Part shown: positions 1 to 64,000 of the stretch, in pieces | Position numbering within the stretch: position 1 is the first letter of the stretch | How the letters are laid out: each line of letters starts with the position of its first letter | Assembly (NCBI GenBank): GCA_017792465.1 | Contig: CP051234.1 | Span: 1,056,606-1,120,605, forward strand | Direction of reading: 5' to 3' | DNA length: 64,000 bases | Source: Filomicrobium sp. | GTDB taxonomy: Bacteria > Pseudomonadota > Alphaproteobacteria > Rhizobiales > Hyphomicrobiaceae | Made by a program: the position numbers and the translations under genes | The notes under the pieces: generated by a model | Told to the model about the DNA's origin: nothing | Databases searched by the model: none | The model's input: the letters and a program-made list of their open reading frames with translations, nothing else

Positions 1-419
1 TCATGGTCATCGAGCATGCCGAGCGGTTCGGTCTGGCACAGCTTCACCAGTTGCGTGGCCGCGTCGGGCGAGGCGAACGCCAATCGTTCTGCATGCTTTT
101 GCACAAATCGCCGCTTGGTGATGTCGCCGCGCAGCGCTTGCAGATGATGGAGGCAACGGAAGACGGCTTTGCCATCGCCGAAAAAGACCTCGATTTGCGC
201 GGCGGCGGAGAAGTTCTCGGTGCGCGCCAAAGCGGGCTGCCAGGGCACAGGGTTGCGAACGTTCCCAACTACGAGGCGCTGATGACGGCCGCCCACGACG
301 ACGCCCGCCTCTTGCTCGCCAGCGATCCGGACTTGACCTCGACGCGCGGAGAAGCCATCCGCACGCTATTATACCTCTTTGAATGTGACGAAGCGGTCCG
401 GCTGTTCCGGGCTGCCTGA
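1..419 (+). CDS. recG: ATP-dependent DNA helicase RecG, C-terminal fragment
   Basis: RecG is the monomeric superfamily 2 helicase that remodels stalled replication forks and branched recombination intermediates. Only the last 139 or so residues lie in the window; the reading frame is open at the left edge and ends with TGA at 417-419. Visible is helicase motif VI (QLRGRVGRG, about residue 17 of the fragment), followed by the RecG-typical stretch EKDLDLRGGGEVLGARQSG and a short helical C-terminus. The same RGRVGRG and DLRGxGxxxGxxQSG pattern occurs in Mfd, but the protein ends soon afterwards with no Mfd D7 domain, so RecG is preferred. A DUF502 gene nearby on the other strand is a common neighbour of recG in alphaproteobacteria. 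Confidence 0.9.
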   Translation, partial: MVIEHAERFGLAQLHQLRGRVGRGERQSFCMLLHKSPLGDVAAQRLQMMEATEDGFAIAEKDLDLRGGGEVLGARQSGLPGHRVANVPNYEALMTAAHDDARLLLASDPDLTSTRGEAIRTLLYLFECDEAVRLFRAA

Positions 420-438
420 ACTCTGCAGGTTTCGAGAA

Positions 439-789
439 ATGCTCTATCTCGCCGTCAAAGCCATGCTCTCGGGCATCATCATTGCCGTTGTATCGGAAGT
501 CGCGCGGCGCAGCCCCGGTCTTGGCGCCTTGATCGCATCGCTGCCGCTCGTTTCAATCCTGGCGATGATCTGGCTTTGGCACGATACGCAAGATAATTCT
601 CGAATTGCCGCACATGCCGAAGCAACATTCTGGTTGGTTTTGCCAACCTTGCCGATGTTTTTACTTCTGCCGATTCTGCTCAGATCGGGATTTAGTTTCT
701 GGCTTGGCCTTCTACTTTCGTGCAGTATGACGATTTTACTTTACAGTTTTCTGATCTGGATCGCGCCACGCGTCGGAATTCAGATCTAG
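439..789 (+). CDS. DUF3147 family small integral membrane protein
   Basis: A 116-residue protein made almost entirely of hydrophobic helices. About four membrane segments are visible, beginning with MLYLAVKAMLSGIIIAVVSE and the conserved-looking RRSPGLGALIASLPLVS loop, which matches the DUF3147 family. Its biochemical role is unknown. The frame is open from 379, but the ATG at 439 starts directly at the first membrane helix and avoids overlap with recG, so it is preferred. It begins only 19 bases after the recG stop on the same strand and may be co-transcribed with it. Confidence 0.7.
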   Translation: MLYLAVKAMLSGIIIAVVSEVARRSPGLGALIASLPLVSILAMIWLWHDTQDNSRIAAHAEATFWLVLPTLPMFLLLPILLRSGFSFWLGLLLSCSMTILLYSFLIWIAPRVGIQI

Positions 790-1114
790 ACTTAATTTCT
801 TAAGTATTTTTACTTGCTGTAATGAAGTATTAATTCGCCATCCGATTGCTGAATATCTCAAGTTATTGGCGCCGCGTAGCTAAAGAGCAAGCACACGGGT
901 CGTGCAATGGACGCGTTTGGCGTCTTTTTGCTTGGCCACCACTTATTTTGTTGTGTTTCTGAAGCGAATCTTTGGATTTTAGAAACTGTTTCCGCGCAAA
1001 TGTACGAGTCGTCCCGAATGGACCGGCAGCATTGTGCCTTCTGCAAAGGATGGCCGAATTGCGCTGCCGAGCGAACTTGCAATTGCTTGCGGATCACCGC
1101 TGAAAGGAAGAACG
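790..1114. other. Intergenic region upstream of the chemoreceptor gene
   Basis: No credible gene is seen. The left third is AT-rich and carries a direct repeat (taagtatt near 800 and gaagtatt near 825); the rest has normal composition. It presumably holds the promoter of the chemoreceptor gene. No clear sigma-70 hexamer pair could be assigned. Confidence 0.5.
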
Positions 1115-2527
1115 ATGAAACTTGGCGAAATTGGAAGACTGCAGTTTTCCAGCTCACCCAAAGCAGGTTTCAGCTCACCGTCCCCGGCTACAGCAGATTC
1201 GGCTGCTTTCGACGTCGACACAATTTTGGAAGCGATCGAAGCCGCCCGCGACAGCCGCTACTACGAGGGCAATATCGATCCTCGAATTAGCGCCGCACTC
1301 AAATCTCTCGTTGACGAACGCGCAGCGCGACGCACAACCGCAGCTCAAGGTGTTGTTCAACAGAGCATTCAATATACGGATACGGCCATCAATCTTGGCT
1401 GGATCACGCATGACGTTCGCGAAGTCGACGAAAGCACGTCGGCAATCGGCGCTGCGGTCTCCGAGCTGGCTAGTTCGATCGGTGAGATCAACCGGACGAG
1501 CAAAGTCGGTGTGGAAATGGCCAACAGCGTCGACGAAGCCGCTCAGGAGAGCCGCGTCGAGATCGCCACTTCGGGTGAGCGCATGCAGGCGATCGCCGTG
1601 CAAGTCGGCTCCGTTGCAGATCGCGTGCGCGAGCTTGAAGGTGCGGTTTCGCAGATCGCCGACATGATCCAGACGATCGACAACATCTCCAAACAGACCA
1701 ACCTTCTGGCCTTGAACTCGACAATCGAAGCGGCGCGCGCGGGCGAAGCCGGTCGCGGGTTTGCCGTTGTTGCTGCCGAAGTTAAAGCGCTTTCGGCCCA
1801 TACTGCAAAAGCGACCAAGGAAATCCGCGAGCGCATTACGACGCTTTCGGAAGGCATGAATTCGATCCGCCAAGTGACTGACCAGTCGGTCGAGGAAGTG
1901 CACAAGGGCGAAGAATCGGCGCGCAGCGTCACACTCAAGATGGACGGCCTGGTTGACTGCGTCGGCGAGATCAATTCCTACATCTCGACGCTTTGCGAGC
2001 ATATCAACCAGCAAGAGCAGGCCACCAAAGAGATCGCCGAGAACATTACCAAGATCGGTGAAAAAGCCACCAAGGTTCGCAAGGAAATCGACACATCGCT
2101 GGAGACCTTCGGCAAGGCTGAGAACCAGTCCATCGCAGTTGTGAATGAGCAGGTTTCGGCAGCATCGCCATTGGCCGATCTCATCAAGGCCGAAGCCGGG
2201 ATGGTTGCCTGGAAGCGGCGTCTGGCCGCAACGCTGGTTGGCATTAATCCAGCCTCCAACGACAACAAATCCTATCAGGGTCCGCGTCTGGCAGACTGGG
2301 CGCAAAAACTTGAAGCTGCAGGCTCGTCGATTGCGAAGATGTCCGAGTTCGCCTCGATCAAGTCGTTGAACGGCAAGGCGCACGACGCTGCTGGAAAGCT
2401 GATCGATAGCGTGAAATCGGGTGATTGGGATTCTGCAATTCCCGCGTTTGGCGAAGCCTCCTCGGCAATCGAAGAGATGCTCAAGCAGGCTGAAGCGCTG
2501 ACGAAGGCGGCCGAAAGGGCGAGCTGA
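1115..2527 (+). CDS. Soluble methyl-accepting chemotaxis protein with a CZB-like C-terminus
   Basis: A 470-residue receptor-type signal transducer without any membrane segment, so probably a cytoplasmic chemoreceptor acting on a CheA/CheW array. The long coiled-coil signalling domain contains the highly conserved hairpin tip ([20 protein letters not shown], then [15 protein letters not shown]). The first 80 or so residues show no recognisable sensor domain. After about residue 350 there is a helical domain resembling the zinc-binding CZB domain (VAWKRRL, then [13 protein letters not shown], then [10 protein letters not shown]), but several expected zinc ligands seem replaced. The ATG at 1115 follows an AAGGAAG ribosome site at 1104-1110, so it is preferred over the upstream in-frame ATG at 1034. 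No other chemotaxis gene is nearby. Confidence 0.88.
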
Positions 2528-2580
2528 TTTTCTTCAATGCTTCAATCGCGATTGCGATTGTAGCCAGCTGTTTTGACGAG

Positions 2581-2617
2581 ACGCCCGACGGCAAGCAAAT
2601 ACGCCGTTGGGCGTTTT
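2581..2617 (+). terminator. Rho-independent terminator after the chemoreceptor gene
   Basis: Stem acgcccgacggc (2581-2592) pairs with gccgttgggcgt (2603-2614) with one G-T pair, around a 10-base loop, and runs into TTTT. It lies 53 bases after the chemoreceptor stop codon. Confidence 0.85.
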
Positions 2618-2695
2618 GCGTTCCAGGCAATGGAATGGGACCTAGCTGCAGGGCCCGGTTGCGGGCTGAACCTTCTGCCAAAGTTTCGGTCGCGT

Positions 2696-3451
2696 TCAGG
2701 CGGTGGTCTTTTCGACCATTTCGCGCAGCTTATCCTGCGGCACGACCATACCGGCAGAGATGATGACCTTGGCTGCATCCTCGGCGCTCATGTCGAGCAT
2801 GATGACTTCATCGCGCGGCACAAAGCAGATGAATCCGGTCGGTGGGACAACGCCGGTTGGCATGAAGACGCCGATCAGGTTGCGCGAGCCTCCGCTGGCT
2901 TTCTGGTTGATCTCTCCGGTCGCCTCACTGGTGATGAAGACCAGCGACCAGAGCCCCTTCGAGGGGAATTCGATCAGTCCGACTTTTTGAAAGCTTTGGT
3001 TTGTGCCAGCCGTCGAGATCACGCCTTCGAAGACCTGCTTTAGAGCGCGATAGACATTGCGCACGATCGGCATGCCTTCCAGCATCATCTCACCGGCACT
3101 GATCAAGGACCGGCCAAGCAGGTTTGCCGCAAGCATCCCGATGAACATCAGTCCGACCACGCCGAACATCAGACCGATGCCGGGAACCGCGAAGGGCAGG
3201 TAGGTTTCGGGGAGATAGGCGTCGGGAATGAACGGTTTGACGTAGGCGTCGGCGAAATGAATGAACGACCAGACGATGTAGATCGTGATCGTCACAGGGC
3301 CTACGATAATGAGGCCGGTCAGAAAGTAGTTTCGCAGTCTGGCGCCGAGATGGGACGTGAAACTGCGCTTGGGTTCGGGTGCAAAGGGGCCTGGCAAGTC
3401 GCCAGCATGGTCGGCGGCCGGCTTGGGCTTTTTGCCTTCAGACTTGGACAT
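2696..3451 (-). CDS. DUF502 domain-containing membrane protein
   Basis: A 251-residue protein of the DUF502 family, found widely next to recG. After a charged N-terminus of about 35 residues comes the family signature LRNYFLTGLIIVGPVTITIY with a first membrane helix. A second helix follows (PGIGLMFGVVGLMFIGMLAA), then the conserved IPIVRNVY-like segment (EGMPIVRNVYRALKQVFE) and a soluble C-terminal domain with GVFMPTGVVPPTGFICFVP. Its molecular function is not established. A GTG at 3478 in the same frame would add nine residues, but it has no purine-rich site upstream; the ATG at 3451 has a weak GGGTGG. The start is therefore uncertain. Confidence 0.85.
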   Translation of the reverse strand: MSKSEGKKPKPAADHAGDLPGPFAPEPKRSFTSHLGARLRNYFLTGLIIVGPVTITIYIVWSFIHFADAYVKPFIPDAYLPETYLPFAVPGIGLMFGVVGLMFIGMLAANLLGRSLISAGEMMLEGMPIVRNVYRALKQVFEGVISTAGTNQSFQKVGLIEFPSKGLWSLVFITSEATGEINQKASGGSRNLIGVFMPTGVVPPTGFICFVPRDEVIMLDMSAEDAAKVIISAGMVVPQDKLREMVEKTTA

Positions 3452-3665
3452 CCGCTGCCACCCGTCCCCATTGGCCACCGGAAGGGGCCCCGTTATTCAG
3501 ATCACACTTGGACCTTATAGGCTACATGATCACATGGGTCCGAGCGGATCAGAAGACCTCGCCCGACACGACTTTGGTTTGAGATCAGAGACTTGGGTCG
3601 CGATGGCTTCAGGTCACCTTCGCGTCTTGTATTACGGCCGTGACCAACGCACGATCCTGTCCCGC

Positions 3666-4742
3666 TTATCTCTTCACGACAAGGCAATCGAATCCGTCGG
3701 CCTTCAGCGCTTTGCAGACACGGCTGGTATCGCTCTGGCTTGCGAAGGGACCAACGTTGACCTGATAGAATGTGCCCATGTTGCCGAAAACGGTCTCGGT
3801 GATATTTGGCCTGCGGGTGCCGATCTGGGCGGCATGCTTGCTGCTGAGCTGGGCGACGAGCTGCTCGGCGGCATCGCGCGATCTGACGGCTGCGACTTGC
3901 AGCTTATAGGCGCCAGAATGTTGCGGCGCCGACGCCGTCGGTGCGCGCGCCACTTGCGTTCTTTTCGTTTTCGGGGCCGCCGTAGCCGGTGCCTGCGGTG
4001 CGGCCCGGGTCAGGGATGTATTGCTTGACCAGCCGGATACAGCCGTCGGAGCCGCAGACGGACTGGTATTGATCGAAGCCGTTGAGGACGCAGCAGGGGC
4101 AGTCGCAGGGGCCGTGCTTTCGCTGGAGCTTCCACTACCACTGAACAGGTTCGAGAAGAAGCTGCCGACACCTCCAAGAGGCCCGGAGGACGATGTCGAC
4201 GGTGGCGTCGTTGCAGCCCCGCCGTTGCTAGCCACCTGGGCGCCGCCAGATGGCTTCGACCAGCCAGGCGACGGCTTACCGAGGCCCTCGACCGGTGGCC
4301 CTGGGTCTTTGACGCCGAGCTTGGCATATGCGGCTGAGCGGATCGAGAGAGCCTGTTGCTGCTCTTGCGGGGTGAGCCCGCCCTTCATCCAGACTGCGTT
4401 CGTCAAATCGGCGATCGCGTCCGCCGATTTACCGGCACGGTCGTGGGCCAATCCCCGATAGTAGAAGGCTTTAGCCAAGTCCTGCGAGGAAAGCCCGCCG
4501 GTGCGGACGGCATGCGTCAGCTTGGTGACGGCCTTGTCCATCTTTCCGGCTTCATAGAGCTTGATGCCATCGATGACGTTCTTGCGGCCATCGGGCTTTT
4601 TCGTCTTGGTCTTGGTTTTGGTCTTGGAGACCTGCTGCGCCTGAACCTGCGTGCTATCGAGCACCGACCACGAGTATCCCAAAGCGGCCGCCAGGGCGCA
4701 CGTCATCGCGACTCTGGCGAGTGGCTTATCCGCGCGGATCAT
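3666..4742 (-). CDS. Secreted TPR and SPOR-domain cell-envelope protein
   Basis: A 358-residue protein that starts with a signal peptide or membrane anchor (VAMTCALAAALGYSWSVL). A Lys/Thr repeat (KTKTKTKTKK, about residues 40-50) follows, then two TPR-like helical repeats (AFYYRGLAHDRAGKSADAIA). Next comes a long Ser/Ala/Pro-rich linker, and last a SPOR domain (about residues 277-358: GAYKLQVAAVRSRDAAEQL and FYQVNVGPFASQ). SPOR domains bind peptidoglycan strands stripped of stem peptides, so a periplasmic role in septal or cell-wall processes is likely. The ATG at 4742 is preceded by AGGAG at a good distance; the frame is open 11 codons further. It lies downstream of glmS on the same strand. 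Confidence 0.8.
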   Translation of the reverse strand: MIRADKPLARVAMTCALAAALGYSWSVLDSTQVQAQQVSKTKTKTKTKKPDGRKNVIDGIKLYEAGKMDKAVTKLTHAVRTGGLSSQDLAKAFYYRGLAHDRAGKSADAIADLTNAVWMKGGLTPQEQQQALSIRSAAYAKLGVKDPGPPVEGLGKPSPGWSKPSGGAQVASNGGAATTPPSTSSSGPLGGVGSFFSNLFSGSGSSSESTAPATAPAASSTASINTSPSAAPTAVSGWSSNTSLTRAAPQAPATAAPKTKRTQVARAPTASAPQHSGAYKLQVAAVRSRDAAEQLVAQLSSKHAAQIGTRRPNITETVFGNMGTFYQVNVGPFASQSDTSRVCKALKADGFDCLVVKR

Positions 4743-4912
4743 TGTGGTGGCTCTCCTGTCGTTCTTGGTTCGCAAATGGCATAACAGAGGCGGAATGGCA
4801 GTTCAAAACAGCATTTGAACCGGCGCTCGACCGCCTGTTAGCGTAGTAAATGCAAGGGGATTCGGCAAATTCTTGACCGGTTCCAGGTATTCCGAAGAAA
4901 CTTTGCCCCCAA

Positions 4913-6733
4913 TTATTCCACAGTGACCGATTTTGCCAGGTTTCTGGGCTGATCGACGTCGGTGCCCATTTGGACGGCGGTGTGATAGGCGATCAGCTGG
5001 ATCGGCACCGCATAAAGCAGCGGATTCGTGAACGGATGGGCGTCCGGCACGCGGATGTGCGCCATCAGTTCACAGCCGGCGCTATCTTCGTCTCCGTTCG
5101 AGATCAGAATGATCTTGCCGCCACGTGCCGCGACCTCTTGAACGTTCGAGACCGTCTTGTCGTGCAGATCGTCGCTGGGGGCGACGACGATGACCGGCAC
5201 GTTTTCATCGATCAGGGCGATGGGACCGTGCTTGAGCTCTCCGGCGGCATAGCCTTCCGCGTGGATGTAGGAGATTTCCTTGAGCTTAAGCGCGCCTTCG
5301 AGGGCGAGCGGGTAGTTGATGCCGCGGCCGAGATAGAGCACGTCGCGGGCCTTCGACAGATCGTGGGCGAGTTTCTCGTACTGGGCTTCGTCCGCCATGA
5401 CTTCTGCCATGTGGCGCGGCACTTCCAAGAGACCCTGGACGAGTTCCTGCTCAAGTTCGGGCGAGATCGTCCCGCGCGCGCGGCCGATGAGCAGCGTCAG
5501 GCCGGCCAGGGCGGCGAGCTGGCAGGTGAACGCCTTGGTCGAAGCGACGCCGATTTCCGGGCCGGCAAGGGTCGGCAGGATGACGTCGGATTCACGCGCG
5601 ATGGTTGAGGTACGGACGTTGACGATGGAGGCGATGCGCTGGCCCTGCTCTTTGCAGTAGCGCAAGACGGCGAGCGTATCGGCGGTCTCGCCCGACTGCG
5701 AAATGAAAAGCGCGAGCCCATCTTTCGGGAGCGGCGCCTCGCGATAGCGCAACTCAGATGCGACGTCGATTTCAACGGGCACGCGTGCGTATTTCTCGAT
5801 CCAGTATTTGCCGACGAGGCCTGCGTAATAGGCGGTGCCGCAGGCTGAAATCGTGATCCGTGACAAGTCGGATAAATCGAGCCCGAGGTCGGGATAGTCG
5901 ACGCGGCCTTCGGCCATATCGATGTAGTGCGACAGGGTGTGGCTGATGACTTCGGGCTGTTCGTGGATTTCTTTCGCCATGAAGTGGCGATGATTGCCCT
6001 TGTCGACGAGCAACGAACTGGCCTGCGAGATCACCGCCGGGCGCTCGACCTTCTCGCCTTCGGCGTCGAAGATTTCCGCGCCCTTGCGGGTCAAGACGGC
6101 CATATCGCCTTCTTCGAGATAGGTGATCTTGTTGGTAAAGGGAGCGAGCGCGATGGCGTCGGAGCCCAGATACATCGCGTCATCGCCATGGCCGATTGCC
6201 AACGGGCTGCCGCGACGGGCGGCGATCATCAAGTCGTCGTGGCCGGCAAAGACGATGCCCAGCGCGAAAGCGCCTTCGAGCTTCTGCAAGGCCTCGCTGA
6301 CGGCTTCGATCGGATCGTCGGCGCGCGAAAGTTCTTCGGTGATGAGATGGACGACCGCTTCAGTGTCGGTGTCGCTATCGAAGACGTGGCCCTTGGCGGT
6401 CAGCTCTTCGCGCAGGCTGCGGAAGTTCTCGATAATGCCGTTGTGGACGACCGAGACCTTCTCGGACATATGCGGGTGGGCGTTGGTTTCGGTCGGCTTG
6501 CCGTGCGTCGCCCAGCGCGTATGGCCGATGCCGGTCTTGCCTTTGAGCGGGTCTTCGCCGATGCGCTGTTCGAGGTTGCGCAATTTGCCTTCGGCGCGGC
6601 GGCGTTCCAGGTGGCCGTTTTCGACCGTTGCGATGCCTGCTGAGTCGTATCCGCGGTATTCCAGCCGGCGCAGCGCGTCGATCAGATCGTGAGCGACGGG
6701 TTGCGATCCAAGAATTCCAACGATGCCGCACAT
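4913..6733 (-). CDS. glmS: Glutamine--fructose-6-phosphate aminotransferase (isomerizing)
   Basis: GlmS makes glucosamine-6-phosphate from fructose-6-phosphate and glutamine, the first committed step to UDP-GlcNAc for peptidoglycan and lipopolysaccharide. The 606-residue length matches the family (E. coli 609). The mature N-terminus is MCGIVGILG with catalytic Cys2. The class II amidotransferase domain includes GHTRWATHGKPTE and VVHNGIIEN. Two SIS sugar-binding domains follow (ISQSGETADTLAVLRYCKE; AEGYAAGELKHGPIALI), and the C-terminus ends DQPRNLAKSVTVE as expected. glmU lies 264 bases upstream on the same strand. No ribozyme or sRNA-type leader was recognised between them. Confidence 0.98.
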   Translation of the reverse strand: MCGIVGILGSQPVAHDLIDALRRLEYRGYDSAGIATVENGHLERRRAEGKLRNLEQRIGEDPLKGKTGIGHTRWATHGKPTETNAHPHMSEKVSVVHNGIIENFRSLREELTAKGHVFDSDTDTEAVVHLITEELSRADDPIEAVSEALQKLEGAFALGIVFAGHDDLMIAARRGSPLAIGHGDDAMYLGSDAIALAPFTNKITYLEEGDMAVLTRKGAEIFDAEGEKVERPAVISQASSLLVDKGNHRHFMAKEIHEQPEVISHTLSHYIDMAEGRVDYPDLGLDLSDLSRITISACGTAYYAGLVGKYWIEKYARVPVEIDVASELRYREAPLPKDGLALFISQSGETADTLAVLRYCKEQGQRIASIVNVRTSTIARESDVILPTLAGPEIGVASTKAFTCQLAALAGLTLLIGRARGTISPELEQELVQGLLEVPRHMAEVMADEAQYEKLAHDLSKARDVLYLGRGINYPLALEGALKLKEISYIHAEGYAAGELKHGPIALIDENVPVIVVAPSDDLHDKTVSNVQEVAARGGKIILISNGDEDSAGCELMAHIRVPDAHPFTNPLLYAVPIQLIAYHTAVQMGTDVDQPRNLAKSVTVE

Positions 6734-6997
6734 GCGTGCTCTCTCCAGTTTCGGTCAAACTTTGCATTTCATGCGCCGGGGAAGCTCAATCCGCCTAGCG
6801 CGGCCGCGCGATTCGGCCAAGTCACGTTGTATTACCGCCTAATACTTGTCGAATGCCACTTTCCAAGCTGATAAGACGACGCATCTAAAGGTTGTTGTGC
6901 GAACGGACCGGGTGGAAGCCAAAACTGCTCCGATAGCGCCCCAACTCGCGATATCAACGTAATCCGCAAAACTTGTGCCGCCATGACGGGCAGGGCA

Positions 6998-8374
6998 TCA
7001 GCGCTTCTTGGCGTCTGCCATTTTGGTGCGGTATTCTCCAGCCCAACCTGGCTTTACGGCCTGTTCGGCGCGTTCGATGGCGAGCGCGTCGGCTTCGACA
7101 TCGCGGGTAATAGTGCTGCCGGCAGCGATATAAGCCCCGGCGCCGACCGAGACTGGAGCAACGAGTGCCGAATTCGAACCGATGAAGACACCGGCTCCGA
7201 CGTCGCAGCGGTTCTTGTTGAAGCCGTCGTAGTTGCAGAAAATGGTGCCCGCACCGATGTTTGCGCCTTCTCCGACGCTCGCATCGCCGACGTAGGTGAG
7301 GTGGTTGGCCTTTGACCCGGCCTCCATGGTGGCGTTCTTGACCTCGACGAAGTTGCCGATGTGGACGCCTGGGCCGAGCTTGGCGCCGGGGCGGAGCCTT
7401 GCAAACGGGCCGATTTCCGCACCCTTGCCGATGATCAGTCCGGCCTGTGACTTGCGGTCGAAGCCCTGGAAATGGCAATTCGCGCGGATATTTACGCCAT
7501 CTTCGATGGTGACGCCGGGGCCGATGAAGACGTTCGGCTCCAGGACGACATCCTGGCCGATCTCAGTGTCATAAGAGAGCCAGACGGTCTCGGGCGAGAT
7601 CATGGTCACTCCGTTGGCCATCGCCTCCTCGCGGGCGCGGCGCTGCCAGATCGCTTCGGCCACGGCCAACTGCGCGCGCGAATTGACGCCCAGGACTTCT
7701 TCCTCCGGGCAAGTCACGACGGCGGCCTTGGCCCCGTCGGCGCGGGCTAGCTCGACGGCATCTGTGAGGTAGTACTCGTCCTTGGCGTTGTCGTTGCCGA
7801 TGCGATCGAGAAGGGCGGCCAGATCGTCGACCCGGAAACCCATGACGCCTGAGTTGCACAGGCGCACCTGGCGTTCTTCGCTGGAGGCGTCTTTTTCCTC
7901 GCGGATCGCCAGCAGGGTCCCGTCTTCGCTCGTCAGCAGGCGGCCGTAGCCGGTGGGGTCATCGGCTTCGAAGCCCAGGACAGCCACCCCGGCGCCGGCA
8001 TCGAGAGCTGCGCGCATGGCTTCAAGGGACGGGCTGCGGGTGAGCGGGGTATCGGCGTAGAGCACCAGAACGTCGCCCTTATGCCCGGCGATGGCGGGAC
8101 GGGCGGCGAGGACGGCGTCGGCGGTGCCGCGCTGGTTTTCCTGAACGAAAATCTGCGCGTCCGGCATATGGGACAGGGCTTCAGCCTTCACGTTGTCCAT
8201 ATCCGGGCCGACGACGACGGCGACGCGGTCGGCTTTCAGTTCGGAACTGAGTGCCTGGACGTGGCCGAGCATTGAGCGCCCGGCGACTTCATGCAGGACC
8301 TTGGGCTTCGCCGATTTCATTCGCGTTCCCTTGCCGGCGGCGAGGATCACGATCAGCAATGGGCGGGCGCTCAT
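6998..8374 (-). CDS. glmU: Bifunctional GlcNAc-1-phosphate uridyltransferase / glucosamine-1-phosphate acetyltransferase
   Basis: GlmU acetylates glucosamine-1-phosphate and couples it to UTP, giving UDP-GlcNAc. The 458-residue length is normal. The N-terminal pyrophosphorylase carries LAAGKGTRMKSAKPKVLHEV and the LYADTPL metal/nucleotide motif. The C-terminal half is a left-handed beta-helix of hexapeptide repeats (IGPGVTIEDGVNI; VHIGNFVEVKNA) with the acetyltransferase segment NHLTYVGDASVGEGANIG. It lies just upstream of glmS in the same direction, a common alphaproteobacterial pairing. glmM is 26 kb away in this window, so the three-enzyme route is not one operon. Confidence 0.97.
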   Translation of the reverse strand: MSARPLLIVILAAGKGTRMKSAKPKVLHEVAGRSMLGHVQALSSELKADRVAVVVGPDMDNVKAEALSHMPDAQIFVQENQRGTADAVLAARPAIAGHKGDVLVLYADTPLTRSPSLEAMRAALDAGAGVAVLGFEADDPTGYGRLLTSEDGTLLAIREEKDASSEERQVRLCNSGVMGFRVDDLAALLDRIGNDNAKDEYYLTDAVELARADGAKAAVVTCPEEEVLGVNSRAQLAVAEAIWQRRAREEAMANGVTMISPETVWLSYDTEIGQDVVLEPNVFIGPGVTIEDGVNIRANCHFQGFDRKSQAGLIIGKGAEIGPFARLRPGAKLGPGVHIGNFVEVKNATMEAGSKANHLTYVGDASVGEGANIGAGTIFCNYDGFNKNRCDVGAGVFIGSNSALVAPVSVGAGAYIAAGSTITRDVEADALAIERAEQAVKPGWAGEYRTKMADAKKR

Positions 8375-8849
8375 GAAGGGGCTCCATCATCATCGCAGGA
8401 CGTCTCAATCTCAGACGTCGACCTGCGCTTATTGGTCAACTTTTGCATGGTCTTGCGTGTCGCTGATCCCGACGGTGGCGTTTTCACGCGTGGTTCAGCA
8501 CTGACGACGCTTTGACCGCAATTCCAATACCGGCTGGGCGACGCGATGGCAAAGGCCGGGATGTCACCGCTTGCTCGCAGGGGTATGGCTTTACGCTGCC
8601 TGTGACCTTGCAACTACATTGCTGAGCCCAAGAGCCGCTTTTTTGGCATTGGAGCCGACTCATCCACAAAACGCGGCGTTCATCCCCAGGCCGCAGATTG
8701 ATTCGAAGGCCCGACTCATTGGAGCCTTCCCGCGTATGCCTGTGCGTAGCTTGTGTCAGGTGCGTTCATCATCGTTGTGAGGCGGGTTTGCGGTCAGCGC
8801 AGCTTTACGACCGTTTGAGTTGCCACAAATCATCCAAGGTGTGCCGAGC
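8375..8849. other. Intergenic region with clustered GANTC sites
   Basis: A 475-base divergent region between glmU and the SPOR-like gene, without a supportable gene; the short frames in it show no family resemblance. Three GANTC sites lie within 61 bases (8657-8661, 8700-8704, 8713-8717). The words attggagc and gactcat recur next to each other around 8649-8664 and 8713-8726. Promoters for both neighbours are expected here, but no hexamers were assigned. Confidence 0.5.
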
Positions 8850-9824
8850 ATGACGAGTTCAAAGAACCAGGAAACAGCGACAGAAACTGGAACGCTGATA
8901 CCGGCTGGACTGCCATTCGCCTACGTCGGCACGTGGGCTGTCGCTGGCATCGCCTCCCTGGCCTATCTGAGCTTCGCCGTGACGCAGTCAGGCAGTGAGC
9001 CGCCTACGGTCGATATTCCAGCGCAGGTTGCCAATGTGGAGGAGAAGGTTCTTCCCAAGCTGCCGACGGTGCTGGAACGCCCGCGCGTGAAGACGGTGCG
9101 CGTTAAACCCGCCGACAGCCAGATCGAGGATAACAACGCCGTCGACTCGCCCGAAGATGCCAATCGCATCGCTGCGCAAGCGCAAGACTATCGCGCGCCC
9201 GCGCCGACGCCGGCAGCCGCGCCGCCGATCGACACCAAATACATTACGACCTCGCAAATCCTCGCCAGTGCACCGGATGAGGAGGACGCACGGCCTGAGC
9301 CGGCGCCGGCCGCTGAGCAGAACCCGGCTGCGGCAGGCACATCCAACATCGTGACCGGCAGCATCGTCGTTCCCCCGCCACCGGATCGTTCGCCGCCGAA
9401 ACCAGCCGTTTTGCGCAAGACGCTCAAGCCACCGGCGCGCACCAAGACAGCTCCAAAGAAAACGGCTGCGCGGCTTCCCAAGCCTGCAGCTCCGGCAGCG
9501 CCAATTGCGTTCGGACCGGCGACGGTCACGACTGCGGCCGCCGAGCCAGAGAAGCCGGCCGGACTTGCTGTCTTGTTGGCGACTGGTTCGTCGGTCGAGT
9601 CGCTGCGGCTTACCTGGAATCTCTTGCACGAGCGTCATGCAGCCGAGCTAGCAAACCTTCAGCCGCGCTACATCGTCGAGACCAACCCGTCGGCGCCTGA
9701 GCGTAAGTTTGCGCTGCTTGCCGGTCCGGTCGTCTCGGCTGGCGACATCGCCAGGGTTTGCAGTGCTCTTGTCAGCGAGGGTATGAGCTGCCGGACGCGG
9801 CCGTTTGGCGGCAACGCGATGTAG
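8850..9824 (+). CDS. Membrane-anchored Pro/Ala-rich protein with SPOR-like C-terminus
   Basis: A 324-residue protein not assigned to a named family. One membrane helix spans about residues 22-45 (AYVGTWAVAGIASLAYLSFA). A long, low-complexity Pro/Ala/Lys-rich periplasmic linker follows, including KPPARTKTAPKKTAARLPKP. The last 75 residues alternate beta and alpha in the manner of a SPOR domain (GLAVLLATGSSVESLRLTW, KFALLAGPVVSAGDIARVC, GMSCRTRPFG). The layout is that of a peptidoglycan-associated envelope protein, an inference from architecture. The ATG at 8850 was chosen over 8820 because the upstream codons add nothing conserved; neither has a strong ribosome site. Confidence 0.65.
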   Translation: MTSSKNQETATETGTLIPAGLPFAYVGTWAVAGIASLAYLSFAVTQSGSEPPTVDIPAQVANVEEKVLPKLPTVLERPRVKTVRVKPADSQIEDNNAVDSPEDANRIAAQAQDYRAPAPTPAAAPPIDTKYITTSQILASAPDEEDARPEPAPAAEQNPAAAGTSNIVTGSIVVPPPPDRSPPKPAVLRKTLKPPARTKTAPKKTAARLPKPAAPAAPIAFGPATVTTAAAEPEKPAGLAVLLATGSSVESLRLTWNLLHERHAAELANLQPRYIVETNPSAPERKFALLAGPVVSAGDIARVCSALVSEGMSCRTRPFGGNAM

Positions 9825-9898
9825 GATTGGATTTTCAGTTGGCCGGTTTGGTTCGGGTCTCAGAAAATCGACAAATTGGTATTTGAATTCAAACAAAA

Positions 9899-9941
9899 GG
9901 GCGGCGCTCCATTACCTTGGAGCTGCCGCCCTACATTTTTT
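9899..9941. terminator. Bidirectional rho-independent terminator
   Basis: gggcggcgctcc (9899-9910) pairs with ggagctgccgccc (9919-9931) with one bulged base. On the plus strand it leads into tacatttttt; on the minus strand into TTTTGTTTG. It separates the convergent SPOR-like and YpfJ-type genes and can serve both. Confidence 0.88.
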
Positions 9942-9995
9942 GTTCGTCTGCACTTTTCGGGGCTGGCCGATGCCGGGGCGCGGCCGTTTTCGCGA

Positions 9996-11003
9996 TTAGA
10001 GTTTGCTGTAATCGACTTCGAAAGCTGGCTGGCAGGATTGAATGCGCGCGCCCTTGAAGCCTGTCAGGAACCAGCGCTGACGCTGTGCCGCTGAGCCGTG
10101 CGTGAATGCATCCGGCACGACGTAACCCTGCTGGCGTTTTTGGATCATGTCATCGCCGATCTGGTTGGCGGCGTTCAAACCTTCCTCGATGTCACCGGGT
10201 TCAAGGCGATTGTTGAGCTGATCATTGCGCGCAGCCCAGACGCCGGCGAGGCAATCAGCTTGCAGTTCCATGCGCACTTGCAGGCGATTGGCTTCCTTCT
10301 TGCTCATGCGCTGCTTGGCTGCCTGGACCTTGTCGGCGATGCCGACGAGCTTCTGGATATGGTGGCCGACCTCATGCGCGATCACGTAAGCCTGGGCAAA
10401 ATCGCCGGGCGCTGAGAACTGACGCTTCAGCTGATCGTAGAACGCAAGGTCGATATAGATCTTCTGGTCGAGCGGGCAATAAAACGGTCCCATCGCCGCC
10501 TGGCCCATGCCGCAGCCGGTCGAGGTGTAGCCGCGGAAGAGAACGAGCTTGGGTTCGCGATATGTTTTGCCGAAGGAGCTGAACTCGTTGCGCCAGACAT
10601 CCTCGGTATCGGCTAGGACCTTGCTGATGAACTCCTTCATCTCATCGTTGCTGGCGGTCGTGGTGTTCGTGCCCTTGCTGCCGGGGAGGCCTGGAATGTC
10701 AGAGCCGGAACCCGGCGAACGTCCAGCGTTGTCCGAACGCGGAAGCTGCGGAATGTCGAAACCCGGCCGACCGCCGCTGCCACCGATATTGCCGCTCAGA
10801 ATATCCAGAGGGTTGATGCCGAAGAACAGCATGATGGCGCCAAGGATCAGCAACGTCGTCAGCGAAAAGCCGCCTTTACCACCGATCGGAATGCGAACGC
10901 CGCGGCCGCCTCTTCCCAAGCCTCCGGGGAAGCGAAATCCTCTGCCTTGTGAGCGGCGGTCTTCAACGTTGCTACTGCTTCGGTCCTGATCGTCATAACG
11001 CAT
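9996..11003 (-). CDS. YpfJ-family putative neutral zinc metallopeptidase
   Basis: A 335-residue protein of the YpfJ / KPN_02809 family. A Gly/Arg-rich N-terminus (about residues 20-45, RGFRFPGGLGRGGRGVRIP) precedes one membrane helix (about 48-64). A disordered linker follows, then a metallopeptidase-like domain. The zinc motif HEVGHH is at 210-215, and the family block GCGMGQAAMGPFYCPLDQKI is at about 163-182. The topology suggests a membrane-anchored periplasmic enzyme; its substrate is unknown. The C-terminus has the family pattern DAFTHGSAAQRQRWFLTGF. Transcription appears monocistronic, ending at the shared terminator at 9899-9941. Confidence 0.88.
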   Translation of the reverse strand: MRYDDQDRSSSNVEDRRSQGRGFRFPGGLGRGGRGVRIPIGGKGGFSLTTLLILGAIMLFFGINPLDILSGNIGGSGGRPGFDIPQLPRSDNAGRSPGSGSDIPGLPGSKGTNTTTASNDEMKEFISKVLADTEDVWRNEFSSFGKTYREPKLVLFRGYTSTGCGMGQAAMGPFYCPLDQKIYIDLAFYDQLKRQFSAPGDFAQAYVIAHEVGHHIQKLVGIADKVQAAKQRMSKKEANRLQVRMELQADCLAGVWAARNDQLNNRLEPGDIEEGLNAANQIGDDMIQKRQQGYVVPDAFTHGSAAQRQRWFLTGFKGARIQSCQPAFEVDYSKL

Positions 11004-11244
11004 GACGCAACTCCCCGGTCGTTATCGTCTTTGGGGTGCGCGCCGCAATCGATACGCGTCGCGCCCCTTGTTGAGCACTCAAGTTCGTCTCTTATGAAAG
11101 AGACGCGCATTCTGCAGTCATGACCCGGTGAGCTCGTCGCGCGCGGTTCTTGATGACTATGTCGCGGCCATAGTGCATGGCGTTCGAAAGCTGGCAAGCC
11201 TTCGTAGGGTTGTTGGAGCCTCAAATGAGTGGCTGCCAATCCGT

Positions 11245-12786
11245 TCAGGGCTTTTCCTTCTTGCCTTCAACCTTTTTATCCGGTTGCGGTTCCTTCTCGG
11301 GAGATGGGGATTTGCCAATAGCGACGGCCTTCAGGAGCTTGCCGGTGGTGCTTTCGGGCTCTTCGTCGGGTTGCTGACTGGACGAGCTTAAAGTCGGCAG
11401 CATCAGAACCTTGCCGTGCTCGATTGCGTTCTTCTTGGGCGGACGCAACAGCGATTTGACGGCCCTTGAGGTGGCGACCGTGCCTTCGTTGGCATAGGCT
11501 TCGTGGTTCTTCTCGATATCCTTGATGAGATAGCGATAGTTGACCATCAGCCCGTGCGCCTGGCGCAAGCCCTTGTTTGAAACATCGCCAAGCCAGTTGA
11601 TGCGCTCAAGGCGCGCACCGTTACCCAGATGGAAGCGGGCAACGGGATCGACCGGTTTGTTGCGATTGGATTTGGCGCGAATGAAGTAATGCGCAGCCAA
11701 AGCCAGCAGTGTCGACTTGAGCGCTTCATCGTCGCCCTGGCGTTCGTTCCATTCCGGGTCGCGCAACGCGTGCAAGACCTTGCGGTCTTCGACGGTCAGC
11801 ACGCCTTCGGTGTCGTCGGCCAGGAGGCGGTCGAGCCATCTTGAGAACAACGGCACCGGCGACAGGGTTACGAATGTCGTCAGGCTCGGCAACTCGCGAG
11901 CGAGGTCTTCGACCACCTGCTTGATAAGGAAGTTGCCAAACGAGATGCCCTGCAAGCCTTCCTGGCAATTCGAGATCGAATAGAAGACGGCGGTCGTTGG
12001 TTCGCGCAGCGGTTCGGCTTTGCGCTCCTCGTTCAAGACCGGTGCAATGGCTTCTGAGATTTCATCATCGAGCGCGACTTCGACGAAAATCAACGGCTCG
12101 TCGATGAGCGAAGGATGGAAGAAGGCAAAGCAGCGACGGTCGGCCGGATCGAGGCGGCGGCGCAAGTCTTCCCAGCCTTTGATTTCGTGGACGGCCTCAT
12201 ACTGGATGATCTTTTCGAGGATCGCAGCAGGCGTCTGCCAATCGATGCGGCGCAGAACGAGAAAGCCTCGGTTGAACCACGAATAGAAAAGATGGCGCAG
12301 ATCGTTGTCGACGATTGCGAAGGCGGGATCATCCTTGGGCATCCGCGCGAGGTCTTTCCGCATGGCGACGATCTCAGCGGTCGCGCCAGGGGCGAGGTTC
12401 AAGCGGCGGAAAAATTCCTGACGTGGATTTTCGACCGCGTGCTGCAGCCTGGCCAGCGTGCTGTCGTTTGGATCGCGCACGTAATTTTCAGCTGCCTCGG
12501 TCACCGCATCGAGATCTGGTTTGAGAACCGGAGCGGCTGCCAGATAGCGGAAGAACGCACGCCGGCCGTCGGCGTTGAGCACTTTATAATGATTGAGGAT
12601 CTGACGGGCGATTGCGACGCCGGATGCTTCGCCTCTGCCCGAGACCAATGCATCGACGAGTGCCTGCATGCCGCGTTCAGGCTCATGGCCAAACAGCGAT
12701 TTTGGCAGCAACGAGCGGCCCTGTTCGGCAACGGTGTTCAAGAGCTCTTGGAAGAAGGAAACGTTTATTCGAGATTCATCAGCCAT
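11245..12786 (-). CDS. Malonyl-CoA decarboxylase
   Basis: A 513-residue member of the eukaryote/rhizobial-type malonyl-CoA decarboxylase family, which converts malonyl-CoA to acetyl-CoA and CO2. An N-terminal helical domain runs to about residue 200. The catalytic domain shows VFYSISNCQEGLQGISFGNFLIK, FVTLSPVPLF and FHLGNGARLERINWLGD; the His in this last motif corresponds to the proposed catalytic His of the family. The last 60 or so residues are Lys/Glu/Pro-rich and probably disordered, an extension beyond the usual family core. No matABC partners are adjacent. The enzyme could adjust the malonyl-CoA pool, which fatty acid synthesis and the polyketide synthase at the right end also use. Confidence 0.9.
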   Translation of the reverse strand: MADESRINVSFFQELLNTVAEQGRSLLPKSLFGHEPERGMQALVDALVSGRGEASGVAIARQILNHYKVLNADGRRAFFRYLAAAPVLKPDLDAVTEAAENYVRDPNDSTLARLQHAVENPRQEFFRRLNLAPGATAEIVAMRKDLARMPKDDPAFAIVDNDLRHLFYSWFNRGFLVLRRIDWQTPAAILEKIIQYEAVHEIKGWEDLRRRLDPADRRCFAFFHPSLIDEPLIFVEVALDDEISEAIAPVLNEERKAEPLREPTTAVFYSISNCQEGLQGISFGNFLIKQVVEDLARELPSLTTFVTLSPVPLFSRWLDRLLADDTEGVLTVEDRKVLHALRDPEWNERQGDDEALKSTLLALAAHYFIRAKSNRNKPVDPVARFHLGNGARLERINWLGDVSNKGLRQAHGLMVNYRYLIKDIEKNHEAYANEGTVATSRAVKSLLRPPKKNAIEHGKVLMLPTLSSSSQQPDEEPESTTGKLLKAVAIGKSPSPEKEPQPDKKVEGKKEKP

Positions 12787-12930
12787 AAGCTACCTCTCGC
12801 ACGGGGTCAGTTTAGCATCAGCTATGCCATTCAATATGGCAACCTCCAGATGACTCATGTTTACTCTTTATAAACCTTGCGCGGTCATCTTTTCTTAACA
12901 ATTCTTCCGCTGTTGGAGCTTTGTCTTCAA

Positions 12931-13416
12931 ATGCCTGAGCCGTTGTCAACCGGCGTTCGTCGATCTGGTTTGAACTCCGTGAAGAACGACACGGGGCGGA
13001 CGGCCTATTGCGGACCTTACATCCTGTCGGCGCTCACAGGCTTTCCGATCAGCCGTGTCGAAACCGAAGTGAACCGTTTCCGTCGGGTTCCTGAAGATTC
13101 CAAGATCGAGGGTACGAGCGCCATGGAAGTGGCCGCAGCGGCGACCGAGCTTGGCTGGGAAATGACGCTTGTCCAGAATTTCTGGGACCGCGAGCGCAAG
13201 GAACGCCCGACCTTGTGGACCTGGATGCAGAAGCCGCGCAATGCGTGGGTCTATTATCTACTCGCCATCCATCGCGGTAAGCAGGGCCACTGGGTGCTCG
13301 TCAAGGGCGTGAAGCTTTGTGACACCTACAGCGATGGTGAGTGGCAGTTTGTTTGCGACGGTCCGCATCGCGGGGCACGCATCATGGAAATCTACCAGCT
13401 GCGCAGCCGAAGCTGA
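12931..13416 (+). CDS. Small protein with a Cys/His papain-like pattern, function unknown
   Basis: A 161-residue protein not recognised by name. It has TAYCGPYILSALTG with Cys27 at the start of a helix, and later KQGHWVLVKG with His120 at the start of a strand. This order of Cys on a helix and His on a following strand is the layout of papain-like and C39-like cysteine peptidases and their inactive relatives. No secretion signal is seen. The frame is open from 12877, but that start would add a hydrophobic stretch of poor quality; the ATG at 12931 has GGAG about 15 bases upstream, so the start is uncertain. It is divergent from malonyl-CoA decarboxylase and has no operon partner. Confidence 0.6.
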   Translation: MPEPLSTGVRRSGLNSVKNDTGRTAYCGPYILSALTGFPISRVETEVNRFRRVPEDSKIEGTSAMEVAAAATELGWEMTLVQNFWDRERKERPTLWTWMQKPRNAWVYYLLAIHRGKQGHWVLVKGVKLCDTYSDGEWQFVCDGPHRGARIMEIYQLRSRS

Positions 13417-13430
13417 CCTGCATTACGCAG

Positions 13431-13464
13431 AAAAATGCCTGGCACCGTCTTCGTGATGCCAGGC
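13431..13464 (-). terminator. Rho-independent terminator of efp
   Basis: An 8-base-pair perfect stem (gcctggca 13437-13444 with tgccaggc 13457-13464) is followed on the minus strand by ATTTTT. It lies 63 bases beyond the efp stop codon. Confidence 0.8.
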
Positions 13465-13526
13465 CGTTCAACTTCCAGTCTTGATGGATCCCCGACTGCG
13501 CAGAGGCGATGCACTAAAGCGCCGCC

Positions 13527-14096
13527 TCAGTCTTTGGCGCGCTCGACGTATGAGCCATCTTCGGTCATGACGACGACGCGGGTGCCCGAACCGATATGCG
13601 GCGGCACCATGATCTTCGCGCCATTGTCGAGCACAGCAGGCTTATAGGACGAGGATGCTGTCTGACCTTTGACGACAGGGTCGGCCTCGACGATCTCGTA
13701 GGTCGCGCGCTGCGGCAGCGAGATCGAAATCGGATTGCCTTCGTGCATCGACAGCGTGCACACCATGGCTTCTTTCAACCAGATCGCCTGATCGCCAACG
13801 ACATCCTTCGACACGATCACCTGATCGTAGGTTTCGGGATGCATGAAGGTGTAGCCCTGCTCATCTTCGAACAAATAGCCGTAGTCGACTTCCTCGACGA
13901 ATGCCTTTTCGACCTGTTCGGTGGTGCGGTAGCGCTCGACGATCTTCACGCCATCTGAGATGCGGCGCATTTCGAGGTGCGTGACAGGGGTGCCCTTGCC
14001 GGGGTGGATGTTGTCGGCATTCATCACGACGGCCAATGCGCCGTTGATTTCCAAGACATTGCCTTTACGGATTGAGCTTGCGATTACCTTGACCAC
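13527..14096 (-). CDS. efp: Elongation factor P
   Basis: EF-P binds the ribosome between the P and E sites and relieves stalling at polyproline stretches. The 189-residue length and three beta-barrel domains are typical. The tip loop reads HPGKGT with Lys34 at the position that EpmA modifies with beta-lysine. The C-terminal signature is present ([27 protein letters not shown], whose Tyr-Lys-Pro-Ala part lies near residue 150). It is divergent from epmA-epmB, which encode the modifying enzymes, so substrate and enzymes sit side by side. Confidence 0.97.
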
Positions 14097-14259
14097 CTAG
14101 GACTCCGTTCGTTGTTCGGGCGCACTGGCCGGCCGACACTTCCCAGCGGATGAGACGTTTCGCGGCGTGCGGTTGATTCTGTTTGATCGCGCGGTTCTAC
14201 TCGTTCACGCGCCAATCGCCAAGTGCGGCTTCGTTTCGCTAAGGACGCCATATACGCCC

Positions 14260-15345
14260 ATGACCCCAACTTCGCCGTGGTGGAGCCCTGAGAGGCATGC
14301 TGATCGCCGGTCGTTTCTGAGCGCCAGAAACAGCATCAAAGAGGCACTTCGGGGCTGGTTTCTGGCCCAGGGGTTCACGGAAATCGATCCGGGATGCTTG
14401 CAGGTTTCGCCGGGAAACGAGGCGCATTTACATGCCTTTGGAACCGATCTGATCACGCCCGAGCGCGCGCATCGGCGCATGTATTTGCACACTTCTCCCG
14501 AATTCGCCTGCAAAAAGCTGCTGGCGGCAGGCGAGCGCAAGCTGTTTACCTTTGCGCCCGTTTTTCGCAATTGCGAACGCGGACCGCTGCATGCGCCGGA
14601 GTTTACCATGCTGGAATGGTACAGGGCGGGCGACGACGGCGATGAGCAGTATCCTGCTATCCAGCAGGACTGCCTCGATCTCATCCGGATCGCGGTGGAG
14701 GCTTCGGGTCAGGGTGCCTGCCGCTGGAAACGGCGGTTTGGCTCTAGCGCGGCGCCGGCGCTTTACCGGACCGTGCCGCAAATCATCCTAGAGCTTCTCG
14801 GGGTCGATCTTTTGGCATCGATTGACGGAAGCGGCGAGCCAGACAGGGAAACTCTCGCCGCAGACGCGGAAAAAGCCGGTATCCGCACGTCGCCTGAGGA
14901 GAGTTGGGGCGATATTTTCTCGAAATTGATGATCGACGTCGAAGTCCGCTACAGCGAGCTTTCGGATGTTGCCGCTCCAGATGGGCATGAGCGGGCGTTC
15001 CTGCTTGATGGCTATCCGTCCGTGATGTCTCCATTGGCGCGGCCGGACGAGAAAAATCAACGACTTGCCAAACGCTTTGAGATCTTCATGTGCGGCATCG
15101 AGCTTGCCAACGGGTTTGGTGAAAGCAACGACGCCGAGCGCGTTCGCGCGGCACTTACCCAACAAATGGCCGAGAAATTCGCCATCTATGGAGAGCAATA
15201 TCCCGTAGACGAGGAGTTCATTGCTGCGCTATCCGTATTGCCCCCAATGACTGCCGGATGCGCCATGGGGTTTGACCGCCTCGTGATGCTGGCCACCGGC
15301 GCAACTCATATCGATCAAGTGCTCTGGACACCGCTTGCCTTATGA
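14260..15345 (+). CDS. epmA: EF-P lysine lysyltransferase (GenX / PoxA type)
   Basis: EpmA is a truncated class II lysyl-tRNA synthetase paralogue that attaches (R)-beta-lysine to EF-P instead of charging tRNA. The 361-residue protein lacks the N-terminal anticodon-binding domain, as expected. Class II motifs are present: motif 2 FRNCERGPLHAPEFTMLEWY and motif 3 GCAMGFDRLVML. The Gln/Val segment PGCLQVSPGNEAHLHAF near residue 50 is typical of the alphaproteobacterial form. The ATG at 14260 was chosen because the protein then starts with the usual short N-terminus (TPWW-like SPWWSPERHADRR); the frame is open to 14167. Its stop overlaps the epmB start as ATGA, so the two are translationally coupled. 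Confidence 0.94.
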   Translation: MTPTSPWWSPERHADRRSFLSARNSIKEALRGWFLAQGFTEIDPGCLQVSPGNEAHLHAFGTDLITPERAHRRMYLHTSPEFACKKLLAAGERKLFTFAPVFRNCERGPLHAPEFTMLEWYRAGDDGDEQYPAIQQDCLDLIRIAVEASGQGACRWKRRFGSSAAPALYRTVPQIILELLGVDLLASIDGSGEPDRETLAADAEKAGIRTSPEESWGDIFSKLMIDVEVRYSELSDVAAPDGHERAFLLDGYPSVMSPLARPDEKNQRLAKRFEIFMCGIELANGFGESNDAERVRAALTQQMAEKFAIYGEQYPVDEEFIAALSVLPPMTAGCAMGFDRLVMLATGATHIDQVLWTPLAL

Positions 15346-16481
15346 ATTTTGTAGATCAGCGTTTCAAAATTTCGAACGAAGACGGTATTCAAAAATTTGG
15401 CTCTTCGGACCGGGCGCCCGGACAGTCGCAGGACAAGACGCTGCGCACGCTGCAGGACCTTCGCGACGCGCAGCTCATTTCCGACAACGAAACCGAGCTT
15501 CTGCAGGACGTCGTCGGCAAATATGCGGTGGCCGTCACGCCCGAGATCGTCGAGCTGATCGATGAGAGCGATCCGGCCGACCCGATGGCGCGCCAGTTCA
15601 TTCCGACAATCGGCGAAATGGATGTTCGCGCCGATGAGATAAGCGATCCCATCGGTGACGACCTGAAATCGCCGGTTCGCGGGCTCGTGCATCGCTATCA
15701 TGACCGGGTGTTGCTGAAAGCCGTTGGCGTCTGCCCGGTTTATTGCCGCTTCTGCTTCCGCCGGGAAATGGTCGGTCCGGAGAACAACGGCAATCTCAAC
15801 GACCATGAGCTTGATCTGGCGGTCGGTTATATCGCCGATCACCCGGAAATTTGGGAAGTCATCGTCAGCGGTGGCGACCCACTCGTCCTCTCGCCCCGGC
15901 GCATCAACGAGCTGATCCAGCGACTTGCGGCAATCGAACATGTGAAGGTCATCCGCTGGCACACGCGCGTTCCCGTCGTTTCCCCCAAGCTTGTCACGGA
16001 CGAGTTGGTTGCGGCCCTCACCAGCACAGGCAAGTCGGTCTACGTGGCGGTGCATTCCAACCACCCGCGCGAACTGACCGATGCCGCGCGCGCTGCCTGC
16101 CGGAAACTTGCCGGTTCGGGCATCTCCCTCATCAGCCAGAGCGTGCTATTGCGCGGCGTGAACGATGATGTCGAGACGCTCGAAGCGTTGATGCGCGGGT
16201 TCGTCGAAACGGGCATCAAACCATATTATCTGCACCACATGGATAAGGCACCCGGCACCGGTCATTTCCGCGTGCCAATCGAGGCCGGTCAGACGCTGGT
16301 TCAGCAATTGCGCCATCGGCTGTCGGGTCTGGCTATGCCGACCTATGTGCTCGATATCCCCGGCGCATACGGCAAAGTCCCCATCGGGCCTGAGCACATC
16401 GAGCAGGATTCAAGCGATGGCGACAGCTATCTGGTGACCGATCCGAACGGCGTGCAGCATCGCTATCAGGACAGCCGCTGA
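15342..16481 (+). CDS. epmB: EF-P beta-lysylation protein, lysine 2,3-aminomutase family
   Basis: EpmB is a radical SAM, PLP-dependent aminomutase that turns lysine into (R)-beta-lysine for EpmA. The 379-residue protein carries the iron-sulfur cluster motif CPVYCRFC (Cys131, Cys135, Cys138), the GGDPL motif (IVSGGDPLVLSP), and near the C-terminus DIPGAYGKVPIG, where the PLP-binding lysine is expected. It lacks the long C-terminal extension of catabolic KamA. Starting inside epmA by a 4-base ATGA overlap, and with efp divergent next door, the EF-P modification role is preferred over lysine fermentation. Confidence 0.92.
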   Translation: MNFVDQRFKISNEDGIQKFGSSDRAPGQSQDKTLRTLQDLRDAQLISDNETELLQDVVGKYAVAVTPEIVELIDESDPADPMARQFIPTIGEMDVRADEISDPIGDDLKSPVRGLVHRYHDRVLLKAVGVCPVYCRFCFRREMVGPENNGNLNDHELDLAVGYIADHPEIWEVIVSGGDPLVLSPRRINELIQRLAAIEHVKVIRWHTRVPVVSPKLVTDELVAALTSTGKSVYVAVHSNHPRELTDAARAACRKLAGSGISLISQSVLLRGVNDDVETLEALMRGFVETGIKPYYLHHMDKAPGTGHFRVPIEAGQTLVQQLRHRLSGLAMPTYVLDIPGAYGKVPIGPEHIEQDSSDGDSYLVTDPNGVQHRYQDSR

Positions 16482-16607
16482 ACAGGCGTGGCAGGTAGCG
16501 TAGCTGGTGGCAATGCACGGACTGCTGAATTCCTGGCGGCGTGCGCCTTGATGTCTCTGTCGTGCGCGCTTTGCCCCCGGCCCGGCTTGTGAGATATCTC
16601 CGGCGTG

Positions 16608-17567
16608 ATGCGAAACCCGTTGCTACCATTCTTCTGTCTGCTGCTGTTGGCGTTCATTGTGACGCCTAACCGAGCGCTGCTTGCTGGTCCGACAACCGAG
16701 ACTGCCGTGCTGCCGGTTTGGCGAGAGATCTTTGCGCGGCCGAAAGATCCGCTCGCCGACCTTCCCGCTCCGGCGGACAATCCCTTCAGCGAGGCCAAAG
16801 CGAGACTTGGGCAGGCGCTGTTTTTAAATCCTCGGCTATCGGGCGACGACGCGCGTGCATGCGTGAGCTGCCATGACCCTGAGCGCGGCTTCACCGATGG
16901 TCTCAAACGGGCGGCCCCGCGCGATGGGAAAACCGAACTTGCTAACGCGCCGTCGCTCCTGAACCTCGCGTGGTCGAAGCATTTCTTCTGGGACGGGCGG
17001 GCAGACAGCCTAGAAGACCAGGCTTGGCAGCCGATCGAGAACCGTCAGGAGATGGCGGGCGCTTGGCCGAAAATTGTTGCCGACCTTGCTGCCGATCACG
17101 ATACGGCCGACATGTTCCGCGCCGCCTTTGGGGCTGATGCGACCCCCTCGAAAACAACGGTTACGCAGGCGCTGGCGACCTATGTCAGGTCGATTGTTTC
17201 GCCGGCCGGGAGGTTTGACCGCTTTATCGACGGCGACATTGATGCGCTTTCAGCCGAAGAGCGCGCGGGGTTTCGGCTGTTCGTCGGCAAGGGCGGATGT
17301 GCAGGTTGCCACTGGGGCTGGCGCTTCACCGACGACAGGATGCATCTAACCGGAATTGGCAGTATCCCGATCAAAACGCCCGGTCTGCGGCAGATTTCCA
17401 AGACCGCCCCTTACATGCATGACGGCTCGAAGACGACGCTGGACGAGGTTATTTCGCACTATACGTCGCTTTCCGGCGATCGTAGCTTGTCGCCAAATTT
17501 GGTTCGGCCGTTGGCGCTGGACAGCCAGGATGTGCGCGATCTGATCGCCTTTCTAAAGGCATTATAA
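16608..17567 (+). CDS. Di-haem cytochrome c peroxidase / MauG-family protein
   Basis: A 319-residue periplasmic protein with a signal peptide (PLLPFFCLLLLAFIVT) and two c-type haem sites: CVSCH at 85-89 and CAGCH at 231-235. The spacing and blocks such as ARLGQALFLNPRLSGDD, FFWDGRADSLEDQAWQPI and GLRQISKTAPYMHDGS match the bacterial di-haem peroxidase / MauG family, which reduces H2O2 or oxidises protein side chains. No methylamine dehydrogenase genes are adjacent, so a maturation role cannot be claimed. A GTG at 16605 directly precedes the ATG at 16608. It runs in the same direction as epmB, 126 bases downstream, and may have its own promoter. Confidence 0.88.
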   Translation: MRNPLLPFFCLLLLAFIVTPNRALLAGPTTETAVLPVWREIFARPKDPLADLPAPADNPFSEAKARLGQALFLNPRLSGDDARACVSCHDPERGFTDGLKRAAPRDGKTELANAPSLLNLAWSKHFFWDGRADSLEDQAWQPIENRQEMAGAWPKIVADLAADHDTADMFRAAFGADATPSKTTVTQALATYVRSIVSPAGRFDRFIDGDIDALSAEERAGFRLFVGKGGCAGCHWGWRFTDDRMHLTGIGSIPIKTPGLRQISKTAPYMHDGSKTTLDEVISHYTSLSGDRSLSPNLVRPLALDSQDVRDLIAFLKAL

Positions 17568-18043
17568 CGGCGTCGGCGACCGCCTAACCCGCGGTTTTGG
17601 CTGTGAATTTCGTTCACACCTGCGACACCCTCTAGAGATTAAATTTGCGCCTGAACCTGTTTCATTTAGGGCTCAATGGGCAAAAATTCTCGATCTAGAT
17701 CAAAGCAAGCTCGACATTTTTTGCTTGCGTTGCGCGTATAGAAGCGCTGAATTGCTTGATGAACGCCGTCCTATAAAGGTTGTCCGCTTGGCTTGTGGAG
17801 TTTTTCTACAGGACGTTCTTGAGCGGCATTGGACGATGATTTGAGGCTTGAACAGCCATTTGTTCCGTTTCCTCAACCCCGCAGAGGTAACGGAGCTGGT
17901 GGCCACCGGGGGGTCTTCCCCTGGATCGCGCTCCTGGCGGTGCCCTCTGCCAGGAGCGTTGCTTTTGGGATCTCGCGATCGTCAATCAAACGGTCGTTTC
18001 CGCGATGATCGGGCCGTTTGCAATGATCCCGCCGCGTCCGCTT
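17568..18043. other. Gene-free region holding a structured RNA candidate
   Basis: No protein gene is supported. A weak stem (accgc 17579-17583 with gcggt 17591-17595, then TTT) may end the MauG-like transcript. The right half holds the candidate RNA described separately, with possible -10 like boxes (tatagaa near 17739, ctataaa near 17771) upstream of it. Start points were not assigned. Confidence 0.5.
17842..17966 (+). ncRNA. Candidate structured non-coding RNA ending in a terminator hairpin
   Basis: Three nested or alternative structures are visible. A first hairpin ttgagg...cctcaa encloses gaaca...tgttc. Next, gcagagg (17881-17887) can pair with cctctgc (17944-17950) and ggagc (17892-17896) with gctcc (17930-17934), around an inner ccggggg/cccctgg hairpin. 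In competition with that, cgctcctggc (17929-17938) pairs perfectly with gccaggagcg (17949-17958), followed by ttgctttt, as a rho-independent terminator. No gene lies downstream on the plus strand, so it is not a simple leader. A 6S-like RNA of about 180-220 bases is possible but could not be confirmed by sequence. Confidence 0.42.
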
Positions 18044-18511
18044 TCAGTTGCCGGCAATTTTTTGAGGTGCGCTGCAGCGTTGGAGGTCAGCGGGTGCGCG
18101 CTTCCAAACGTAGGTTTCACTCAGCGCCTTGGTTCCCCAATACCCGACGACCTGCAGTTCGCCGGTTGGTAGCTTGGTCAATTCCACGTCGAACTTGTCG
18201 CCGAATTCGGGGTCGAGAATCCAGCCACCATCCCAGGTGTCTTTGCCGACCCGCGCGACGTTGCCGATGACCTCGAGACCGCAAGCTTCCGGCGGTGCTC
18301 CATCGCGTATCCAGACAACGTTTCCGCACAGCTTTCCATTGCATGGCAATATCTCGATTGCGCCGTCGCCGCGGTGATCGAGGAACACACCGAGCGATGC
18401 AGAGGCGCTCTCGGGCACGGCGTAAACCGTCTGGGCGTACATCAAGAAGGAGGACATTGCGGCTAAGGCGATGACGCCGACGGCTTTCGAAGAGGTGCGC
18501 ATGGATTTCAT
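18044..18511 (-). CDS. DUF2147 domain-containing secreted protein
   Basis: A 155-residue protein with a signal peptide ending near VYAVPES. The mature part matches the small beta-rich DUF2147 family: WIRDGAPPEACGLEVIG, DTWDGGWILDPEFGDKFDVE, LQVVGYWGTKALSETYVWKRA. The family is common in Gram-negative bacteria and of unknown function, probably periplasmic. A second ATG nine bases downstream (18502) has AGGA at a better distance, so the true start may be there. The fold-typical Asp/Gly-rich strand pattern is complete. Confidence 0.85.
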   Translation of the reverse strand: MKSMRTSSKAVGVIALAAMSSFLMYAQTVYAVPESASASLGVFLDHRGDGAIEILPCNGKLCGNVVWIRDGAPPEACGLEVIGNVARVGKDTWDGGWILDPEFGDKFDVELTKLPTGELQVVGYWGTKALSETYVWKRAPADLQRCSAPQKIAGN

Positions 18512-18672
18512 CCTGGCGGCAAAGGTTCGGTTCGGGTGCCCGAACAGGTTGCGCCAGAATGAGCGACTTCGCGGCGATTCGCACTAGGGGTTCGACGGCA
18601 AAATCCGGTCTTGATTGCAATTCTACTGAGGTGCGGCAAATGTGCTTCGATTGGCGTCGGCGAATCCAACGG

Positions 18673-18903
18673 CTAGCCGCAGATCAACGCTGCAATGGCC
18701 GATAAGTCGGCTAAAAGCGCATCGCCTCTGACGGCCGAGAGATAGAACCCGCCGGCGACGAGCAGCGTCAAAACGACAAACAGAATTCTGCGTACGGTCG
18801 CGGGCATACGGATTTGGCTGTCCGCATTCTCGATGCCGGGCGCACTCGTGGCCGATGAGCTCGCGTCTTTGAATTGTGCTGTCACGTCGATGGCCCTCGC
18901 CAT
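18673..18903 (-). CDS. Small single-pass membrane protein of unknown function
   Basis: A 76-residue protein with a polar N-terminal third and one clear membrane helix (ILFVVLTLLVAGGFYLSAV, about residues 40-58), ending LADLSAIAALICG. It starts 25 bases after the stop of the MFS transporter on the same strand, which supports co-transcription. No family was recognised. The ATG at 18903 is the only reasonable start. Existence is supported mainly by the compact, coherent hydrophobic pattern and the operon position. Confidence 0.5.
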   Translation of the reverse strand: MARAIDVTAQFKDASSSATSAPGIENADSQIRMPATVRRILFVVLTLLVAGGFYLSAVRGDALLADLSAIAALICG

Positions 18904-18928
18904 ACGGGTTACATCAGGTCAGTGCCGT

Positions 18929-20152
18929 CTATTCGGCCGGCTTTGCTCGCAAGCGGGACACAGGGCGTTCGTCAATCGGCCAATGCACGGCCGCAGCGAT
19001 TACTCCAAGCGCCAGCGAGATCCACCACATCACGTCATAGGATTGATAGCGGTCATAGATCGCTCCGCCAAGCCAGACGCCCAGGAACGAGCCCAGTTGA
19101 TGGGAAAAGAATACGATCCCATAAAGCATCGTCATCCATTTGGCGCCAAAGAACGTGGCCACCAGACTGGTCGTCAAAGGCACGGTCGAGAGCCACAATA
19201 GCCCCAACACGCCGCTCAAGGCGATAACGGTGAACGGCGTGATCGGCAAAACGAGAAAGCCAAGGAACACCAGCGCCCGGCCGAGATAAATGAGGCTCAG
19301 GCCATAGCGCTTGGAATAAAACCGGCCCCACTGTCCGGCGAGATACGTCCCGATCAAGTTGCCAAGCCCGACTATCATCAGCCCCCAGACGCCCACGTCC
19401 GGACTTAGTCCCTGGTCGGCGACGAAGGCGGGAAGGTGGGTGCCATAAAAGACGACGTGGAAGCCGCAAACGAAGAAGCCGGCGTTCAAGAGCCAGAAGC
19501 TTGGGTACTTAAAGGCCTCCGTGAGTGCGGCCGTCAACGATTGCGCCGGCTCGGAAGTGGTCGGATGCTCCGGGCGACCGCTGACGGGAATGGCCAACAC
19601 GAGGATCACCGCGGCGGTCGAGGCGAGCACCAAAAGGCTTTGTTGCCAGCCCAGATGTTCCAGCACCAAATGCGCATAAGGCAGGGCAAGCAGAATACCG
19701 ACGCCCGAGCCCATTCCGATCGAGGCAATCGCGGCGGAGCGCTCTTCTGGAGGCGCCACCCGGCCAACGGCTCCGACAACTGCATTGACGCCCGCGCCGG
19801 CAACGCCAAGGCCGAGGAAGACGCCGGAGACCAATAGATCCACGTCGCTCGATGCGTAGCGCATCAGGACGAGGCCGGTCATGGTCATCAGGGCTCCGAA
19901 GACCACTACGATCCCGGTGCCGTATTTATCTGAGATGGCGCCGGTAAATGGCGCAGCGATGCCCCAGACGATATTTGCCAGCGCGATGGCGAGCGCGAAG
20001 GCTTCGCGGCCAAGGCCAAGCGTCTCGGTGACCGGAACGAGATAAAGCCCCATGACCTGGCGCAGGCCCATACCGACGGCGGCAATCGAGGCAGCCGACA
20101 GAATGACGAGCCAAACGGGCCAGACCCGTGTGTGTTGAACGTGTTTGTCCAT
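18929..20152 (-). CDS. MFS transporter
   Basis: A 407-residue, 12-helix major facilitator superfamily protein. The A-motif-like loop GAISDKYGTGIVVV follows helix 2, and its counterpart YLAGQWGRFYSKRYG lies in the second half. GMGSGVGILLALPYAHLVLEH lies in helix 5. It resembles the oxalate/monocarboxylate-like MFS group (OFA/NarK-like), but the substrate cannot be named. The ATG at 20152 (MDKHVQH) gives a normal short cytoplasmic N-terminus and is preceded by GGGAAAC; the frame is open 13 codons further. The C-terminus ends after PVSRLRAKPAE, then the small membrane protein follows. Confidence 0.88.
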   Translation of the reverse strand: MDKHVQHTRVWPVWLVILSAASIAAVGMGLRQVMGLYLVPVTETLGLGREAFALAIALANIVWGIAAPFTGAISDKYGTGIVVVFGALMTMTGLVLMRYASSDVDLLVSGVFLGLGVAGAGVNAVVGAVGRVAPPEERSAAIASIGMGSGVGILLALPYAHLVLEHLGWQQSLLVLASTAAVILVLAIPVSGRPEHPTTSEPAQSLTAALTEAFKYPSFWLLNAGFFVCGFHVVFYGTHLPAFVADQGLSPDVGVWGLMIVGLGNLIGTYLAGQWGRFYSKRYGLSLIYLGRALVFLGFLVLPITPFTVIALSGVLGLLWLSTVPLTTSLVATFFGAKWMTMLYGIVFFSHQLGSFLGVWLGGAIYDRYQSYDVMWWISLALGVIAAAVHWPIDERPVSRLRAKPAE

Positions 20153-20252
20153 GTTTCCCAAACGGCTGGCGGTAACCATCTTGTTCAGCAACCGACGGAT
20201 GCGACATCCGTCGCGCTGTTGGCTGAACTGCTCTTAATCGCTAGCAGGATTT

Positions 20253-21251
20253 TCAAGCCCCGGCTATTGCGCCCAAATTCACATCCGCGCCAGCGAGATT
20301 ACAGTGTTGCACTTCGACGATCGGACCGTTGAGGGTTTGAAGGCCGTAGCCTGTCATCTTTAGTTGGCAGGACGGCAGACCGGCATCCATGATCTCGATC
20401 AGGTTGTAGCGACCCAACTGATCGGGGTGTTTGCGGTTCTTGATCATGCCGCCTGCCGCGATCCCGACGATTGGGATTGGCCGGTCTGGACCTTCGGCAG
20501 CTGCGAGGGTGTTGGTGTGGTTATGGCCGTGCAAAATCAGTTCGGCACCTGAGCGTTTCAAGACGCCGGCCAATGCCTGGCCATCGCGCAAGCCGCGCCG
20601 CCGGCTGGCCAGCGAGGCCAACGGGGGATGGTGGATCATGAGGACGCGGCATAGCCCGTCCTTGCCGGTTGCGCTTAACACCGTCTCAAGTCGATGCAGC
20701 TGCGCCTGTCCCAACTCACCGGCAGCGATGAATGGCGGCATCGGCAGGGATGAGTTCACTCCGATCAAGGCAATTTTGCCGAAGCGGCGGACATAGGGAA
20801 ACGCGCTACGGACATCAGCGCCGGCTGAGGGAAAGGCGTTGTCAGCGTCTGGAATTGTCAGTCCGTAGTCGTCGCTGCGCATATAGCCGATCCAGCGGGC
20901 GACGCCGGGATCACGGCGCAAGGGGACATAGATGTCGTGGTTGCCAGGAACGACGCTGACCAGGTCTTCTGGGCCCAGCGCCTCTAGCCATCGGGCCGCC
21001 GATTCCAGTTCGCTCGGCAGGCCGAAATTCACAAGGTCACCCGTGACCGCGATATGGTCGGGCGACCTTTTGCGCATATCGGCAACAAGCAGATCAACGG
21101 CGCTCGTATCAAAGCTGCGCTTGCGGCCGCTTTGCCAATTGATGTAGCCAAGCGAGCGCTTTACCGTCCAATGGCGCGGTGCAACAATGCCGCGCGTCGG
21201 CATGTGCAAATCCGAAAAATGGGCCAACGCAAATCGCGAGCTCGCCGTCAT
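20253..21251 (-). CDS. Calcineurin-like metallophosphoesterase
   Basis: A 332-residue cytoplasmic enzyme with the full metallophosphoesterase motif series: SDLH (13-16), GDLVNFG, GNHDIY, then MIHHPP and GHNHTN. It should be a di-metal phosphohydrolase or phosphodiesterase. The family includes cAMP and UDP-diacylglucosamine hydrolases, so the substrate is open; the layout is closest to the 3',5'-cyclic-nucleotide phosphodiesterase CpdA-like group. It lies 100 bases upstream of the MFS gene on the same strand. The start at 21251 (MTASSRFALAHFSDLH) places the first motif at the expected distance. Confidence 0.88.
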   Translation of the reverse strand: MTASSRFALAHFSDLHMPTRGIVAPRHWTVKRSLGYINWQSGRKRSFDTSAVDLLVADMRKRSPDHIAVTGDLVNFGLPSELESAARWLEALGPEDLVSVVPGNHDIYVPLRRDPGVARWIGYMRSDDYGLTIPDADNAFPSAGADVRSAFPYVRRFGKIALIGVNSSLPMPPFIAAGELGQAQLHRLETVLSATGKDGLCRVLMIHHPPLASLASRRRGLRDGQALAGVLKRSGAELILHGHNHTNTLAAAEGPDRPIPIVGIAAGGMIKNRKHPDQLGRYNLIEIMDAGLPSCQLKMTGYGLQTLNGPIVEVQHCNLAGADVNLGAIAGA

Positions 21252-21350
21252 AAAGTCAGGTCCTTGTTTGCCGGGTGCGAGCCGGCCTCAATCCTTGATC
21301 AATCGGAGCTGTCAGACTGCCCGAGCGGTCCCACGACATTGGAACGGATC

Positions 21351-21812
21351 ATGACGCCCAGCGGCCTCTTCACCAAAACCCTGCAGATTTACTGGCGCGC
21401 GACGCGTGCGCTGACGCTTGGGGCACAGGGATGCGTCATCACAGACAACAACCGCATCTTGTTGATCAAGCATACATATCGTCCCGGCTGGCATTTTCCA
21501 GGTGGCGGGGTAGAAAAGAACGAGACGATTAACAGCGCCTTGGAGCGGGAACTGAGAGAAGAAGCCAATGTCGAGCTGACGGCAGAACCGGACCTTTTCG
21601 GGATTTATGCCAATCACGAGGCTTTCCCAGGCGACCACATCGCGCTCTTCACGGTTAGAGGCTGGCAGCAGCCGGAACCGCCCAAGCCCAACCGGGAGAT
21701 TTCCGCGCATGGCTTTTTCGCGATCGATGAATTACCTGATGACATCAATCCTCCAACTGCGGCGCGGATTGAGGAAATCATGAACGGCAAACCGACCTCG
21801 CTGGCGTGGTAA
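21351..21812 (+). CDS. Nudix hydrolase
   Basis: A 153-residue protein with a Nudix box: GGVEKNE, then REL-REEA with the usual final Gly replaced by Asn (REEANVEL). All catalytic Glu positions are kept. The lead-in strand LLIKHTYRPGWHFPGG is typical of this family, which hydrolyses nucleoside diphosphates linked to another moiety. The substrate is not predictable. The ATG at 21351 has GGAACGG 10 bases upstream; the longer frame from 21054 overlaps the divergent phosphoesterase gene and was not used. The next gene begins 4 bases after its stop. Confidence 0.88.
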   Translation: MTPSGLFTKTLQIYWRATRALTLGAQGCVITDNNRILLIKHTYRPGWHFPGGGVEKNETINSALERELREEANVELTAEPDLFGIYANHEAFPGDHIALFTVRGWQQPEPPKPNREISAHGFFAIDELPDDINPPTAARIEEIMNGKPTSLAW

Positions 21813-21815
21813 ACA

Positions 21816-22367
21816 TTGAACTTGGAGCACTCTTCTCTGACAACGTCTCAATCACCTGCCGCGGCAGTTCCAATCAGCGGAGCCACGATCCGATCCGCGA
21901 CCCAGAGTGACCTTGCCGCCATTCACGCCCTTCACGAACGCGCGCTCGGTCCGGGCCGGTATGCGTTAACTGCTTACCGGGTTCGTGAAGGCACGCCTGC
22001 CGTTTCACCCTACTGCAACGTCGCGATGCTTGAGGGCAGGTTGGTGGGGGCGATCCGGTTTACGCCAATTCTGATCGGCGGTAAGGCCGGCGCTGTGCTG
22101 CTCGGGCCGCTGGCCGTCGAGCCGCGCCATGCCAATACCGGGATCGGCCGTTTGCTGGTTGACGCAGGTGTCAAGGCGGCGGCGGCCGATGGCGGCCGGC
22201 TCGTCGTGCTGGTGGGGGACGTCAACTACTACAAGCGCTTTGGCTTCGCGCCGGTGCCGATCGGTCAGCTCTTGATGCCCGGCCCGGTCAATCCGGCGCG
22301 CATCATGGCGTTGGAAATCGTCCCCGGAGCGCTTGGCGAGTTCAGCGGCGTTATCGAGGCCGCTTGA
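21816..22367 (+). CDS. GNAT-family N-acetyltransferase
   Basis: A 183-residue GCN5-related acetyltransferase. The acetyl-CoA motif A region reads LGPLAVEPRHANTGIGRLLVDAG, with the Q/R-x-x-G-x-G/A-like pattern as ANTGIGRLL, then VVLVGDVNYYKRFGFAPV, typical of the YhbS-like group. The start used is TTG at 21816, right after the Nudix gene; no ATG occurs before the middle of the domain, so the true start is uncertain. The tight spacing indicates an operon with the Nudix hydrolase. Confidence 0.83.
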   Translation: MNLEHSSLTTSQSPAAAVPISGATIRSATQSDLAAIHALHERALGPGRYALTAYRVREGTPAVSPYCNVAMLEGRLVGAIRFTPILIGGKAGAVLLGPLAVEPRHANTGIGRLLVDAGVKAAAADGGRLVVLVGDVNYYKRFGFAPVPIGQLLMPGPVNPARIMALEIVPGALGEFSGVIEAA

Positions 22368-22369
22368 GC

Positions 22370-22789
22370 TTACCGGCCGAACCACCACGGCAGCTGATAA
22401 TCACGCTCGTCATACTTCAGCGCCTTGAGGCAACTTTTTCGGTTGTTGAGGTAGTTGCCGGAATATTCGTGCCAGTCCAATGCGACCTGGTTTGCCTTGG
22501 CGCTCCAATAACTGCCGGCGACCATCATCGACAGCGTGCGGGCGGCCACGCGGCATGGCTCGTATTCAGCGCTGACAATTGCATCGGACGACAGGCTCCA
22601 GAGGCTATCGCTGAGCGCCAGCACGTCGTTGGAAACATTGTTTGAGGAATAATCTCTGAGTGCCTCGGTCTCGTATGTCTTGAGCTGGTTCCAGAACATG
22701 CGACCGATGATTTCGTTGGCCCCGGCTATCTGCGGCAGCAGACAAACGAGGCCAAGGACACAGCAGGTGGTGGCTAAGGCTTGCTTCAT
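22370..22789 (-). CDS. Small secreted protein of unknown function
   Basis: A 139-residue protein with a signal peptide (ATTCCVLGLVCLLPQIAGA, cleavage near AGA/NEI). The mature part is helical and rich in aromatic residues. It holds two Cys (EPCRVAARTL and RKSCLKALK) that could form a disulfide, and ends QLPWWFGR. No family was recognised. The ATG at 22789 places the signal peptide at the N-terminus; the frame is open 19 codons further with unsuitable charged residues. It is convergent with the GNAT gene, 2 bases apart. Confidence 0.6.
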   Translation of the reverse strand: MKQALATTCCVLGLVCLLPQIAGANEIIGRMFWNQLKTYETEALRDYSSNNVSNDVLALSDSLWSLSSDAIVSAEYEPCRVAARTLSMMVAGSYWSAKANQVALDWHEYSGNYLNNRKSCLKALKYDERDYQLPWWFGR

Positions 22790-23205
22790 CCGAGCTCGAT
22801 CCTTTCGACAAGCGGCTTCTTGTCGGGCTCGGAAGGAGCTGAACATTCACTTTTTACGATGCGGACTTCGTCGTCGTTGCAGCCTTTTCCTAACCCGGCA
22901 TTGCGCTGTCTTCAGGTTTCGAACCGGTTCTGAGTTGCATTGGCTCCAGTTTCAATTCGGCGCGAATCGTCTGCGACAGCGCGTTTGCTGCGACAGAGTA
23001 GCGCTGTCATTAAAGTGTCATCAAGCGTTGAGTGCGCGGACAATTAAAATTGTTCGAACTGCGTTGTAGAAACGACGGTCAGCGCTGGGCGGTCGAAAAG
23101 CCCAGTTTGCGCTGATGGTGACGTTGCCGGGAGGGAGTCCGGCGCCGAGCAGGTGGGAGGCCGAGCGGGCCGAAAGACCGGCCCGGCCGCGTATCACTTG
23201 CAGGA
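22790..23205. other. Intergenic region downstream of purA
   Basis: A 416-base stretch without a supportable gene. It contains small stems: ctgggc/gcccag (23085-23105) and gggccg/cggccc (23167-23184). The latter, 22 bases past the purA stop, may help end its transcript but has no T-run on the minus strand. Promoter elements of the secreted-protein gene are expected near 22800-22900. Confidence 0.45.
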
Positions 23206-24498
23206 TCAATCGTCGAAAGGATCGTGCATCAGGATCGTGTCGTCGCGCTCCGGTGAGGTCGATAGCAGCGTGACCGGGCACTCAATCAGCTCTTCGATAT
23301 GGCGCACGTATTTGACCGCCTGAGCTGGCAGGTCGGCCCATTTGCGCGCGCCACAGGTTGATTGCGACCAGCCTTCGAAGGTTTCCCAGATCGGCTTGAT
23401 GCGGGACTGCGAATTCTGACCGGCCGGCAGGCGATCGATACGTTCGCCGTCGAGTTCGTAGCCGACGCAGACTTTGATTTCCTTGAAGCCGTCGAGAACG
23501 TCGAGCTTTGTGAGCGCGATGCCATCGATGCCGGCAACCTTGATTATCTGGCGCGCGAGTACGGCATCGAACCAGCCGCAGCGCCGCTGGCGACCCGTGA
23601 CGGTGCCGAACTCGTGGCCGCGCTCGCCCAGCCGCTGGCCGATCTCATCGGTGAGTTCGGTCGGGAAAGGGCCGGAGCCGACGCGGGTCGTGTAAGCCTT
23701 GGCGATGCCGAGCACGTAACCAACCACGCGCGGTCCGACGCCGGAGCCAGTCGAAGCCTGGGCGGCGATCGTGTTGGAGGACGTCACGAACGGGTAGGTG
23801 CCGTGGTCGATATCAAGGAGCGCGCCTTGGGCGCCTTCAAACAGAATTCGCTTGCCGGAGCGCCGCGCCTTGTCGAGCATCTCCCAGACGACTTCCATGT
23901 GCGGGATGATATCGCCGCGCACTTCCTGGAGCGCGTCCATCAGTTCGCCTTGGGAGAATTCCGGCTTGCCGAGACCGCGGCGCAGGGCGTTGTGATGGAC
24001 AAGAATACGCTCGACCTTGGGGCCCAGCGTTTCAAGGTTCGCCAGATCGTTGAGACGGATGGCGCGGCGACCGACCTTGTCTTCATAGGCCGGGCCGATG
24101 CCGCGACCGGTCGTGCCGATTTTTCCGCCGCCGGCGGCTTCTTCGCGCCAGACGTCGAGTTCGCGGTGCAATGGCAGGATGAGCGTCGCGTTCTCGGCAA
24201 TGCGCAGGTTTTCAGGCGTGATTTCGACGCCCTGATCCTTGAGGGTTGCGATTTCTTTGCGCAGCGCCCAAGGGTCGATGACGACGCCGTTGCCGATGAC
24301 GCCGATCTTGCCTTCGCGCACGACGCCGGACGGCAGGAGCGAGAGTTTATAGGTCTTGTTGCCGATGACGAGCGTGTGACCGGCGTTATGTCCGCCCTGG
24401 AAGCGCACGACGATATCGGCGCGCTCCGACAGCCAGTCCACGATCTTGCCTTTTCCCTCGTCGCCCCATTGGGCGCCGACTACCACGACGTTCGTCAT
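23206..24498 (-). CDS. purA: Adenylosuccinate synthetase
   Basis: PurA joins IMP and aspartate using GTP, the first step from IMP to AMP. The 430-residue length is standard. Motifs: [18 protein letters not shown] at the N-terminus (P-loop), [51 protein letters not shown], and the C-terminal GPERDDTI-like [10 protein letters not shown]. The ATG at 24498 was chosen to begin at [16 protein letters not shown], the family N-terminus; the frame is open 20 codons further. No other purine gene is adjacent. Confidence 0.97.
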
Positions 24499-24721
24499 CT
24501 TCGACCTTTCGACAGGCGCTGCATCAGCCCCATGCGCTGAGCCAGTTGTTTTCGGCAAAGCAATCGCACGAGACAGCCCGGCGCACTACCCTCAACGCGC
24601 GGCTTTGTCAAAAAAATGCATCAAATCAGCGTTCGATCGGTCGGCATCGTTAAACTTTGGGCGGCCCGGGAGCGGCCAAGGCGGGCCAATCGCGGCGTTT
24701 TGGCTTCCGGTGCGTCAGGCC

Positions 24722-25087
24722 TCAGGATTGCTTGGCGGTCTGGCGGTTGCCGCGGACGCTGGTGAGCGCCAGGAAAATGCCGATCAGGCCGACGACGACG
24801 TTTGCCAGATCAAGGCCCAGTTTGAAGAGTTCGAGGCGGTCCTGCTGTTGATTGCGCTGGCGCCAGGCGGTGCGCCGGTCGGCCCGGTCGCCGCGCGAAT
24901 AGGTTCTGACCGATGGGGCGGAGCGCTCGGTGTCCGATCTTGAAGCGTCCTTGCGTACATTCATCCTTTCCAGCGCCCAATCGTAGCGGCGCGTCGCTGA
25001 CGGATCGCTCGCCAGACGGAAATAAAAGCCGCCTGCGGCTACCGCAAAAACCAATACACCCATCAGGAAAACTAAAGATCTACTCAT
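24722..25087 (-). CDS. Small two-helix membrane protein of unknown function
   Basis: A 121-residue protein with an N-terminal membrane helix (SLVFLMGVLVFAVAAGGFYF) and a second near the C-terminus (DLANVVVGLIGIFLALTSV). Between them lies a very Arg/Asp/Gln-rich soluble loop (residues about 45-88) that may be helical. No family was recognised. The ATG at 25087 starts directly at the first helix; upstream codons in the same frame look non-coding. It stands alone between purA and the DUF4139 gene. Confidence 0.55.
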   Translation of the reverse strand: MSRSLVFLMGVLVFAVAAGGFYFRLASDPSATRRYDWALERMNVRKDASRSDTERSAPSVRTYSRGDRADRRTAWRQRNQQQDRLELFKLGLDLANVVVGLIGIFLALTSVRGNRQTAKQS

Positions 25088-25240
25088 CGCATGCCTCTTG
25101 CAATGTTTGTCGCCGTCAACTGCGGCGCCGAACTTCAATTTCGTTGCGCACCACTTCTTAAGTGCCAAATGTGGAGATGGCGCGCCGGATTGCGGTCGCG
25201 CCATCTCAATTCTTACCTGTCGTAAAATGAATGGAAGCTG

Positions 25241-26953
25241 TCAGCGGTTCTGATAGGTGATCTTCCTGTCGGACGGCCACTTCACGACATAGCCGAAGTC
25301 GATGACCTTTTCGGTCTCAGGCTGGAGCGTGAAGTCCCAAGCCAGAAGGCCGCGCTTATCTTCGACATCCTTTTTTGTCGGCTGCGAACTTCCCGTCAGC
25401 GCGACGGTAATTTTTTCGTCACGCGGCACCGGCATCTGATCGAGGATCGTCACGTCAATTTTCTGCTTGTGCAGGTTGTTGACGGTGATCTTGTAGTTGC
25501 GATCATCGGTGGCATTCGTCGAGATCAAACCGGTCTCGCCGCGCTTTTCCTGGACGACGGCATACTTGATGCGCACCAGATCATCCGAGCCGAAGCCCAA
25601 TTCATGCTCTTCGTTGGCAATCAGAGGCAAGCGGCCTTTGCCAACGAACGATCCGTCGCGGAACAATGACACTGCGCCCGGCAACAACGGCGGGGCGTCG
25701 GCGGCCAGTTTGAAGATCGTGTAGAGATAGGCGGTCGCCTCACGTTTGGGGACAGCTTTGATGCGCAGCTTGGCGACGATGTCGTCGTTTGTGACATGCA
25801 CGGTTTTGCGCTCGCCGGTCGAAGGGATGTCGGTCAATCCGGGAACAGCGAAGATGGCCTGGAAGGGCGCCATTTCGACGGCAGCCATCACGGGCTTTGC
25901 CGGGGCTGGAGCTGCGCGCAACCTGGCGGCGCCAATGCGGTCTTTCTTCTGCGACATTAGCCCATCGGCCGGCGCCTCTTCGGCTGCTGGCGCTGCATCG
26001 TAGGCCATCCGGCGGCTTACCGAGACTACTGGCTTGGGTTTTTCAAAGTCGACGATCAATGGACGCAACGTCGGCGCGGAAGAGCCTGCTGTCGGTCGCG
26101 TCGTCGAAAGCTTGATGGCGATCTTCTTCCAGTCTTCGCCAGTGCGCTGGGAAATCGCTGCGCGTCGTACCAACCTCAAATTCGGCGCATCGCCCTTGGC
26201 GTTGGAATCGAGACGGGCTTCATAAGACGGGATCCAGGAGGCCGAGCGCACCTGATAGGTGACGGTCAGCTTGGCTTCGAGGTCTTTGTCCGCGGTGACG
26301 TGAACTTTGACCTCGGTGCGCTCGACGCGCTTGGGGGCCAGTTCGTTCAATTTGCGTTGCAGGTCGGCGATCTTGCGATCGGTGTCGCGGATGGCGACGT
26401 TGGCTGAAACGATGCTTTCGTTGACGTCGTTGATGCCGGTCGAAATGAGGCCCAACAGTTCGTTCCAATTGGGCGAAGCAGCGCTGCCCGCGCCATCGCG
26501 TCCGGGCGGAACGTTGGGGAGATTGGAGAGGTTCTTGATGAGCGCGCGACGGGTTTCGGAGGCTTCGATACGGCCTTCCAGCAAACGCCGCTGATCCTGC
26601 AGCGTTTCGATTTCTGCTTCGATGCGCTTGCGCTCGCTGCCGTCGTCATCGCTGCCGCTTTGGGGTACGAACAAGCGGCGCTGATCGACCGAGCCGATGC
26701 TCAATAGACCGTTTGACTCGCCGTCGATGCGGATCGAACCTGAAACGGTTTCGGCGGGAAGGTCTGGGAAGATCACCGTCGTTTCGCCGGCACTCAGATT
26801 GACGGTGGCGTTGCGCCTCACTTCCGCGCCCGACGGGAAGACGGTGACGGCGCCAATGGTCGAACTTGCTTTTTGATCGGCCGCGGCGGCGATGGTTGTC
26901 GAGGACGCGCTCAACATGCACGCCAGCCCCAGGATCAGGGAAATCCCTCTCAT
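25241..26953 (-). CDS. DUF4139 (mucoidy inhibitor MuiA-type) secreted protein
   Basis: A 570-residue secreted protein. The signal peptide (ISLILGLACMLSAS) is followed by the DUF4140 N-terminal domain (AVTVFPSGAEVRRNATVNL) and a coiled coil (about residues 105-205). The DUF4139 beta-rich C-terminal domain follows (VTYQVRSASWIPSYEARLD; DFTLQPETEKVIDFGYVVKW). Proteins with this layout include MuiA and many uncharacterised secreted proteins. The function is unknown; an envelope or surface role is inferred. A Pro/Ala-rich insert with PAPAKPVMAA sits in the middle. It lies downstream of the serC-serA terminator and is probably transcribed on its own. Confidence 0.85.
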   Translation of the reverse strand: MRGISLILGLACMLSASSTTIAAAADQKASSTIGAVTVFPSGAEVRRNATVNLSAGETTVIFPDLPAETVSGSIRIDGESNGLLSIGSVDQRRLFVPQSGSDDDGSERKRIEAEIETLQDQRRLLEGRIEASETRRALIKNLSNLPNVPPGRDGAGSAASPNWNELLGLISTGINDVNESIVSANVAIRDTDRKIADLQRKLNELAPKRVERTEVKVHVTADKDLEAKLTVTYQVRSASWIPSYEARLDSNAKGDAPNLRLVRRAAISQRTGEDWKKIAIKLSTTRPTAGSSAPTLRPLIVDFEKPKPVVSVSRRMAYDAAPAAEEAPADGLMSQKKDRIGAARLRAAPAPAKPVMAAVEMAPFQAIFAVPGLTDIPSTGERKTVHVTNDDIVAKLRIKAVPKREATAYLYTIFKLAADAPPLLPGAVSLFRDGSFVGKGRLPLIANEEHELGFGSDDLVRIKYAVVQEKRGETGLISTNATDDRNYKITVNNLHKQKIDVTILDQMPVPRDEKITVALTGSSQPTKKDVEDKRGLLAWDFTLQPETEKVIDFGYVVKWPSDRKITYQNR

Positions 26954-27044
26954 AAATTGGCCTTTCTATTTCGGTCGTAGCGACAAGAGACCTTTGCAGC
27001 GAGGCATCACAGGTCAGCTGACAACCCGTCGCTTTTATGGCCAT

Positions 27045-27095
27045 TTTGAGAAAAAGAAACGCCAGCCTCTGTCCGGTTGGGATGGAGGCTGGCGT
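27045..27095 (-). terminator. Rho-independent terminator of the serC-serA operon
   Basis: An 11-base-pair stem (acgccagcctc 27059-27069 with gaggctggcgt 27085-27095) is followed on the minus strand by TTCTTTTTCTC. It begins 34 bases beyond the serA stop. Confidence 0.85.
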
Positions 27096-27128
27096 CGCGT
27101 CTTCTTAAGATTCGGTGTGAAGTCCCGA

Positions 27129-28718
27129 TTAGAACTCCAGGCGTTTGGCACGGACGACTTGCGGGAGCGCCGTCACCTTTTCGAGGATCTTGTCGCTGAC
27201 CGGTGCATCGAGCGCCACAACCGTGATCGCATCTCCGCCGGGCTTTTCACGGCCTAAGTTGAAGGTTGCAATATTGACGCCTTCATCGCCCATGACCTGC
27301 CCGAAGCTGCCGATAAAGCCCGGCTTATCCGCGTTACGGACAAACATCATGTGCGGCGTCAGTTCGAAGTCCATGTTGATGTCGCGGACTTGAATGATGC
27401 GCGGGCGGGCGTCGGAGAAGACGGTGCCGGCGACGGAGCGGTTATACTCGTCGGTCTTCACCGTCAGCTTGACGTAGCTCTCGTAGACGCCGTGTTCGGA
27501 GCAGAGCATTTCCTCGACGGTGATGCCGCGATCTTTGGCGATGGTTGCGGCCGAGACCATGTTGATGTCCTGCAACGAGGGGCGCAGGACCGCTGCAAGA
27601 GCGGCGGCCGTCATCGGCTTGACGTTGAGTTCAGAGACATCACCGCAATATTCGATGCGCACGCCTTTGATCGGAATGCCCGTCAGCTGACCGGCGAAGG
27701 ACCCCAGCTGTTCGGCAAGCTTGACCCATGGCGTCAGGCGTGGCGCATCTTCGGCCGAAATCGACGGGAAGTTGATGGCGTTGGTGATCGCGCCTTTGAG
27801 GAGATAATCGGCCATCTGCTCGGCGACCTGCACCGCAACGTTTTCCTGGGCTTCGCCGGTCGACGCGCCAAGGTGCGGCGTGCACACGACGTTCTCCAAA
27901 CCAAAGAGCGGATTGTCGGTTGCAGGTTCGGTTGCGAACACATCGAGGGCGGCCCCTGCGACCTGACCGCTTTGCAAGGCTTCGAACAGCGCTTCTTCAT
28001 CGATCAATCCGCCGCGGGCGCAATTGATGATGCGGACGCCTGGCTTGGTTTGCGCCAGAGCTTTGGCCGATAAGACGTTGCGAGTCTGGTCGGTCAGCGG
28101 GGTGTGGAGCGAGATGAAGTCAGCGCGTTTCAGAAGTTCGTCGAGTTCGACTTTTGCGACGCCGATTTCGGTGGCGCGTTCTTCCGATAAGAACGGGTCG
28201 AAGGCGATGACGCGCATCTTCAAGCCGATGGCGCGATCGGCGACGATGGCGCCGATGTTGCCGCAGCCGATGATACCGAGCGTCTTGTTGAAGAGCTCGA
28301 CGCCCATGAATTTCGACTTCTCCCACTTGCCTTCATGGGTCGATGCGTTCGCCTGTGGGATCTGGCGGGCAAGCGACAGCATCATCGAGATGGCATGTTC
28401 GGCGGTAGTGATCGAGTTGCCGAACGGTGTGTTCATGACGATGACGCCGTTGGCCGTGGCGGCTTTGATGTCGACGTTATCGACACCGATGCCAGCGCGG
28501 CCGACGACCTTCAGGTTAGCGGCCTTGGAGAGCAGTTTGTCGGTCACCTTGGTGGCGGAACGGATGGCGAGACCGTCGAACTCGCCAATCATTTCAGCGA
28601 GGCGTTCCTTATCCTTGCCCAGCTTGGGCTCGAAGGTGACGTCGATGCCGCGATCGCGGAAGATCTGCACGGCGGTGTCGGATAGGGCGTCCGAAATGAG
28701 GACCTTGGGTGCGGTCAT
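27129..28718 (-). CDS. serA: D-3-phosphoglycerate dehydrogenase
   Basis: SerA oxidises 3-phosphoglycerate to 3-phosphohydroxypyruvate, opening serine biosynthesis. The 529-residue form has the intervening domain and a C-terminal ACT domain, like type I enzymes. Visible are MTAPKVLISDALSDTAVQIF at the start, GRAGIGVDNVD, the NAD-binding GCGNIGAIVADRA, the catalytic-type DEEALFEALQ and HLGASTGEAQENVA, and an ACT-like end (NADKPGFIGSFGQVMGDEGV). The ACT domain suggests serine feedback control. The ATG at 28718 has AAAGGA upstream. serC lies 174 bases upstream in the same direction, consistent with one operon. Confidence 0.97.
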   Translation of the reverse strand: MTAPKVLISDALSDTAVQIFRDRGIDVTFEPKLGKDKERLAEMIGEFDGLAIRSATKVTDKLLSKAANLKVVGRAGIGVDNVDIKAATANGVIVMNTPFGNSITTAEHAISMMLSLARQIPQANASTHEGKWEKSKFMGVELFNKTLGIIGCGNIGAIVADRAIGLKMRVIAFDPFLSEERATEIGVAKVELDELLKRADFISLHTPLTDQTRNVLSAKALAQTKPGVRIINCARGGLIDEEALFEALQSGQVAGAALDVFATEPATDNPLFGLENVVCTPHLGASTGEAQENVAVQVAEQMADYLLKGAITNAINFPSISAEDAPRLTPWVKLAEQLGSFAGQLTGIPIKGVRIEYCGDVSELNVKPMTAAALAAVLRPSLQDINMVSAATIAKDRGITVEEMLCSEHGVYESYVKLTVKTDEYNRSVAGTVFSDARPRIIQVRDINMDFELTPHMMFVRNADKPGFIGSFGQVMGDEGVNIATFNLGREKPGGDAITVVALDAPVSDKILEKVTALPQVVRAKRLEF

Positions 28719-28892
28719 TGGAAATATCCTTTGTCGATGCTCGACCTCGCCCGCGCCTTCCGCGCTATTTTCAGCGCCTGCAATGGGGCTTCCTAGCGCC
28801 GGCGCAAATACGCGCACGGCACTCTTTTAGCGAGGTCACGTTTATTTCGGTTCGGTTGGAGCTCAGCCGCCCGCGACTTGCGCGGGGGGCAA

Positions 28893-30068
28893 TCATGCTG
28901 CTTTAGCCAATTCGCTCTTCGTTGCCGCGAATGCCCATTCAAGCCAGGGCAGAAGCGCTTCAACATCGGAGGTCTCGACAGTCGAGCCGGTCCAAATCCG
29001 CAACCCCGGAGGAGCATCGCGATAGGATCCGATGTCGTTGGCGACACCTTCCTTTTGAAGCAGCGCAACGATCTTCTTGGCGAAGGCGGCCTGCTCAGCT
29101 TCGGGCAGCGCAGTGATCTCAGGATCGACGATCTTGAGGCATACCGAGGTATTCGAGCGGGTTGCCCGATCGATCGCCAAGTTATCGACCCATGGCGTCC
29201 GGTCGATCCAATCGTTGAGTGCCTTGGAGCTGGCGTCGGCGCGCTTCAAGAGGGCCGGCAATCCGCCGATTTCTTCGGCCCAGCGCAGGGCATCAAGATA
29301 ATCCTCGACCGCCAACATGGAAGGCGTGTTGATGGTGGCGCCCTCGAAAATATCGGCGATGAGCTTGCCACCCTTGGTCAGGCGGAAGACCTTGGGTAAT
29401 GGCCAGGGCGGCGTATAGTTTTCGAGCCGCTCGATGGCGCGTGGCGATAGGATCAACATGCCATGGGCGGCTTCGCCACCCATCACCTTCTGCCAGGAGA
29501 AGGTCAGGCAATCGACCTTGGCCCAGTCGATGGGCTGCGCAAAGACGGAGGACGTGGCGTCGACGAGGGTGAGCCCTTCGCGATCTGCAGGAACGAAATC
29601 GAAGTTAGGGACCTTGACGCCCGAGGCCGTGCCGTTCGCCGTCAGGACGACGTCACGGGTGAAATCGATTTCAGCGAGATTTGGCAGCACGCCATAGTCG
29701 CCGACAAACGTGCGCAGGTCTTTCAGCTTCAATTGCTTGACGGTATCCGTGACCCAACCCGAGCCGAAGCTTTCCCAGGCCAGCACGTCAACGCCGCGTG
29801 CGCCGAGCATCGACCACATCGCGGCTTCAAATGCGCCGGTATCGGAGCCCGGCATGATGCCGCAGACGTAGCCTTCCGGCACGCCCAGAATCTGCTTGGT
29901 TTTGTCGATTGCGAGCTTGAGACGCGCCATGCAGTCCTTGGCGCGGTGCGAGCGGCCGAGAAGCGCGTTTTCAAGATTGGCGAGAGACCAGCCCGGGTGC
30001 TTGGTGCAGGGGCCGCACGAGAAATTAGGATTAGCCGGACGTGTGGCCGGCTTAGCGAGGTCTGTCAT
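28893..30068 (-). CDS. serC: Phosphoserine aminotransferase
   Basis: SerC transaminates 3-phosphohydroxypyruvate with glutamate, the second step of serine synthesis, and can also act in vitamin B6 formation. The 391-residue protein is the rhizobial/actinobacterial-length type, with [14 protein letters not shown] at the N-terminus and [17 protein letters not shown], where the lysine binds PLP. The ATG at 30068 has GGAAGG upstream, immediately after a folded leader (see 30069-30140). It is followed by serA on the same strand. Confidence 0.95.
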
Positions 30069-30140
30069 ATCTGATCTACCCTTCCAGATAGTAAGCCTCC
30101 CGTTGGGGGGAGGTGGCCCGCCGCTGGGAATATCTGAAAG
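30069..30140 (-). promoter_or_regulatory. Folded leader upstream of serC, candidate serC RNA motif
   Basis: Read on the minus strand, CAGATA (30131-30136) pairs with TATCTG (30085-30090), enclosing a tight hairpin CCTCCC/GGGAGG (30108-30113 with 30096-30101, loop of six). The GGAAGG ribosome site follows at once. A conserved serC leader motif is known from alphaproteobacterial serC-serA operons, and position and layout match. Identity to that Rfam family is inferred, not tested. Formation of the outer stem would lie next to, and may influence, the ribosome site. Confidence 0.55.
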
Positions 30141-30205
30141 CGATGACCGAAACAAGACCAACGTTGGTGTGGGGTGCTTCGTTGGTGCTGTACTGAGCGT
30201 TCGAA

Positions 30206-30691
30206 CTAGGTCAGCTCGAGCCGGAATTTCTTGAAGGCCGCACCATCATATTCGACCTCTTCGATAAATTTGGCACCCAGCCTTCCGAGTGCGGCAAGGT
30301 TCTTGCGCGTAGGCGGCAACAGGAATGTGACCTGCGAGATGCCGCCGTGGGCTCTTGCAAATTCGACCAGCTTTCGCGTTATTTTCGGACCCAGTCCAAA
30401 ATCATCAGGTTTGAGCACTAGCCCCAAGTCCCACTCTTTTCCTTCCTTTTGCAATCCGCCCCATCCGACATAACGGCCGCTGGAAAGAATGGCCCAATGG
30501 CCCAGCCCGTCGCGATGCCAGCATGCTTCCTTTTGCGCCACGAAATTAGTTGCCGCATCGATATCCCATGCCCCCTTCAGAAGCGGCATGTGCTCGGCGA
30601 CGCGCGGGTCTGACATGTGGTTGAGAATTTCTGTGATTGGGACTTCTGTCAGTCGGGCGAACGTGATTTCTGTTTCAAGGACTGATGGCAT
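30206..30691 (-). CDS. GNAT-family N-acetyltransferase
   Basis: A 161-residue protein with a GNAT layout like that of RimJ/RimL-type relatives: [21 protein letters not shown] as the central strands, [26 protein letters not shown] as the acetyl-CoA segment, and [22 protein letters not shown] near the end. The substrate is unknown. It lies 137 bases upstream of serC in the same direction, but the serC leader separates them. Start at 30691, the first ATG. Confidence 0.75.
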
Positions 30692-31157
30692 TCGGTTTCG
30701 GGTCCTTTTGTATCTTCCGTCCGTGCTCCCTACCTGCTGATCGGGCAGTGAATTACGGCTCCACTGGCCGAAAAATCATCAAGTTTACGTGTCGAGGAAT
30801 TGGGCGCTTCGATCCGGCTTAGCACCAATCGAGCCTCAGCCATCGTGAAGTCCGAACACAGCCGCGATCACTTTCTGACAAGATCTGCCAGCCCTGACTG
30901 GATGGCCAAAGCGGCGTTGGCAAGATAATGCGCGTTCAAGGTTAAGTCGTTCCAGAACTTTGACAATCCGGCGGAACTTTTCGCGCAACAGCCGTACCAC
31001 CCACCGGAGCAAATCGTTAATATCGATCCGCCCGAATTGAGTCGCCGTTGATATTTGATTGCTATTAGTCAGTGCTTTCGCAATCAGCTCATTCTACGGT
31101 AGCTCTGTCGTGGTTCCGAAATCCCGCCAATGGCAATCCTGACGCACAATCCAACCG
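30692..31157. other. Divergent intergenic region
   Basis: A 466-base region between the GNAT gene and the REC-EAL gene. No supportable gene is seen. A TTGACA hexamer occurs near 30959 on the plus strand without a convincing -10 partner. Nothing else stands out. Confidence 0.4.
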
Positions 31158-32372
31158 ATGCAAAATCAAAGCCCACCCTTCGCACGCGCGCTCATCATCG
31201 ATGACGATCCGATTCTGCTGGAAGTCGGCCGCGCGGCGTTGCTGGCCTATGGTGTCGTGCATGTCGAAGGTGCTGGCCATGGCCGGGAAGCTCTCGACAA
31301 GCTGGCGGCTGATCCGGAACCCTTCGACCTTGTCTTAACCGACCTTGAAATGCCCGAGATGGACGGCATGACGCTGCTGCGCAATCTAAGCTCAGTTGGT
31401 TATCAAGGCGCAGTCGTCGTGCTGAGTTCAATGGATCGGTCCGTCCTCAATCTCGTCGAGCAACTTGGCAAATCGCACCAGCTCAATTTTCTGGGTGCAC
31501 TCGCCAAGCCGATCTCGCTTGAAAAGCTGCGCTCTGTGCTTGATGCTGCATCCGGCCCGGAAGCGCCCAAATTCACGCCCGTTGCCGATCAGGTGAAGAT
31601 CACGCCGGAGCAACTCAGGACGGCGATTGATACGGGCGCTGTCGTTGCCCACTTTCAACCTAAAGTCCATTCTGGAACCCGCGTCGTTGAAGGTGCGGAG
31701 GCGCTAGCGCGGTGGAATGACGACCGGCTCGGCTGGATCAGCCCGGACATTTTCATTTTGATCGCTGAGAGCTGCGGAATGATCCAGGAGCTGACCTGGA
31801 AGATCCTCAAAGACTCCCTACAGTTCGTCGCAGATATCCGCGAAAAAAGTCCCGACTTCGTTGTCTCCGTCAATCTGCCGACAGAGCTGATCCGTGACCT
31901 AGAGACACCCGACCGCATCGCGCAAATGATGAGTGATTTGGGGTTGCCAGCGGGGGCCTTGACGTTGGAGATCACGGAACGCCAGCTTCTTGATGTGACC
32001 AGTACGGCGCTTGAAGTGTTCGGGCGGATGCGCATGAAGGGCTTTGGTCTTGCCATCGATGACTTTGGGACCGGTCAGGCCAACCTCAGCGTCTTGAAGA
32101 CCTATCCTTTTACCGAACTCAAGATCGACCGCTCGTTTGTCGTTGGCGTCGATCAGCATCAACGCTCGCAGGCGATGGTGGCGTCTTGCGTGACCCTGGC
32201 ACGGGATCTCGAGATGAAGGTCGTCGCAGAGGGAATTGAAACCCAGCCTGAAATGCAGATGCTCGAGAAATTGGGTGTCCAGACGATGCAGGGCTATTTG
32301 TTTTCCAAGCCGCTTTCCGAACCTGATTTCATGACTTGGTTTGCCGAGCGTGAGCCAAGGCCCAAAGCTTGA
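31158..32372 (+). CDS. Response regulator with REC and EAL (cyclic-di-GMP phosphodiesterase) domains
   Basis: A 404-residue protein. The N-terminal receiver domain (about 10-130) has the acidic cluster IIDDDP, the phospho-acceptor Asp in VLTDLEMPEMDG, Ser in VVLSS and Lys in LAKPIS. The C-terminal EAL domain (about 155-395) keeps the catalytic set: EGAEALARW, SVNLP, LEITERQ, AIDDFGTG, KIDRSFV, AEGIET, QGYLFSKPL. It should therefore be an active c-di-GMP phosphodiesterase switched by a histidine kinase not present here. The start at 31158 leaves a normal short N-terminus. Confidence 0.94.
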   Translation: MQNQSPPFARALIIDDDPILLEVGRAALLAYGVVHVEGAGHGREALDKLAADPEPFDLVLTDLEMPEMDGMTLLRNLSSVGYQGAVVVLSSMDRSVLNLVEQLGKSHQLNFLGALAKPISLEKLRSVLDAASGPEAPKFTPVADQVKITPEQLRTAIDTGAVVAHFQPKVHSGTRVVEGAEALARWNDDRLGWISPDIFILIAESCGMIQELTWKILKDSLQFVADIREKSPDFVVSVNLPTELIRDLETPDRIAQMMSDLGLPAGALTLEITERQLLDVTSTALEVFGRMRMKGFGLAIDDFGTGQANLSVLKTYPFTELKIDRSFVVGVDQHQRSQAMVASCVTLARDLEMKVVAEGIETQPEMQMLEKLGVQTMQGYLFSKPLSEPDFMTWFAEREPRPKA

Positions 32373-32413
32373 TTCTGGCGAGCCACAGTCAGACCTTCAG
32401 CCCATCGAAATGC

Positions 32414-32450
32414 GAAACGGCGGACCTCCCCAGGGAAGCTCCGCCGTTTC
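32414..32450. terminator. Terminator-like hairpin between convergent genes
   Basis: An 11-base-pair perfect stem (gaaacggcgga 32414-32424 with tccgccgtttc 32440-32450) lies between the REC-EAL gene and the convergent beta-barrel gene. T-runs are short on both sides, so strength is uncertain. Confidence 0.6.
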
Positions 32451-32524
32451 TGTCAACAAGGCCCGTCCGCAGATGCCTTGCCGTTTCAAATTCGCTGCGA
32501 CCTTAGACCCGCAGTGGTTTCGAC

Positions 32525-33460
32525 TTAGTTGACCTCGAAACGAATGCCGGCGCGGAGCTGATGTTCGTGAGTCTCGCCGATCGAAATTTTCGAGTTCCCG
32601 CTATAGGTGCCTGTAGGGCCGTTGATCGCAAGGCCGACGTCTGTCGCATCGATGAACAGGTAGCGGTAGTTCATGTCAAGCAGCGCGTAGTCGCTGAGAC
32701 GGTAGCTCACACCAGCCATGGCTGCAGCAGCGAACGAAATGTCGTGGGTCTTGTCCTGGACGTTGGTGCTGCTGCGGGCGCCGTAACTGCCGCAACCGCC
32801 ACCGGCCAAACAAGAGCCTGAGACTTCCCGTGTGCTGTGGTTCCGCTTTAGCTCATTCCAGGCAAAGCCGATACCGGCGCCGATATAGGGCGTGAAGCGC
32901 GCCGTCCTGAAGCGCTCAAGGTCGTAGTAGCCGTTCAAGAGGAAGACGCCGCCACGAAGCGTCGTCTCGTCGTCAACATAACCGTGGACCCTGTCCCAGC
33001 TGCCACCGGTATCATAAGTTCTGTACTGATATTCGCCGTTAACGTTGACCTTGCCCTGCGAGCGCGTCTCGGCCGTCAGGTCGGCGCGGAAGCCGCGGCC
33101 GATATTCATGCCGACGCCGACGCCCAGCGTGACGAACGTGTCGAAGTCGTTATGGAGCCAGGATGACTGCATCCCGAATGGACCATAGCCGTATGGGCCC
33201 CACTCGGAATCCTGGCCGTAGCTCATGCCGGTTTCGGCTGCGTCGGGCGCATCGCCGAAACCGATACCGGCATCGGCGCGGAAATAGTAGCGCGCGGCGT
33301 ATTCGGGAACGGGCACGGGAGCGGGAACCGGCACAGCCGTGCTGGCACCGTAGTCCTTGATGCTACCGGCTCCGTAATTCCAGTCAGCAGCGTTGGCCGG
33401 GGCGCCAATCGCGGTCAGAATCGCAAGTCCGAGCGACAGGCCGACGAGGTTGAGTTTCAT
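32525..33460 (-). CDS. Outer-membrane beta-barrel protein (Omp25-like)
   Basis: A 311-residue protein with a signal peptide (VGLSLGLAILTAIGAPANA/ADW) and a barrel of alternating aromatic/glycine strands. Typical strand blocks are ARFTPYIGAGIGFAWN, DMNYRYLF and the terminal HEHQLRAGIRFEVN. After the signal peptide a Pro/Val linker (VPVPAPVPVPEY) follows GSIKDYG. Two Cys (SCLAGGGC) are in a probable surface loop. It likely forms a small 8-strand barrel in the outer membrane, as in Omp25/Omp31 of brucellae. A paralogue lies directly upstream, and a third at 53 kb. Confidence 0.85.
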   Translation of the reverse strand: MKLNLVGLSLGLAILTAIGAPANAADWNYGAGSIKDYGASTAVPVPAPVPVPEYAARYYFRADAGIGFGDAPDAAETGMSYGQDSEWGPYGYGPFGMQSSWLHNDFDTFVTLGVGVGMNIGRGFRADLTAETRSQGKVNVNGEYQYRTYDTGGSWDRVHGYVDDETTLRGGVFLLNGYYDLERFRTARFTPYIGAGIGFAWNELKRNHSTREVSGSCLAGGGCGSYGARSSTNVQDKTHDISFAAAAMAGVSYRLSDYALLDMNYRYLFIDATDVGLAINGPTGTYSGNSKISIGETHEHQLRAGIRFEVN

Positions 33461-33555
33461 GGTTCGATCTTTCTAATCGGCGGGGCGAGACCGTAACGCG
33501 CAACCTCGGCGGCTCCCATGACAAACGGGTTCTAGTCGGGCACAGCCCGGTGGAG

Positions 33556-34335
33556 TTATTGGAAGTCGTAACGCAGGCCGAACTTGATTTCGTGAGCGTG
33601 CAGGTCTTCCAGCGTCGGATCGTTCGAAGTGACGGTCGTGCCGCCGTTGGTCGCGACGAGTGGGCCGGTCGTCGTCTTGCCGAGGTAGAGGAAGCGATAG
33701 CCGATATCCAAGTCGAGGCGGTCAAGGAGTGCGACGGAGACACCGGCCATCAGCGCGCCTGCTGCGTCGGTGCGGCTGTCACCGGCGATGGTGCCGGTGC
33801 CGCCGCCGGTCAACGCGACGCGACCGTCCTTGGTTTTGTTATAGGCGATGCCGAGACCGGCGCCGATGTACGGCGTGAAGCGGCTGCGGTTGTCGAAGTC
33901 GTAGTAGAGGTTGAACATCACCAGCGTGCTGTCGAGATCGAACGAGCGAACGCCGGCGATGCCGGAGGCCATGTCGTTGAGATTGCCGCTGGCTTCAGTC
34001 GCAAAGCGTTTTTCGACGGTGACATCACCGCGGACGTTTTGAGTGAAGAAGTATCCGACGCCGCCGCCGAGGCTCCAGCCGCCGTCGACTTCTTCGCCGG
34101 TGAGGTCATAGATGCCGTTCTCGACCATCTCAGGTTTGTCGTACTCGCCGTACATGCCGTCGAGGCGCAAATAGAACGAGCGCCGAGACGGGGCGACCGG
34201 CTGCGGAATGTAGCTGTCTTTCAGACCGCCACTACGAGCGCCGTAGCTGCCGTAAAGATCTGCTGCTTCAGCCTGCGGCAGGCTTGCAGCCAAGAATAGA
34301 GCGCCCAACGCGATGGCACTGCTGGTCCGGATCAT
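33556..34335 (-). CDS. Outer-membrane beta-barrel protein (Omp25-like), paralogue
   Basis: A 259-residue barrel protein with a signal peptide ending QAEA/ADL. After it comes GGLKDSYIPQPVAP, shared in part with its paralogues, then barrel strands such as SFYLRLDGMYGEYDKP, FTPYIGAGLGIAYN and LDIGYRFLYLG, ending ADKFGLRYDFQ-like (EIKFGLRYDFQ). The ATG at 34335 follows GAGGGAAG; an upstream TTG at 34347 is not needed. It lies 95 bases upstream of the other barrel gene on the same strand and could be co-transcribed or a tandem duplication. Confidence 0.86.
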   Translation of the reverse strand: MIRTSSAIALGALFLAASLPQAEAADLYGSYGARSGGLKDSYIPQPVAPSRRSFYLRLDGMYGEYDKPEMVENGIYDLTGEEVDGGWSLGGGVGYFFTQNVRGDVTVEKRFATEASGNLNDMASGIAGVRSFDLDSTLVMFNLYYDFDNRSRFTPYIGAGLGIAYNKTKDGRVALTGGGTGTIAGDSRTDAAGALMAGVSVALLDRLDLDIGYRFLYLGKTTTGPLVATNGGTTVTSNDPTLEDLHAHEIKFGLRYDFQ

Positions 34336-34486
34336 GACTTCCCTCAATCATTCAGCCGACATTTGGCCGGCGGGACTCGTGCAACGCGAAACGGTTTTGC
34401 TGAGGGGAGTATTCGCCGCGAACGTTTAAAGGAGGCTTAATCCGCGTCCAGGTTCGGGACTGGCCGTGCCGGTTCACCACAATCGG

Positions 34487-34521
34487 CTGGCCACGCGTTG
34501 TTGACGCGCAACTGTGGCCAG
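34487..34521. repeat. Hairpin between glmM and the beta-barrel gene
   Basis: ctggccac (34487-34494) pairs with gtggccag (34514-34521), and inside it gttg pairs with caac. It follows the glmM stop on the minus strand but has no T-run, so it may be a processing or regulatory stem and not a terminator. Confidence 0.35.
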
Positions 34522-34560
34522 TGGCGTTGAAGCTTTGTTAAATCGGGCTTTTTGAGGTCG

Positions 34561-35922
34561 TCAGGCCGGTCGGGCAGCAACCGATTTGACAGCTTCGCAA
34601 ATGTCGTCGACGACGCCGTTAACGATGCCGAGGTCATCGCCTTCGGCCATCACGCGGATGACAGGTTCGGTGCCGGAAGGGCGAATCACGAGGCGACCGG
34701 CATTGCCCAGCTTCGTCTGTGCAGCCTTGATGGCTTTCTTGACGCCGCCATCATCGAGCGGGCGGCCGTCAGCATAGCGGACATTCTTCAGAATCTGCGG
34801 GACCGGCGTGAAGCACGAACAGACCTCGGAAACCGGGCGTTCGCTGGCAACCGCGACGGCAAGCACCTGGAGCGCCGAAACGAGCCCGTCGCCGGTCGTC
34901 GTAAAATCGGACAGGACGATGTGGCCCGACTGCTCGCCGCCGACGTTATAGCCATGCTTGCGCATATGCTCGACGACGTAGCGGTCGCCAACGGGCGTGC
35001 GGGCCAGCGACAGGCCCATGTCCTGCAAATGCCGCTCGAGGCCTAGGTTCGACATGACGGTGGCGACGATGCCGCCGGCTGCAAGTCTGCCGCGGCGATG
35101 CCAGCTTGCGGCGATGACAGCCATCAGCTGGTCGCCATCGACGATCTGGCCTTTCTCATCGACGATAACGACGCGGTCGGCGTCGCCATCAAGCGCGATG
35201 CCGATATCGGCGCGGACTTCATGCACCTTGTCGATCAGGGCGTCTGGCGACGTCGACCCGCATTTCAGGTTGATGTTGCGGCCGTTGGGTTCAACGCCGA
35301 TCTTGATGACTTCGGCGCCAAGCTCCCAAAGCACCTCGGGGGCGACGCGATAGCCCGCGCCATTGGCGCAGTCGACGACGATCCGCAAACCGTCGAAACG
35401 TAGATTGCGCGGCAGGGTGCGCTTGGCATATTCGACGTAACGCTCTTGCGCGCTCTCAACCCGGGTGGCGCGGCCGATTTCCTCGGCGCCTGCGAGGAGA
35501 TTGGCCGAATCCTGTTCGATTAGGTCCTCGATGTGCAGTTCGACCTTATCGGAAAGCTTGTAGCCGTCGGGGTCGAAGAGCTTGATGCCGTTATCGTCAA
35601 AACGGTTGTGGGAGGCGGAAATCATGACGCCAAGGTCGGCTCTGAGCGAGCGGGTCAGCATGGCCACGGCCGGCGTCGGCATCGGTCCCAGCAGGAAGAC
35701 ATCCATGCCCACAGAGGTGAACCCCGACATCAATGCGGCTTCGAGCATATAGCCCGACAGCCGGGTATCCTTGCCGATCACCACGCGTGGGCGGTGTGTA
35801 TGGGTCACGTTGGTGAAGACCTTGCCGGCAGCCATGCCGACCTTCAACGCGACTTCGGATGTCATTGGATGCTTGTTGGCCCGCCCGCGAATGCCATCGG
35901 TGCCGAAATAGCGTCTTGCCAT
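34561..35922 (-). CDS. glmM: Phosphoglucosamine mutase
   Basis: GlmM interconverts glucosamine-6-phosphate and glucosamine-1-phosphate, linking GlmS to GlmU. The 453-residue length is standard. It starts [16 protein letters not shown]. The phosphoserine is in [13 protein letters not shown] (Ser104), metal binding in [10 protein letters not shown], sugar binding in GGEQSGHIV, and phosphate binding in [14 protein letters not shown]. In many alphaproteobacteria glmM follows tilS-ftsH-folP. Here it has the same strand and the same side but is separated from folP by the ParA, secreted-protein and YcxB-like genes. Confidence 0.97.
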
Positions 35923-36411
35923 GCTTTGTTCGCCAGGACTGGCGCCCCCGTTTTGCGTGAATCAGGCATGTAGGAAAGCATTTATCACACGGAGCGTGCG
36001 CGCGGCCACGGTCAAGTCCTTCGAGCCCCCCTCGAGACCTTCTACCGTCGCCGCGCGCTCCCCCAAACCGGTAAGCCGCCCCACTATGCCGCTTCTCTAA
36101 CCAATACACACATCACAAAAAATGAGCAAAAATTACTCCGAATGCTATGCATGTCGTTAATTCCTTGCCGGCCGGGGTCTGCAATTCAATTCTGTCCCGA
36201 TTTTTGCCATCTGAGGCACGTTATTCACCGCTTGTTCCACGGTTGGCTGCCTGGATGCGGCTGACCTTGTTGCGGGAATCGTCGCATAACAGCACGAGAA
36301 ACGCGTTCCGCCTAAGCTGTGATTTCGCCTGCGTTTTTTACCCGACAAGAGGGATCGCGGGCATGCAGGCCAGGGAAGCAGCCGGGCGGCAAGTGCACAT
36401 TTGAGGGTCTC
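35923..36411. other. Divergent intergenic region between glmM and the ParA gene
   Basis: A 489-base region without a supportable gene; short frames here overlap on both strands and show no family features. It is AT-richer around 36100-36150 (many A-runs). It should hold the promoters of glmM and the ParA cassette, but no hexamers or centromere-like repeats were recognised. Confidence 0.45.
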
Positions 36412-37278
36412 ATGGGGTATTTCTTGGCCGTCGCCAACCGCAAGGGGGGCGTCGGGAAGTCGACGATATCGGTGATGCTGGCGCATGCTTTTGCGGTTTG
36501 GGGCGGCAAACGGGTTCTGCTGATCGACCTTGATGCGCAGTCGAACTCGTCTTTGATCCTGACCGGCAACGCGCAGTGGATCGAGGCGCAGAAGTCTTCC
36601 CGCAATATCGCCGCCTATATCGAAGACCGGATGTATGGGCAAAACCCGATCGCCGACTACATCATGCGCGGCGTCGGCGATATCGAGACGGACGACGGTA
36701 AACCGGCGCCGATCGATCTGCTACCGGGCTCGCTGCAGTTCGAGGATATGCAGGACGAGCTGATTTCGCATTATTCCCGGCATAACACGCCGTTCCGGCA
36801 GGCCAAGGCGCGATGCTCGGAGCATTTCCGCCGGGCTTTGCACTTTGCTGCGCCGCTGGCGGACCTCATTATCCTGGATTGTGCGCCAGGCATTTCGAAC
36901 GCGACTCAGGCTGCGTTAAGGTTAGCGGATCAGGTGATCGTGCCTTTCCGGCCGGATTCGGTCTCGGAATTTGCCGTCGACAAGATTTCGATGATCATCG
37001 AAGCCAAGGATGCCGAGCAGCTGATTGCGACGCCGCATAACGAGCGCAAGTACAAGTGCCTTGCCAACTATGTCAGGCCGGGCGGACAGGATCAGGTGTT
37101 CATCGATACGATTGCCGCCGACCATCCGACGCTGGTGACTCAGATGCCGATGTCGGGCGATCTGGCGAATGCATTCTTCTGGTCGCCGGAGCGCCAGACC
37201 CTCGAAGAGAAGTACGGTACGGCGGTGCAGCCGATGGCGGCGCTGTTTCGTGAGTTGTCCGCGTACATCCCCGTTTGA
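36412..37278 (+). CDS. ParA-type ATPase
   Basis: A 288-residue ParA/MinD-family ATPase. The deviant Walker A box is at the N-terminus (NRKGGVGKST, signature Lys preserved), followed by LLIDLDAQSNSS (Walker A'), LIILDCAPG (Walker B) and a C-terminal helical tail. There is no N-terminal DNA-binding domain. The gene is followed 24 bases later by a small unrelated-looking partner and not by parB, so it is an orphan ParA that probably positions a cargo on the nucleoid. The ATG at 36412 follows GAGGG; codons upstream in the frame were rejected. Confidence 0.9.
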   Translation: MGYFLAVANRKGGVGKSTISVMLAHAFAVWGGKRVLLIDLDAQSNSSLILTGNAQWIEAQKSSRNIAAYIEDRMYGQNPIADYIMRGVGDIETDDGKPAPIDLLPGSLQFEDMQDELISHYSRHNTPFRQAKARCSEHFRRALHFAAPLADLIILDCAPGISNATQAALRLADQVIVPFRPDSVSEFAVDKISMIIEAKDAEQLIATPHNERKYKCLANYVRPGGQDQVFIDTIAADHPTLVTQMPMSGDLANAFFWSPERQTLEEKYGTAVQPMAALFRELSAYIPV

Positions 37279-37302
37279 CAAGAGACACGCGGAAAAGAAC
37301 CA

Positions 37303-37845
37303 ATGGCCACGCAAAAGAAAACGACGCGCAAGCTCACCGGGATCGCCAAGGAGCGCTTCTTCGATAACGTCGCACCCGAGGAGGCGAAACGGATCGTCAC
37401 CTCGCTGCGCGTTCGTAACGATGCCTATCCGGTGTCCCGCGCCTTGCAGAAATTGCGGTCGGCCAAGTCCGTTGCTGCTAAGGAGCCTGTGGCCGCGGCT
37501 CCTAAACGCCAGACACCACCGGCTGCGGCTCCGGTTGCGCCAGCGGCATCTACGCCGCCACCGTCAGCTCCGCCGCCCGCACCTGAAGCCGCTCCGCCAG
37601 AGGGCGAGGGTTTCGATGCCTTCCAGTTCGGCCTCGTCCCCGTTTTCAAGCGCGAAGGGGCCGAAGGGCTGCGGGCCAAGCTCGATGGCGTCGAATCGAG
37701 CGAGCACCTGCGCGAGATGGCCAAGGCTCAGCAGATCGTTCTGCCTCGTGATATCCGGCGTGGGGAGGTTGATGCAGAATCTGTCCGTGTAGCGATTCTG
37801 GAGGCCGTCGAACAGCGGGTCACCGACCGCAAGGCGCAGATGTAG
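37303..37845 (+). CDS. Putative ParA partner protein with a disordered linker, unknown function
   Basis: A 180-residue protein with three parts. The basic N-terminus (1-52, TQKKTTRKLTGIAKERFF) may be helical. A Pro/Ala-rich disordered linker spans about 56-105 (APVAPAASTPPPSAPPPAPE). The compact helical C-terminus (105-180) includes KREGAEGLRAKLDGVESSEH and RGEVDAESVRVAILEAVEQR. No family was recognised. Basic N-termini that stimulate ATPases and disordered Pro-rich regions are features of ParA partners such as McdB and ParC-like adaptors. The pairing with ParA is inferred from the 24-base spacing and the absence of another partner. Confidence 0.72.
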   Translation: MATQKKTTRKLTGIAKERFFDNVAPEEAKRIVTSLRVRNDAYPVSRALQKLRSAKSVAAKEPVAAAPKRQTPPAAAPVAPAASTPPPSAPPPAPEAAPPEGEGFDAFQFGLVPVFKREGAEGLRAKLDGVESSEHLREMAKAQQIVLPRDIRRGEVDAESVRVAILEAVEQRVTDRKAQM

Positions 37846-38156
37846 CCTCCTGAGGCCATCGTTTGAACCGGGAAAGGCTCGATCCCGGAATGCGTCGCCT
37901 TTCCGCGTTCTGGGGTCATTGCGGCCGATCACACAGAACTCCAATGTGCATTGTCTGTGCTCGGTTCTCTAACGGATTTCTTACGAATCAATGGAATAGC
38001 GTAAGGTTGCTGACATCGATTCTCGGCGGGACCGTATGCGTGTCGGAACTCAAGCCGTCGTTCAGCTGTTCAACTGCGTACAGACAGACGAAGGCCAACC
38101 AAAACGTGCCAAGGCTGATAGCAACCACCCGATCAATCCTGATCCGTCCGGAAAGC
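37846..38156. other. Short intergenic region after the ParA partner gene
   Basis: A perfect ccggga/tcccgg stem (37868-37888) lies 23 bases beyond the partner gene stop, but no T-run follows. Nothing else is recognisable; the frame of the next gene is open through it but lacks coding character before 38157. Confidence 0.4.
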
Positions 38157-38756
38157 ATGACTTTTCGGGCGCGCGGTTGGTTCGGCCTGGCTCAGTTCCT
38201 CGGCCTTGCGTTTTGTACGGTGGTACTGGGCCCACAAATCGCCGCGCGCGCAGAACCAGAGGCTGTCACAGTTGATGAACCGGTCACATCGCGGCCGGTG
38301 GCCAACCGCTTTGATTTCACCAACAACGCTCTAGGCGACCTAGTTTCCTCGCAACGATTTGCCCAGACACCGTCCAAGACGGAGACCGCCGCGTCGGACG
38401 TCGGCGGGAACAAGGGCGGCGCGGGCGGTGAGCCTCGCAAAGTGATTGCAGCGCGACCTGTCCCAGGGGCGAAGGTTGCGGGCTGGCGACAGCTCAAGAC
38501 GCTATCGCCGGAACAGGCGCAAAACACGGACGTCGAAACCGTTGCTGCGCCACCTGCCTTGTCGGCATTGGAACTCGATGCCAATGGCAACACCATCACG
38601 GCAAAGGACGCCGAGGCGCAAGCTGTCGAAGCTGAAAACAAGCTGCGCAGGCGACGTTCGGCAAGCCGAAATACAAAAGCGACGCCTTCTAGTCAGTCGT
38701 CAGGGTCGTTCGGAAAGCCGCCGAGCTGGGAGACGCGGGCACTGTTTCCCGACTAG
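38157..38756 (+). CDS. Secreted protein of unknown function
   Basis: A 199-residue protein with a clear signal peptide (FLGLAFCTVVLGPQIAARA/EPEA). The mature part is low in hydrophobicity and probably mostly disordered, with VTVDEPVTSRPVANRFDF, GGNKGGAGGEPRK and a basic RRRRSASRN near the end. No family was recognised. The ATG at 38157 has GGAAAGC directly upstream and starts the signal peptide; the upstream codons of the same frame look non-coding. It could belong to the ParA cassette, 311 bases upstream, but the gap is large. Confidence 0.55.
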   Translation: MTFRARGWFGLAQFLGLAFCTVVLGPQIAARAEPEAVTVDEPVTSRPVANRFDFTNNALGDLVSSQRFAQTPSKTETAASDVGGNKGGAGGEPRKVIAARPVPGAKVAGWRQLKTLSPEQAQNTDVETVAAPPALSALELDANGNTITAKDAEAQAVEAENKLRRRRSASRNTKATPSSQSSGSFGKPPSWETRALFPD

Positions 38757-38785
38757 ATCATTTCCGGCTTTACGGGAAACGCTCC

Positions 38786-38857
38786 ACCACCCGCTCCCCC
38801 TGCCCGACCGCCCCAAGCATGCCACCATGGGCGGGTCGGGCAGCGGGAGCGGGTGGT
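38786..38857. repeat. Long inverted repeat, near-perfect stem
   Basis: accacccgctccccctgccc and the following gaccgcccc (38786-38814) pair with tgggcgggtcgggcag and cgggagcgggtggt (38828-38857). The result is a stem of about 28 base pairs with few mismatches and a loop of about 13 bases. It lies 29 bases after the secreted-protein stop. No T-run follows on either strand, so it may end transcription in both directions or act otherwise. Confidence 0.7.
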
Positions 38858-38939
38858 TCGACCTAAATTAGAAAGGTCCGATAGAAGCTCAAGCTGGTGT
38901 CTTCTTCATCTTGGCTGAAGGGCCTCGTGCATCGATCGT

Positions 38940-39527
38940 TCAAAGACCGGTGTTGCGCGCTTCAATTTGGCTGCCTGCGAAGCTCTTCAGATGCGCTATG
39001 TCGGGCTCGTCACCGACGGCATCTTTCGGCACCATCACCGCCGCCAGCGTGTCGGTCCAGAAGAGGAGCGTCTTTTTCGTTTCCGTCATTTCCAGAATTG
39101 CATCCCAGTTGACGAACGACTGAGAATGCGGGCCGACAGTGTGAATACCGTTGGCGTCGAAGCGATACTGACGTGGCCCGCAATAACTGCCGCTGGCGCG
39201 AAACCCGTGCTCGCGCATCAAGCGGCGTTGGGCGACGTTGAACATCACCATAACGAAAACCGTAAACGCGATGCCGATGATGAGCCCGATGATGAGCAGA
39301 CCGTCCGGGGAATATGGAGCGGTGGCATAGGCGGCGCGATCGAGCGACTGGCTGAAGAGATAGATGCCATAGAGAATGGCGAAATAGATCGCGCCTGCGG
39401 CCAGGATGTAGGCCCAGCCGTTCCACCTCGCGCTTTTCCAGATGCGCTTCTGGGCGGCGGCAGATAAATCGCTGAACTGCTCGACAGTGCAATTGCCTTC
39501 ATAATCGAGCGCGAAATCTTGCGACAT
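38940..39527 (-). CDS. YcxB-like membrane protein
   Basis: A 195-residue protein with two membrane helices (WAYILAAGAIYFAILYGIYLF and GLLIIGLIIGIAFTVFVMVMF) and a C-terminal PH-like domain. The latter reads YRFDANGIHTVGPHSQSFVNWDAILEMTETKKT, then LLFWTDTLAAVMVPKDAV, which is the pattern of YcxB-like proteins. The role is unknown. Its ATG overlaps the folP stop as ATGA (39525-39529), so translation is coupled to folP. The frame is open upstream inside folP, which was ignored. Confidence 0.8.
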   Translation of the reverse strand: MSQDFALDYEGNCTVEQFSDLSAAAQKRIWKSARWNGWAYILAAGAIYFAILYGIYLFSQSLDRAAYATAPYSPDGLLIIGLIIGIAFTVFVMVMFNVAQRRLMREHGFRASGSYCGPRQYRFDANGIHTVGPHSQSFVNWDAILEMTETKKTLLFWTDTLAAVMVPKDAVGDEPDIAHLKSFAGSQIEARNTGL

Positions 39528-40621
39528 CAGACTACCTTTTCGTCTCCCATCAGCGCCGCCATCCAGACCGAGATCGCCTGCTTGGTTTCGGCGACGTCGT
39601 GGACGCGAACGATCTGCACACCCTGGGCGATCGAGGACAACGCGGCGGCAATCGAGCCTGGCACCCGGGCCTTGGCGTCGTCGACGTTGCACAACTGCCC
39701 AATCAGTTTCTTGCGGCTGGCGCCCAGAAGGACCGGAACGCCAAGCGTGTGAAAGAGACCCATGGACGAGAGTACGGCAACGTTATGGTGAAGGTGCTTG
39801 CCGAAGCCAATTCCAGGATCGACGATCAGTTTGTCACGCGGGATGCCGGCAGATTCGCAGGCGTGGATGCGGCGTTCGAGGAAGTCGAAAACATCGAGGA
39901 CGACGTCGGAGTACTGCGGAGCGTCATTCATGGTTTTGGGATCGCCTTGGGCGTGCATGAGCATTACCGGCAGGCCCAGTTCGGCGGCGACATGGATGGC
40001 GTCGGTATCGTAGGTCAGCGCCGAGACGTCGTTGAGGATATCGGCACCCGCATCGGCGACGGCACTCATCACGCGGGCCTTACGGGTATCGACGGAAATC
40101 AGCGCTTCGGTTTTGGGGCGAAGGGCTTCGAGCACGGGAAGGACGCGACGCAGTTCCTCGTCGACAGGAACGGTATCAGAGCCCGGCCGTGTCGATTCAC
40201 CGCCGATGTCGAGGATGGTTGCGCCTTCTTCTTCAAGCCGCAGCGCGTGATCGACGGCAGCCTGCACTCCATCGAACGAACCGCCGTCGGAGAAGCTGTC
40301 CGGGGTGACGTTGACGATGCCCATGATCTGCGGGCGATCCATCGGCAGGCCGGAAATTCGCGGCCGTGGCTGGCGTAGCGCTTCGAAGAGATCGGCCGCC
40401 GACAACGTCTGGCGTCCCCAGTCGCGCTCGAAGAACTCGCTGAGCGAGCAAGTTCGACGCGTAACGGAGGTTCCGCGGCGTTCTGCGATTTCGAGGCCGG
40501 TGAAGGCCAGCGGGCCACCAGCGAGGGGAATGCCGCCCCAGACCTCGCCTTCGTCTTCTGAGTTCTTATGCGGGATGAAGCCAACGGGTCTGAGATATAC
40601 GGAGCGTTGCATCAGCCTCAT
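39527..40621 (-). CDS. folP: Dihydropteroate synthase
   Basis: FolP condenses p-aminobenzoate with the pterin pyrophosphate to give dihydropteroate for folate. The catalytic part begins at about residue 95 with IMGIVNVTPDSFSDGG and continues with ILDIGGESTRPGSD, SVDTRKARV, DPGIGFGKH and PVLLGASRKKLIG. An N-terminal extension of about 90 residues (YLRPVGFIPHKN, ending before MDRPQIMG) is typical of alphaproteobacterial FolP proteins. Two ATGs, at 40621 and 40612, compete; the latter has AGGATGAGG upstream. It lies between ftsH (upstream) and the YcxB-like gene (overlapping). Confidence 0.95.
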   Translation of the reverse strand: MRLMQRSVYLRPVGFIPHKNSEDEGEVWGGIPLAGGPLAFTGLEIAERRGTSVTRRTCSLSEFFERDWGRQTLSAADLFEALRQPRPRISGLPMDRPQIMGIVNVTPDSFSDGGSFDGVQAAVDHALRLEEEGATILDIGGESTRPGSDTVPVDEELRRVLPVLEALRPKTEALISVDTRKARVMSAVADAGADILNDVSALTYDTDAIHVAAELGLPVMLMHAQGDPKTMNDAPQYSDVVLDVFDFLERRIHACESAGIPRDKLIVDPGIGFGKHLHHNVAVLSSMGLFHTLGVPVLLGASRKKLIGQLCNVDDAKARVPGSIAAALSSIAQGVQIVRVHDVAETKQAISVWMAALMGDEKVV

Positions 40622-40663
40622 CCTTGGATCAGCGCGTTGAGCGGAAGTTCGGTGGAACGCGAA

Positions 40664-40690
40664 ACGGCCGCGGATTGCTGCCGCGGCCGT
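40664..40690 (-). terminator. Hairpin after ftsH
   Basis: acggccgcgg (40664-40673) pairs with ccgcggccgt (40681-40690), a 10-base-pair perfect stem with loop attgctg. On the minus strand it is followed only by TTTCGCG, so termination after ftsH is likely but may be incomplete, allowing read-through into folP. Confidence 0.6.
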
Positions 40691-40763
40691 CTTGATAGTT
40701 TGTCGGGTCTGACCGTCTGTTTCAAGGGCGGCCTACCAGTTGTACGCGCCGGAATCGTCGCGC

Positions 40764-42704
<1,941 letters not shown>

Positions 42705-42945
42705 AATGGTCCCTCTAAGCCCGGAAACTCCGAGCACACAGCCCTTCGACGCTCCACGATGAGCGCGAGGCAGAAGACGTTTTTGTTAAAATAGGCATGC
42801 ATGGCCGCTTTGCCAAGTTGCGGCGGACAGTGGCGTTACTCGCAAAGAGCCTACCACGTCAGTCGTTTCCGTAATCTAACTATCAATTAAGGATAAATTT
42901 GCGGCTGGAAAGTGCCCTGCGGCCCGTGAGGTGGCGGTTGATCCA

Positions 42946-44535
42946 CTAAAAACCGCTGTTGGGCAAGAATTTTGCCTTGTAGAGGTCGGCTCCCGGACTG
43001 CGCCAGATTGCCCAGGCATTTGTGATTTTTGTCGGAATGTCCGGTTTTGAAAGGCGAGTTTCCAAGAAAGGGACGCTGATGAGTTTGGCGCCGCGCCAGA
43101 TGGCTGTCATGGTGGCCATGGCGGCGGCCTTGAGTTTGAGTTCATCGAGACCGTCGACCTGGCGTTTCAGACCGGCCCAACCCGATGCGCCCAGCCCCCG
43201 AATTTCGACGTCGGCCGGAGCAGTCTCGTCCGCCTCAATGCGGAACCGCCCGCCATCCCACTCGACGGTCTGCCCTGGGGCGAGAGGCAAAGTTTCCAGC
43301 CCCTCACCGTTGCCTTCGCGGTAGATGAGCAGGCGGCCTCCTTCATAATCGCCGTCGAGCTCAATGCGGCACCCGCCCAGCGTCGATCCTTTGAACGGGC
43401 CCTCTGCGCCCATCAGGAGTTCACGCAAGCGTTCGACCTGAGCGAGTTCGGCTGGTCTTGAGTTGCCGCCATACGTGGCGATGAGAGTAGCCAGTAGCCG
43501 GACCTCTGCGAATTCGCCATGCTGAGCGAATTGCGGACTTGGCACGCTGCCTAAGAGTCCGTCGTTCCAGTCGATGAGTTCCCGGTGCCAACGCCGCTCG
43601 AAGGAATCGAGCGAGGCATCTGCCGCCCTGAGCCGATTTGCACTGAGTGCAATTGCTTGCGGTGTCATGCCGAGATCTTGCAGGGCCTCTAGAGCCTTGC
43701 GCATGCGGACCCGCTCAAAACGGTCATCGGCGTTGCTTGGGTCTTCGATGTATTCGACGCCGCGATCTTTGAGCGTCACAAGGAGGCGGGATTTTGGGAC
43801 CGACAGCAATGGACGCAAGACCGCAGCTTCTATCGAATATGTCGGTTCAATTTTCGGCCTGGCAGCGATTGAGTCCAGTTCTGCCATTCCGCTGAGACCT
43901 TTCAGTCCACTACCGCGAGCCAAGCGCATCAACACGGTTTCTGCCTGGTCGTCGAGATGGTGGGCCATGACGACAAATCGGCAGGGGACGCCCGTTTCAT
44001 CCAAGCCAATGTCATGCAGCTTCCACGCCTCAGCATCGAGCAGTTCGAGGATCAGGCGGCGGCGCAAATTGCGCGCCCAATCCTGGATACCCGTCGCGGG
44101 GGCTGGCTCATCGGCTTCAAGCGTTTGGTGGGGAAGTCCTAGCTCTGCGGCACGCTGCGCGACAAAACGAGCTTCTTCGGCCGCCTCAGGGCGCAATCCA
44201 TGGTTGACGGTCAGGACAACGACCGGGGCAGGGCCTCCGTTAACTGCAAGGTCGTCGGCTGAACGCATGCCCTCTAGCCAGATTGGCTCTGGCATCTTGC
44301 TGGGACGCCGATCTCGCCTTCGAGAGACGCCATATGGGTTGGAGAAATTCGCGGAATAGCGGTGCTGTCCCGCTGCCGACCACTCCGCCACCAGTTGCAT
44401 CAGCGCCATGCTGTCGGGGCCGCCGGAGACGCACAAGGCAAGTGGCCTGCCGGCAAGCGGCTCTAAAAGCCGGTCGCGTTCTTCAGGGCTGATCGGCCGA
44501 TCGTCGGCTGGCTTTTTGGGGGATGACTTAGCCAT
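42946..44535 (-). CDS. tilS: tRNA(Ile)-lysidine synthetase
   Basis: TilS converts C34 of tRNA-Ile(CAU) to lysidine so that it reads AUA. The PP-loop SGGPDS is at 37-42, followed by NHGLRPEAAEEARFVAQRAA and FVVMAHHLDDQAETVLMRLARGSG, a family hallmark. The protein is 529 residues, longer than most. Between the PP-loop strand and the next strand (VVVLTVNHG) lies an extra stretch of about 50 residues (about 53-103). The C-terminal substrate-binding part is of normal type. It starts 151 bases from tRNA-Val on the same strand. Start at 44535. Confidence 0.94.
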   Translation of the reverse strand: MAKSSPKKPADDRPISPEERDRLLEPLAGRPLALCVSGGPDSMALMQLVAEWSAAGQHRYSANFSNPYGVSRRRDRRPSKMPEPIWLEGMRSADDLAVNGGPAPVVVLTVNHGLRPEAAEEARFVAQRAAELGLPHQTLEADEPAPATGIQDWARNLRRRLILELLDAEAWKLHDIGLDETGVPCRFVVMAHHLDDQAETVLMRLARGSGLKGLSGMAELDSIAARPKIEPTYSIEAAVLRPLLSVPKSRLLVTLKDRGVEYIEDPSNADDRFERVRMRKALEALQDLGMTPQAIALSANRLRAADASLDSFERRWHRELIDWNDGLLGSVPSPQFAQHGEFAEVRLLATLIATYGGNSRPAELAQVERLRELLMGAEGPFKGSTLGGCRIELDGDYEGGRLLIYREGNGEGLETLPLAPGQTVEWDGGRFRIEADETAPADVEIRGLGASGWAGLKRQVDGLDELKLKAAAMATMTAIWRGAKLISVPFLETRLSKPDIPTKITNAWAIWRSPGADLYKAKFLPNSGF

Positions 44536-44610
44536 GGCGGTTGCGCCTGACGCTCACATGTTCGGCTGCGCGCAGGACTGTTTTGGCGAACCGGAGAATT
44601 GTCGTGGCCC

Positions 44611-44686
44611 GGATGCGATGTGGGCATCCGGAGGGCCAAACATCAAAGCCTGGATGCCATGTCGGCATCTGAAGGGCCACATAAGA
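44611..44686. repeat. Two tandem copies of a hairpin-forming unit next to tRNA-Val
   Basis: Unit 1 starts at 44611 (ggatgcgatgtgggcatcc) and unit 2 at 44652 (ggatgccatgtcggcatct), a 41-base period. Each is followed by ga(g/a)gggcca. About 26 of 32 bases agree, and each can fold through ggatgc/gcatc(c). They lie at the 3' side of tRNA-Val and may be a processing or termination structure. Confidence 0.6.
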
Positions 44687-44761
44687 TGGTGGGCGGTGAG
44701 AGGGTCGAACTCCCGACATCCTCGGTGTAAACGAGGCGCTCTACCACTGAGCTAACCGCCC
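44687..44761 (-). tRNA. tRNA-Val (anticodon TAC)
   Basis: The minus strand reads GGGCGGTTAGCTCAGTGGTA, then the anticodon stem CCTCG with loop TTTACAC and CGAGG, the variable loop, and GGGAGTTCGACCCTC, ending CCGCCC-A with CCA encoded (44687-44689). The cloverleaf is complete, and the acceptor stem GGGCGGT pairs with the 3' side. Anticodon TAC reads GUA/GUG-type valine codons. Confidence 0.95.
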
Positions 44762-44863
44762 GGCCAGCGAATGGTCCTTTTAGTCTCGTGCGGGCCGCGA
44801 TGCAAGTACTGTCAGGTGCGCTATTGGACCACCCATTGTGGCCGGCTGGGGCCGCAAATGAGA

Positions 44864-44882
44864 GAGGGGCCGATGGCCCCTC
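44864..44882 (-). terminator. Hairpin after the histone H1-like gene
   Basis: gaggggcc (44864-44871) pairs with ggcccctc (44875-44882) with a three-base loop. On the minus strand it follows the H1-like gene by about 34 bases and is followed by TCTCATTTG, a weak T-run. Confidence 0.5.
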
Positions 44883-44916
44883 GTTTCGGTTGTTTTGTCT
44901 AAGCTGTCGCGACCGA

Positions 44917-45168
44917 CTATTTTTTCGAGGCTTTCTTTGCCGCCTTCTTAGCCGGGGCTTTCTTGGCTGCGGCCTTCTTGGCAGGAGCCTTTTTCGCCGG
45001 CGCTTTTTTAGCTGGTGCCTTCTTCGCCGCCGCCGGCTTATCAGGGGCCTGCGTCAGAGCAGAAGCGGCAAGCTTCTTGATTTCAGCAGGCGTCAGCGCT
45101 TTTGGATCTTTCAGCGCCTTGCTTGCGAGCGATGCAACGGCTTTGGAGGTCTTTTCGTCTTTAGCCAT
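44917..45168 (-). CDS. Histone H1-like Lys/Ala-rich small protein
   Basis: An 83-residue basic protein. The first 50 residues (KTSKAVASLASKALKDPKAL, then TPAEIKKLAASAL) form a small helical head. The rest is a repeated PAKKA/AKKA tail (AAKKAPAKKAPAKKAPAKKA) ending KKASKK. Such tails resemble histone H1 and bacterial Hc1/HU-extension proteins and bind DNA by charge. A nucleoid role is inferred from composition and from HU lying upstream. The ATG at 45168 is used; an in-frame GTG at 45174 is possible and no strong ribosome site is seen. Confidence 0.72.
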   Translation of the reverse strand: MAKDEKTSKAVASLASKALKDPKALTPAEIKKLAASALTQAPDKPAAAKKAPAKKAPAKKAPAKKAAAKKAPAKKAAKKASKK

Positions 45169-45303
45169 GGTCACAGTCCATTATTCACGGATCTAGTGGG
45201 GAAACCCCAGTGATTGGATGCAGCGCAAGTCGCTGCTGACGCGTGAACTCGATGCTCTTGGAACTACGTTCTGAAGGTTTGAAAACGACGCCAACAAAAT
45301 CGA

Positions 45304-45343
45304 GCCTAAAACAAAAGCGCCATCCCTTTTGAGGATGGCGCTT
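45304..45343 (-). terminator. Rho-independent terminator of the HU gene
   Basis: An 11-base-pair stem (aagcgccatcc 45315-45325 with ggatggcgctt 45333-45343) is followed on the minus strand by TTGTTTTAGG, 7 bases past the HU stop. Confidence 0.85.
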
Positions 45344-45349
45344 GAAAGA

Positions 45350-45622
45350 TCAGTTCAGCAGTTCCTTGAGGCCTTTGGCCGGAGTGAACTTGGCTACCTT
45401 GGCAGCCTTGATCTTGATGGTCTCACCGGTCAGAGGGTTGCGGCCCTCGCGTGCGGCGCGTTTGGTGACCTTGAACGTTCCAAAATCAGGAAGGCGGACT
45501 TCGTCACCCTTCTTCATCGTTTTCTTGATGTGGGCAAGCATTGCGTCGACAGCCGTGTTGGCCTTTTCTTTGGTCATGTCGCAGTCTTTGGCGATGGCGT
45601 CGACCAGATCTTTTTTGCTCAT
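45350..45622 (-). CDS. hup: DNA-binding protein HU
   Basis: A 90-residue HU/IHF-family protein that bends and wraps DNA. It starts MSKKDLVDAIAKDCDMTKEK and carries the family signature GFGTFKV-type block (LPDFGTFKVTKRAAREGRNP), where the beta-arm residue Pro intercalates DNA. It ends with the helix KGLKELLN. The position 281 bases downstream of lon, in the same direction, is the usual lon-hup order. A terminator follows at once. Confidence 0.96.
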   Translation of the reverse strand: MSKKDLVDAIAKDCDMTKEKANTAVDAMLAHIKKTMKKGDEVRLPDFGTFKVTKRAAREGRNPLTGETIKIKAAKVAKFTPAKGLKELLN

Positions 45623-45810
45623 CTTTGTCCTGTCCTTTGACTTTTCCTAGACCGCTTTAAGGCCCGTATTCCGGGCCTCTGAGATCGGTCGAGTCATGTC
45701 TTTCTCTTTAGAGACCCGACTGAAACGCCCAAAATTGCGGGGCGTCAAGGGGTAAAACGCTCGAAAAGCCCCGAAAACACTGGAGAATCGACGGATTGCC
45801 TGTGCAAATT

Positions 45811-45850
45811 TCATAAAAAAGGCCCTGAGCAGAAAAATCTGCTCAGGGCC
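45811..45850 (-). terminator. Rho-independent terminator of lon
   Basis: A 13-base-pair perfect stem (ggccctgagcaga 45821-45833 with tctgctcagggcc 45838-45850) with loop AAAA is followed on the minus strand by TTTTTTATGA. It lies 53 bases after the lon stop. Confidence 0.93.
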
Positions 45851-45903
45851 GGTGCTGCGACAGTCTCGGCCGATCGTCGAAACGGCCGGCTGAAAATGTG
45901 GAC

Positions 45904-48339
45904 CTAGTGGGCGAGCGGACGGTCGTCGCCGACGTCTTCCGTCTCGGCTGCTGCGACGGCTGCTGCCGCCTGCTGAGCCTCTTCATCCCACTCGACGGCT
46001 TCGGGCATACGCACGAGTGCCGCCTTCAAGACTTCATCCAGTCGTGCGACCGGAATGATCTCCAGCTTCTGCTTCACTTCATCAGAAATGTCTGCGAGAT
46101 CCTTGACGTTCTCGTCGGGGATGAGAACCGTCTTCAGACCGCCGCGCAAAGCCGCGAGCAGCTTCTCTTTCAGTCCGCCGATCGGCAGAACGCGACCGCG
46201 CAACGTGATCTCACCGGTCATGGCGACATCCTTGCGAACCGGGATCTGCGTCAAGACGGACACGATTGCGGTGACCATGGCGACACCGGCAGACGGACCG
46301 TCCTTGGGTGTTGCACCTTCGGGAACGTGGACGTGGATGTCGTACTTCTCGAAGGTCGGCGGCGTGATACCGAAGTCGATCGAGCGCGAACGCACGTAGG
46401 CGTTGGCGGCCTGGATCGATTCCTTCATCACATCGCGTAAGTTGCCAGTGACGGTCATCTTGCCCTTACCGGGCATCTTGATGCCTTCGATGGTGAGCAG
46501 TTCGCCGCCGACTTCGGTCCATGCAAGACCGGTGACGATGCCGACCTGATCTTCATCTTCGGCTTCACCGTAACGGTACTTCCAGACGCCAAGGAAATCG
46601 CTGACGTTGTCCTTGGTGACGGTGATCGACGACTTGGAAGACGTCAGGATCTCCTTCACAGCCTTACGGGCAAGCTTGGCCAATTCGCGTTCGAGCGAAC
46701 GGACGCCGGCTTCACGCGTATAGCGACGGATGACTTCGACAACGGCGTCGTCCTGGACTTCCCACTCGCCTTCTTCCAGTCCGTGCGATTGGCGCTGGGA
46801 CGGGATGAGGTGTCGTTTGGCGATCTCAAGCTTTTCGTCTTCCGTGTAGCCTGCGATCCGGATAATTTCCATACGGTCGAGCAGAGCCGGCGGAATGTTG
46901 AGCGTGTTCGCCGTCGTCACGAACATGACGTTCGAGAGGTCGTAGTCGACTTCCAGATAGTGGTCGGCGAAGGTGCTGTTCTGCTCAGGATCCAAAACCT
47001 CAAGCAGCGCGGCCGCCGGATCGCCACGGAAGTCGGAGCCCATCTTGTCGATCTCGTCGAGCAGGAAGAGCGGGTTGTTCTTCTTACCCTTGCGCATCGA
47101 CTGGATGACCTTGCCCGGCATGGAACCAATATAGGTCCGGCGGTGACCGCGGATCTCGGCTTCGTCACGGACGCCACCGAGGCTCATGCGAACGAACTCA
47201 CGGCCGGTCGAGTTTGCGATCGACTTACCCAGCGACGTCTTACCGACGCCTGGAGGTCCGACGAGGCACAGGATCGGACCTTTGAGCTTGTTGGTGCGGT
47301 TCTGCACGGCAAGGTACTCGACGATGCGTTCCTTGACCTTCTCAAGGCCGTAGTGCTCGTCATCGAGGATCTTCTCGGCTTCGGCCAAGTCCTTCTTGAC
47401 CTTGCCCTTGACGCCCCAGGGGATCGACAGGAGCCAGTCGAGGTAGTTGCGGACGACGGTCGCTTCGGCCGACATCGGGCTCATCTGCTTGAGCTTTTTC
47501 AGCTCAGCGAGAGCCTTGTCTCTGGCTTCCTTGGTCAGCTTGGTCGACTCGATCTTTTCTTCGAACTCGACGATGTCATCGCGCTCGTCGGTGTCGCCGA
47601 GTTCCTTCTGAATGGCCTTCATCTGCTCATTCAGATAGTACTCGCGCTGGGTCTTCTCCATCTGGCGCTTGACGCGCGAGCGGATCTTCTTTTCGACCTG
47701 CAGAACCGAGATCTCGCTTTCCATCAGCGTGTAGACACGCTCCAGGCGGTCGGAGATCGTGGTGACTTCAAGGATCTCCTGCTTGTCGGCGATCTTGATC
47801 GCAAGGTGCGAGGCGATCGTATCGGCAAGCTTGGAGTAGTCCTCGATCTGCGAGATCGTGCCGAGAACTTCCGGCGAAATCTTTTTGTTGAGCTTCACGT
47901 ACTGCTCGAACTGCGAGACGGCTGAGCGGGCGAGGGCTTCGATTTCCTCTTCGGCTCCGGTTTCTTCTGCAATCGGCGTCGCGTGTGCTTCGTAATACTC
48001 TTCGTTGTCGGTGAAGGTATCGATGCGGGCGCGCGAGGTTCCCTCGACCAGCACTTTGACTGTGCCGTCGGGCAGCTTCAGCAGTTGCAGTACCGTGGCC
48101 AAGGTGCCGACGCTGTAGATCGCGTCTTCGTCGGGATCGTCGTCACCGGCGTTCTTTTGAGCCGCTAGCAGGATGTGCTTGTCGGTGCGCATCACTTCTT
48201 CGAGCGCATTGATCGACTTTTCCCGGCCAACGAACAGCGGCACAATCATGTAAGGGAATACGACGATGTCACGCAGAGGCAGGACTGGATACAGCTCCTG
48301 GCCACCTGTTTCTTCGATCAGGACATCATTCTCGCTCAT
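45904..48339 (-). CDS. lon: ATP-dependent protease La (Lon)
   Basis: Lon degrades misfolded and short-lived regulatory proteins (in alphaproteobacteria including cell-cycle regulators). The 811-residue protein has the N-terminal substrate-binding domain ([19 protein letters not shown]), a coiled-coil region, the AAA domain with [11 protein letters not shown] and [10 protein letters not shown], and the protease domain with Ser in [10 protein letters not shown] and Lys in [13 protein letters not shown]. The C-terminus is Ala/Glu-rich. The ATG at 48339 lies 6 bases after GGAAGG; the GTG at 48345 is less likely. It sits between clpX and the HU gene. Confidence 0.98.
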
Positions 48340-48707
48340 GGTCACCCTTCCTCATTTTCAGCCCGCGTCAACAACGCTAAAGGCCTTAGGGTTTTTACGA
48401 TCCGCTCGTTCGGTCTGAACCAACGAGAATGCCCCACAAATCAGGCAACACCTCCCGCGTTCTGGCGCGGATCGCATCATACTACCTGTTTTATGCAGCT
48501 TACGCGCGTCGCGGTTTGGACGCACCCGTCACCACGGACTTTGCACCGCAAATATGTCTGTATGACAGTTTATGCAAATCGCGGGGCTTTACGCAAAGCG
48601 GCTAAAACAGCTCCCTATAGATGGGGTGCCATTTGGCAACATCAACGCCTGACGATCGTGGCATGTTCTTTTTACCGACCGGCCACGAACCGGAGCCCTC
48701 AAGGGGC
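48340..48707. other. Intergenic region between clpX and lon
   Basis: No gene is supported. A gagccc/gggctc stem lies directly after the clpX stop (48692-48709) but without a T-run. The lon promoter should lie at 48350-48550. No alphaproteobacterial heat-shock (CTTG..CCCCAT-like) promoter was found by eye. Confidence 0.4.
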
Positions 48708-49961
48708 TCAGGACGCTGTTGTTCCGGCCTCATCAGCCCGCTCGGTGTAGATACGAAGCGGGCGTGCGCCACCTTCGACGACCTCTGCACCGATGACGAT
48801 TTCTTCCACACCTTTCATGCTCGGCAGGTCGAACATGGTGTCGAGGAGGATGCCTTCCATGATTGAGCGCAGACCGCGAGCGCCGGTTTTGCGCTCGATG
48901 GCCTTACGGGCGATGGCGCGCAAAGCTTCGGTTGGGATTGTCAGCTTGACGTCTTCCATCTCGAACAGGCGCTGGTATTGCTTGACGAGCGCATTCTTAG
49001 GCTCGGAAAGGATGCGGATCAGGGCTTCTTCGTCGAGGTCTTCAAGCGTTGCGATGACCGGCAGACGGCCGATGAATTCGGGGATGAGACCGAACTTCAA
49101 CAGATCTTCCGGCTCGACTTCGCGCAGAACTTCGCCGGTGCGGCGAGATTCGGGACCGCGAACCGCCGCGCCAAAGCCGATCGAGGTACCCTTGCCGCGG
49201 CTCGAAATGATCTTGTCGAGACCGGCGAACGCACCACCGCAAATAAACAGGATGTTAGTCGTATCGACCTGCAGGAATTCCTGCTGAGGATGCTTACGGC
49301 CACCCTGCGGAGGAACTGACGCGACCGTTCCTTCCATGATCTTCAAGAGTGCCTGCTGGACGCCCTCGCCCGACACATCGCGGGTGATCGATGGGTTATC
49401 CGACTTGCGTGAGATCTTGTCGACCTCGTCGATGTAGACGATGCCGCGCTGTGCGCGCTCGACGTTGTAGTCGGCGCTCTGCAGCAGCTTCAAAATGATG
49501 TTCTCGACGTCTTCGCCGACGTAACCGGCTTCGGTCAGCGTCGTTGCGTCAGCCATCGTGAACGGCACGTCGAGGATGCGAGCGAGTGTCTGGGCCAGCA
49601 GCGTCTTACCGCAACCGGTCGGGCCGACGAGCAGGATGTTCGACTTGGCCAGCTCGACGTCGTTCGACTTCGAGGAGTGATTGAGGCGCTTGTAGTGGTT
49701 GTGCACGGCCACCGACAGCACGCGCTTGGCGTGAGCCTGGCCGATGACATACCCGTCAAGGACGTTGCAGATCTCTTCTGGCGAAGGAACGCCGTCGCGC
49801 GACTTGACGAGGGTGTTCTTGTTTTCTTCCCGGATGATGTCCATGCAGAGCTCGACGCACTCGTCGCAAATGAACACCGTCGGCCCGGCGATCAGCTTGC
49901 GAACTTCATGCTGGCTCTTTCCGCAGAACGAGCAATAAAGGGTGTTTTTTTCGTTCGCCAT
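48708..49961 (-). CDS. clpX: ATP-dependent Clp protease ATP-binding subunit ClpX
   Basis: ClpX unfolds tagged substrates and feeds them to ClpP. The 417-residue protein starts with the zinc-binding domain (YCSFCGKSQ and FICDECVEL), then the AAA domain with Walker A GPTGCGKT, the pore region, Walker [10 protein letters not shown], the IGF-type loop ([12 protein letters not shown]) and sensor 2. The ATG at 49961 ([10 protein letters not shown]) has AAAAGA upstream; the frame is open 14 codons further. clpP is 460 bases upstream on the same strand, so each may have its own promoter. Confidence 0.98.
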
Positions 49962-50421
49962 TCTTTTGGTCTCATCCGTTTTCGGAATTCGGCCCGAAGC
50001 CACCAGCCCAGATCGTCAGCGCTTAGCGGTCTTGGACCCTTGTCGAGACCAGTCCGCCCTCAAGGCCGGACTGCTCACTTTCACTCATTCCACCACACAC
50101 AACGCAGCTACGCTAGAGCATTGAGCATCAACAATGCCTTAAGTTGGTTGTATCTGACATGAATATCAGAACTCAGGCTCTGTTCGGGGCGCACGGCGTG
50201 GCTAAGCTGGTGCACAGAAGTCGTAGTGTAACCGATTTGCGTCTTTTGTCAGGCCCGTATTGCCTTCACGTAACCGAAATGCGCAGAGGGATGCGAATTC
50301 TGTCGCAGAAACGTTACCGATCAACTTCGTTCTTTCAGCAATGAAAAGGTAAATGGGGCTCCGAAACCGATGATTCCGGAGCCCAATCCGCTTAATTCGA
50401 GCTTGAACGAAAGCTTCGAAA
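49962..50421. other. Intergenic region between clpP and clpX
   Basis: A 460-base region without a supportable gene. It holds the clpP terminator (50356-50384) and, to its left, the promoter region of clpX. Nothing else was recognised. Confidence 0.4.
50356..50384 (-). terminator. Terminator-like hairpin after clpP
   Basis: gggctccg (50356-50363) pairs with cggagccc (50377-50384), loop of 13. On the minus strand it is followed by CATTTACCTTTTC, a broken T-run, 38 bases after the clpP stop. Confidence 0.6.
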
Positions 50422-51075
50422 TTAGTCCTTCGAAGGCCCTTCGTCGTTGTTCAAAACATTCGCCTCGCCGCGAGACGTCAGAACCTTGTCGATCAGCCCG
50501 AATTCCTGCGCCTGATCTGCCGTCATGAAATAATCGCGGTCGAGTGTCTTCTCGATCGTCTCATAATCCTGGCCGGTATGCTTGACGTAAACCTCGTTCA
50601 AGCGGCGTTTCATCTTGATGATATCTTCAGCATGGCGCTCGATATCTGAAGCCTGGCCCTGGAAACCGCCGGAAGGCTGGTGAACCATGACGCGGGCGTT
50701 CGGAAGTGCGAAACGCATCCCCGCGTCACCGGCGCAAAGCAGAAGCGAGCCCATCGAGGCAGCCTGACCGATGCACAAGGTGGCGATTTTCGGCTTGATG
50801 AACTGCATCGTATCGTAAATCGCCATGCCGGCCGTGACGACACCGCCCGGCGAGTTGATGTACATGGAGATTTCTTTTTCCGGGTTCTCGGCTTCGCAAT
50901 AAAGAAGCTGCATGCAGATCGAAGCCGCCATGTGGTCTTCGATCGGCCCGGTCACGAAGATAATGCGCTCCTTCAACAGGCGCGAGGGAAGATCGTAGCC
51001 GCGCTCGCCCCGGTTGGTCTGCTCGACGACCATCGGCCAGAAGCTTGCAGTGGCAGCGTTCTTTGGATCTAACAT
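50422..51075 (-). CDS. clpP: ATP-dependent Clp protease proteolytic subunit
   Basis: ClpP is the tetradecameric serine peptidase partner of ClpX and ClpA. The 217-residue protein has the catalytic triad Ser107 (GQAASMGS), His132 (VMVHQPSGG) and Asp181 (TLDRDYF), and the strand [11 protein letters not shown]. The N-terminal propeptide-like stretch ([20 protein letters not shown]) is a little longer than in E. coli. tig lies about 100 bases upstream on the same strand and clpX downstream, the usual order. Confidence 0.97.
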
Positions 51076-51177
51076 CTTGAAGTCTTCTCCTATTTCAATC
51101 CGGTCTCACGAGCCCGGCGACAGCCCGGTGCTCCGGGCCGATCTGCTGCACAAAGCAAGTCATCCTGCGAAGATTCG

Positions 51178-52557
51178 TCAAGCCTGAGGCGCTTCGCCTT
51201 CGGCTTCTTCAGTCAACTCATCCAAAGCCTTTTGAAGCTCTTCTTTGGAGACCTTCTTTTCTTCAGGCTTGGCTAATTCGACGATGAAGTCGACGACTTT
51301 CTCTTCGAAGATCGGCGCGCGCAGTTCGGCAAGCGCACCGGGTTGCTTCTGGTAATATTCGTAAACGGCTCTTTCCTGGCCGGGGAACTGGCGGACCTGC
51401 TCAAGAAGGGCGTTGCGGAGTTCTTCCTCACCGACCTGGATCTTGTTCTTCTCGCCGATTTCACCGATGACCAGGCCGAGGCGCACACGCCGTTCGGCGA
51501 TCTTGCGATATTCTTCCTTGGCTTCATCCTCGGTCTTGCCTTCGGATTCCCAAGTTTTGCCTTCGCGCTCCATCGCCTGCAGGACCTGAGCCCAGAGGCC
51601 TTCGAATTCGCGCTCCACCAACGACGGGGGCAATTCGAATGTGTGGACTTTTTCCAGTTCATCAAGGAGTTCGCGCTTCAATTTTGCGCGCGAAGCTTGA
51701 GCGTATTCCCCGGCCAGGCGGTCGGTCATCAATTCCTGAAGTTTTTCGAAGCTTTCAAGGCCGAGTGAAGTGGCGAATTCGTCGTTGGGCTCCTGGCGCT
51801 TAGGTTTGGCGACGGCCTGCACCTTGGTGTCGAAGGTCGCTGCCTTACCGCGCAGGTGCTCGGCGCCGTAGTCATCCGGGAATGAGACGTTGACGACGGG
51901 TTCGTCGCCGGCCTTGGCACCGACCAGCTGCTCTTCGAAGCCGGGGATGAAGTGGCCCTGACCGAGGACGATCTCGATGCCTTCAGCCGACCCGCCCTCG
52001 AAGGCTTCGCCGTCGATTTTGCCAACGAAATCAATCGTCAGACGGTCTTTGTCCTGGGCCGCTCGGCCCTCTTCGACTTCGTAACCCATGTTATTGTCGA
52101 TGAGCTTCTCGATGGCTTCGTCGCGGTCCGCGTCATCGACTTCGACGGTCCAGCGCTCCAGTTTGAGCGTCGAGAAATCAGCCAAGTCGATGTTTGGAAG
52201 AATCTCGAACGACATCGAATAGGCGAGGTCGTCTTCGCCGCTCAGGATGCGTTCGACCTTTTCAGGGTCTTCAGGTAGCGCGATTTCGGGCTGTACGGCC
52301 GGGCGCTCTTCGCGATCCTTGAGCGCCTGGGCGCTGGTTTCCTTAACGGTGTCGTTGAGGATTTCGAGCATGACCGATTTGCCGTACACCTTTTTCAGGT
52401 GGGCGACCGGTACCTTGCCCTTGCGGAAGCCTTTCAGCTGAACCGTATCCTTGATTTCGTTCAAGCGGCCTTCAAAACGCTTATTCAGTTCGTCGGTGGC
52501 GACAACCACTTCGAGTTCGCGCTTCAGCCCTTCTGACGTCACTTCCTTGATCTGCAT
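51178..52557 (-). CDS. tig: Trigger factor
   Basis: The ribosome-bound chaperone that meets nascent chains. The 459-residue protein has the ribosome-binding domain (QLKGFRKGKVPVAHLKKVYG, the GFRxGKxP signature near residue 45), an FKBP-like PPIase domain (about 155-245, LTIDFVGKIDGEAFEGG and FIPGFEEQLVGAKAGD), and the long helical arms after residue 250. The acidic, Glu-rich C-terminus is usual for alphaproteobacteria. It heads the tig-clpP-clpX-lon-hup block. Confidence 0.97.
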   Translation of the reverse strand: MQIKEVTSEGLKRELEVVVATDELNKRFEGRLNEIKDTVQLKGFRKGKVPVAHLKKVYGKSVMLEILNDTVKETSAQALKDREERPAVQPEIALPEDPEKVERILSGEDDLAYSMSFEILPNIDLADFSTLKLERWTVEVDDADRDEAIEKLIDNNMGYEVEEGRAAQDKDRLTIDFVGKIDGEAFEGGSAEGIEIVLGQGHFIPGFEEQLVGAKAGDEPVVNVSFPDDYGAEHLRGKAATFDTKVQAVAKPKRQEPNDEFATSLGLESFEKLQELMTDRLAGEYAQASRAKLKRELLDELEKVHTFELPPSLVEREFEGLWAQVLQAMEREGKTWESEGKTEDEAKEEYRKIAERRVRLGLVIGEIGEKNKIQVGEEELRNALLEQVRQFPGQERAVYEYYQKQPGALAELRAPIFEEKVVDFIVELAKPEEKKVSKEELQKALDELTEEAEGEAPQA

Positions 52558-52752
52558 CCGCCTAAAACCTGTTCAGCTAATCGTTAGCTTTTCTAAATTC
52601 CTCAGAAAGGCCAGAGTGTGCGTCTGGCCCATGTCCATCATCGGTTTGCGCCCATGGAGCCTGACTTCATGAGCCTAGGCACGAACCGGTGCAAAGATCT
52701 GAAAGCCCTGCTGCGCCAATGTCTTAAGACAATGCGCCCAAGCAGTGCCAAG

Positions 52753-52837
52753 TGGTGCGGGCGGAGGGACTTGAACCCCCACAGCCGAAGCCGCCAGAAC
52801 CTAAATCTGGTGTGTCTACCAATTCCACCACGCCCGC
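52753..52837 (-). tRNA. tRNA-Leu (anticodon TAG)
   Basis: The minus strand reads GCGGGCGTGGTGGAATTGGT at the 5' end and has the anticodon stem CCAGA, loop TTTAGGT and TCTGG. A long variable arm (class II tRNA) and GGGGTTCAAGTCCC follow, with the acceptor end CGCCCGC-A and CCA encoded (52753-52755). Anticodon TAG reads CUA-type leucine codons. It stands alone, about 195 bases from the tig start. Confidence 0.95.
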
Positions 52838-53050
52838 GGTCGGCGCTGTCGCGCCTGCGATTGAAGCGGCGTGCTTATCACGGCACGCGTCCATGTGCAT
52901 CCATCTTTCGGCGCCATGGGCCAGATGCGTCAAAATTTGGCAAATTTCCCGCATCTCCACCTTTCGAGCGATCATATATCGGTGAGAGTGGGGCAAGATC
53001 AATGGGCCGCAACCAATTGGTTGCCCGCTTTACGGATCGATCATGCCGAA

Positions 53051-53079
53051 GGGCCGGGATGCCCGCGGCATCCCGGCCC
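53051..53079. terminator. Strong hairpin beyond the third beta-barrel gene
   Basis: gggccgggatg (53051-53061) pairs with catcccggccc (53069-53079), 11 perfect pairs. On the plus strand TTTCGATTT follows; on the minus strand, after the barrel-gene stop at 53118, only TTCGG follows. It most likely ends the barrel transcript. Confidence 0.6.
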
Positions 53080-53117
53080 TTTCGATTTGTGCTCAGTCGC
53101 TTTTCAGCTTCGTCGGA

Positions 53118-54029
53118 TTACTTCAGAGCAGCGTATTCGCAGCAGCTGGAAGATTCGCCGAAGTGATAGCGCAGACCGACCTTGAATTCGTGGGCGGCGA
53201 TGTCGTCGAGCTCCAGGCGCGGGTTGACGTAACCGGCGTTGTCGACGCGACCTGAGCTAGCGCTGCCCATATCGATGTAGCGATATCCAAAGTCGAGGAT
53301 TGCGCGGTCGGAGATCTGGTAGCCGAAGCCTGCCATGACGGACCAAGCGAAGGCGAGGTCTTTGTTTCCTTCAATGCGGTTCGTCAGATACGGGTTCTGG
53401 GTGAAGTAAACTTCATCGACCATATGGTAGGCCGCACCGACACCGGCGCCAACATAAGGAACGACACCCCAATGCTTGCCGAAGTCGTAGTAGGCGTTGA
53501 ACATGAGCGTGTAGCTCTTGATCGACGTATGGATCGGGTCGTCAACGTCCGGCGGAGGCGTGCCAATTGGCTGGCCGACGAGCGTACCCTGATAGATCGG
53601 CGGAATGCCCCATACATCCTGCTTGCCGCGGAAGCCGAAGGTGGCGTCGGCACGAAGACCGCGTGAGCCTGAACCGCAACCGGCGCCGATTTCGGCAAGC
53701 CAGGTGTTGTCCATGGAGACTTCCTGAACTTCGCTACCGGCGTAGTTGTAATTGACTTCATCGTAATCGATGTAGCCGTCGCTGTTCCAGTCGTCGCCGC
53801 TCCAGCTTTCGTTATAGACGGGCCAGTCTGCGCTTGGGTTGCGCGAGATCGAACCGCCTACGTCGGCACGGAAGTAGCACGGGCCAGCAGCCGGAGCGCT
53901 GACGCGCGGAAGAGGTGCGTAAGAATCTTTAAGCGAGCCGCCAAGATCGGCGGCAAGTGCCGGCGTTGCGAGAGCTGCAGCAAACGCAACAGCTGCCGAG
54001 GCAATCCCGGACTTCCATACATTGGTCAT
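53118..54029 (-). CDS. Outer-membrane beta-barrel protein (Omp25-like), third paralogue
   Basis: A 303-residue protein with a signal peptide (AAVAFAAALATPALA/ADLGG). After it comes GGSLKDSYAPLPRVSAP, nearly the same motif as in the paralogue at 33.6 kb. Barrel strands include YFRADVGGS, WGVVPYVGAGVGAAYH, LDFGYRYIDMG and the end HEFKVGLRYHFGES. Three acidic DDWNSDGYIDYDEV-type stretches (about residues 80-95) look like an EF-hand-like calcium loop. Two ATGs (54035 and 54029) compete; GAGAGGG sits better with 54029. The C-terminus ends with CCEYAALK, unusual for a barrel, which normally ends in an aromatic residue. Confidence 0.83.
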   Translation of the reverse strand: MTNVWKSGIASAAVAFAAALATPALAADLGGSLKDSYAPLPRVSAPAAGPCYFRADVGGSISRNPSADWPVYNESWSGDDWNSDGYIDYDEVNYNYAGSEVQEVSMDNTWLAEIGAGCGSGSRGLRADATFGFRGKQDVWGIPPIYQGTLVGQPIGTPPPDVDDPIHTSIKSYTLMFNAYYDFGKHWGVVPYVGAGVGAAYHMVDEVYFTQNPYLTNRIEGNKDLAFAWSVMAGFGYQISDRAILDFGYRYIDMGSASSGRVDNAGYVNPRLELDDIAAHEFKVGLRYHFGESSSCCEYAALK

Positions 54030-54560
54030 AGCCATTATCCCTCTCAAACAGGCTCTCGCGTTCCGAGACCTGCAGACCTTTGGTTTGCATCTTGGAGAGT
54101 AGGCTTGTTGGGTTAATCGCCAGTTAAGCGGCGTGCCGGTTTGAAACAGTATATTGCCGGGTTGCTCGTGACCGACCAATTCCGGAGTTTGCGCGAGCGG
54201 TGCGCGGCCAAGGTTTAAGAATTCCTTACACGGGTAGTCGGTCCTTTTTAATTGCCAACACTGGGCAAGCCCGTGTTGGGCTCACCTTTTTAGGCCAACA
54301 CTCGGCATGTTTTTTTGTGAACACGGCGCAGGCGCGTGTTCAGCCCGTGTTGGGCTGTCACACGCCAATACCCGGTGTGCCTATTTTGCGTGCTGCAAAA
54401 GTGGCTGTCGGAACTTTTTTTCTGAACGCTGCGAAGGGTACTTCCGGCCAGTGTGTTGAATGCTGGCTGGTTGCTAGGCCCGGCGGCAGCGATTAGTCTG
54501 CCACCCCAGTCATCGCCAGTGCAAGATCACAGGCGGCAAGCAGCAATCCCGGAGGCATTT
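54030..54560. other. Gene-poor region with a cluster of hairpin repeats
   Basis: A 531-base region between the barrel gene and the cysteine synthase gene. The left 200 bases show nothing definite; the right part holds the repeat cluster at 54254-54382. Weak frames here (54200-54496, 54453 onward) have no family features and are not called. Confidence 0.5.
54254..54382. repeat. Cluster of three related repeats and hairpins
   Basis: Three related words: gccaacactgggcaag (54254), gccaacactcggcatg (54294) and gccaatacccggtgtg (54364). The first two are followed by cacctttttag-like or tttttttg runs. ccaacac/gtgttgg with gggc/gccc (54255-54279) makes a strong stem; gaacacg/cgtgttc and agccc/gggct follow. 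The words cccgtgttgggct occur twice. It resembles a row of terminator-like stems, perhaps duplicated. Confidence 0.7.
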
Positions 54561-55601
54561 GTGCTCATCAGAAATAGTGTGGTCGAAGCCATCGGCCGAA
54601 CACCGCTTATCAAATTGCGGGGCGCCTCCGAAGAGACCGGCTGCACGATCCTTGGCAAAGCCGAATTCATGAACCCCGGCCAGTCTGTGAAGGATCGCGC
54701 GGCGCTCTTCATCATCGAGGATGCGATCAAGAAAGGTCAGTTGAAGCCGGGCGGAACGATCGTCGAAGGCACTGCGGGGAATACCGGTATCGGCTTGACG
54801 GTACTTGCCAACGCCATGGGCTTCCGCTCGGTGATCGTCATTCCCGAAACGCAGTCGCAGGAGAAGAAAGACACGCTGCGTCTGCTTGGCGCGCAGCTCG
54901 TCGAAGTGCCTGCGGCCCCTTATCGCAATCCCAACAACTATGTGAAATATTCCGCGCGGCTGGCAAAAGCTCTGAGCGAAACCGAGGAAGCCGGAGCCAT
55001 CTGGGCCAACCAATTCGATAACGTCGCCAACCGGCAATCGCATATCGAAACCACCGCCGAAGAAATCTGGGCGGATACCAACGGCGAACTCGATGCCTTC
55101 ATTTGTGCTGTCGGATCGGGCGGCACGCTTGGCGGGGTTTCGATGGGGCTCAAAGCCAAAAGCGAGAACGTCGTCATCGGCATTGCAGATCCGCCAGGTG
55201 CAGCGCTTTACAGCTACTACACGACGGGTGAACTAAAATCGGAAGGCTCGTCGATCACCGAAGGCATCGGGCAGGGGCGCATCACCGCCAACCTCGAGGG
55301 CGTCAAAGTCGACAAGGCCTACCAGGTTCCTGATACCGAATCCGTCGCGCGCGTTTTCCAGATGCTGGGTGAAGAAGGCTTGTGCCTTGGCGCCTCCTCG
55401 GGCGTCAACGTCGCCGGGGCCGTTCAGCTGGCAAAAGACATGGGGCCGGGCAAGACGATAGTGACCGTCTTGTGCGACTTCGGCAGCCGCTATCAATCGA
55501 AGCTTTTCAATCCGGCCTTCCTGCGCGAAAAAGACTTGCCGGTCCCAAGCTGGATGGCCGGCGAAGAAAAACAGCTACCGGTGATGTTCGAGCCAACTTG
55601 A
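54561..55601 (+). CDS. cysK: Cysteine synthase A family (PLP-dependent)
   Basis: A 346-residue O-acetylserine sulfhydrylase-type enzyme making cysteine from O-acetylserine and sulfide. The N-terminus is SVVEAIGRTPLIKLRG; the PLP lysine is in MNPGQSVKDRAAL; the phosphate loop EGTAGNTGIGL and GSGGTLGGVSMG are as in the family. The C-terminal end is GSRYQSKLFNPAFL, where the family has a Ser/Thr-containing PLP-ring contact. The GTG at 54561 follows GGAGG (54551-54555) at a good distance; earlier starts in the frame were rejected. The sulfurtransferase gene follows 91 bases downstream. Confidence 0.92.
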   Translation: MLIRNSVVEAIGRTPLIKLRGASEETGCTILGKAEFMNPGQSVKDRAALFIIEDAIKKGQLKPGGTIVEGTAGNTGIGLTVLANAMGFRSVIVIPETQSQEKKDTLRLLGAQLVEVPAAPYRNPNNYVKYSARLAKALSETEEAGAIWANQFDNVANRQSHIETTAEEIWADTNGELDAFICAVGSGGTLGGVSMGLKAKSENVVIGIADPPGAALYSYYTTGELKSEGSSITEGIGQGRITANLEGVKVDKAYQVPDTESVARVFQMLGEEGLCLGASSGVNVAGAVQLAKDMGPGKTIVTVLCDFGSRYQSKLFNPAFLREKDLPVPSWMAGEEKQLPVMFEPT

Positions 55602-55692
55602 GCGCACCAACAAATCTGATAAAGCGTCATAAGAAGCGGTCGTCGGCGTATGACACGCGATTGCACCGCCTGACATTCGGAGGAAATGATAC

Positions 55693-56553
55693 GTGACAGC
55701 GACCGGCCACAAACCGATCGTCGAGACAGAGTGGCTCGCCGAACATTTGAATGCTCCCGACCTCGTTGTGCTCGATGCGTCCTGGTATCTGCCGACTGTC
55801 AACCGCAGTGGATCGGAAGAATTTCTTGTCGAGCACATCCCCGGCGCGCAGTTCTTCGACATCGATGACATCGCGGATGAAACGAGCGACCTGCCGCACA
55901 TGCTGCCGTCTACGGTGAAGTTCGCGAGCCGCATGAAGGAGATGGGTATTGGCGACGGCGTTCGCGTCGTTGTCTACGATTCCTACGGCATCCAGTCGGC
56001 AGCGCGGGCGTGGTGGATGTTCCGCATCATGGGTCATGAGGACGTCAGGGTGCTGAACGGCGGCCTTAAGAAGTGGAAGGCGGAGGGTCGTCCTCTCGAA
56101 GACGGGCCGGCCAAGACGCGGGCCAGCGTTCATTTCACACCACGGTTCAATTCGGCGCTGCTCAGCGATCAAGACGACATTCACGGGTTCATCAAGAACG
56201 GCCTTGCGGAAATTGTCGATGCGCGACCGGCGGCGCGTTTTACCGGCGACGCGCCGGAGCCGCGCGCGGGGTTGCGGCCCGGGCATATGCCGGGCGCCAA
56301 GAGCCTGCCTTCCGCGCAGCTCACAAACGATGACGGGACGCTCAAGTCGGACGCGGAAATCCGCTCGGAATTCGAAGCCGCCAACGTCAATTTGCAGTCC
56401 AATATCGCGACCACATGCGGGTCAGGTGTCACGGCGGCAATCGTTGCGCTTGCGCTTGCGAGCCTCGGCCGCTGGGATGTCAGCGTTTATGATGGCAGCT
56501 GGTCGGACTGGGGTCGCGACAATGGCCTGCCGGTCGTAACCGGCAAGGAATAA
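55693..56553 (+). CDS. sseA: 3-mercaptopyruvate sulfurtransferase (rhodanese family)
   Basis: A 286-residue two-domain rhodanese that moves sulfur from 3-mercaptopyruvate to an acceptor. The N-terminal domain reads VLDASWYLP and EHIPGAQFFDIDDI; the C-terminal domain has IVDARPAARF and the active-site loop TTCGSGVTAA with the catalytic Cys, as CG-S/T-GVT is typical for mercaptopyruvate specificity. The GTG at 55693 follows GGAGG (55679-55683). It lies after the cysteine synthase gene, so the two may link cysteine formation and sulfur transfer. Confidence 0.93.
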   Translation: MTATGHKPIVETEWLAEHLNAPDLVVLDASWYLPTVNRSGSEEFLVEHIPGAQFFDIDDIADETSDLPHMLPSTVKFASRMKEMGIGDGVRVVVYDSYGIQSAARAWWMFRIMGHEDVRVLNGGLKKWKAEGRPLEDGPAKTRASVHFTPRFNSALLSDQDDIHGFIKNGLAEIVDARPAARFTGDAPEPRAGLRPGHMPGAKSLPSAQLTNDDGTLKSDAEIRSEFEAANVNLQSNIATTCGSGVTAAIVALALASLGRWDVSVYDGSWSDWGRDNGLPVVTGKE

Positions 56554-56583
56554 GCCCGAGCAATGTGATAGCGGCCCGGCCCT

Positions 56584-57465
56584 TTATTGCCAGGGGTAGT
56601 TGGGCCGCTCATCCAACGGTGTCGGCTCAAGCTCCTCGTCCGACTTGCCGTTCGCATCGGGCGCGAGCCTTCGGACCATCAAATAGAGCTCGCGCGTGAG
56701 CTCCATTCGGTTGGTCGGGTTCTCCAACTTCGAAAACGGCACGATCTCGCCGACGTGGATGTTGAAGGTCGAATTCGGCATATAGCGGAACTCTGAGACC
56801 AATAGCGACAGGCGCAGGGTCAGGGACAAACGGCTGACGGCATGAAACAGCGCGCTGTTCTGCCCCTCAAAATGGACCGGCAGCACGGAGGCCTCGGCGA
56901 GCTGGATCAGGCGCGCCGTGAAGGTTTTCCAGGGCAGTTCTTCGGCCTGACCGAATGGATTGGCTGCCGTCGCGACGCCGCCGGCTGGAAACACGATGAT
57001 CGTCACGCCCTCTTTCAGGAGCCGGCGCGCCTCCGCGCGCGAATTGAGATTCATTTCGACGGCTTCGCGCGATTCTGAAAAATCGATCGGCAAGGCATAG
57101 GGGCGGACTTCGGGGACGCGCAGCAGATCGTTGTTGATGAGAACCTTGAAGGGCCGCCCCAGCTGCTCGGCCAGCGCCAGGGACGCGACGCCATCACCGA
57201 TGCCGAAGGGGTGGTTGGCAATCATCACGAGTTTGGTGGACGGTTCGATATGCGGCGGCCAAGGCGATTTCGAGTGGATGCTCAAATCGACATCGATGAG
57301 GTCGAGACCGTCGCCCATCAAGTGGTCGGACTTGCCGACGAACTCCGCGCGCCACTTGCGATAATGCGGAAGGATCGAGCGACGGCCTGAAATATCCTCG
57401 ATCGCCGCGATCAGCCATCGCTTCCACAAAGGGTCCGTCGGCGTGACGAAACTCAGTTCCCGCAT
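56584..57465 (-). CDS. Lysophospholipid acyltransferase family (PlsC-like) protein
   Basis: A 293-residue acyltransferase of the glycerophospholipid type. The H-x5-D active-site form NHPFGIGDG is at about residue 92, then VIINNDLL-like VLINNDLLRVPE, IVFPAGGVATA (motif III) and LPVHFEGQNSALFH. It could acylate lysophosphatidate, ornithine or a related lipid; the substrate is not predictable. It has no membrane helix of note. The ATG at 57465 follows AAGGCGAC; a much longer open frame upstream lacks coding character. Confidence 0.83.
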   Translation of the reverse strand: MRELSFVTPTDPLWKRWLIAAIEDISGRRSILPHYRKWRAEFVGKSDHLMGDGLDLIDVDLSIHSKSPWPPHIEPSTKLVMIANHPFGIGDGVASLALAEQLGRPFKVLINNDLLRVPEVRPYALPIDFSESREAVEMNLNSRAEARRLLKEGVTIIVFPAGGVATAANPFGQAEELPWKTFTARLIQLAEASVLPVHFEGQNSALFHAVSRLSLTLRLSLLVSEFRYMPNSTFNIHVGEIVPFSKLENPTNRMELTRELYLMVRRLAPDANGKSDEELEPTPLDERPNYPWQ

Positions 57466-57674
57466 GTCGCCTTGATGCCTAGATGGGGTCGCCTTTTTAA
57501 AAGGCAGGACGAAGTGAGCCAGAGCCACAGGTAGTTTCGCTCTGGCCTTTTGGAAATATCTTTGGGGCAACAACCAAGAGCAAAAGCGACGCAGCGCAGG
57601 TTGGCCATCGTCGCTGTTCGTTGCCTTGAGTTGTAACGCCAGCCTTTTTTCGCGGACCTTGATGGGGCCGCTAT

Positions 57675-58592
57675 TCACTCCGGCAGGGGGATGAATTCGT
57701 CGGAATCGCCTGGCACGGTGTCGAAGCGACCCTGGCGCCAATCCTCTTTTGCGGCCGCAATGCGGTCTTTCGAGGAGGAGACGAAATTCCACCAGATATG
57801 GCGTGGGCCGTCCATCGGTTCGCCGCCGAGGACGATGAGCCGGGCGTTGGATGTGGCGAGGATCGAGATGCGGTCGCCGGGATGGAAGACGAGCAGGCGA
57901 CCGGCGCTGAACGTATCGCCGGCGATGTCGATCTCGCCTGAAATGATAAAGACGGCGCGCTCATCGTAGTCCGGCTCCAACGGTAGCACGGCGCCGGGAG
58001 CCAGGACCGCTTCGGCATAGAACGAGGGATGCGGGAATTCGGTCGGGGCCGTTTCGCCGTACATGCTGCCGAGCATCAAACGGACCCGCTTTCCATCGCC
58101 TTCGATGCGGGGAAGGTCTTCTGCCTTCATGTGCGCGAAGGTGGGGGCTTTTTCTTCGTGCGACTTGGGCAAGGCCGCCCACAGCTGCGTTCCAAACAGG
58201 CGAGAGACTTTCTGGCGCTCCTCGGCGCTGGCGCGCTCCGAGTGGACTATGCCCTGGCCGGCGGTCATGAGATTGAGTTCACCGGGCCTTATCGGCTGCT
58301 CGGTTCCCAGGCTGTCGCGGTGCATGATTTCGCCGTCGAAAAGATAGGTGACCGTCGCCAGGCCGATATGCGGGTGCGGCCTCACATCAATGCCGTCGCC
58401 CAGCAGAAATTCGGCTGGACCGAACTGATCGAAGAAAATAAACGGACCGACCATCTGCCGACCGGCGGCGGGCAGCGCGCGGCGAACTTCGAAGCCGCCC
58501 AGATCGCGCGCGCGCGGAACGATCACTTCATCGACGAGATCGACGGATTGTGCATTTCCAAATTGCGGGTCGTCACAGGGCTGCCAGCTCAT
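57675..58592 (-). CDS. Pirin family protein
   Basis: A 305-residue double cupin. The N-terminal cupin has the metal motif pattern (RPHPHIGLATVTYLFDG, EIMHRDSLG, and later HSERAS), matching the three His and one Glu of pirins; the C-terminal half is typical (AVFIISGEIDIAGDTFSAGRLLV). Some pirins are quercetin dioxygenases or transcription co-factors. The ATG at 58592 has GGAG upstream; the TTG at 58598 is rejected. It lies 110 bases downstream of the esterase gene in the same direction and may be read with that operon. Confidence 0.9.
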   Translation of the reverse strand: MSWQPCDDPQFGNAQSVDLVDEVIVPRARDLGGFEVRRALPAAGRQMVGPFIFFDQFGPAEFLLGDGIDVRPHPHIGLATVTYLFDGEIMHRDSLGTEQPIRPGELNLMTAGQGIVHSERASAEERQKVSRLFGTQLWAALPKSHEEKAPTFAHMKAEDLPRIEGDGKRVRLMLGSMYGETAPTEFPHPSFYAEAVLAPGAVLPLEPDYDERAVFIISGEIDIAGDTFSAGRLLVFHPGDRISILATSNARLIVLGGEPMDGPRHIWWNFVSSSKDRIAAAKEDWRQGRFDTVPGDSDEFIPLPE

Positions 58593-58702
58593 GATCAAGC
58601 TCCTTCATCGCGTCAAAAGGCCAATGGCACCATAACGCGAAGACGGGGGGCAGAAACCAGCCTGTTAACGGGAACGTGAACCGGCGTTTGGGACGAGCCT
58701 TG

Positions 58703-59731
58703 TCACGCTTGCTCGATGGAGCGGCCATAGCAGTTCGGCGCCAGGCGCAGGAGGGAACGAATTCCTTCTCCCAGGGCCGCAAATTCGGCCGCCGCCGCCG
58801 GGCTCATCGAGCGCGCGCGCAAATGGCCGTGAGATAGCTTTGCAGCACAGCGGTATTCCACCGGTATGCCGTCTTCTTTCAGGCGCTGCGCATAAAGAGC
58901 ACCATCGTCGCGGCATGGATCGAAGTTCGCGGTTGTAATGAACGCCGGCGGAAGGCCGATAAAGCTCTCGGCCATCAAAGGCGCCGCATACGGGTTGTCG
59001 GCGTGCTGGCCCTTATTCGTATAAAGCGACCAGAAATATTCGAGCGACTCGGCGGTCAGCATCGGCGCAACGCTTTGCTCCTCGTAGGAGGGTAGATCGC
59101 CCTTCGCCGTCAAAGCCGGATAGATCAGGACCTGGCCGGCAGGCATCCGCATCCGAGCCGCTCGCGCCTTCAGGCACACGGCTACCGCGAGTGCTGCTCC
59201 GGCACTATCGCCGCCAACCACAGTACAATCGGGATCGAACCCGATCTTGTCGGCGTTGGCTTGAACGTACTTCCACACGCGTACAGCATCGTCGAACGCC
59301 GCCGGGAACGGATTTTCCGGTGCCAGCCGGTAACCGACGCTGATGGCAATCGTCGAGGTTGCAAGCGCCAGTTCGGCGACCACGCAATCGTGGCTTTCAA
59401 TGGAGCCTAAGGCAAAGCCACCGCCGTGAAAGAAGACAAGACCATGGGCGGGGCGTTCGTCGCGTTCGACCGGTTCATAGATCCGGATCGGGACCGGGTC
59501 GGCTGCGCCGTCGATGGTGGCCATATCGCGAATGCGCACACCGGCCGGGCGATTGCGCGTAAATCGGCGCGCGAACTTGTCGTACATGCGCCGTTGTTCC
59601 GCCATCGACGGCTCGGGCGGCTGGCTCGCCGCCATGGCGTCAACCTCAGCAACAAACCGGCGCATACCGGTGCACAGATCGAAATCCGCCCATGGATCCA
59701 TCGATTGCGCAACTTCCACATACCTAGCCAT
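58703..59731 (-). CDS. Alpha/beta hydrolase of the hormone-sensitive lipase group
   Basis: A 342-residue esterase. The oxyanion motif HGGGFALG, the nucleophile GDSAGAALA and the acid/base pair (ANFDPCRDDG and the His in KLSHGHLR) form the expected series of the bacterial HSL (Aes-like) group. An N-terminal extension of about 75 residues precedes the fold. Its ATG overlaps the stop of the upstream acyltransferase as ATGA (59729-59733), so it is translated with it. Position suggests that it hydrolyses or edits the polyketide product, but this is an inference. Confidence 0.9.
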   Translation of the reverse strand: MARYVEVAQSMDPWADFDLCTGMRRFVAEVDAMAASQPPEPSMAEQRRMYDKFARRFTRNRPAGVRIRDMATIDGAADPVPIRIYEPVERDERPAHGLVFFHGGGFALGSIESHDCVVAELALATSTIAISVGYRLAPENPFPAAFDDAVRVWKYVQANADKIGFDPDCTVVGGDSAGAALAVAVCLKARAARMRMPAGQVLIYPALTAKGDLPSYEEQSVAPMLTAESLEYFWSLYTNKGQHADNPYAAPLMAESFIGLPPAFITTANFDPCRDDGALYAQRLKEDGIPVEYRCAAKLSHGHLRARSMSPAAAAEFAALGEGIRSLLRLAPNCYGRSIEQA

Positions 59732-61503
59732 CAGGCAGCCTTTTGCTGAACAAGTTCCAGCGTCGTTCGCATATCGTGCAAGGCGCGCACGATTTCGCTG
59801 ACAAAGCGGCTGGAATCCGTTTCTGGATGCGAATGGAAACTCGTGACGTTGATGTTGATATGGTCGTTCTTGATGATGTAGCCAATGCCGTATCCGCCTG
59901 GGCAAACCGGTCCGAAATGGTTCACGAACCCGACCTGCATCGGCAGCTGGGCCGTCGACAGCTCCCAGCCGCGGTTGAAGATTTCCTGGCTGAAGAGCGA
60001 CGGCAATTTGCTGACGCCGGCCTCCTTGGCGATCAGCTTCAGACCGAGCATATGGCGATCGCAGGCCTGAGCGGCGGAAGCCTCCTTGCCGCGCTTTGAA
60101 TGTTCGGCAAACGCGGCGCGCAGCTTTTCTACTTTCTCTTCGGGCGCGACGGTCATGTCGTCCATGACTTTGACGAAGGCGAGCGCTTCATTCGACGCGG
60201 TGCGGATGGTCTCGGTACGCCCCCCCTTATACATGCGGGTCGACGCGGCTTCGTAGGTCTTGGGCAGGCGGCCGTACATCCGGTAATAGGCCAGCATGTA
60301 GGACATCTGCAGGAACGGATCCGGACCGGTCTTGAAGGTCTTGATGAGGTCCTTGCCGAAAGCGTCGAAGTGCACGATGCGCAAGTCGAGATCGCGCGTC
60401 AGGCCGTCGAAGACAGCGCTGGCGCTGGCGATATCGTTGGCGGTCTCGAAGGGCAGATCCCAGGTCAGTTCGGCAATCTCCGGAGCCGTCGAGGTTTGCT
60501 GTTCGGGAAGCGGATCAGCCGGCGCGGCAATCGCTTCGATCAACGGCACCCATGCGCCCGCATCGACGGGGGAGTGCTCGCCATGCAGCGTGAAGCGGCC
60601 CTGCGGATCGATGACGAGATGGAGGCTCTTGTCGTGCCATCGGTTGCCTTTCTGGCCATAAAGACCGGCACGGGCGAGGTCTTCGTAGTTGGCGGCGATC
60701 TCGTCATCCAGGCAGACGAGGAACAAGGCGCGATCGATGCGATCGAGGGTCTGGCGATTTTGCGGGATGGCCGCGAGGCGGTCGCGTGCTGTTGCCCAAT
60801 CGGGCCGGCGGGCTGCCGTCAGGACTGCGACCGGCTGCACGGGCGGTGCGGCATCGGCCGCGGCAATGACATCGCGGAAGCGAACCATCAGATCACCGTC
60901 GGACATGCGATGGCCTTCGGCGTCGATCACGTCGAGTTCGTACAGGCGGTGCTTGCGGATGACGACGATATGGTGGCTCTGGCTGCCGCCGAAGGTAGCG
61001 ATCCGGTCGCCATGCGTGCCGGGATAGCGGTTGGTGGCAAAGAAGCGCTTCAGAAGCGACATGTCGAAGCCGGAGCCGTCGCGCTGAACTTCCGGCGGCA
61101 TCGTTTCGTTTTCGATCGACTGATAGAAGTTGATCGTGCCACCGGTCAGCTGGGCTGCCCGCATGGCCTGATCGCCGGGCGCATATCGAGCATCGGAAGA
61201 GATCCCGATCGATGAATTGACGACGAGCGATTCAGGATAGCTCAGATAGGCATAATCCTCCCACCAGCCTGACAGCCAGTTGTCCTTTTCTTTTCCGCGG
61301 GCTTCGAGTGCGGCCTGAAGTTTTCGACCCTCGCCACCTGGAGCCAGAAGCTCTTCGACGGCCTCGACGGTGCTATCGAATTCGAACGGATCAAGCAGCG
61401 GCTGGACGCTTTCCAGATAGCGCCGGGCTGAATCTTCAAGCGAGGGCACGGGTAGCGACGGAAGGGTCTTGTCGAGATCAAAAGTTCGCAGTTTCGCAGT
61501 CAT
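59731..61503 (-). CDS. Choline/carnitine O-acyltransferase family protein
   Basis: A 590-residue member of the carnitine acyltransferase family, unusual in bacteria. The catalytic His is in LHGEHSPVDAGAW (about 310). Further family blocks are GGRTETIRTASNEALAFV, LSTAQLP (the STSQ-type motif), YGIGYIIKNDHININVTSF and, earlier, SQSHHIVVIRKHRLYEL. It joins the upstream polyketide synthase by an ATGA overlap (61500-61503) and the downstream esterase by another. Such a gene directly behind a synthase that lacks a thioesterase suggests acyl transfer from the carrier protein to a hydroxyl acceptor. The acceptor is unknown, and a role in carnitine metabolism cannot be excluded. Confidence 0.85.
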   Translation of the reverse strand: MTAKLRTFDLDKTLPSLPVPSLEDSARRYLESVQPLLDPFEFDSTVEAVEELLAPGGEGRKLQAALEARGKEKDNWLSGWWEDYAYLSYPESLVVNSSIGISSDARYAPGDQAMRAAQLTGGTINFYQSIENETMPPEVQRDGSGFDMSLLKRFFATNRYPGTHGDRIATFGGSQSHHIVVIRKHRLYELDVIDAEGHRMSDGDLMVRFRDVIAAADAAPPVQPVAVLTAARRPDWATARDRLAAIPQNRQTLDRIDRALFLVCLDDEIAANYEDLARAGLYGQKGNRWHDKSLHLVIDPQGRFTLHGEHSPVDAGAWVPLIEAIAAPADPLPEQQTSTAPEIAELTWDLPFETANDIASASAVFDGLTRDLDLRIVHFDAFGKDLIKTFKTGPDPFLQMSYMLAYYRMYGRLPKTYEAASTRMYKGGRTETIRTASNEALAFVKVMDDMTVAPEEKVEKLRAAFAEHSKRGKEASAAQACDRHMLGLKLIAKEAGVSKLPSLFSQEIFNRGWELSTAQLPMQVGFVNHFGPVCPGGYGIGYIIKNDHININVTSFHSHPETDSSRFVSEIVRALHDMRTTLELVQQKAA

Positions 61504-64000
61504 CCGGCAGGTTCCTCGCGAATTGATTTTTTATGGGGGGCGGTCGCAAGAGGCGCGCCTGCCTCAAGCTCGCTCCCAGCAGGCCGCGCGCATAGAGCAT
61601 CCAGCCTCTGAGCCAGAAGCCTGGGAGTTGGATAATCGAAAATGTCGCCAATGCTCACATCGATGCCCCGCGGCAGTCTGCCACGCAAATCCAAGGCGAG
61701 TTGCGCGGCCAACAGGCTGTCTCCTCCTAGTTCAAAGAAATCGGCATCAAGTTCAAGATCGCGGGACCCAATCACTTTGGCGTAAGCCTTCAGAATGAGA
61801 GCGGTTGTGGGGTTGGAATCATTGGCTTTTTGCCATTGTGCAACGCCGTTGCCGGGGGCTTTGTAAAATGGTGCAACATCGTCGCCTGCGACCAGTTGGC
61901 CACATGAACGCATCGCCCAGCGCGCGATACGCGGCGCGAGTGGTGTGGCGCTCAGGACAATCTGATGCACGGCGGGTTCACCCAGGACGGCTTCGATGGC
62001 GGCTAAGCCATCCGCTACAGGCATGGCTAAACCTTGGCGCGTGTGGGTAAACGCGGCGACCTGCTCCTTGGTGTAGTCGAAATCCCAATCGTCGAAATTA
62101 ACGCTGATCCAGCGCACGCCGCCCGGCATCGGATCGGCGGCGACGGTGGCGTCGAGGTAGCGGTTTGCGGCGGCATAACCCGTCATTCCCAGGCCGCCGA
62201 GGATCGAGGCGAGGGATGAAAACATCATGACGAAGTTTGGCCGGATGGCGCGTTCCTCGCCGATGCGGTGAAGCGCGTTTCGCAGGTTGTCGGTGCCGGT
62301 AATTTTGGAAGCGGCCTCAGCGGCAATTGTCTCCGCGGTAGTGTCTTGCAGATAGCGCAGATCGGCGAGACCGGCACAGTGAAAGATGCCACCGAGGCCG
62401 TTGTGCTCATCGGTAATGGAACTGAGGGTTTGAAGCAGGGCCGTTTCGTCGCTGACGTCGCACTGTCGGTAGGTGATCTGATTGGCGCGGTCACCGAACA
62501 GCTCTTCGCTTTCGGTCTGGTTCGGCGATTGGCGGCGCCCTAGCAGAATAGCTTTGCATCCAGTCACCGCCAGATGGCGCGCGAGAGCCAGCCCGATCCG
62601 GCCAAGCCCTCCGGTGATGACGTGCGGTGCAGATGACTTTGTGAGGATTTCGGCACCGCGCTGGCGAGAGCCATCATCTAGTGGCGCCTGCTCGAAACGC
62701 TCAACCCAGCGATGGCGGCCTCGGAGAGCCACGATCGGTTCGGAGCGCGGTCCGCTAGCAGCGACCTCTTCGCCGAGCATTGCAGCAGTGTTGCTGGTTG
62801 CGGCAGCGGATGCGACTTCGGGTGAAGCGTTGTCAATGTCGATGAGGCGCGTGCGCAAGCGCGGATCTTCCTGCGCAGTAACCAGTAACGGCCCGATGAG
62901 CGGGGCGAGGTTTGGTGAGATGTTTTCGCCGGCGACTTCGACTGCACCGGACGTCACCAGCCAATAATCGAGCCCGCTTCGCAACGGCCAGGACCGCAAG
63001 TTGGCGAATGTCTCTGCCAGCATCGCAGCCGAAGCGACTGGAGCAGGGTCGGCTTGTCCCATGAAGCTCAGGTCGACAACGCGCAGCGGGCCTTGCCCTT
63101 CGCTTAGTAGGGAAATGAGTTCGGTCGCAGCGGCAAGATAAGATTGCCGGTCGACGGTGCAGCCGATTTCGATGACCTCGCAGCCGCGCGTGTCCAGCAG
63201 GCCTGCGAGGCTTTGGCTGATATCGCCTCCCAGGCCGTCCGTCGGGGCGAGAATGGCGATGCGTCCATGCCAGCCTTCTCCTGCGTCGGGCGGCAGGCTC
63301 CTTGCCCAAGACGGCAAATAGAACATGTCAGTCCAGGCAACCCGCGTTTCGCGCTCGGGTACCGGTTTCAATGCGGTCGTTTCGGAATGCGCCAGATCGT
63401 CGGATGGCCAGCAACGATGGCGCTCGAAAGCATAGCCGGGTAATGCGACGCGCCGAAAAGGCCGATGTTCGCGCAGGCTCTCCCAATCGATCTCGATGCC
63501 CGACTGCCAGAGGCTCGCCAAAGACGCTGCCAATGCACCTGGTTCGTTGGAGGGATCGTTCTCGGCTCCACCCAGCAACGAGATGACCGCCGGCGATGCG
63601 GCTGATGAATTTGCGCCGTCGGTTGCGCGATCTTGAGTTTCGTTGCCCGCCCGAACGACACAGCTGTGCAAGGCGCGGCAGAGGCTGCGGCCGGGGCCGA
63701 CTTCGATGATGGCGGTGGGGGCCAGGTCCTGCAACGCGCGCACGCAGTCGGCGAACAAAACCGGAGACAGCATGGCACGCGCCCAATAGCCGGGATCGTT
63801 CGTCTCGTCGTCGGTCCACCAACGGCCTGTCGCGTTGGCAGCCATCGGGATTGACGGCGACTGCATCACGAGACCGTTGCAAGCCCGTTCCAGATCGTCG
63901 GCCGCTGGCGTCATCAATGGAGAGTGGAAGGCGTGGTCGACCGGGACGCGGCGGGCGGCAATTGACGCGCGTGCAGCTTCTTGTTCAGCAGTTGCGATGT
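61500..64000 (-). CDS. Type I polyketide synthase, C-terminal part (AT-KR-ACP)
   Basis: The frame is open at the right edge; about 832 residues of the C-terminus are seen. From the edge inward: the end of an acyltransferase domain with HAFHS (63921-63935, the malonyl-CoA-type motif), then GYWARAMLSPVLF and VGPGRSLCRAL. The linker LPGYAFERHRCW comes next, then a structural ketoreductase half, and a ketoreductase with TGGLGRIG, SSLAS and GYAAANRYLD (catalytic Ser, Tyr and Asn). Last is an acyl carrier domain with FFELGGDSLLAAQ (phosphopantetheine Ser), about 72 residues before the end. There is no thioesterase and no dehydratase between AT and KR. Confidence 0.95.
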   Translation of the reverse strand, partial: IATAEQEAARASIAARRVPVDHAFHSPLMTPAADDLERACNGLVMQSPSIPMAANATGRWWTDDETNDPGYWARAMLSPVLFADCVRALQDLAPTAIIEVGPGRSLCRALHSCVVRAGNETQDRATDGANSSAASPAVISLLGGAENDPSNEPGALAASLASLWQSGIEIDWESLREHRPFRRVALPGYAFERHRCWPSDDLAHSETTALKPVPERETRVAWTDMFYLPSWARSLPPDAGEGWHGRIAILAPTDGLGGDISQSLAGLLDTRGCEVIEIGCTVDRQSYLAAATELISLLSEGQGPLRVVDLSFMGQADPAPVASAAMLAETFANLRSWPLRSGLDYWLVTSGAVEVAGENISPNLAPLIGPLLVTAQEDPRLRTRLIDIDNASPEVASAAATSNTAAMLGEEVAASGPRSEPIVALRGRHRWVERFEQAPLDDGSRQRGAEILTKSSAPHVITGGLGRIGLALARHLAVTGCKAILLGRRQSPNQTESEELFGDRANQITYRQCDVSDETALLQTLSSITDEHNGLGGIFHCAGLADLRYLQDTTAETIAAEAASKITGTDNLRNALHRIGEERAIRPNFVMMFSSLASILGGLGMTGYAAANRYLDATVAADPMPGGVRWISVNFDDWDFDYTKEQVAAFTHTRQGLAMPVADGLAAIEAVLGEPAVHQIVLSATPLAPRIARWAMRSCGQLVAGDDVAPFYKAPGNGVAQWQKANDSNPTTALILKAYAKVIGSRDLELDADFFELGGDSLLAAQLALDLRGRLPRGIDVSIGDIFDYPTPRLLAQRLDALCARPAGSELEAGAPLATAPHKKSIREEPAG

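What the first reader, a model, noticed from the sequence alone, without database searches (positions are those of the whole stretch)
58703..64000. Polyketide operon with a free-standing carnitine-type acyltransferase in place of a thioesterase
Seen: the synthase ends KR-ACP-stop with no thioesterase. It is joined by ATGA overlaps to a carnitine/choline O-acyltransferase-family gene (59731-61503) with catalytic-type His and STSQ-like motifs, which is joined in turn to an HSL-type esterase (58703-59731). Known: carnitine acyltransferase-family proteins are uncommon in bacteria, and a fungal highly reducing polyketide synthase with a fused carnitine-acyltransferase domain releases its product onto a polyol. 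Inference: here a bacterial operon uses a separate acyltransferase to move the chain from the carrier protein to an acceptor, with the esterase for editing or release. The pirin and PlsC-like genes next door may belong to the same lipid or polyketide context.
Basis: partly seen in the sequence, partly recalled or inferred. Interest (0 to 1): 0.85.

Follow-up and report, generated by a model that had tools for sequence, protein, structure and literature searches.

The report
Bacterial polyketide-style pathway making carnitine
A bacterium appears to build carnitine, a molecule bacteria have not been known to make from scratch, by extending glycine betaine on a small polyketide-type enzyme, with a neighbouring enzyme then attaching acyl groups to it.

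Summary
The genes are real, but the window cuts the synthase. The full protein (2,452 aa) is TE-A-T-KS-AT-KR-T, so a thioesterase is present at its N terminus. Divergent from it lie glycine/sarcosine and sarcosine/dimethylglycine-type N-methyltransferases, which would make glycine betaine. The adenylation domain lacks the amino-group-binding Asp and has the short hydrophobic loop reported for the betaine enzyme ATRR and the DMSP-loading BurA. Betaine plus one malonyl unit plus ketoreduction gives carnitine. The acyltransferase keeps the carnitine-carboxylate triad (Tyr, Thr, Arg) and CoA-site residues of animal carnitine acetyltransferase, so it should acylate free carnitine from acyl-CoA, not unload the carrier protein. 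A distant bacterium of the same phylum (G767) carries the same kind of synthase and both methyltransferases beside a carnitine acyltransferase only ~27% identical; a tree test rejects one clade for the two acyltransferases (p 0.001). Separate pairing points to carnitine as the product. Pirin and PlsC genes are old neighbours: a congener lacking synthase and acyltransferase keeps them beside the methyltransferases. [quoted passage not shown] my open-access literature searches listed no such pathway. Nothing was tested at the bench; the product is inferred.

The parts
61500..64000 (-). C-terminal part (residues ~1620-2452) of a TE-A-T-KS-AT-KR-T NRPS-PKS, proposed carnitine synthase; continues outside the window to G000:C1:1125463; GSMT and SDMT genes follow outside the window at G000:C1:1125867-1127515 (+)
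63630..64000 (-). C-terminal part of the AT domain, with the HAFH motif (malonyl type; meaning recalled)
62091..62624 (-). KR domain; GYAAAN Tyr motif kept, ADL in place of LDD
61602..61796 (-). C-terminal carrier domain (LGGDS)
59731..61503 (-). carnitine O-acyltransferase (PF00755): H310, Y417/T430/R483 triad, STAQ, N528
58703..59731 (-). HSL-type alpha/beta hydrolase, possible acylcarnitine esterase; separable member
57675..58598 (-). pirin; ancestral neighbour, not part of the system
56584..57792 (-). PlsC/OlsF-like acyltransferase; ancestral neighbour, not part of the system

Best explanation
The locus is a de novo carnitine and acylcarnitine pathway. Step 1: GSMT and SDMT-type enzymes methylate glycine to glycine betaine (inferred from families). 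Step 2: the A domain adenylates glycine betaine and loads it on the first carrier domain (inferred from the pocket). Step 3: KS condenses it with malonyl from AT on the second carrier domain and KR reduces the 3-keto group, giving carnitinyl-ACP (inferred from domain order; E. coli expressing the related BurA and fed DMSP makes the sulfonium analogue gonyol, PMC7496086). Step 4: the fused N-terminal TE releases free carnitine (inferred). Step 5: the carnitine acyltransferase transfers an acyl group from acyl-CoA to carnitine; the HSL esterase may reverse this (inferred). The end use is probably as a compatible solute and/or acyl-group buffer (least certain).
For: Full synthase is TE-A-T-KS-AT-KR-T; the motifs tested in TE, KS, AT, KR and both carrier domains are present, with HAFH in the AT. 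A glycine/sarcosine methyltransferase over its curated cut-off (479 vs 350 bits) and an SDMT-family protein lie divergent to it. A domain: the loop of the amino-group-binding Asp is 5 residues shorter than in LgrA and hydrophobic (NVFFVWE or NIFFVWE), with Asp in the A5 region (NDYSISECHD), in 4 of 4 synthases aligned (L002, L015, L031, L040); PMC7496086 reports a shorter hydrophobic loop and an acidic pocket residue as shared by BurA and the glycine-betaine A domain ATRR. G767, a distant genome of the same phylum, has the same architecture, A domain 47-51% identical, GSMT 63% and SDMT 49% (GSMT over cut-off) and a convergent acyltransferase, in another gene order. The two acyltransferases are ~27% identical, the Filomicrobium one grouping with the animal CrAT (100/99); AU test rejects one clade (p 0.00125). 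Both keep H343, Y452, T465, R518 and F566 of CrAT; ChAT (1t1u) has V and N at T465 and R518; 10 of 10 same-order acyltransferases without this neighbourhood have Q at R518. G767's cluster is flanked by two genes with mechanosensitive-channel domains. The two GBBH-like_N hits in the window's genome are a 510-aa P-loop protein that I read as Mrp/ApbC-like and a 143-aa protein, not a BBOX-type enzyme.
Against: No biochemical or metabolite evidence. GSMT-SDMT also occur in congeners where no synthase or acyltransferase was found (G220, and G1001 at 85% completeness), so they are not exclusive to the pathway. The SDMT proteins score below the NCBIfam cut-off (377 and 321 vs 550). Pocket residues are assigned by alignment, not by structure. 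Relative to CrAT the Filomicrobium enzyme has S454A, S554A and N at 564; G767's has W102M, K419Y, S552T, Q555G and C at 564, so acyl specificity is unknown. Two other unlinked bacterial acyltransferases (L041, L042) also keep Y, T and R, so the triad alone does not mark this pathway. One congener's synthase (L031 = G1002) lacks the AT domain in frame. Related rhizobial TE-A-T-KS-AT(-KR) synthases come without an acyltransferase on plasmids, so the architecture alone does not imply carnitine. Tree sampling is sparse with long branches. G767 is a single MAG, and 1 of 48 genomes of its order has the synthase.
Confidence: 0.72

Rival explanations
1. One reading: the acyltransferase unloads the polyketide chain from the carrier protein onto a small acceptor, as fungal PKS-fused cAT domains do.
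For: Translational overlap with the synthase; a fungal cAT domain offloads an ACP-bound chain to a polyol (PMC10901484 passages).
Against: A thioesterase is fused to the synthase; K419, K423 and D430 of the CoA site and the carnitine-carboxylate triad are kept in 4 of 4 Filomicrobium proteins compared; free-standing, not fused.
Confidence: 0.1
2. The synthase makes carnitinyl-ACP and the acyltransferase acylates its hydroxyl while still bound, so that the TE releases acylcarnitine directly.
For: Gene overlap; the bound product would present the trimethylammonium and hydroxyl groups.
Against: The carboxylate-binding Arg is kept in both lineages, which a thioester would not need.
Confidence: 0.08
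3. The synthase uses another zwitterionic or N-methylated starter (dimethylglycine, sarcosine, DMSP, beta-alanine betaine), giving a carnitine analogue such as gonyol or a 4-amino-3-hydroxybutyrate derivative.
For: Pocket prediction is by analogy only; BurA, with similar reported pocket features, prefers DMSP (PMC7496086).
Against: The betaine-making pair is adjacent in both lineages and the acyltransferases have a carnitine-type site.
Confidence: 0.15
4. The genes are neighbours by chance: imported carnitine feeds the acyltransferase and the synthase makes something unrelated.
For: One BCCT-type transporter elsewhere in the genome; methyltransferases also stand without the cassette in the genus.
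Against: The same four genes are linked in a distant genome with changed order and a non-sister acyltransferase; in the four genus genomes at least 97% complete in which both could be judged, synthase A domain and acyltransferase are either both present (G000, G200, G1002) or both not found (G220).
Confidence: 0.07

Closest known systems
BurA, DMSP-primed NRPS-PKS (gonyol synthase) of the bur cluster (PMC7496086, parts 1 and 2 of 3 read; one passage of PMC12304814)
   Same: As reported: A domain without Asp235, short hydrophobic loop and acidic pocket residue; onium acid starter, one malonyl extension and ketoreduction on one monomodular protein. Gonyol is the sulfonium analogue of this kind of product.
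   Different: Here a fused N-terminal TE, glycine-betaine genes instead of DMSP genes, and a carnitine acyltransferase partner. The BurA sequence was not compared here.
ATRR, fungal and nematode glycine betaine reductase (PMC11050029 passages; the PNAS 2019 paper is not held)
   Same: NRPS-type A domain that activates glycine betaine.
   Different: ATRR reduces betaine to choline with two reductase domains; here KS-AT-KR would extend it.
Animal carnitine acetyltransferase (CrAT, e.g. PDB 2h3w, 1t7n; species mouse is recalled)
   Same: Full-length homology (E 7e-102), 37% identity, catalytic His and carnitine-binding residues kept.
   Different: Bacterial, inside a biosynthetic operon, STAQ motif and Asn at the Met564 acyl-pocket position (Met recalled; the pasted chain carries Gly).
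Fungal HR-PKS with fused cAT domain (Tv6-931, LtbA; PMC10901484 and PMC8582187 passages)
   Same: Same acyltransferase family working with a PKS.
   Different: Fused, and esterifying or offloading the PKS chain to a polyol; here free-standing, with a TE and a carnitine-type site.
Eukaryotic carnitine pathway from trimethyllysine (PMC8085414 abstract and passages)
   Same: Same proposed product.
   Different: Different precursors, enzymes and chemistry; no BBOX-type gene seen via the GBBH-like_N domain.
Glycine/sarcosine and sarcosine/dimethylglycine methyltransferases
   Same: NF051855 over cut-off in both lineages; NF041675 best family for the second enzyme.
   Different: Second enzyme is below its cut-off; here they sit beside a synthase that would consume the betaine.

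Membership tests
Carnitine/choline acyltransferase family (PF00755) | Full-length domain with catalytic His | tested here: met
   561 bits, residues 17-571 of 590; H310 aligns with H343
Carnitine (not choline) acyltransferase | Tyr452/Thr465/Arg518 that bind the carnitine carboxylate (roles recalled) | tested here: met
   Y, T, R in 4 of 4 Filomicrobium proteins and in G767's; V and N in ChAT 1t1u; Q at R518 in 10 of 10 unlinked same-order proteins; R kept in 2 other unlinked ones
Carnitine (not choline) acyltransferase | Activity on carnitine with acyl-CoA | not testable with these tools
   K419, K423, D430 CoA-site residues kept in Filomicrobium (roles recalled)
PKS-offloading cAT (fungal type) | cAT domain fused to the synthase | tested here: not met
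   Separate ORF 59731-61503
PKS-offloading cAT (fungal type) | Transfers the chain from ACP to an acceptor | not testable with these tools
   Only indirect: a TE is present in the synthase
Onium-acid-primed NRPS-PKS (BurA-like) | A-T-KS-AT-KR-T order with onium-type A pocket | tested here: met
   features as given in PMC7496086; pocket by alignment only
Onium-acid-primed NRPS-PKS (BurA-like) | Adenylates an onium acid | not testable with these tools
   needs an assay
GSMT (NF051855) | Score over curated cut-off | tested here: met
   479.4 and 464.9 vs 350 bits
SDMT (NF041675) | Score over curated cut-off | tested here: not met
   376.8 and 321.1 vs 550 bits, though by far the best family; works like an SDMT at most
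Eukaryotic-type carnitine synthesis | Gamma-butyrobetaine dioxygenase | tested here: inconclusive
   The two GBBH-like_N hits in the window's genome are not in dioxygenase-like proteins as I read them; no family search of these two was run and the dioxygenase domain was not searched

The most novel reading that the evidence does not exclude
Bacteria make carnitine de novo as a one-module polyketide primed with glycine betaine, a route unrelated to the eukaryotic trimethyllysine pathway, and two lineages have separately added carnitine acyltransferases to make acylcarnitines.
Probability: 0.68. Interest if true: 0.92.

Novelty: new variant of a known kind. Interest (0 to 1): 0.82.

Why it matters
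[quoted passage not shown] This locus gives a specific, testable bacterial route with different chemistry, suggests why some bacteria carry carnitine acyltransferases, and would offer a compact fermentation route from glycine and malonyl-CoA. It also points to a wider family of synthases primed with onium acids.

Tried and rejected
Offloading by the acyltransferase was rejected as main reading because a thioesterase is present and the carnitine and CoA residues are kept. Pirin and PlsC as partners were rejected by the G220 and G1001 loci. A plasmid search gave no acyltransferase match at E 1e-5. Related synthases on rhizobial plasmids were set apart: the first pocket Asp differs and no acyltransferase is linked. 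Searching G767's order found no second case (1 of 48 genomes). A structure prediction was considered but not run. Literature searches (listings seen, 15 of 158 listed) listed no report of a polyketide route to carnitine; the library is open-access only.
Full report
What is there. The window is G000:C1:1056606-1120605 of a 4.47 Mb single-contig genome. Related loci with titles come from Filomicrobium sp. MAGs and from MAGs titled only as alphaproteobacteria, so I call the genus Filomicrobium on that evidence. The acyltransferase at 59731-61503 is a full-length PF00755 protein and the only match of that family in the genome. The esterase (58703-59731) is an Abhydrolase_3 protein. The synthase is cut by the window end; read to its start it has 2,452 residues with the order thioesterase, adenylation, carrier, ketosynthase, acyltransferase, ketoreductase, carrier. 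The motifs tested in TE, KS, AT, KR and both carrier domains are present, and the AT has HAFH (that this means malonyl is recalled).

The neighbours. Divergent from the synthase, 403 bases away, lie two methyltransferase genes that overlap each other. The first protein scores 479 bits against the glycine/sarcosine N-methyltransferase model (cut-off 350); the second scores 377 against the sarcosine/dimethylglycine model (cut-off 550), its best family by far. Together they would make glycine betaine from glycine (recalled pathway). This is the observation that changes the reading.

The A domain. Against an amino-acid A domain (LgrA) the loop that carries the amino-group-binding Asp is five residues shorter and reads NVFFVWE. 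In the A5 region the motif is NDYSISECHDV, with Asp at two positions that are not acidic in LgrA (I map them to GrsA 322 and 330 from recall). PMC7496086 (parts 1 and 2 of 3 read) reports that in the DMSP-activating BurA A domain and the glycine-betaine-activating ATRR A domain the loop with that Asp is replaced by a shorter loop with hydrophobic residues, and that both have an acidic residue placed for a positively charged group. In that paper E. coli expressing burA and fed DMSP made gonyol. By the same chemistry glycine betaine gives 3-hydroxy-4-trimethylammonio-butyrate, which is carnitine. The KR has ADL in place of the LDD motif in 4 of 4 synthases aligned, which would fit an A-type KR and L-carnitine; this stereochemical point rests on recalled rules and is weak.

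The acyltransferase. It aligns along its length with animal carnitine acetyltransferase (E 7e-102), 37% identical. Trp102, His343, Lys419, Lys423, Asp430, Tyr452, Thr465, Arg518 and Phe566 of that enzyme are kept in 4 of 4 Filomicrobium proteins aligned (L002, L015, L030, L031; numbering anchored on the catalytic His, residue roles recalled). Choline acetyltransferase (1t1u) has Val and Asn at the Thr465 and Arg518 positions. Differences are Ser454 to Ala, Ser554 to Ala and Asn at 564. This profile fits an acyl-CoA:carnitine acyltransferase acting on free carnitine, hence after the thioesterase, and speaks against the carrier protein as donor.

Conservation in the genus. 5 of 9 genomes have the acyltransferase. 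The A domain at 58% or more is in 4 of 9 (G000, G200, G1002, G1003). G1003 (70% complete) has no acyltransferase match, but its contig ends inside the KS. Two further genomes (G1004, G1006) show only pieces of the synthase beside the acyltransferase, on short contigs (L030, L033). GSMT at 82% or more is in 7 of 9; in G1004 neither the A domain at 58% nor GSMT at 82% was found, although the assembly is rated 98% complete. In G220 (rated 100% complete; no acyltransferase, best A domain 33%) GSMT is followed directly by pirin, PlsC-like, sulfurtransferase and cysK genes; in G1001 (85%) the esterase alone stands between. So pirin and PlsC are old neighbours, the esterase is separable, and synthase plus acyltransferase look like one presence/absence unit beside the betaine genes.

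The independent case. The acyltransferase is rare: 12 of 297 genomes of the order by the Pfam model, 2 of 385 of the class sample and 3 of 398 of the phylum sample by the window's protein, each count including the window's genome. One of these, G767 (another family, 82% complete; G+C 39.8% on this contig and 39% on a piece of another contig), carries a 2,397-residue synthase of the same architecture, GSMT and SDMT downstream on the same strand, and a convergent acyltransferase. Identities to the window's proteins are KS 48%, A 47%, TE 37%, AT 37%, KR 30%, GSMT 63%, SDMT 49%, but the acyltransferases share only about 27%. On a tree of 18 proteins the Filomicrobium acyltransferases join the animal CrAT (100/99), and holding them together with G767's is rejected (p-AU 0.00125). 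The tool warns of long branches; sampling is sparse; the test was run after seeing the tree, though the group was set by linkage. G767's protein keeps His343, Tyr452, Thr465, Arg518 and Phe566 but has Met for Trp102, Tyr for Lys419, Thr for Ser552 and Gly for Gln555. The other 12 bacterial acyltransferases examined had no match to synthase, GSMT or SDMT in the fetched stretches (9-20 kb). Ten of these, from the same order, have Gln in place of Arg518; the other two (L041, L042) keep Tyr, Thr and Arg, so the triad does not by itself mark the pathway. G767's genes are flanked by two genes with mechanosensitive-channel domains, which fits osmolyte biology.

Searches for the synthase. With the A domain of G767, 2 of 398 phylum genomes pass E 1e-80 (G000 and G767) and 1 of 48 of its order; with the window's A domain, 2 of 385 class genomes pass 1e-75 (G000 and G035 at 39%). 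In plasmids 174 records match at 1e-60, best 40% identity; the first seven rows are Sinorhizobium and Mesorhizobium, six of them annotated as type I PKS. Two of these share the TE-A-T-KS-AT layout and, in the Mesorhizobium one, the short loop and the second pocket Asp but not the first. No plasmid has an acyltransferase match.

Rival pathways. Two GBBH-like_N domains in the window's genome lie in a 510-residue P-loop protein, which I read as Mrp/ApbC-like, and in a 143-residue protein, so there is no sign of a eukaryotic-type gamma-butyrobetaine dioxygenase by that domain (no family search of these two was run, and hits in the other genomes were not examined). One BCCT transporter exists elsewhere, so uptake of betaine or carnitine is possible.

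Literature. [quoted passage not shown] Searches listed no paper describing a polyketide route to carnitine or this locus; only listings were seen, capped at 15 of 158, and the library is open-access only. PMC10901484 (passages) describes a fungal cAT domain that offloads a chain to a polyol.

Verdict. Shown by sequence: the gene set, the full architecture, the residue patterns, the recurrence in a distant genome, and, in this sample, non-sister acyltransferases. Inferred: substrates, product, direction and physiological use.

Noticed in passing
L070:11317-16947 and L071:11200-18444: Rhizobial plasmids carry related TE-A-T-KS-AT synthases; the Sinorhizobium one has no KR hit and has nearby a dehydrogenase whose matches include carnitine dehydrogenase models, below cut-off. 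Possible further onium-acid synthases.
   Followed up: partly
L031:3637-9969: One congener's synthase is in frame but lacks the AT domain, so malonyl loading would need a separate AT.
   Followed up: partly
L033:1403-2021: Short contig where the start of the TE runs almost directly into the KR; an assembly collapse or an internal deletion of the synthase.
   Followed up: no
window 59731-61503: The acyltransferase is closer to animal carnitine acetyltransferase (37%) than to the 13 bacterial family members from other genera that were aligned (24-30%), which may mean transfer from a eukaryote; sampling is sparse.
   Followed up: partly
L016-L025: Ten same-order bacterial family members have Gln at the carnitine-carboxylate Arg position; five of them (L021-L025) also lose the Tyr and Thr, and L021 aligns Gln at the catalytic His. 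Their substrate is probably not carnitine.
   Followed up: partly
L040:1-1755 and 13454-17857: Two mechanosensitive-channel-domain genes flank the G767 cluster, one with a laminin-G-like domain.
   Followed up: partly
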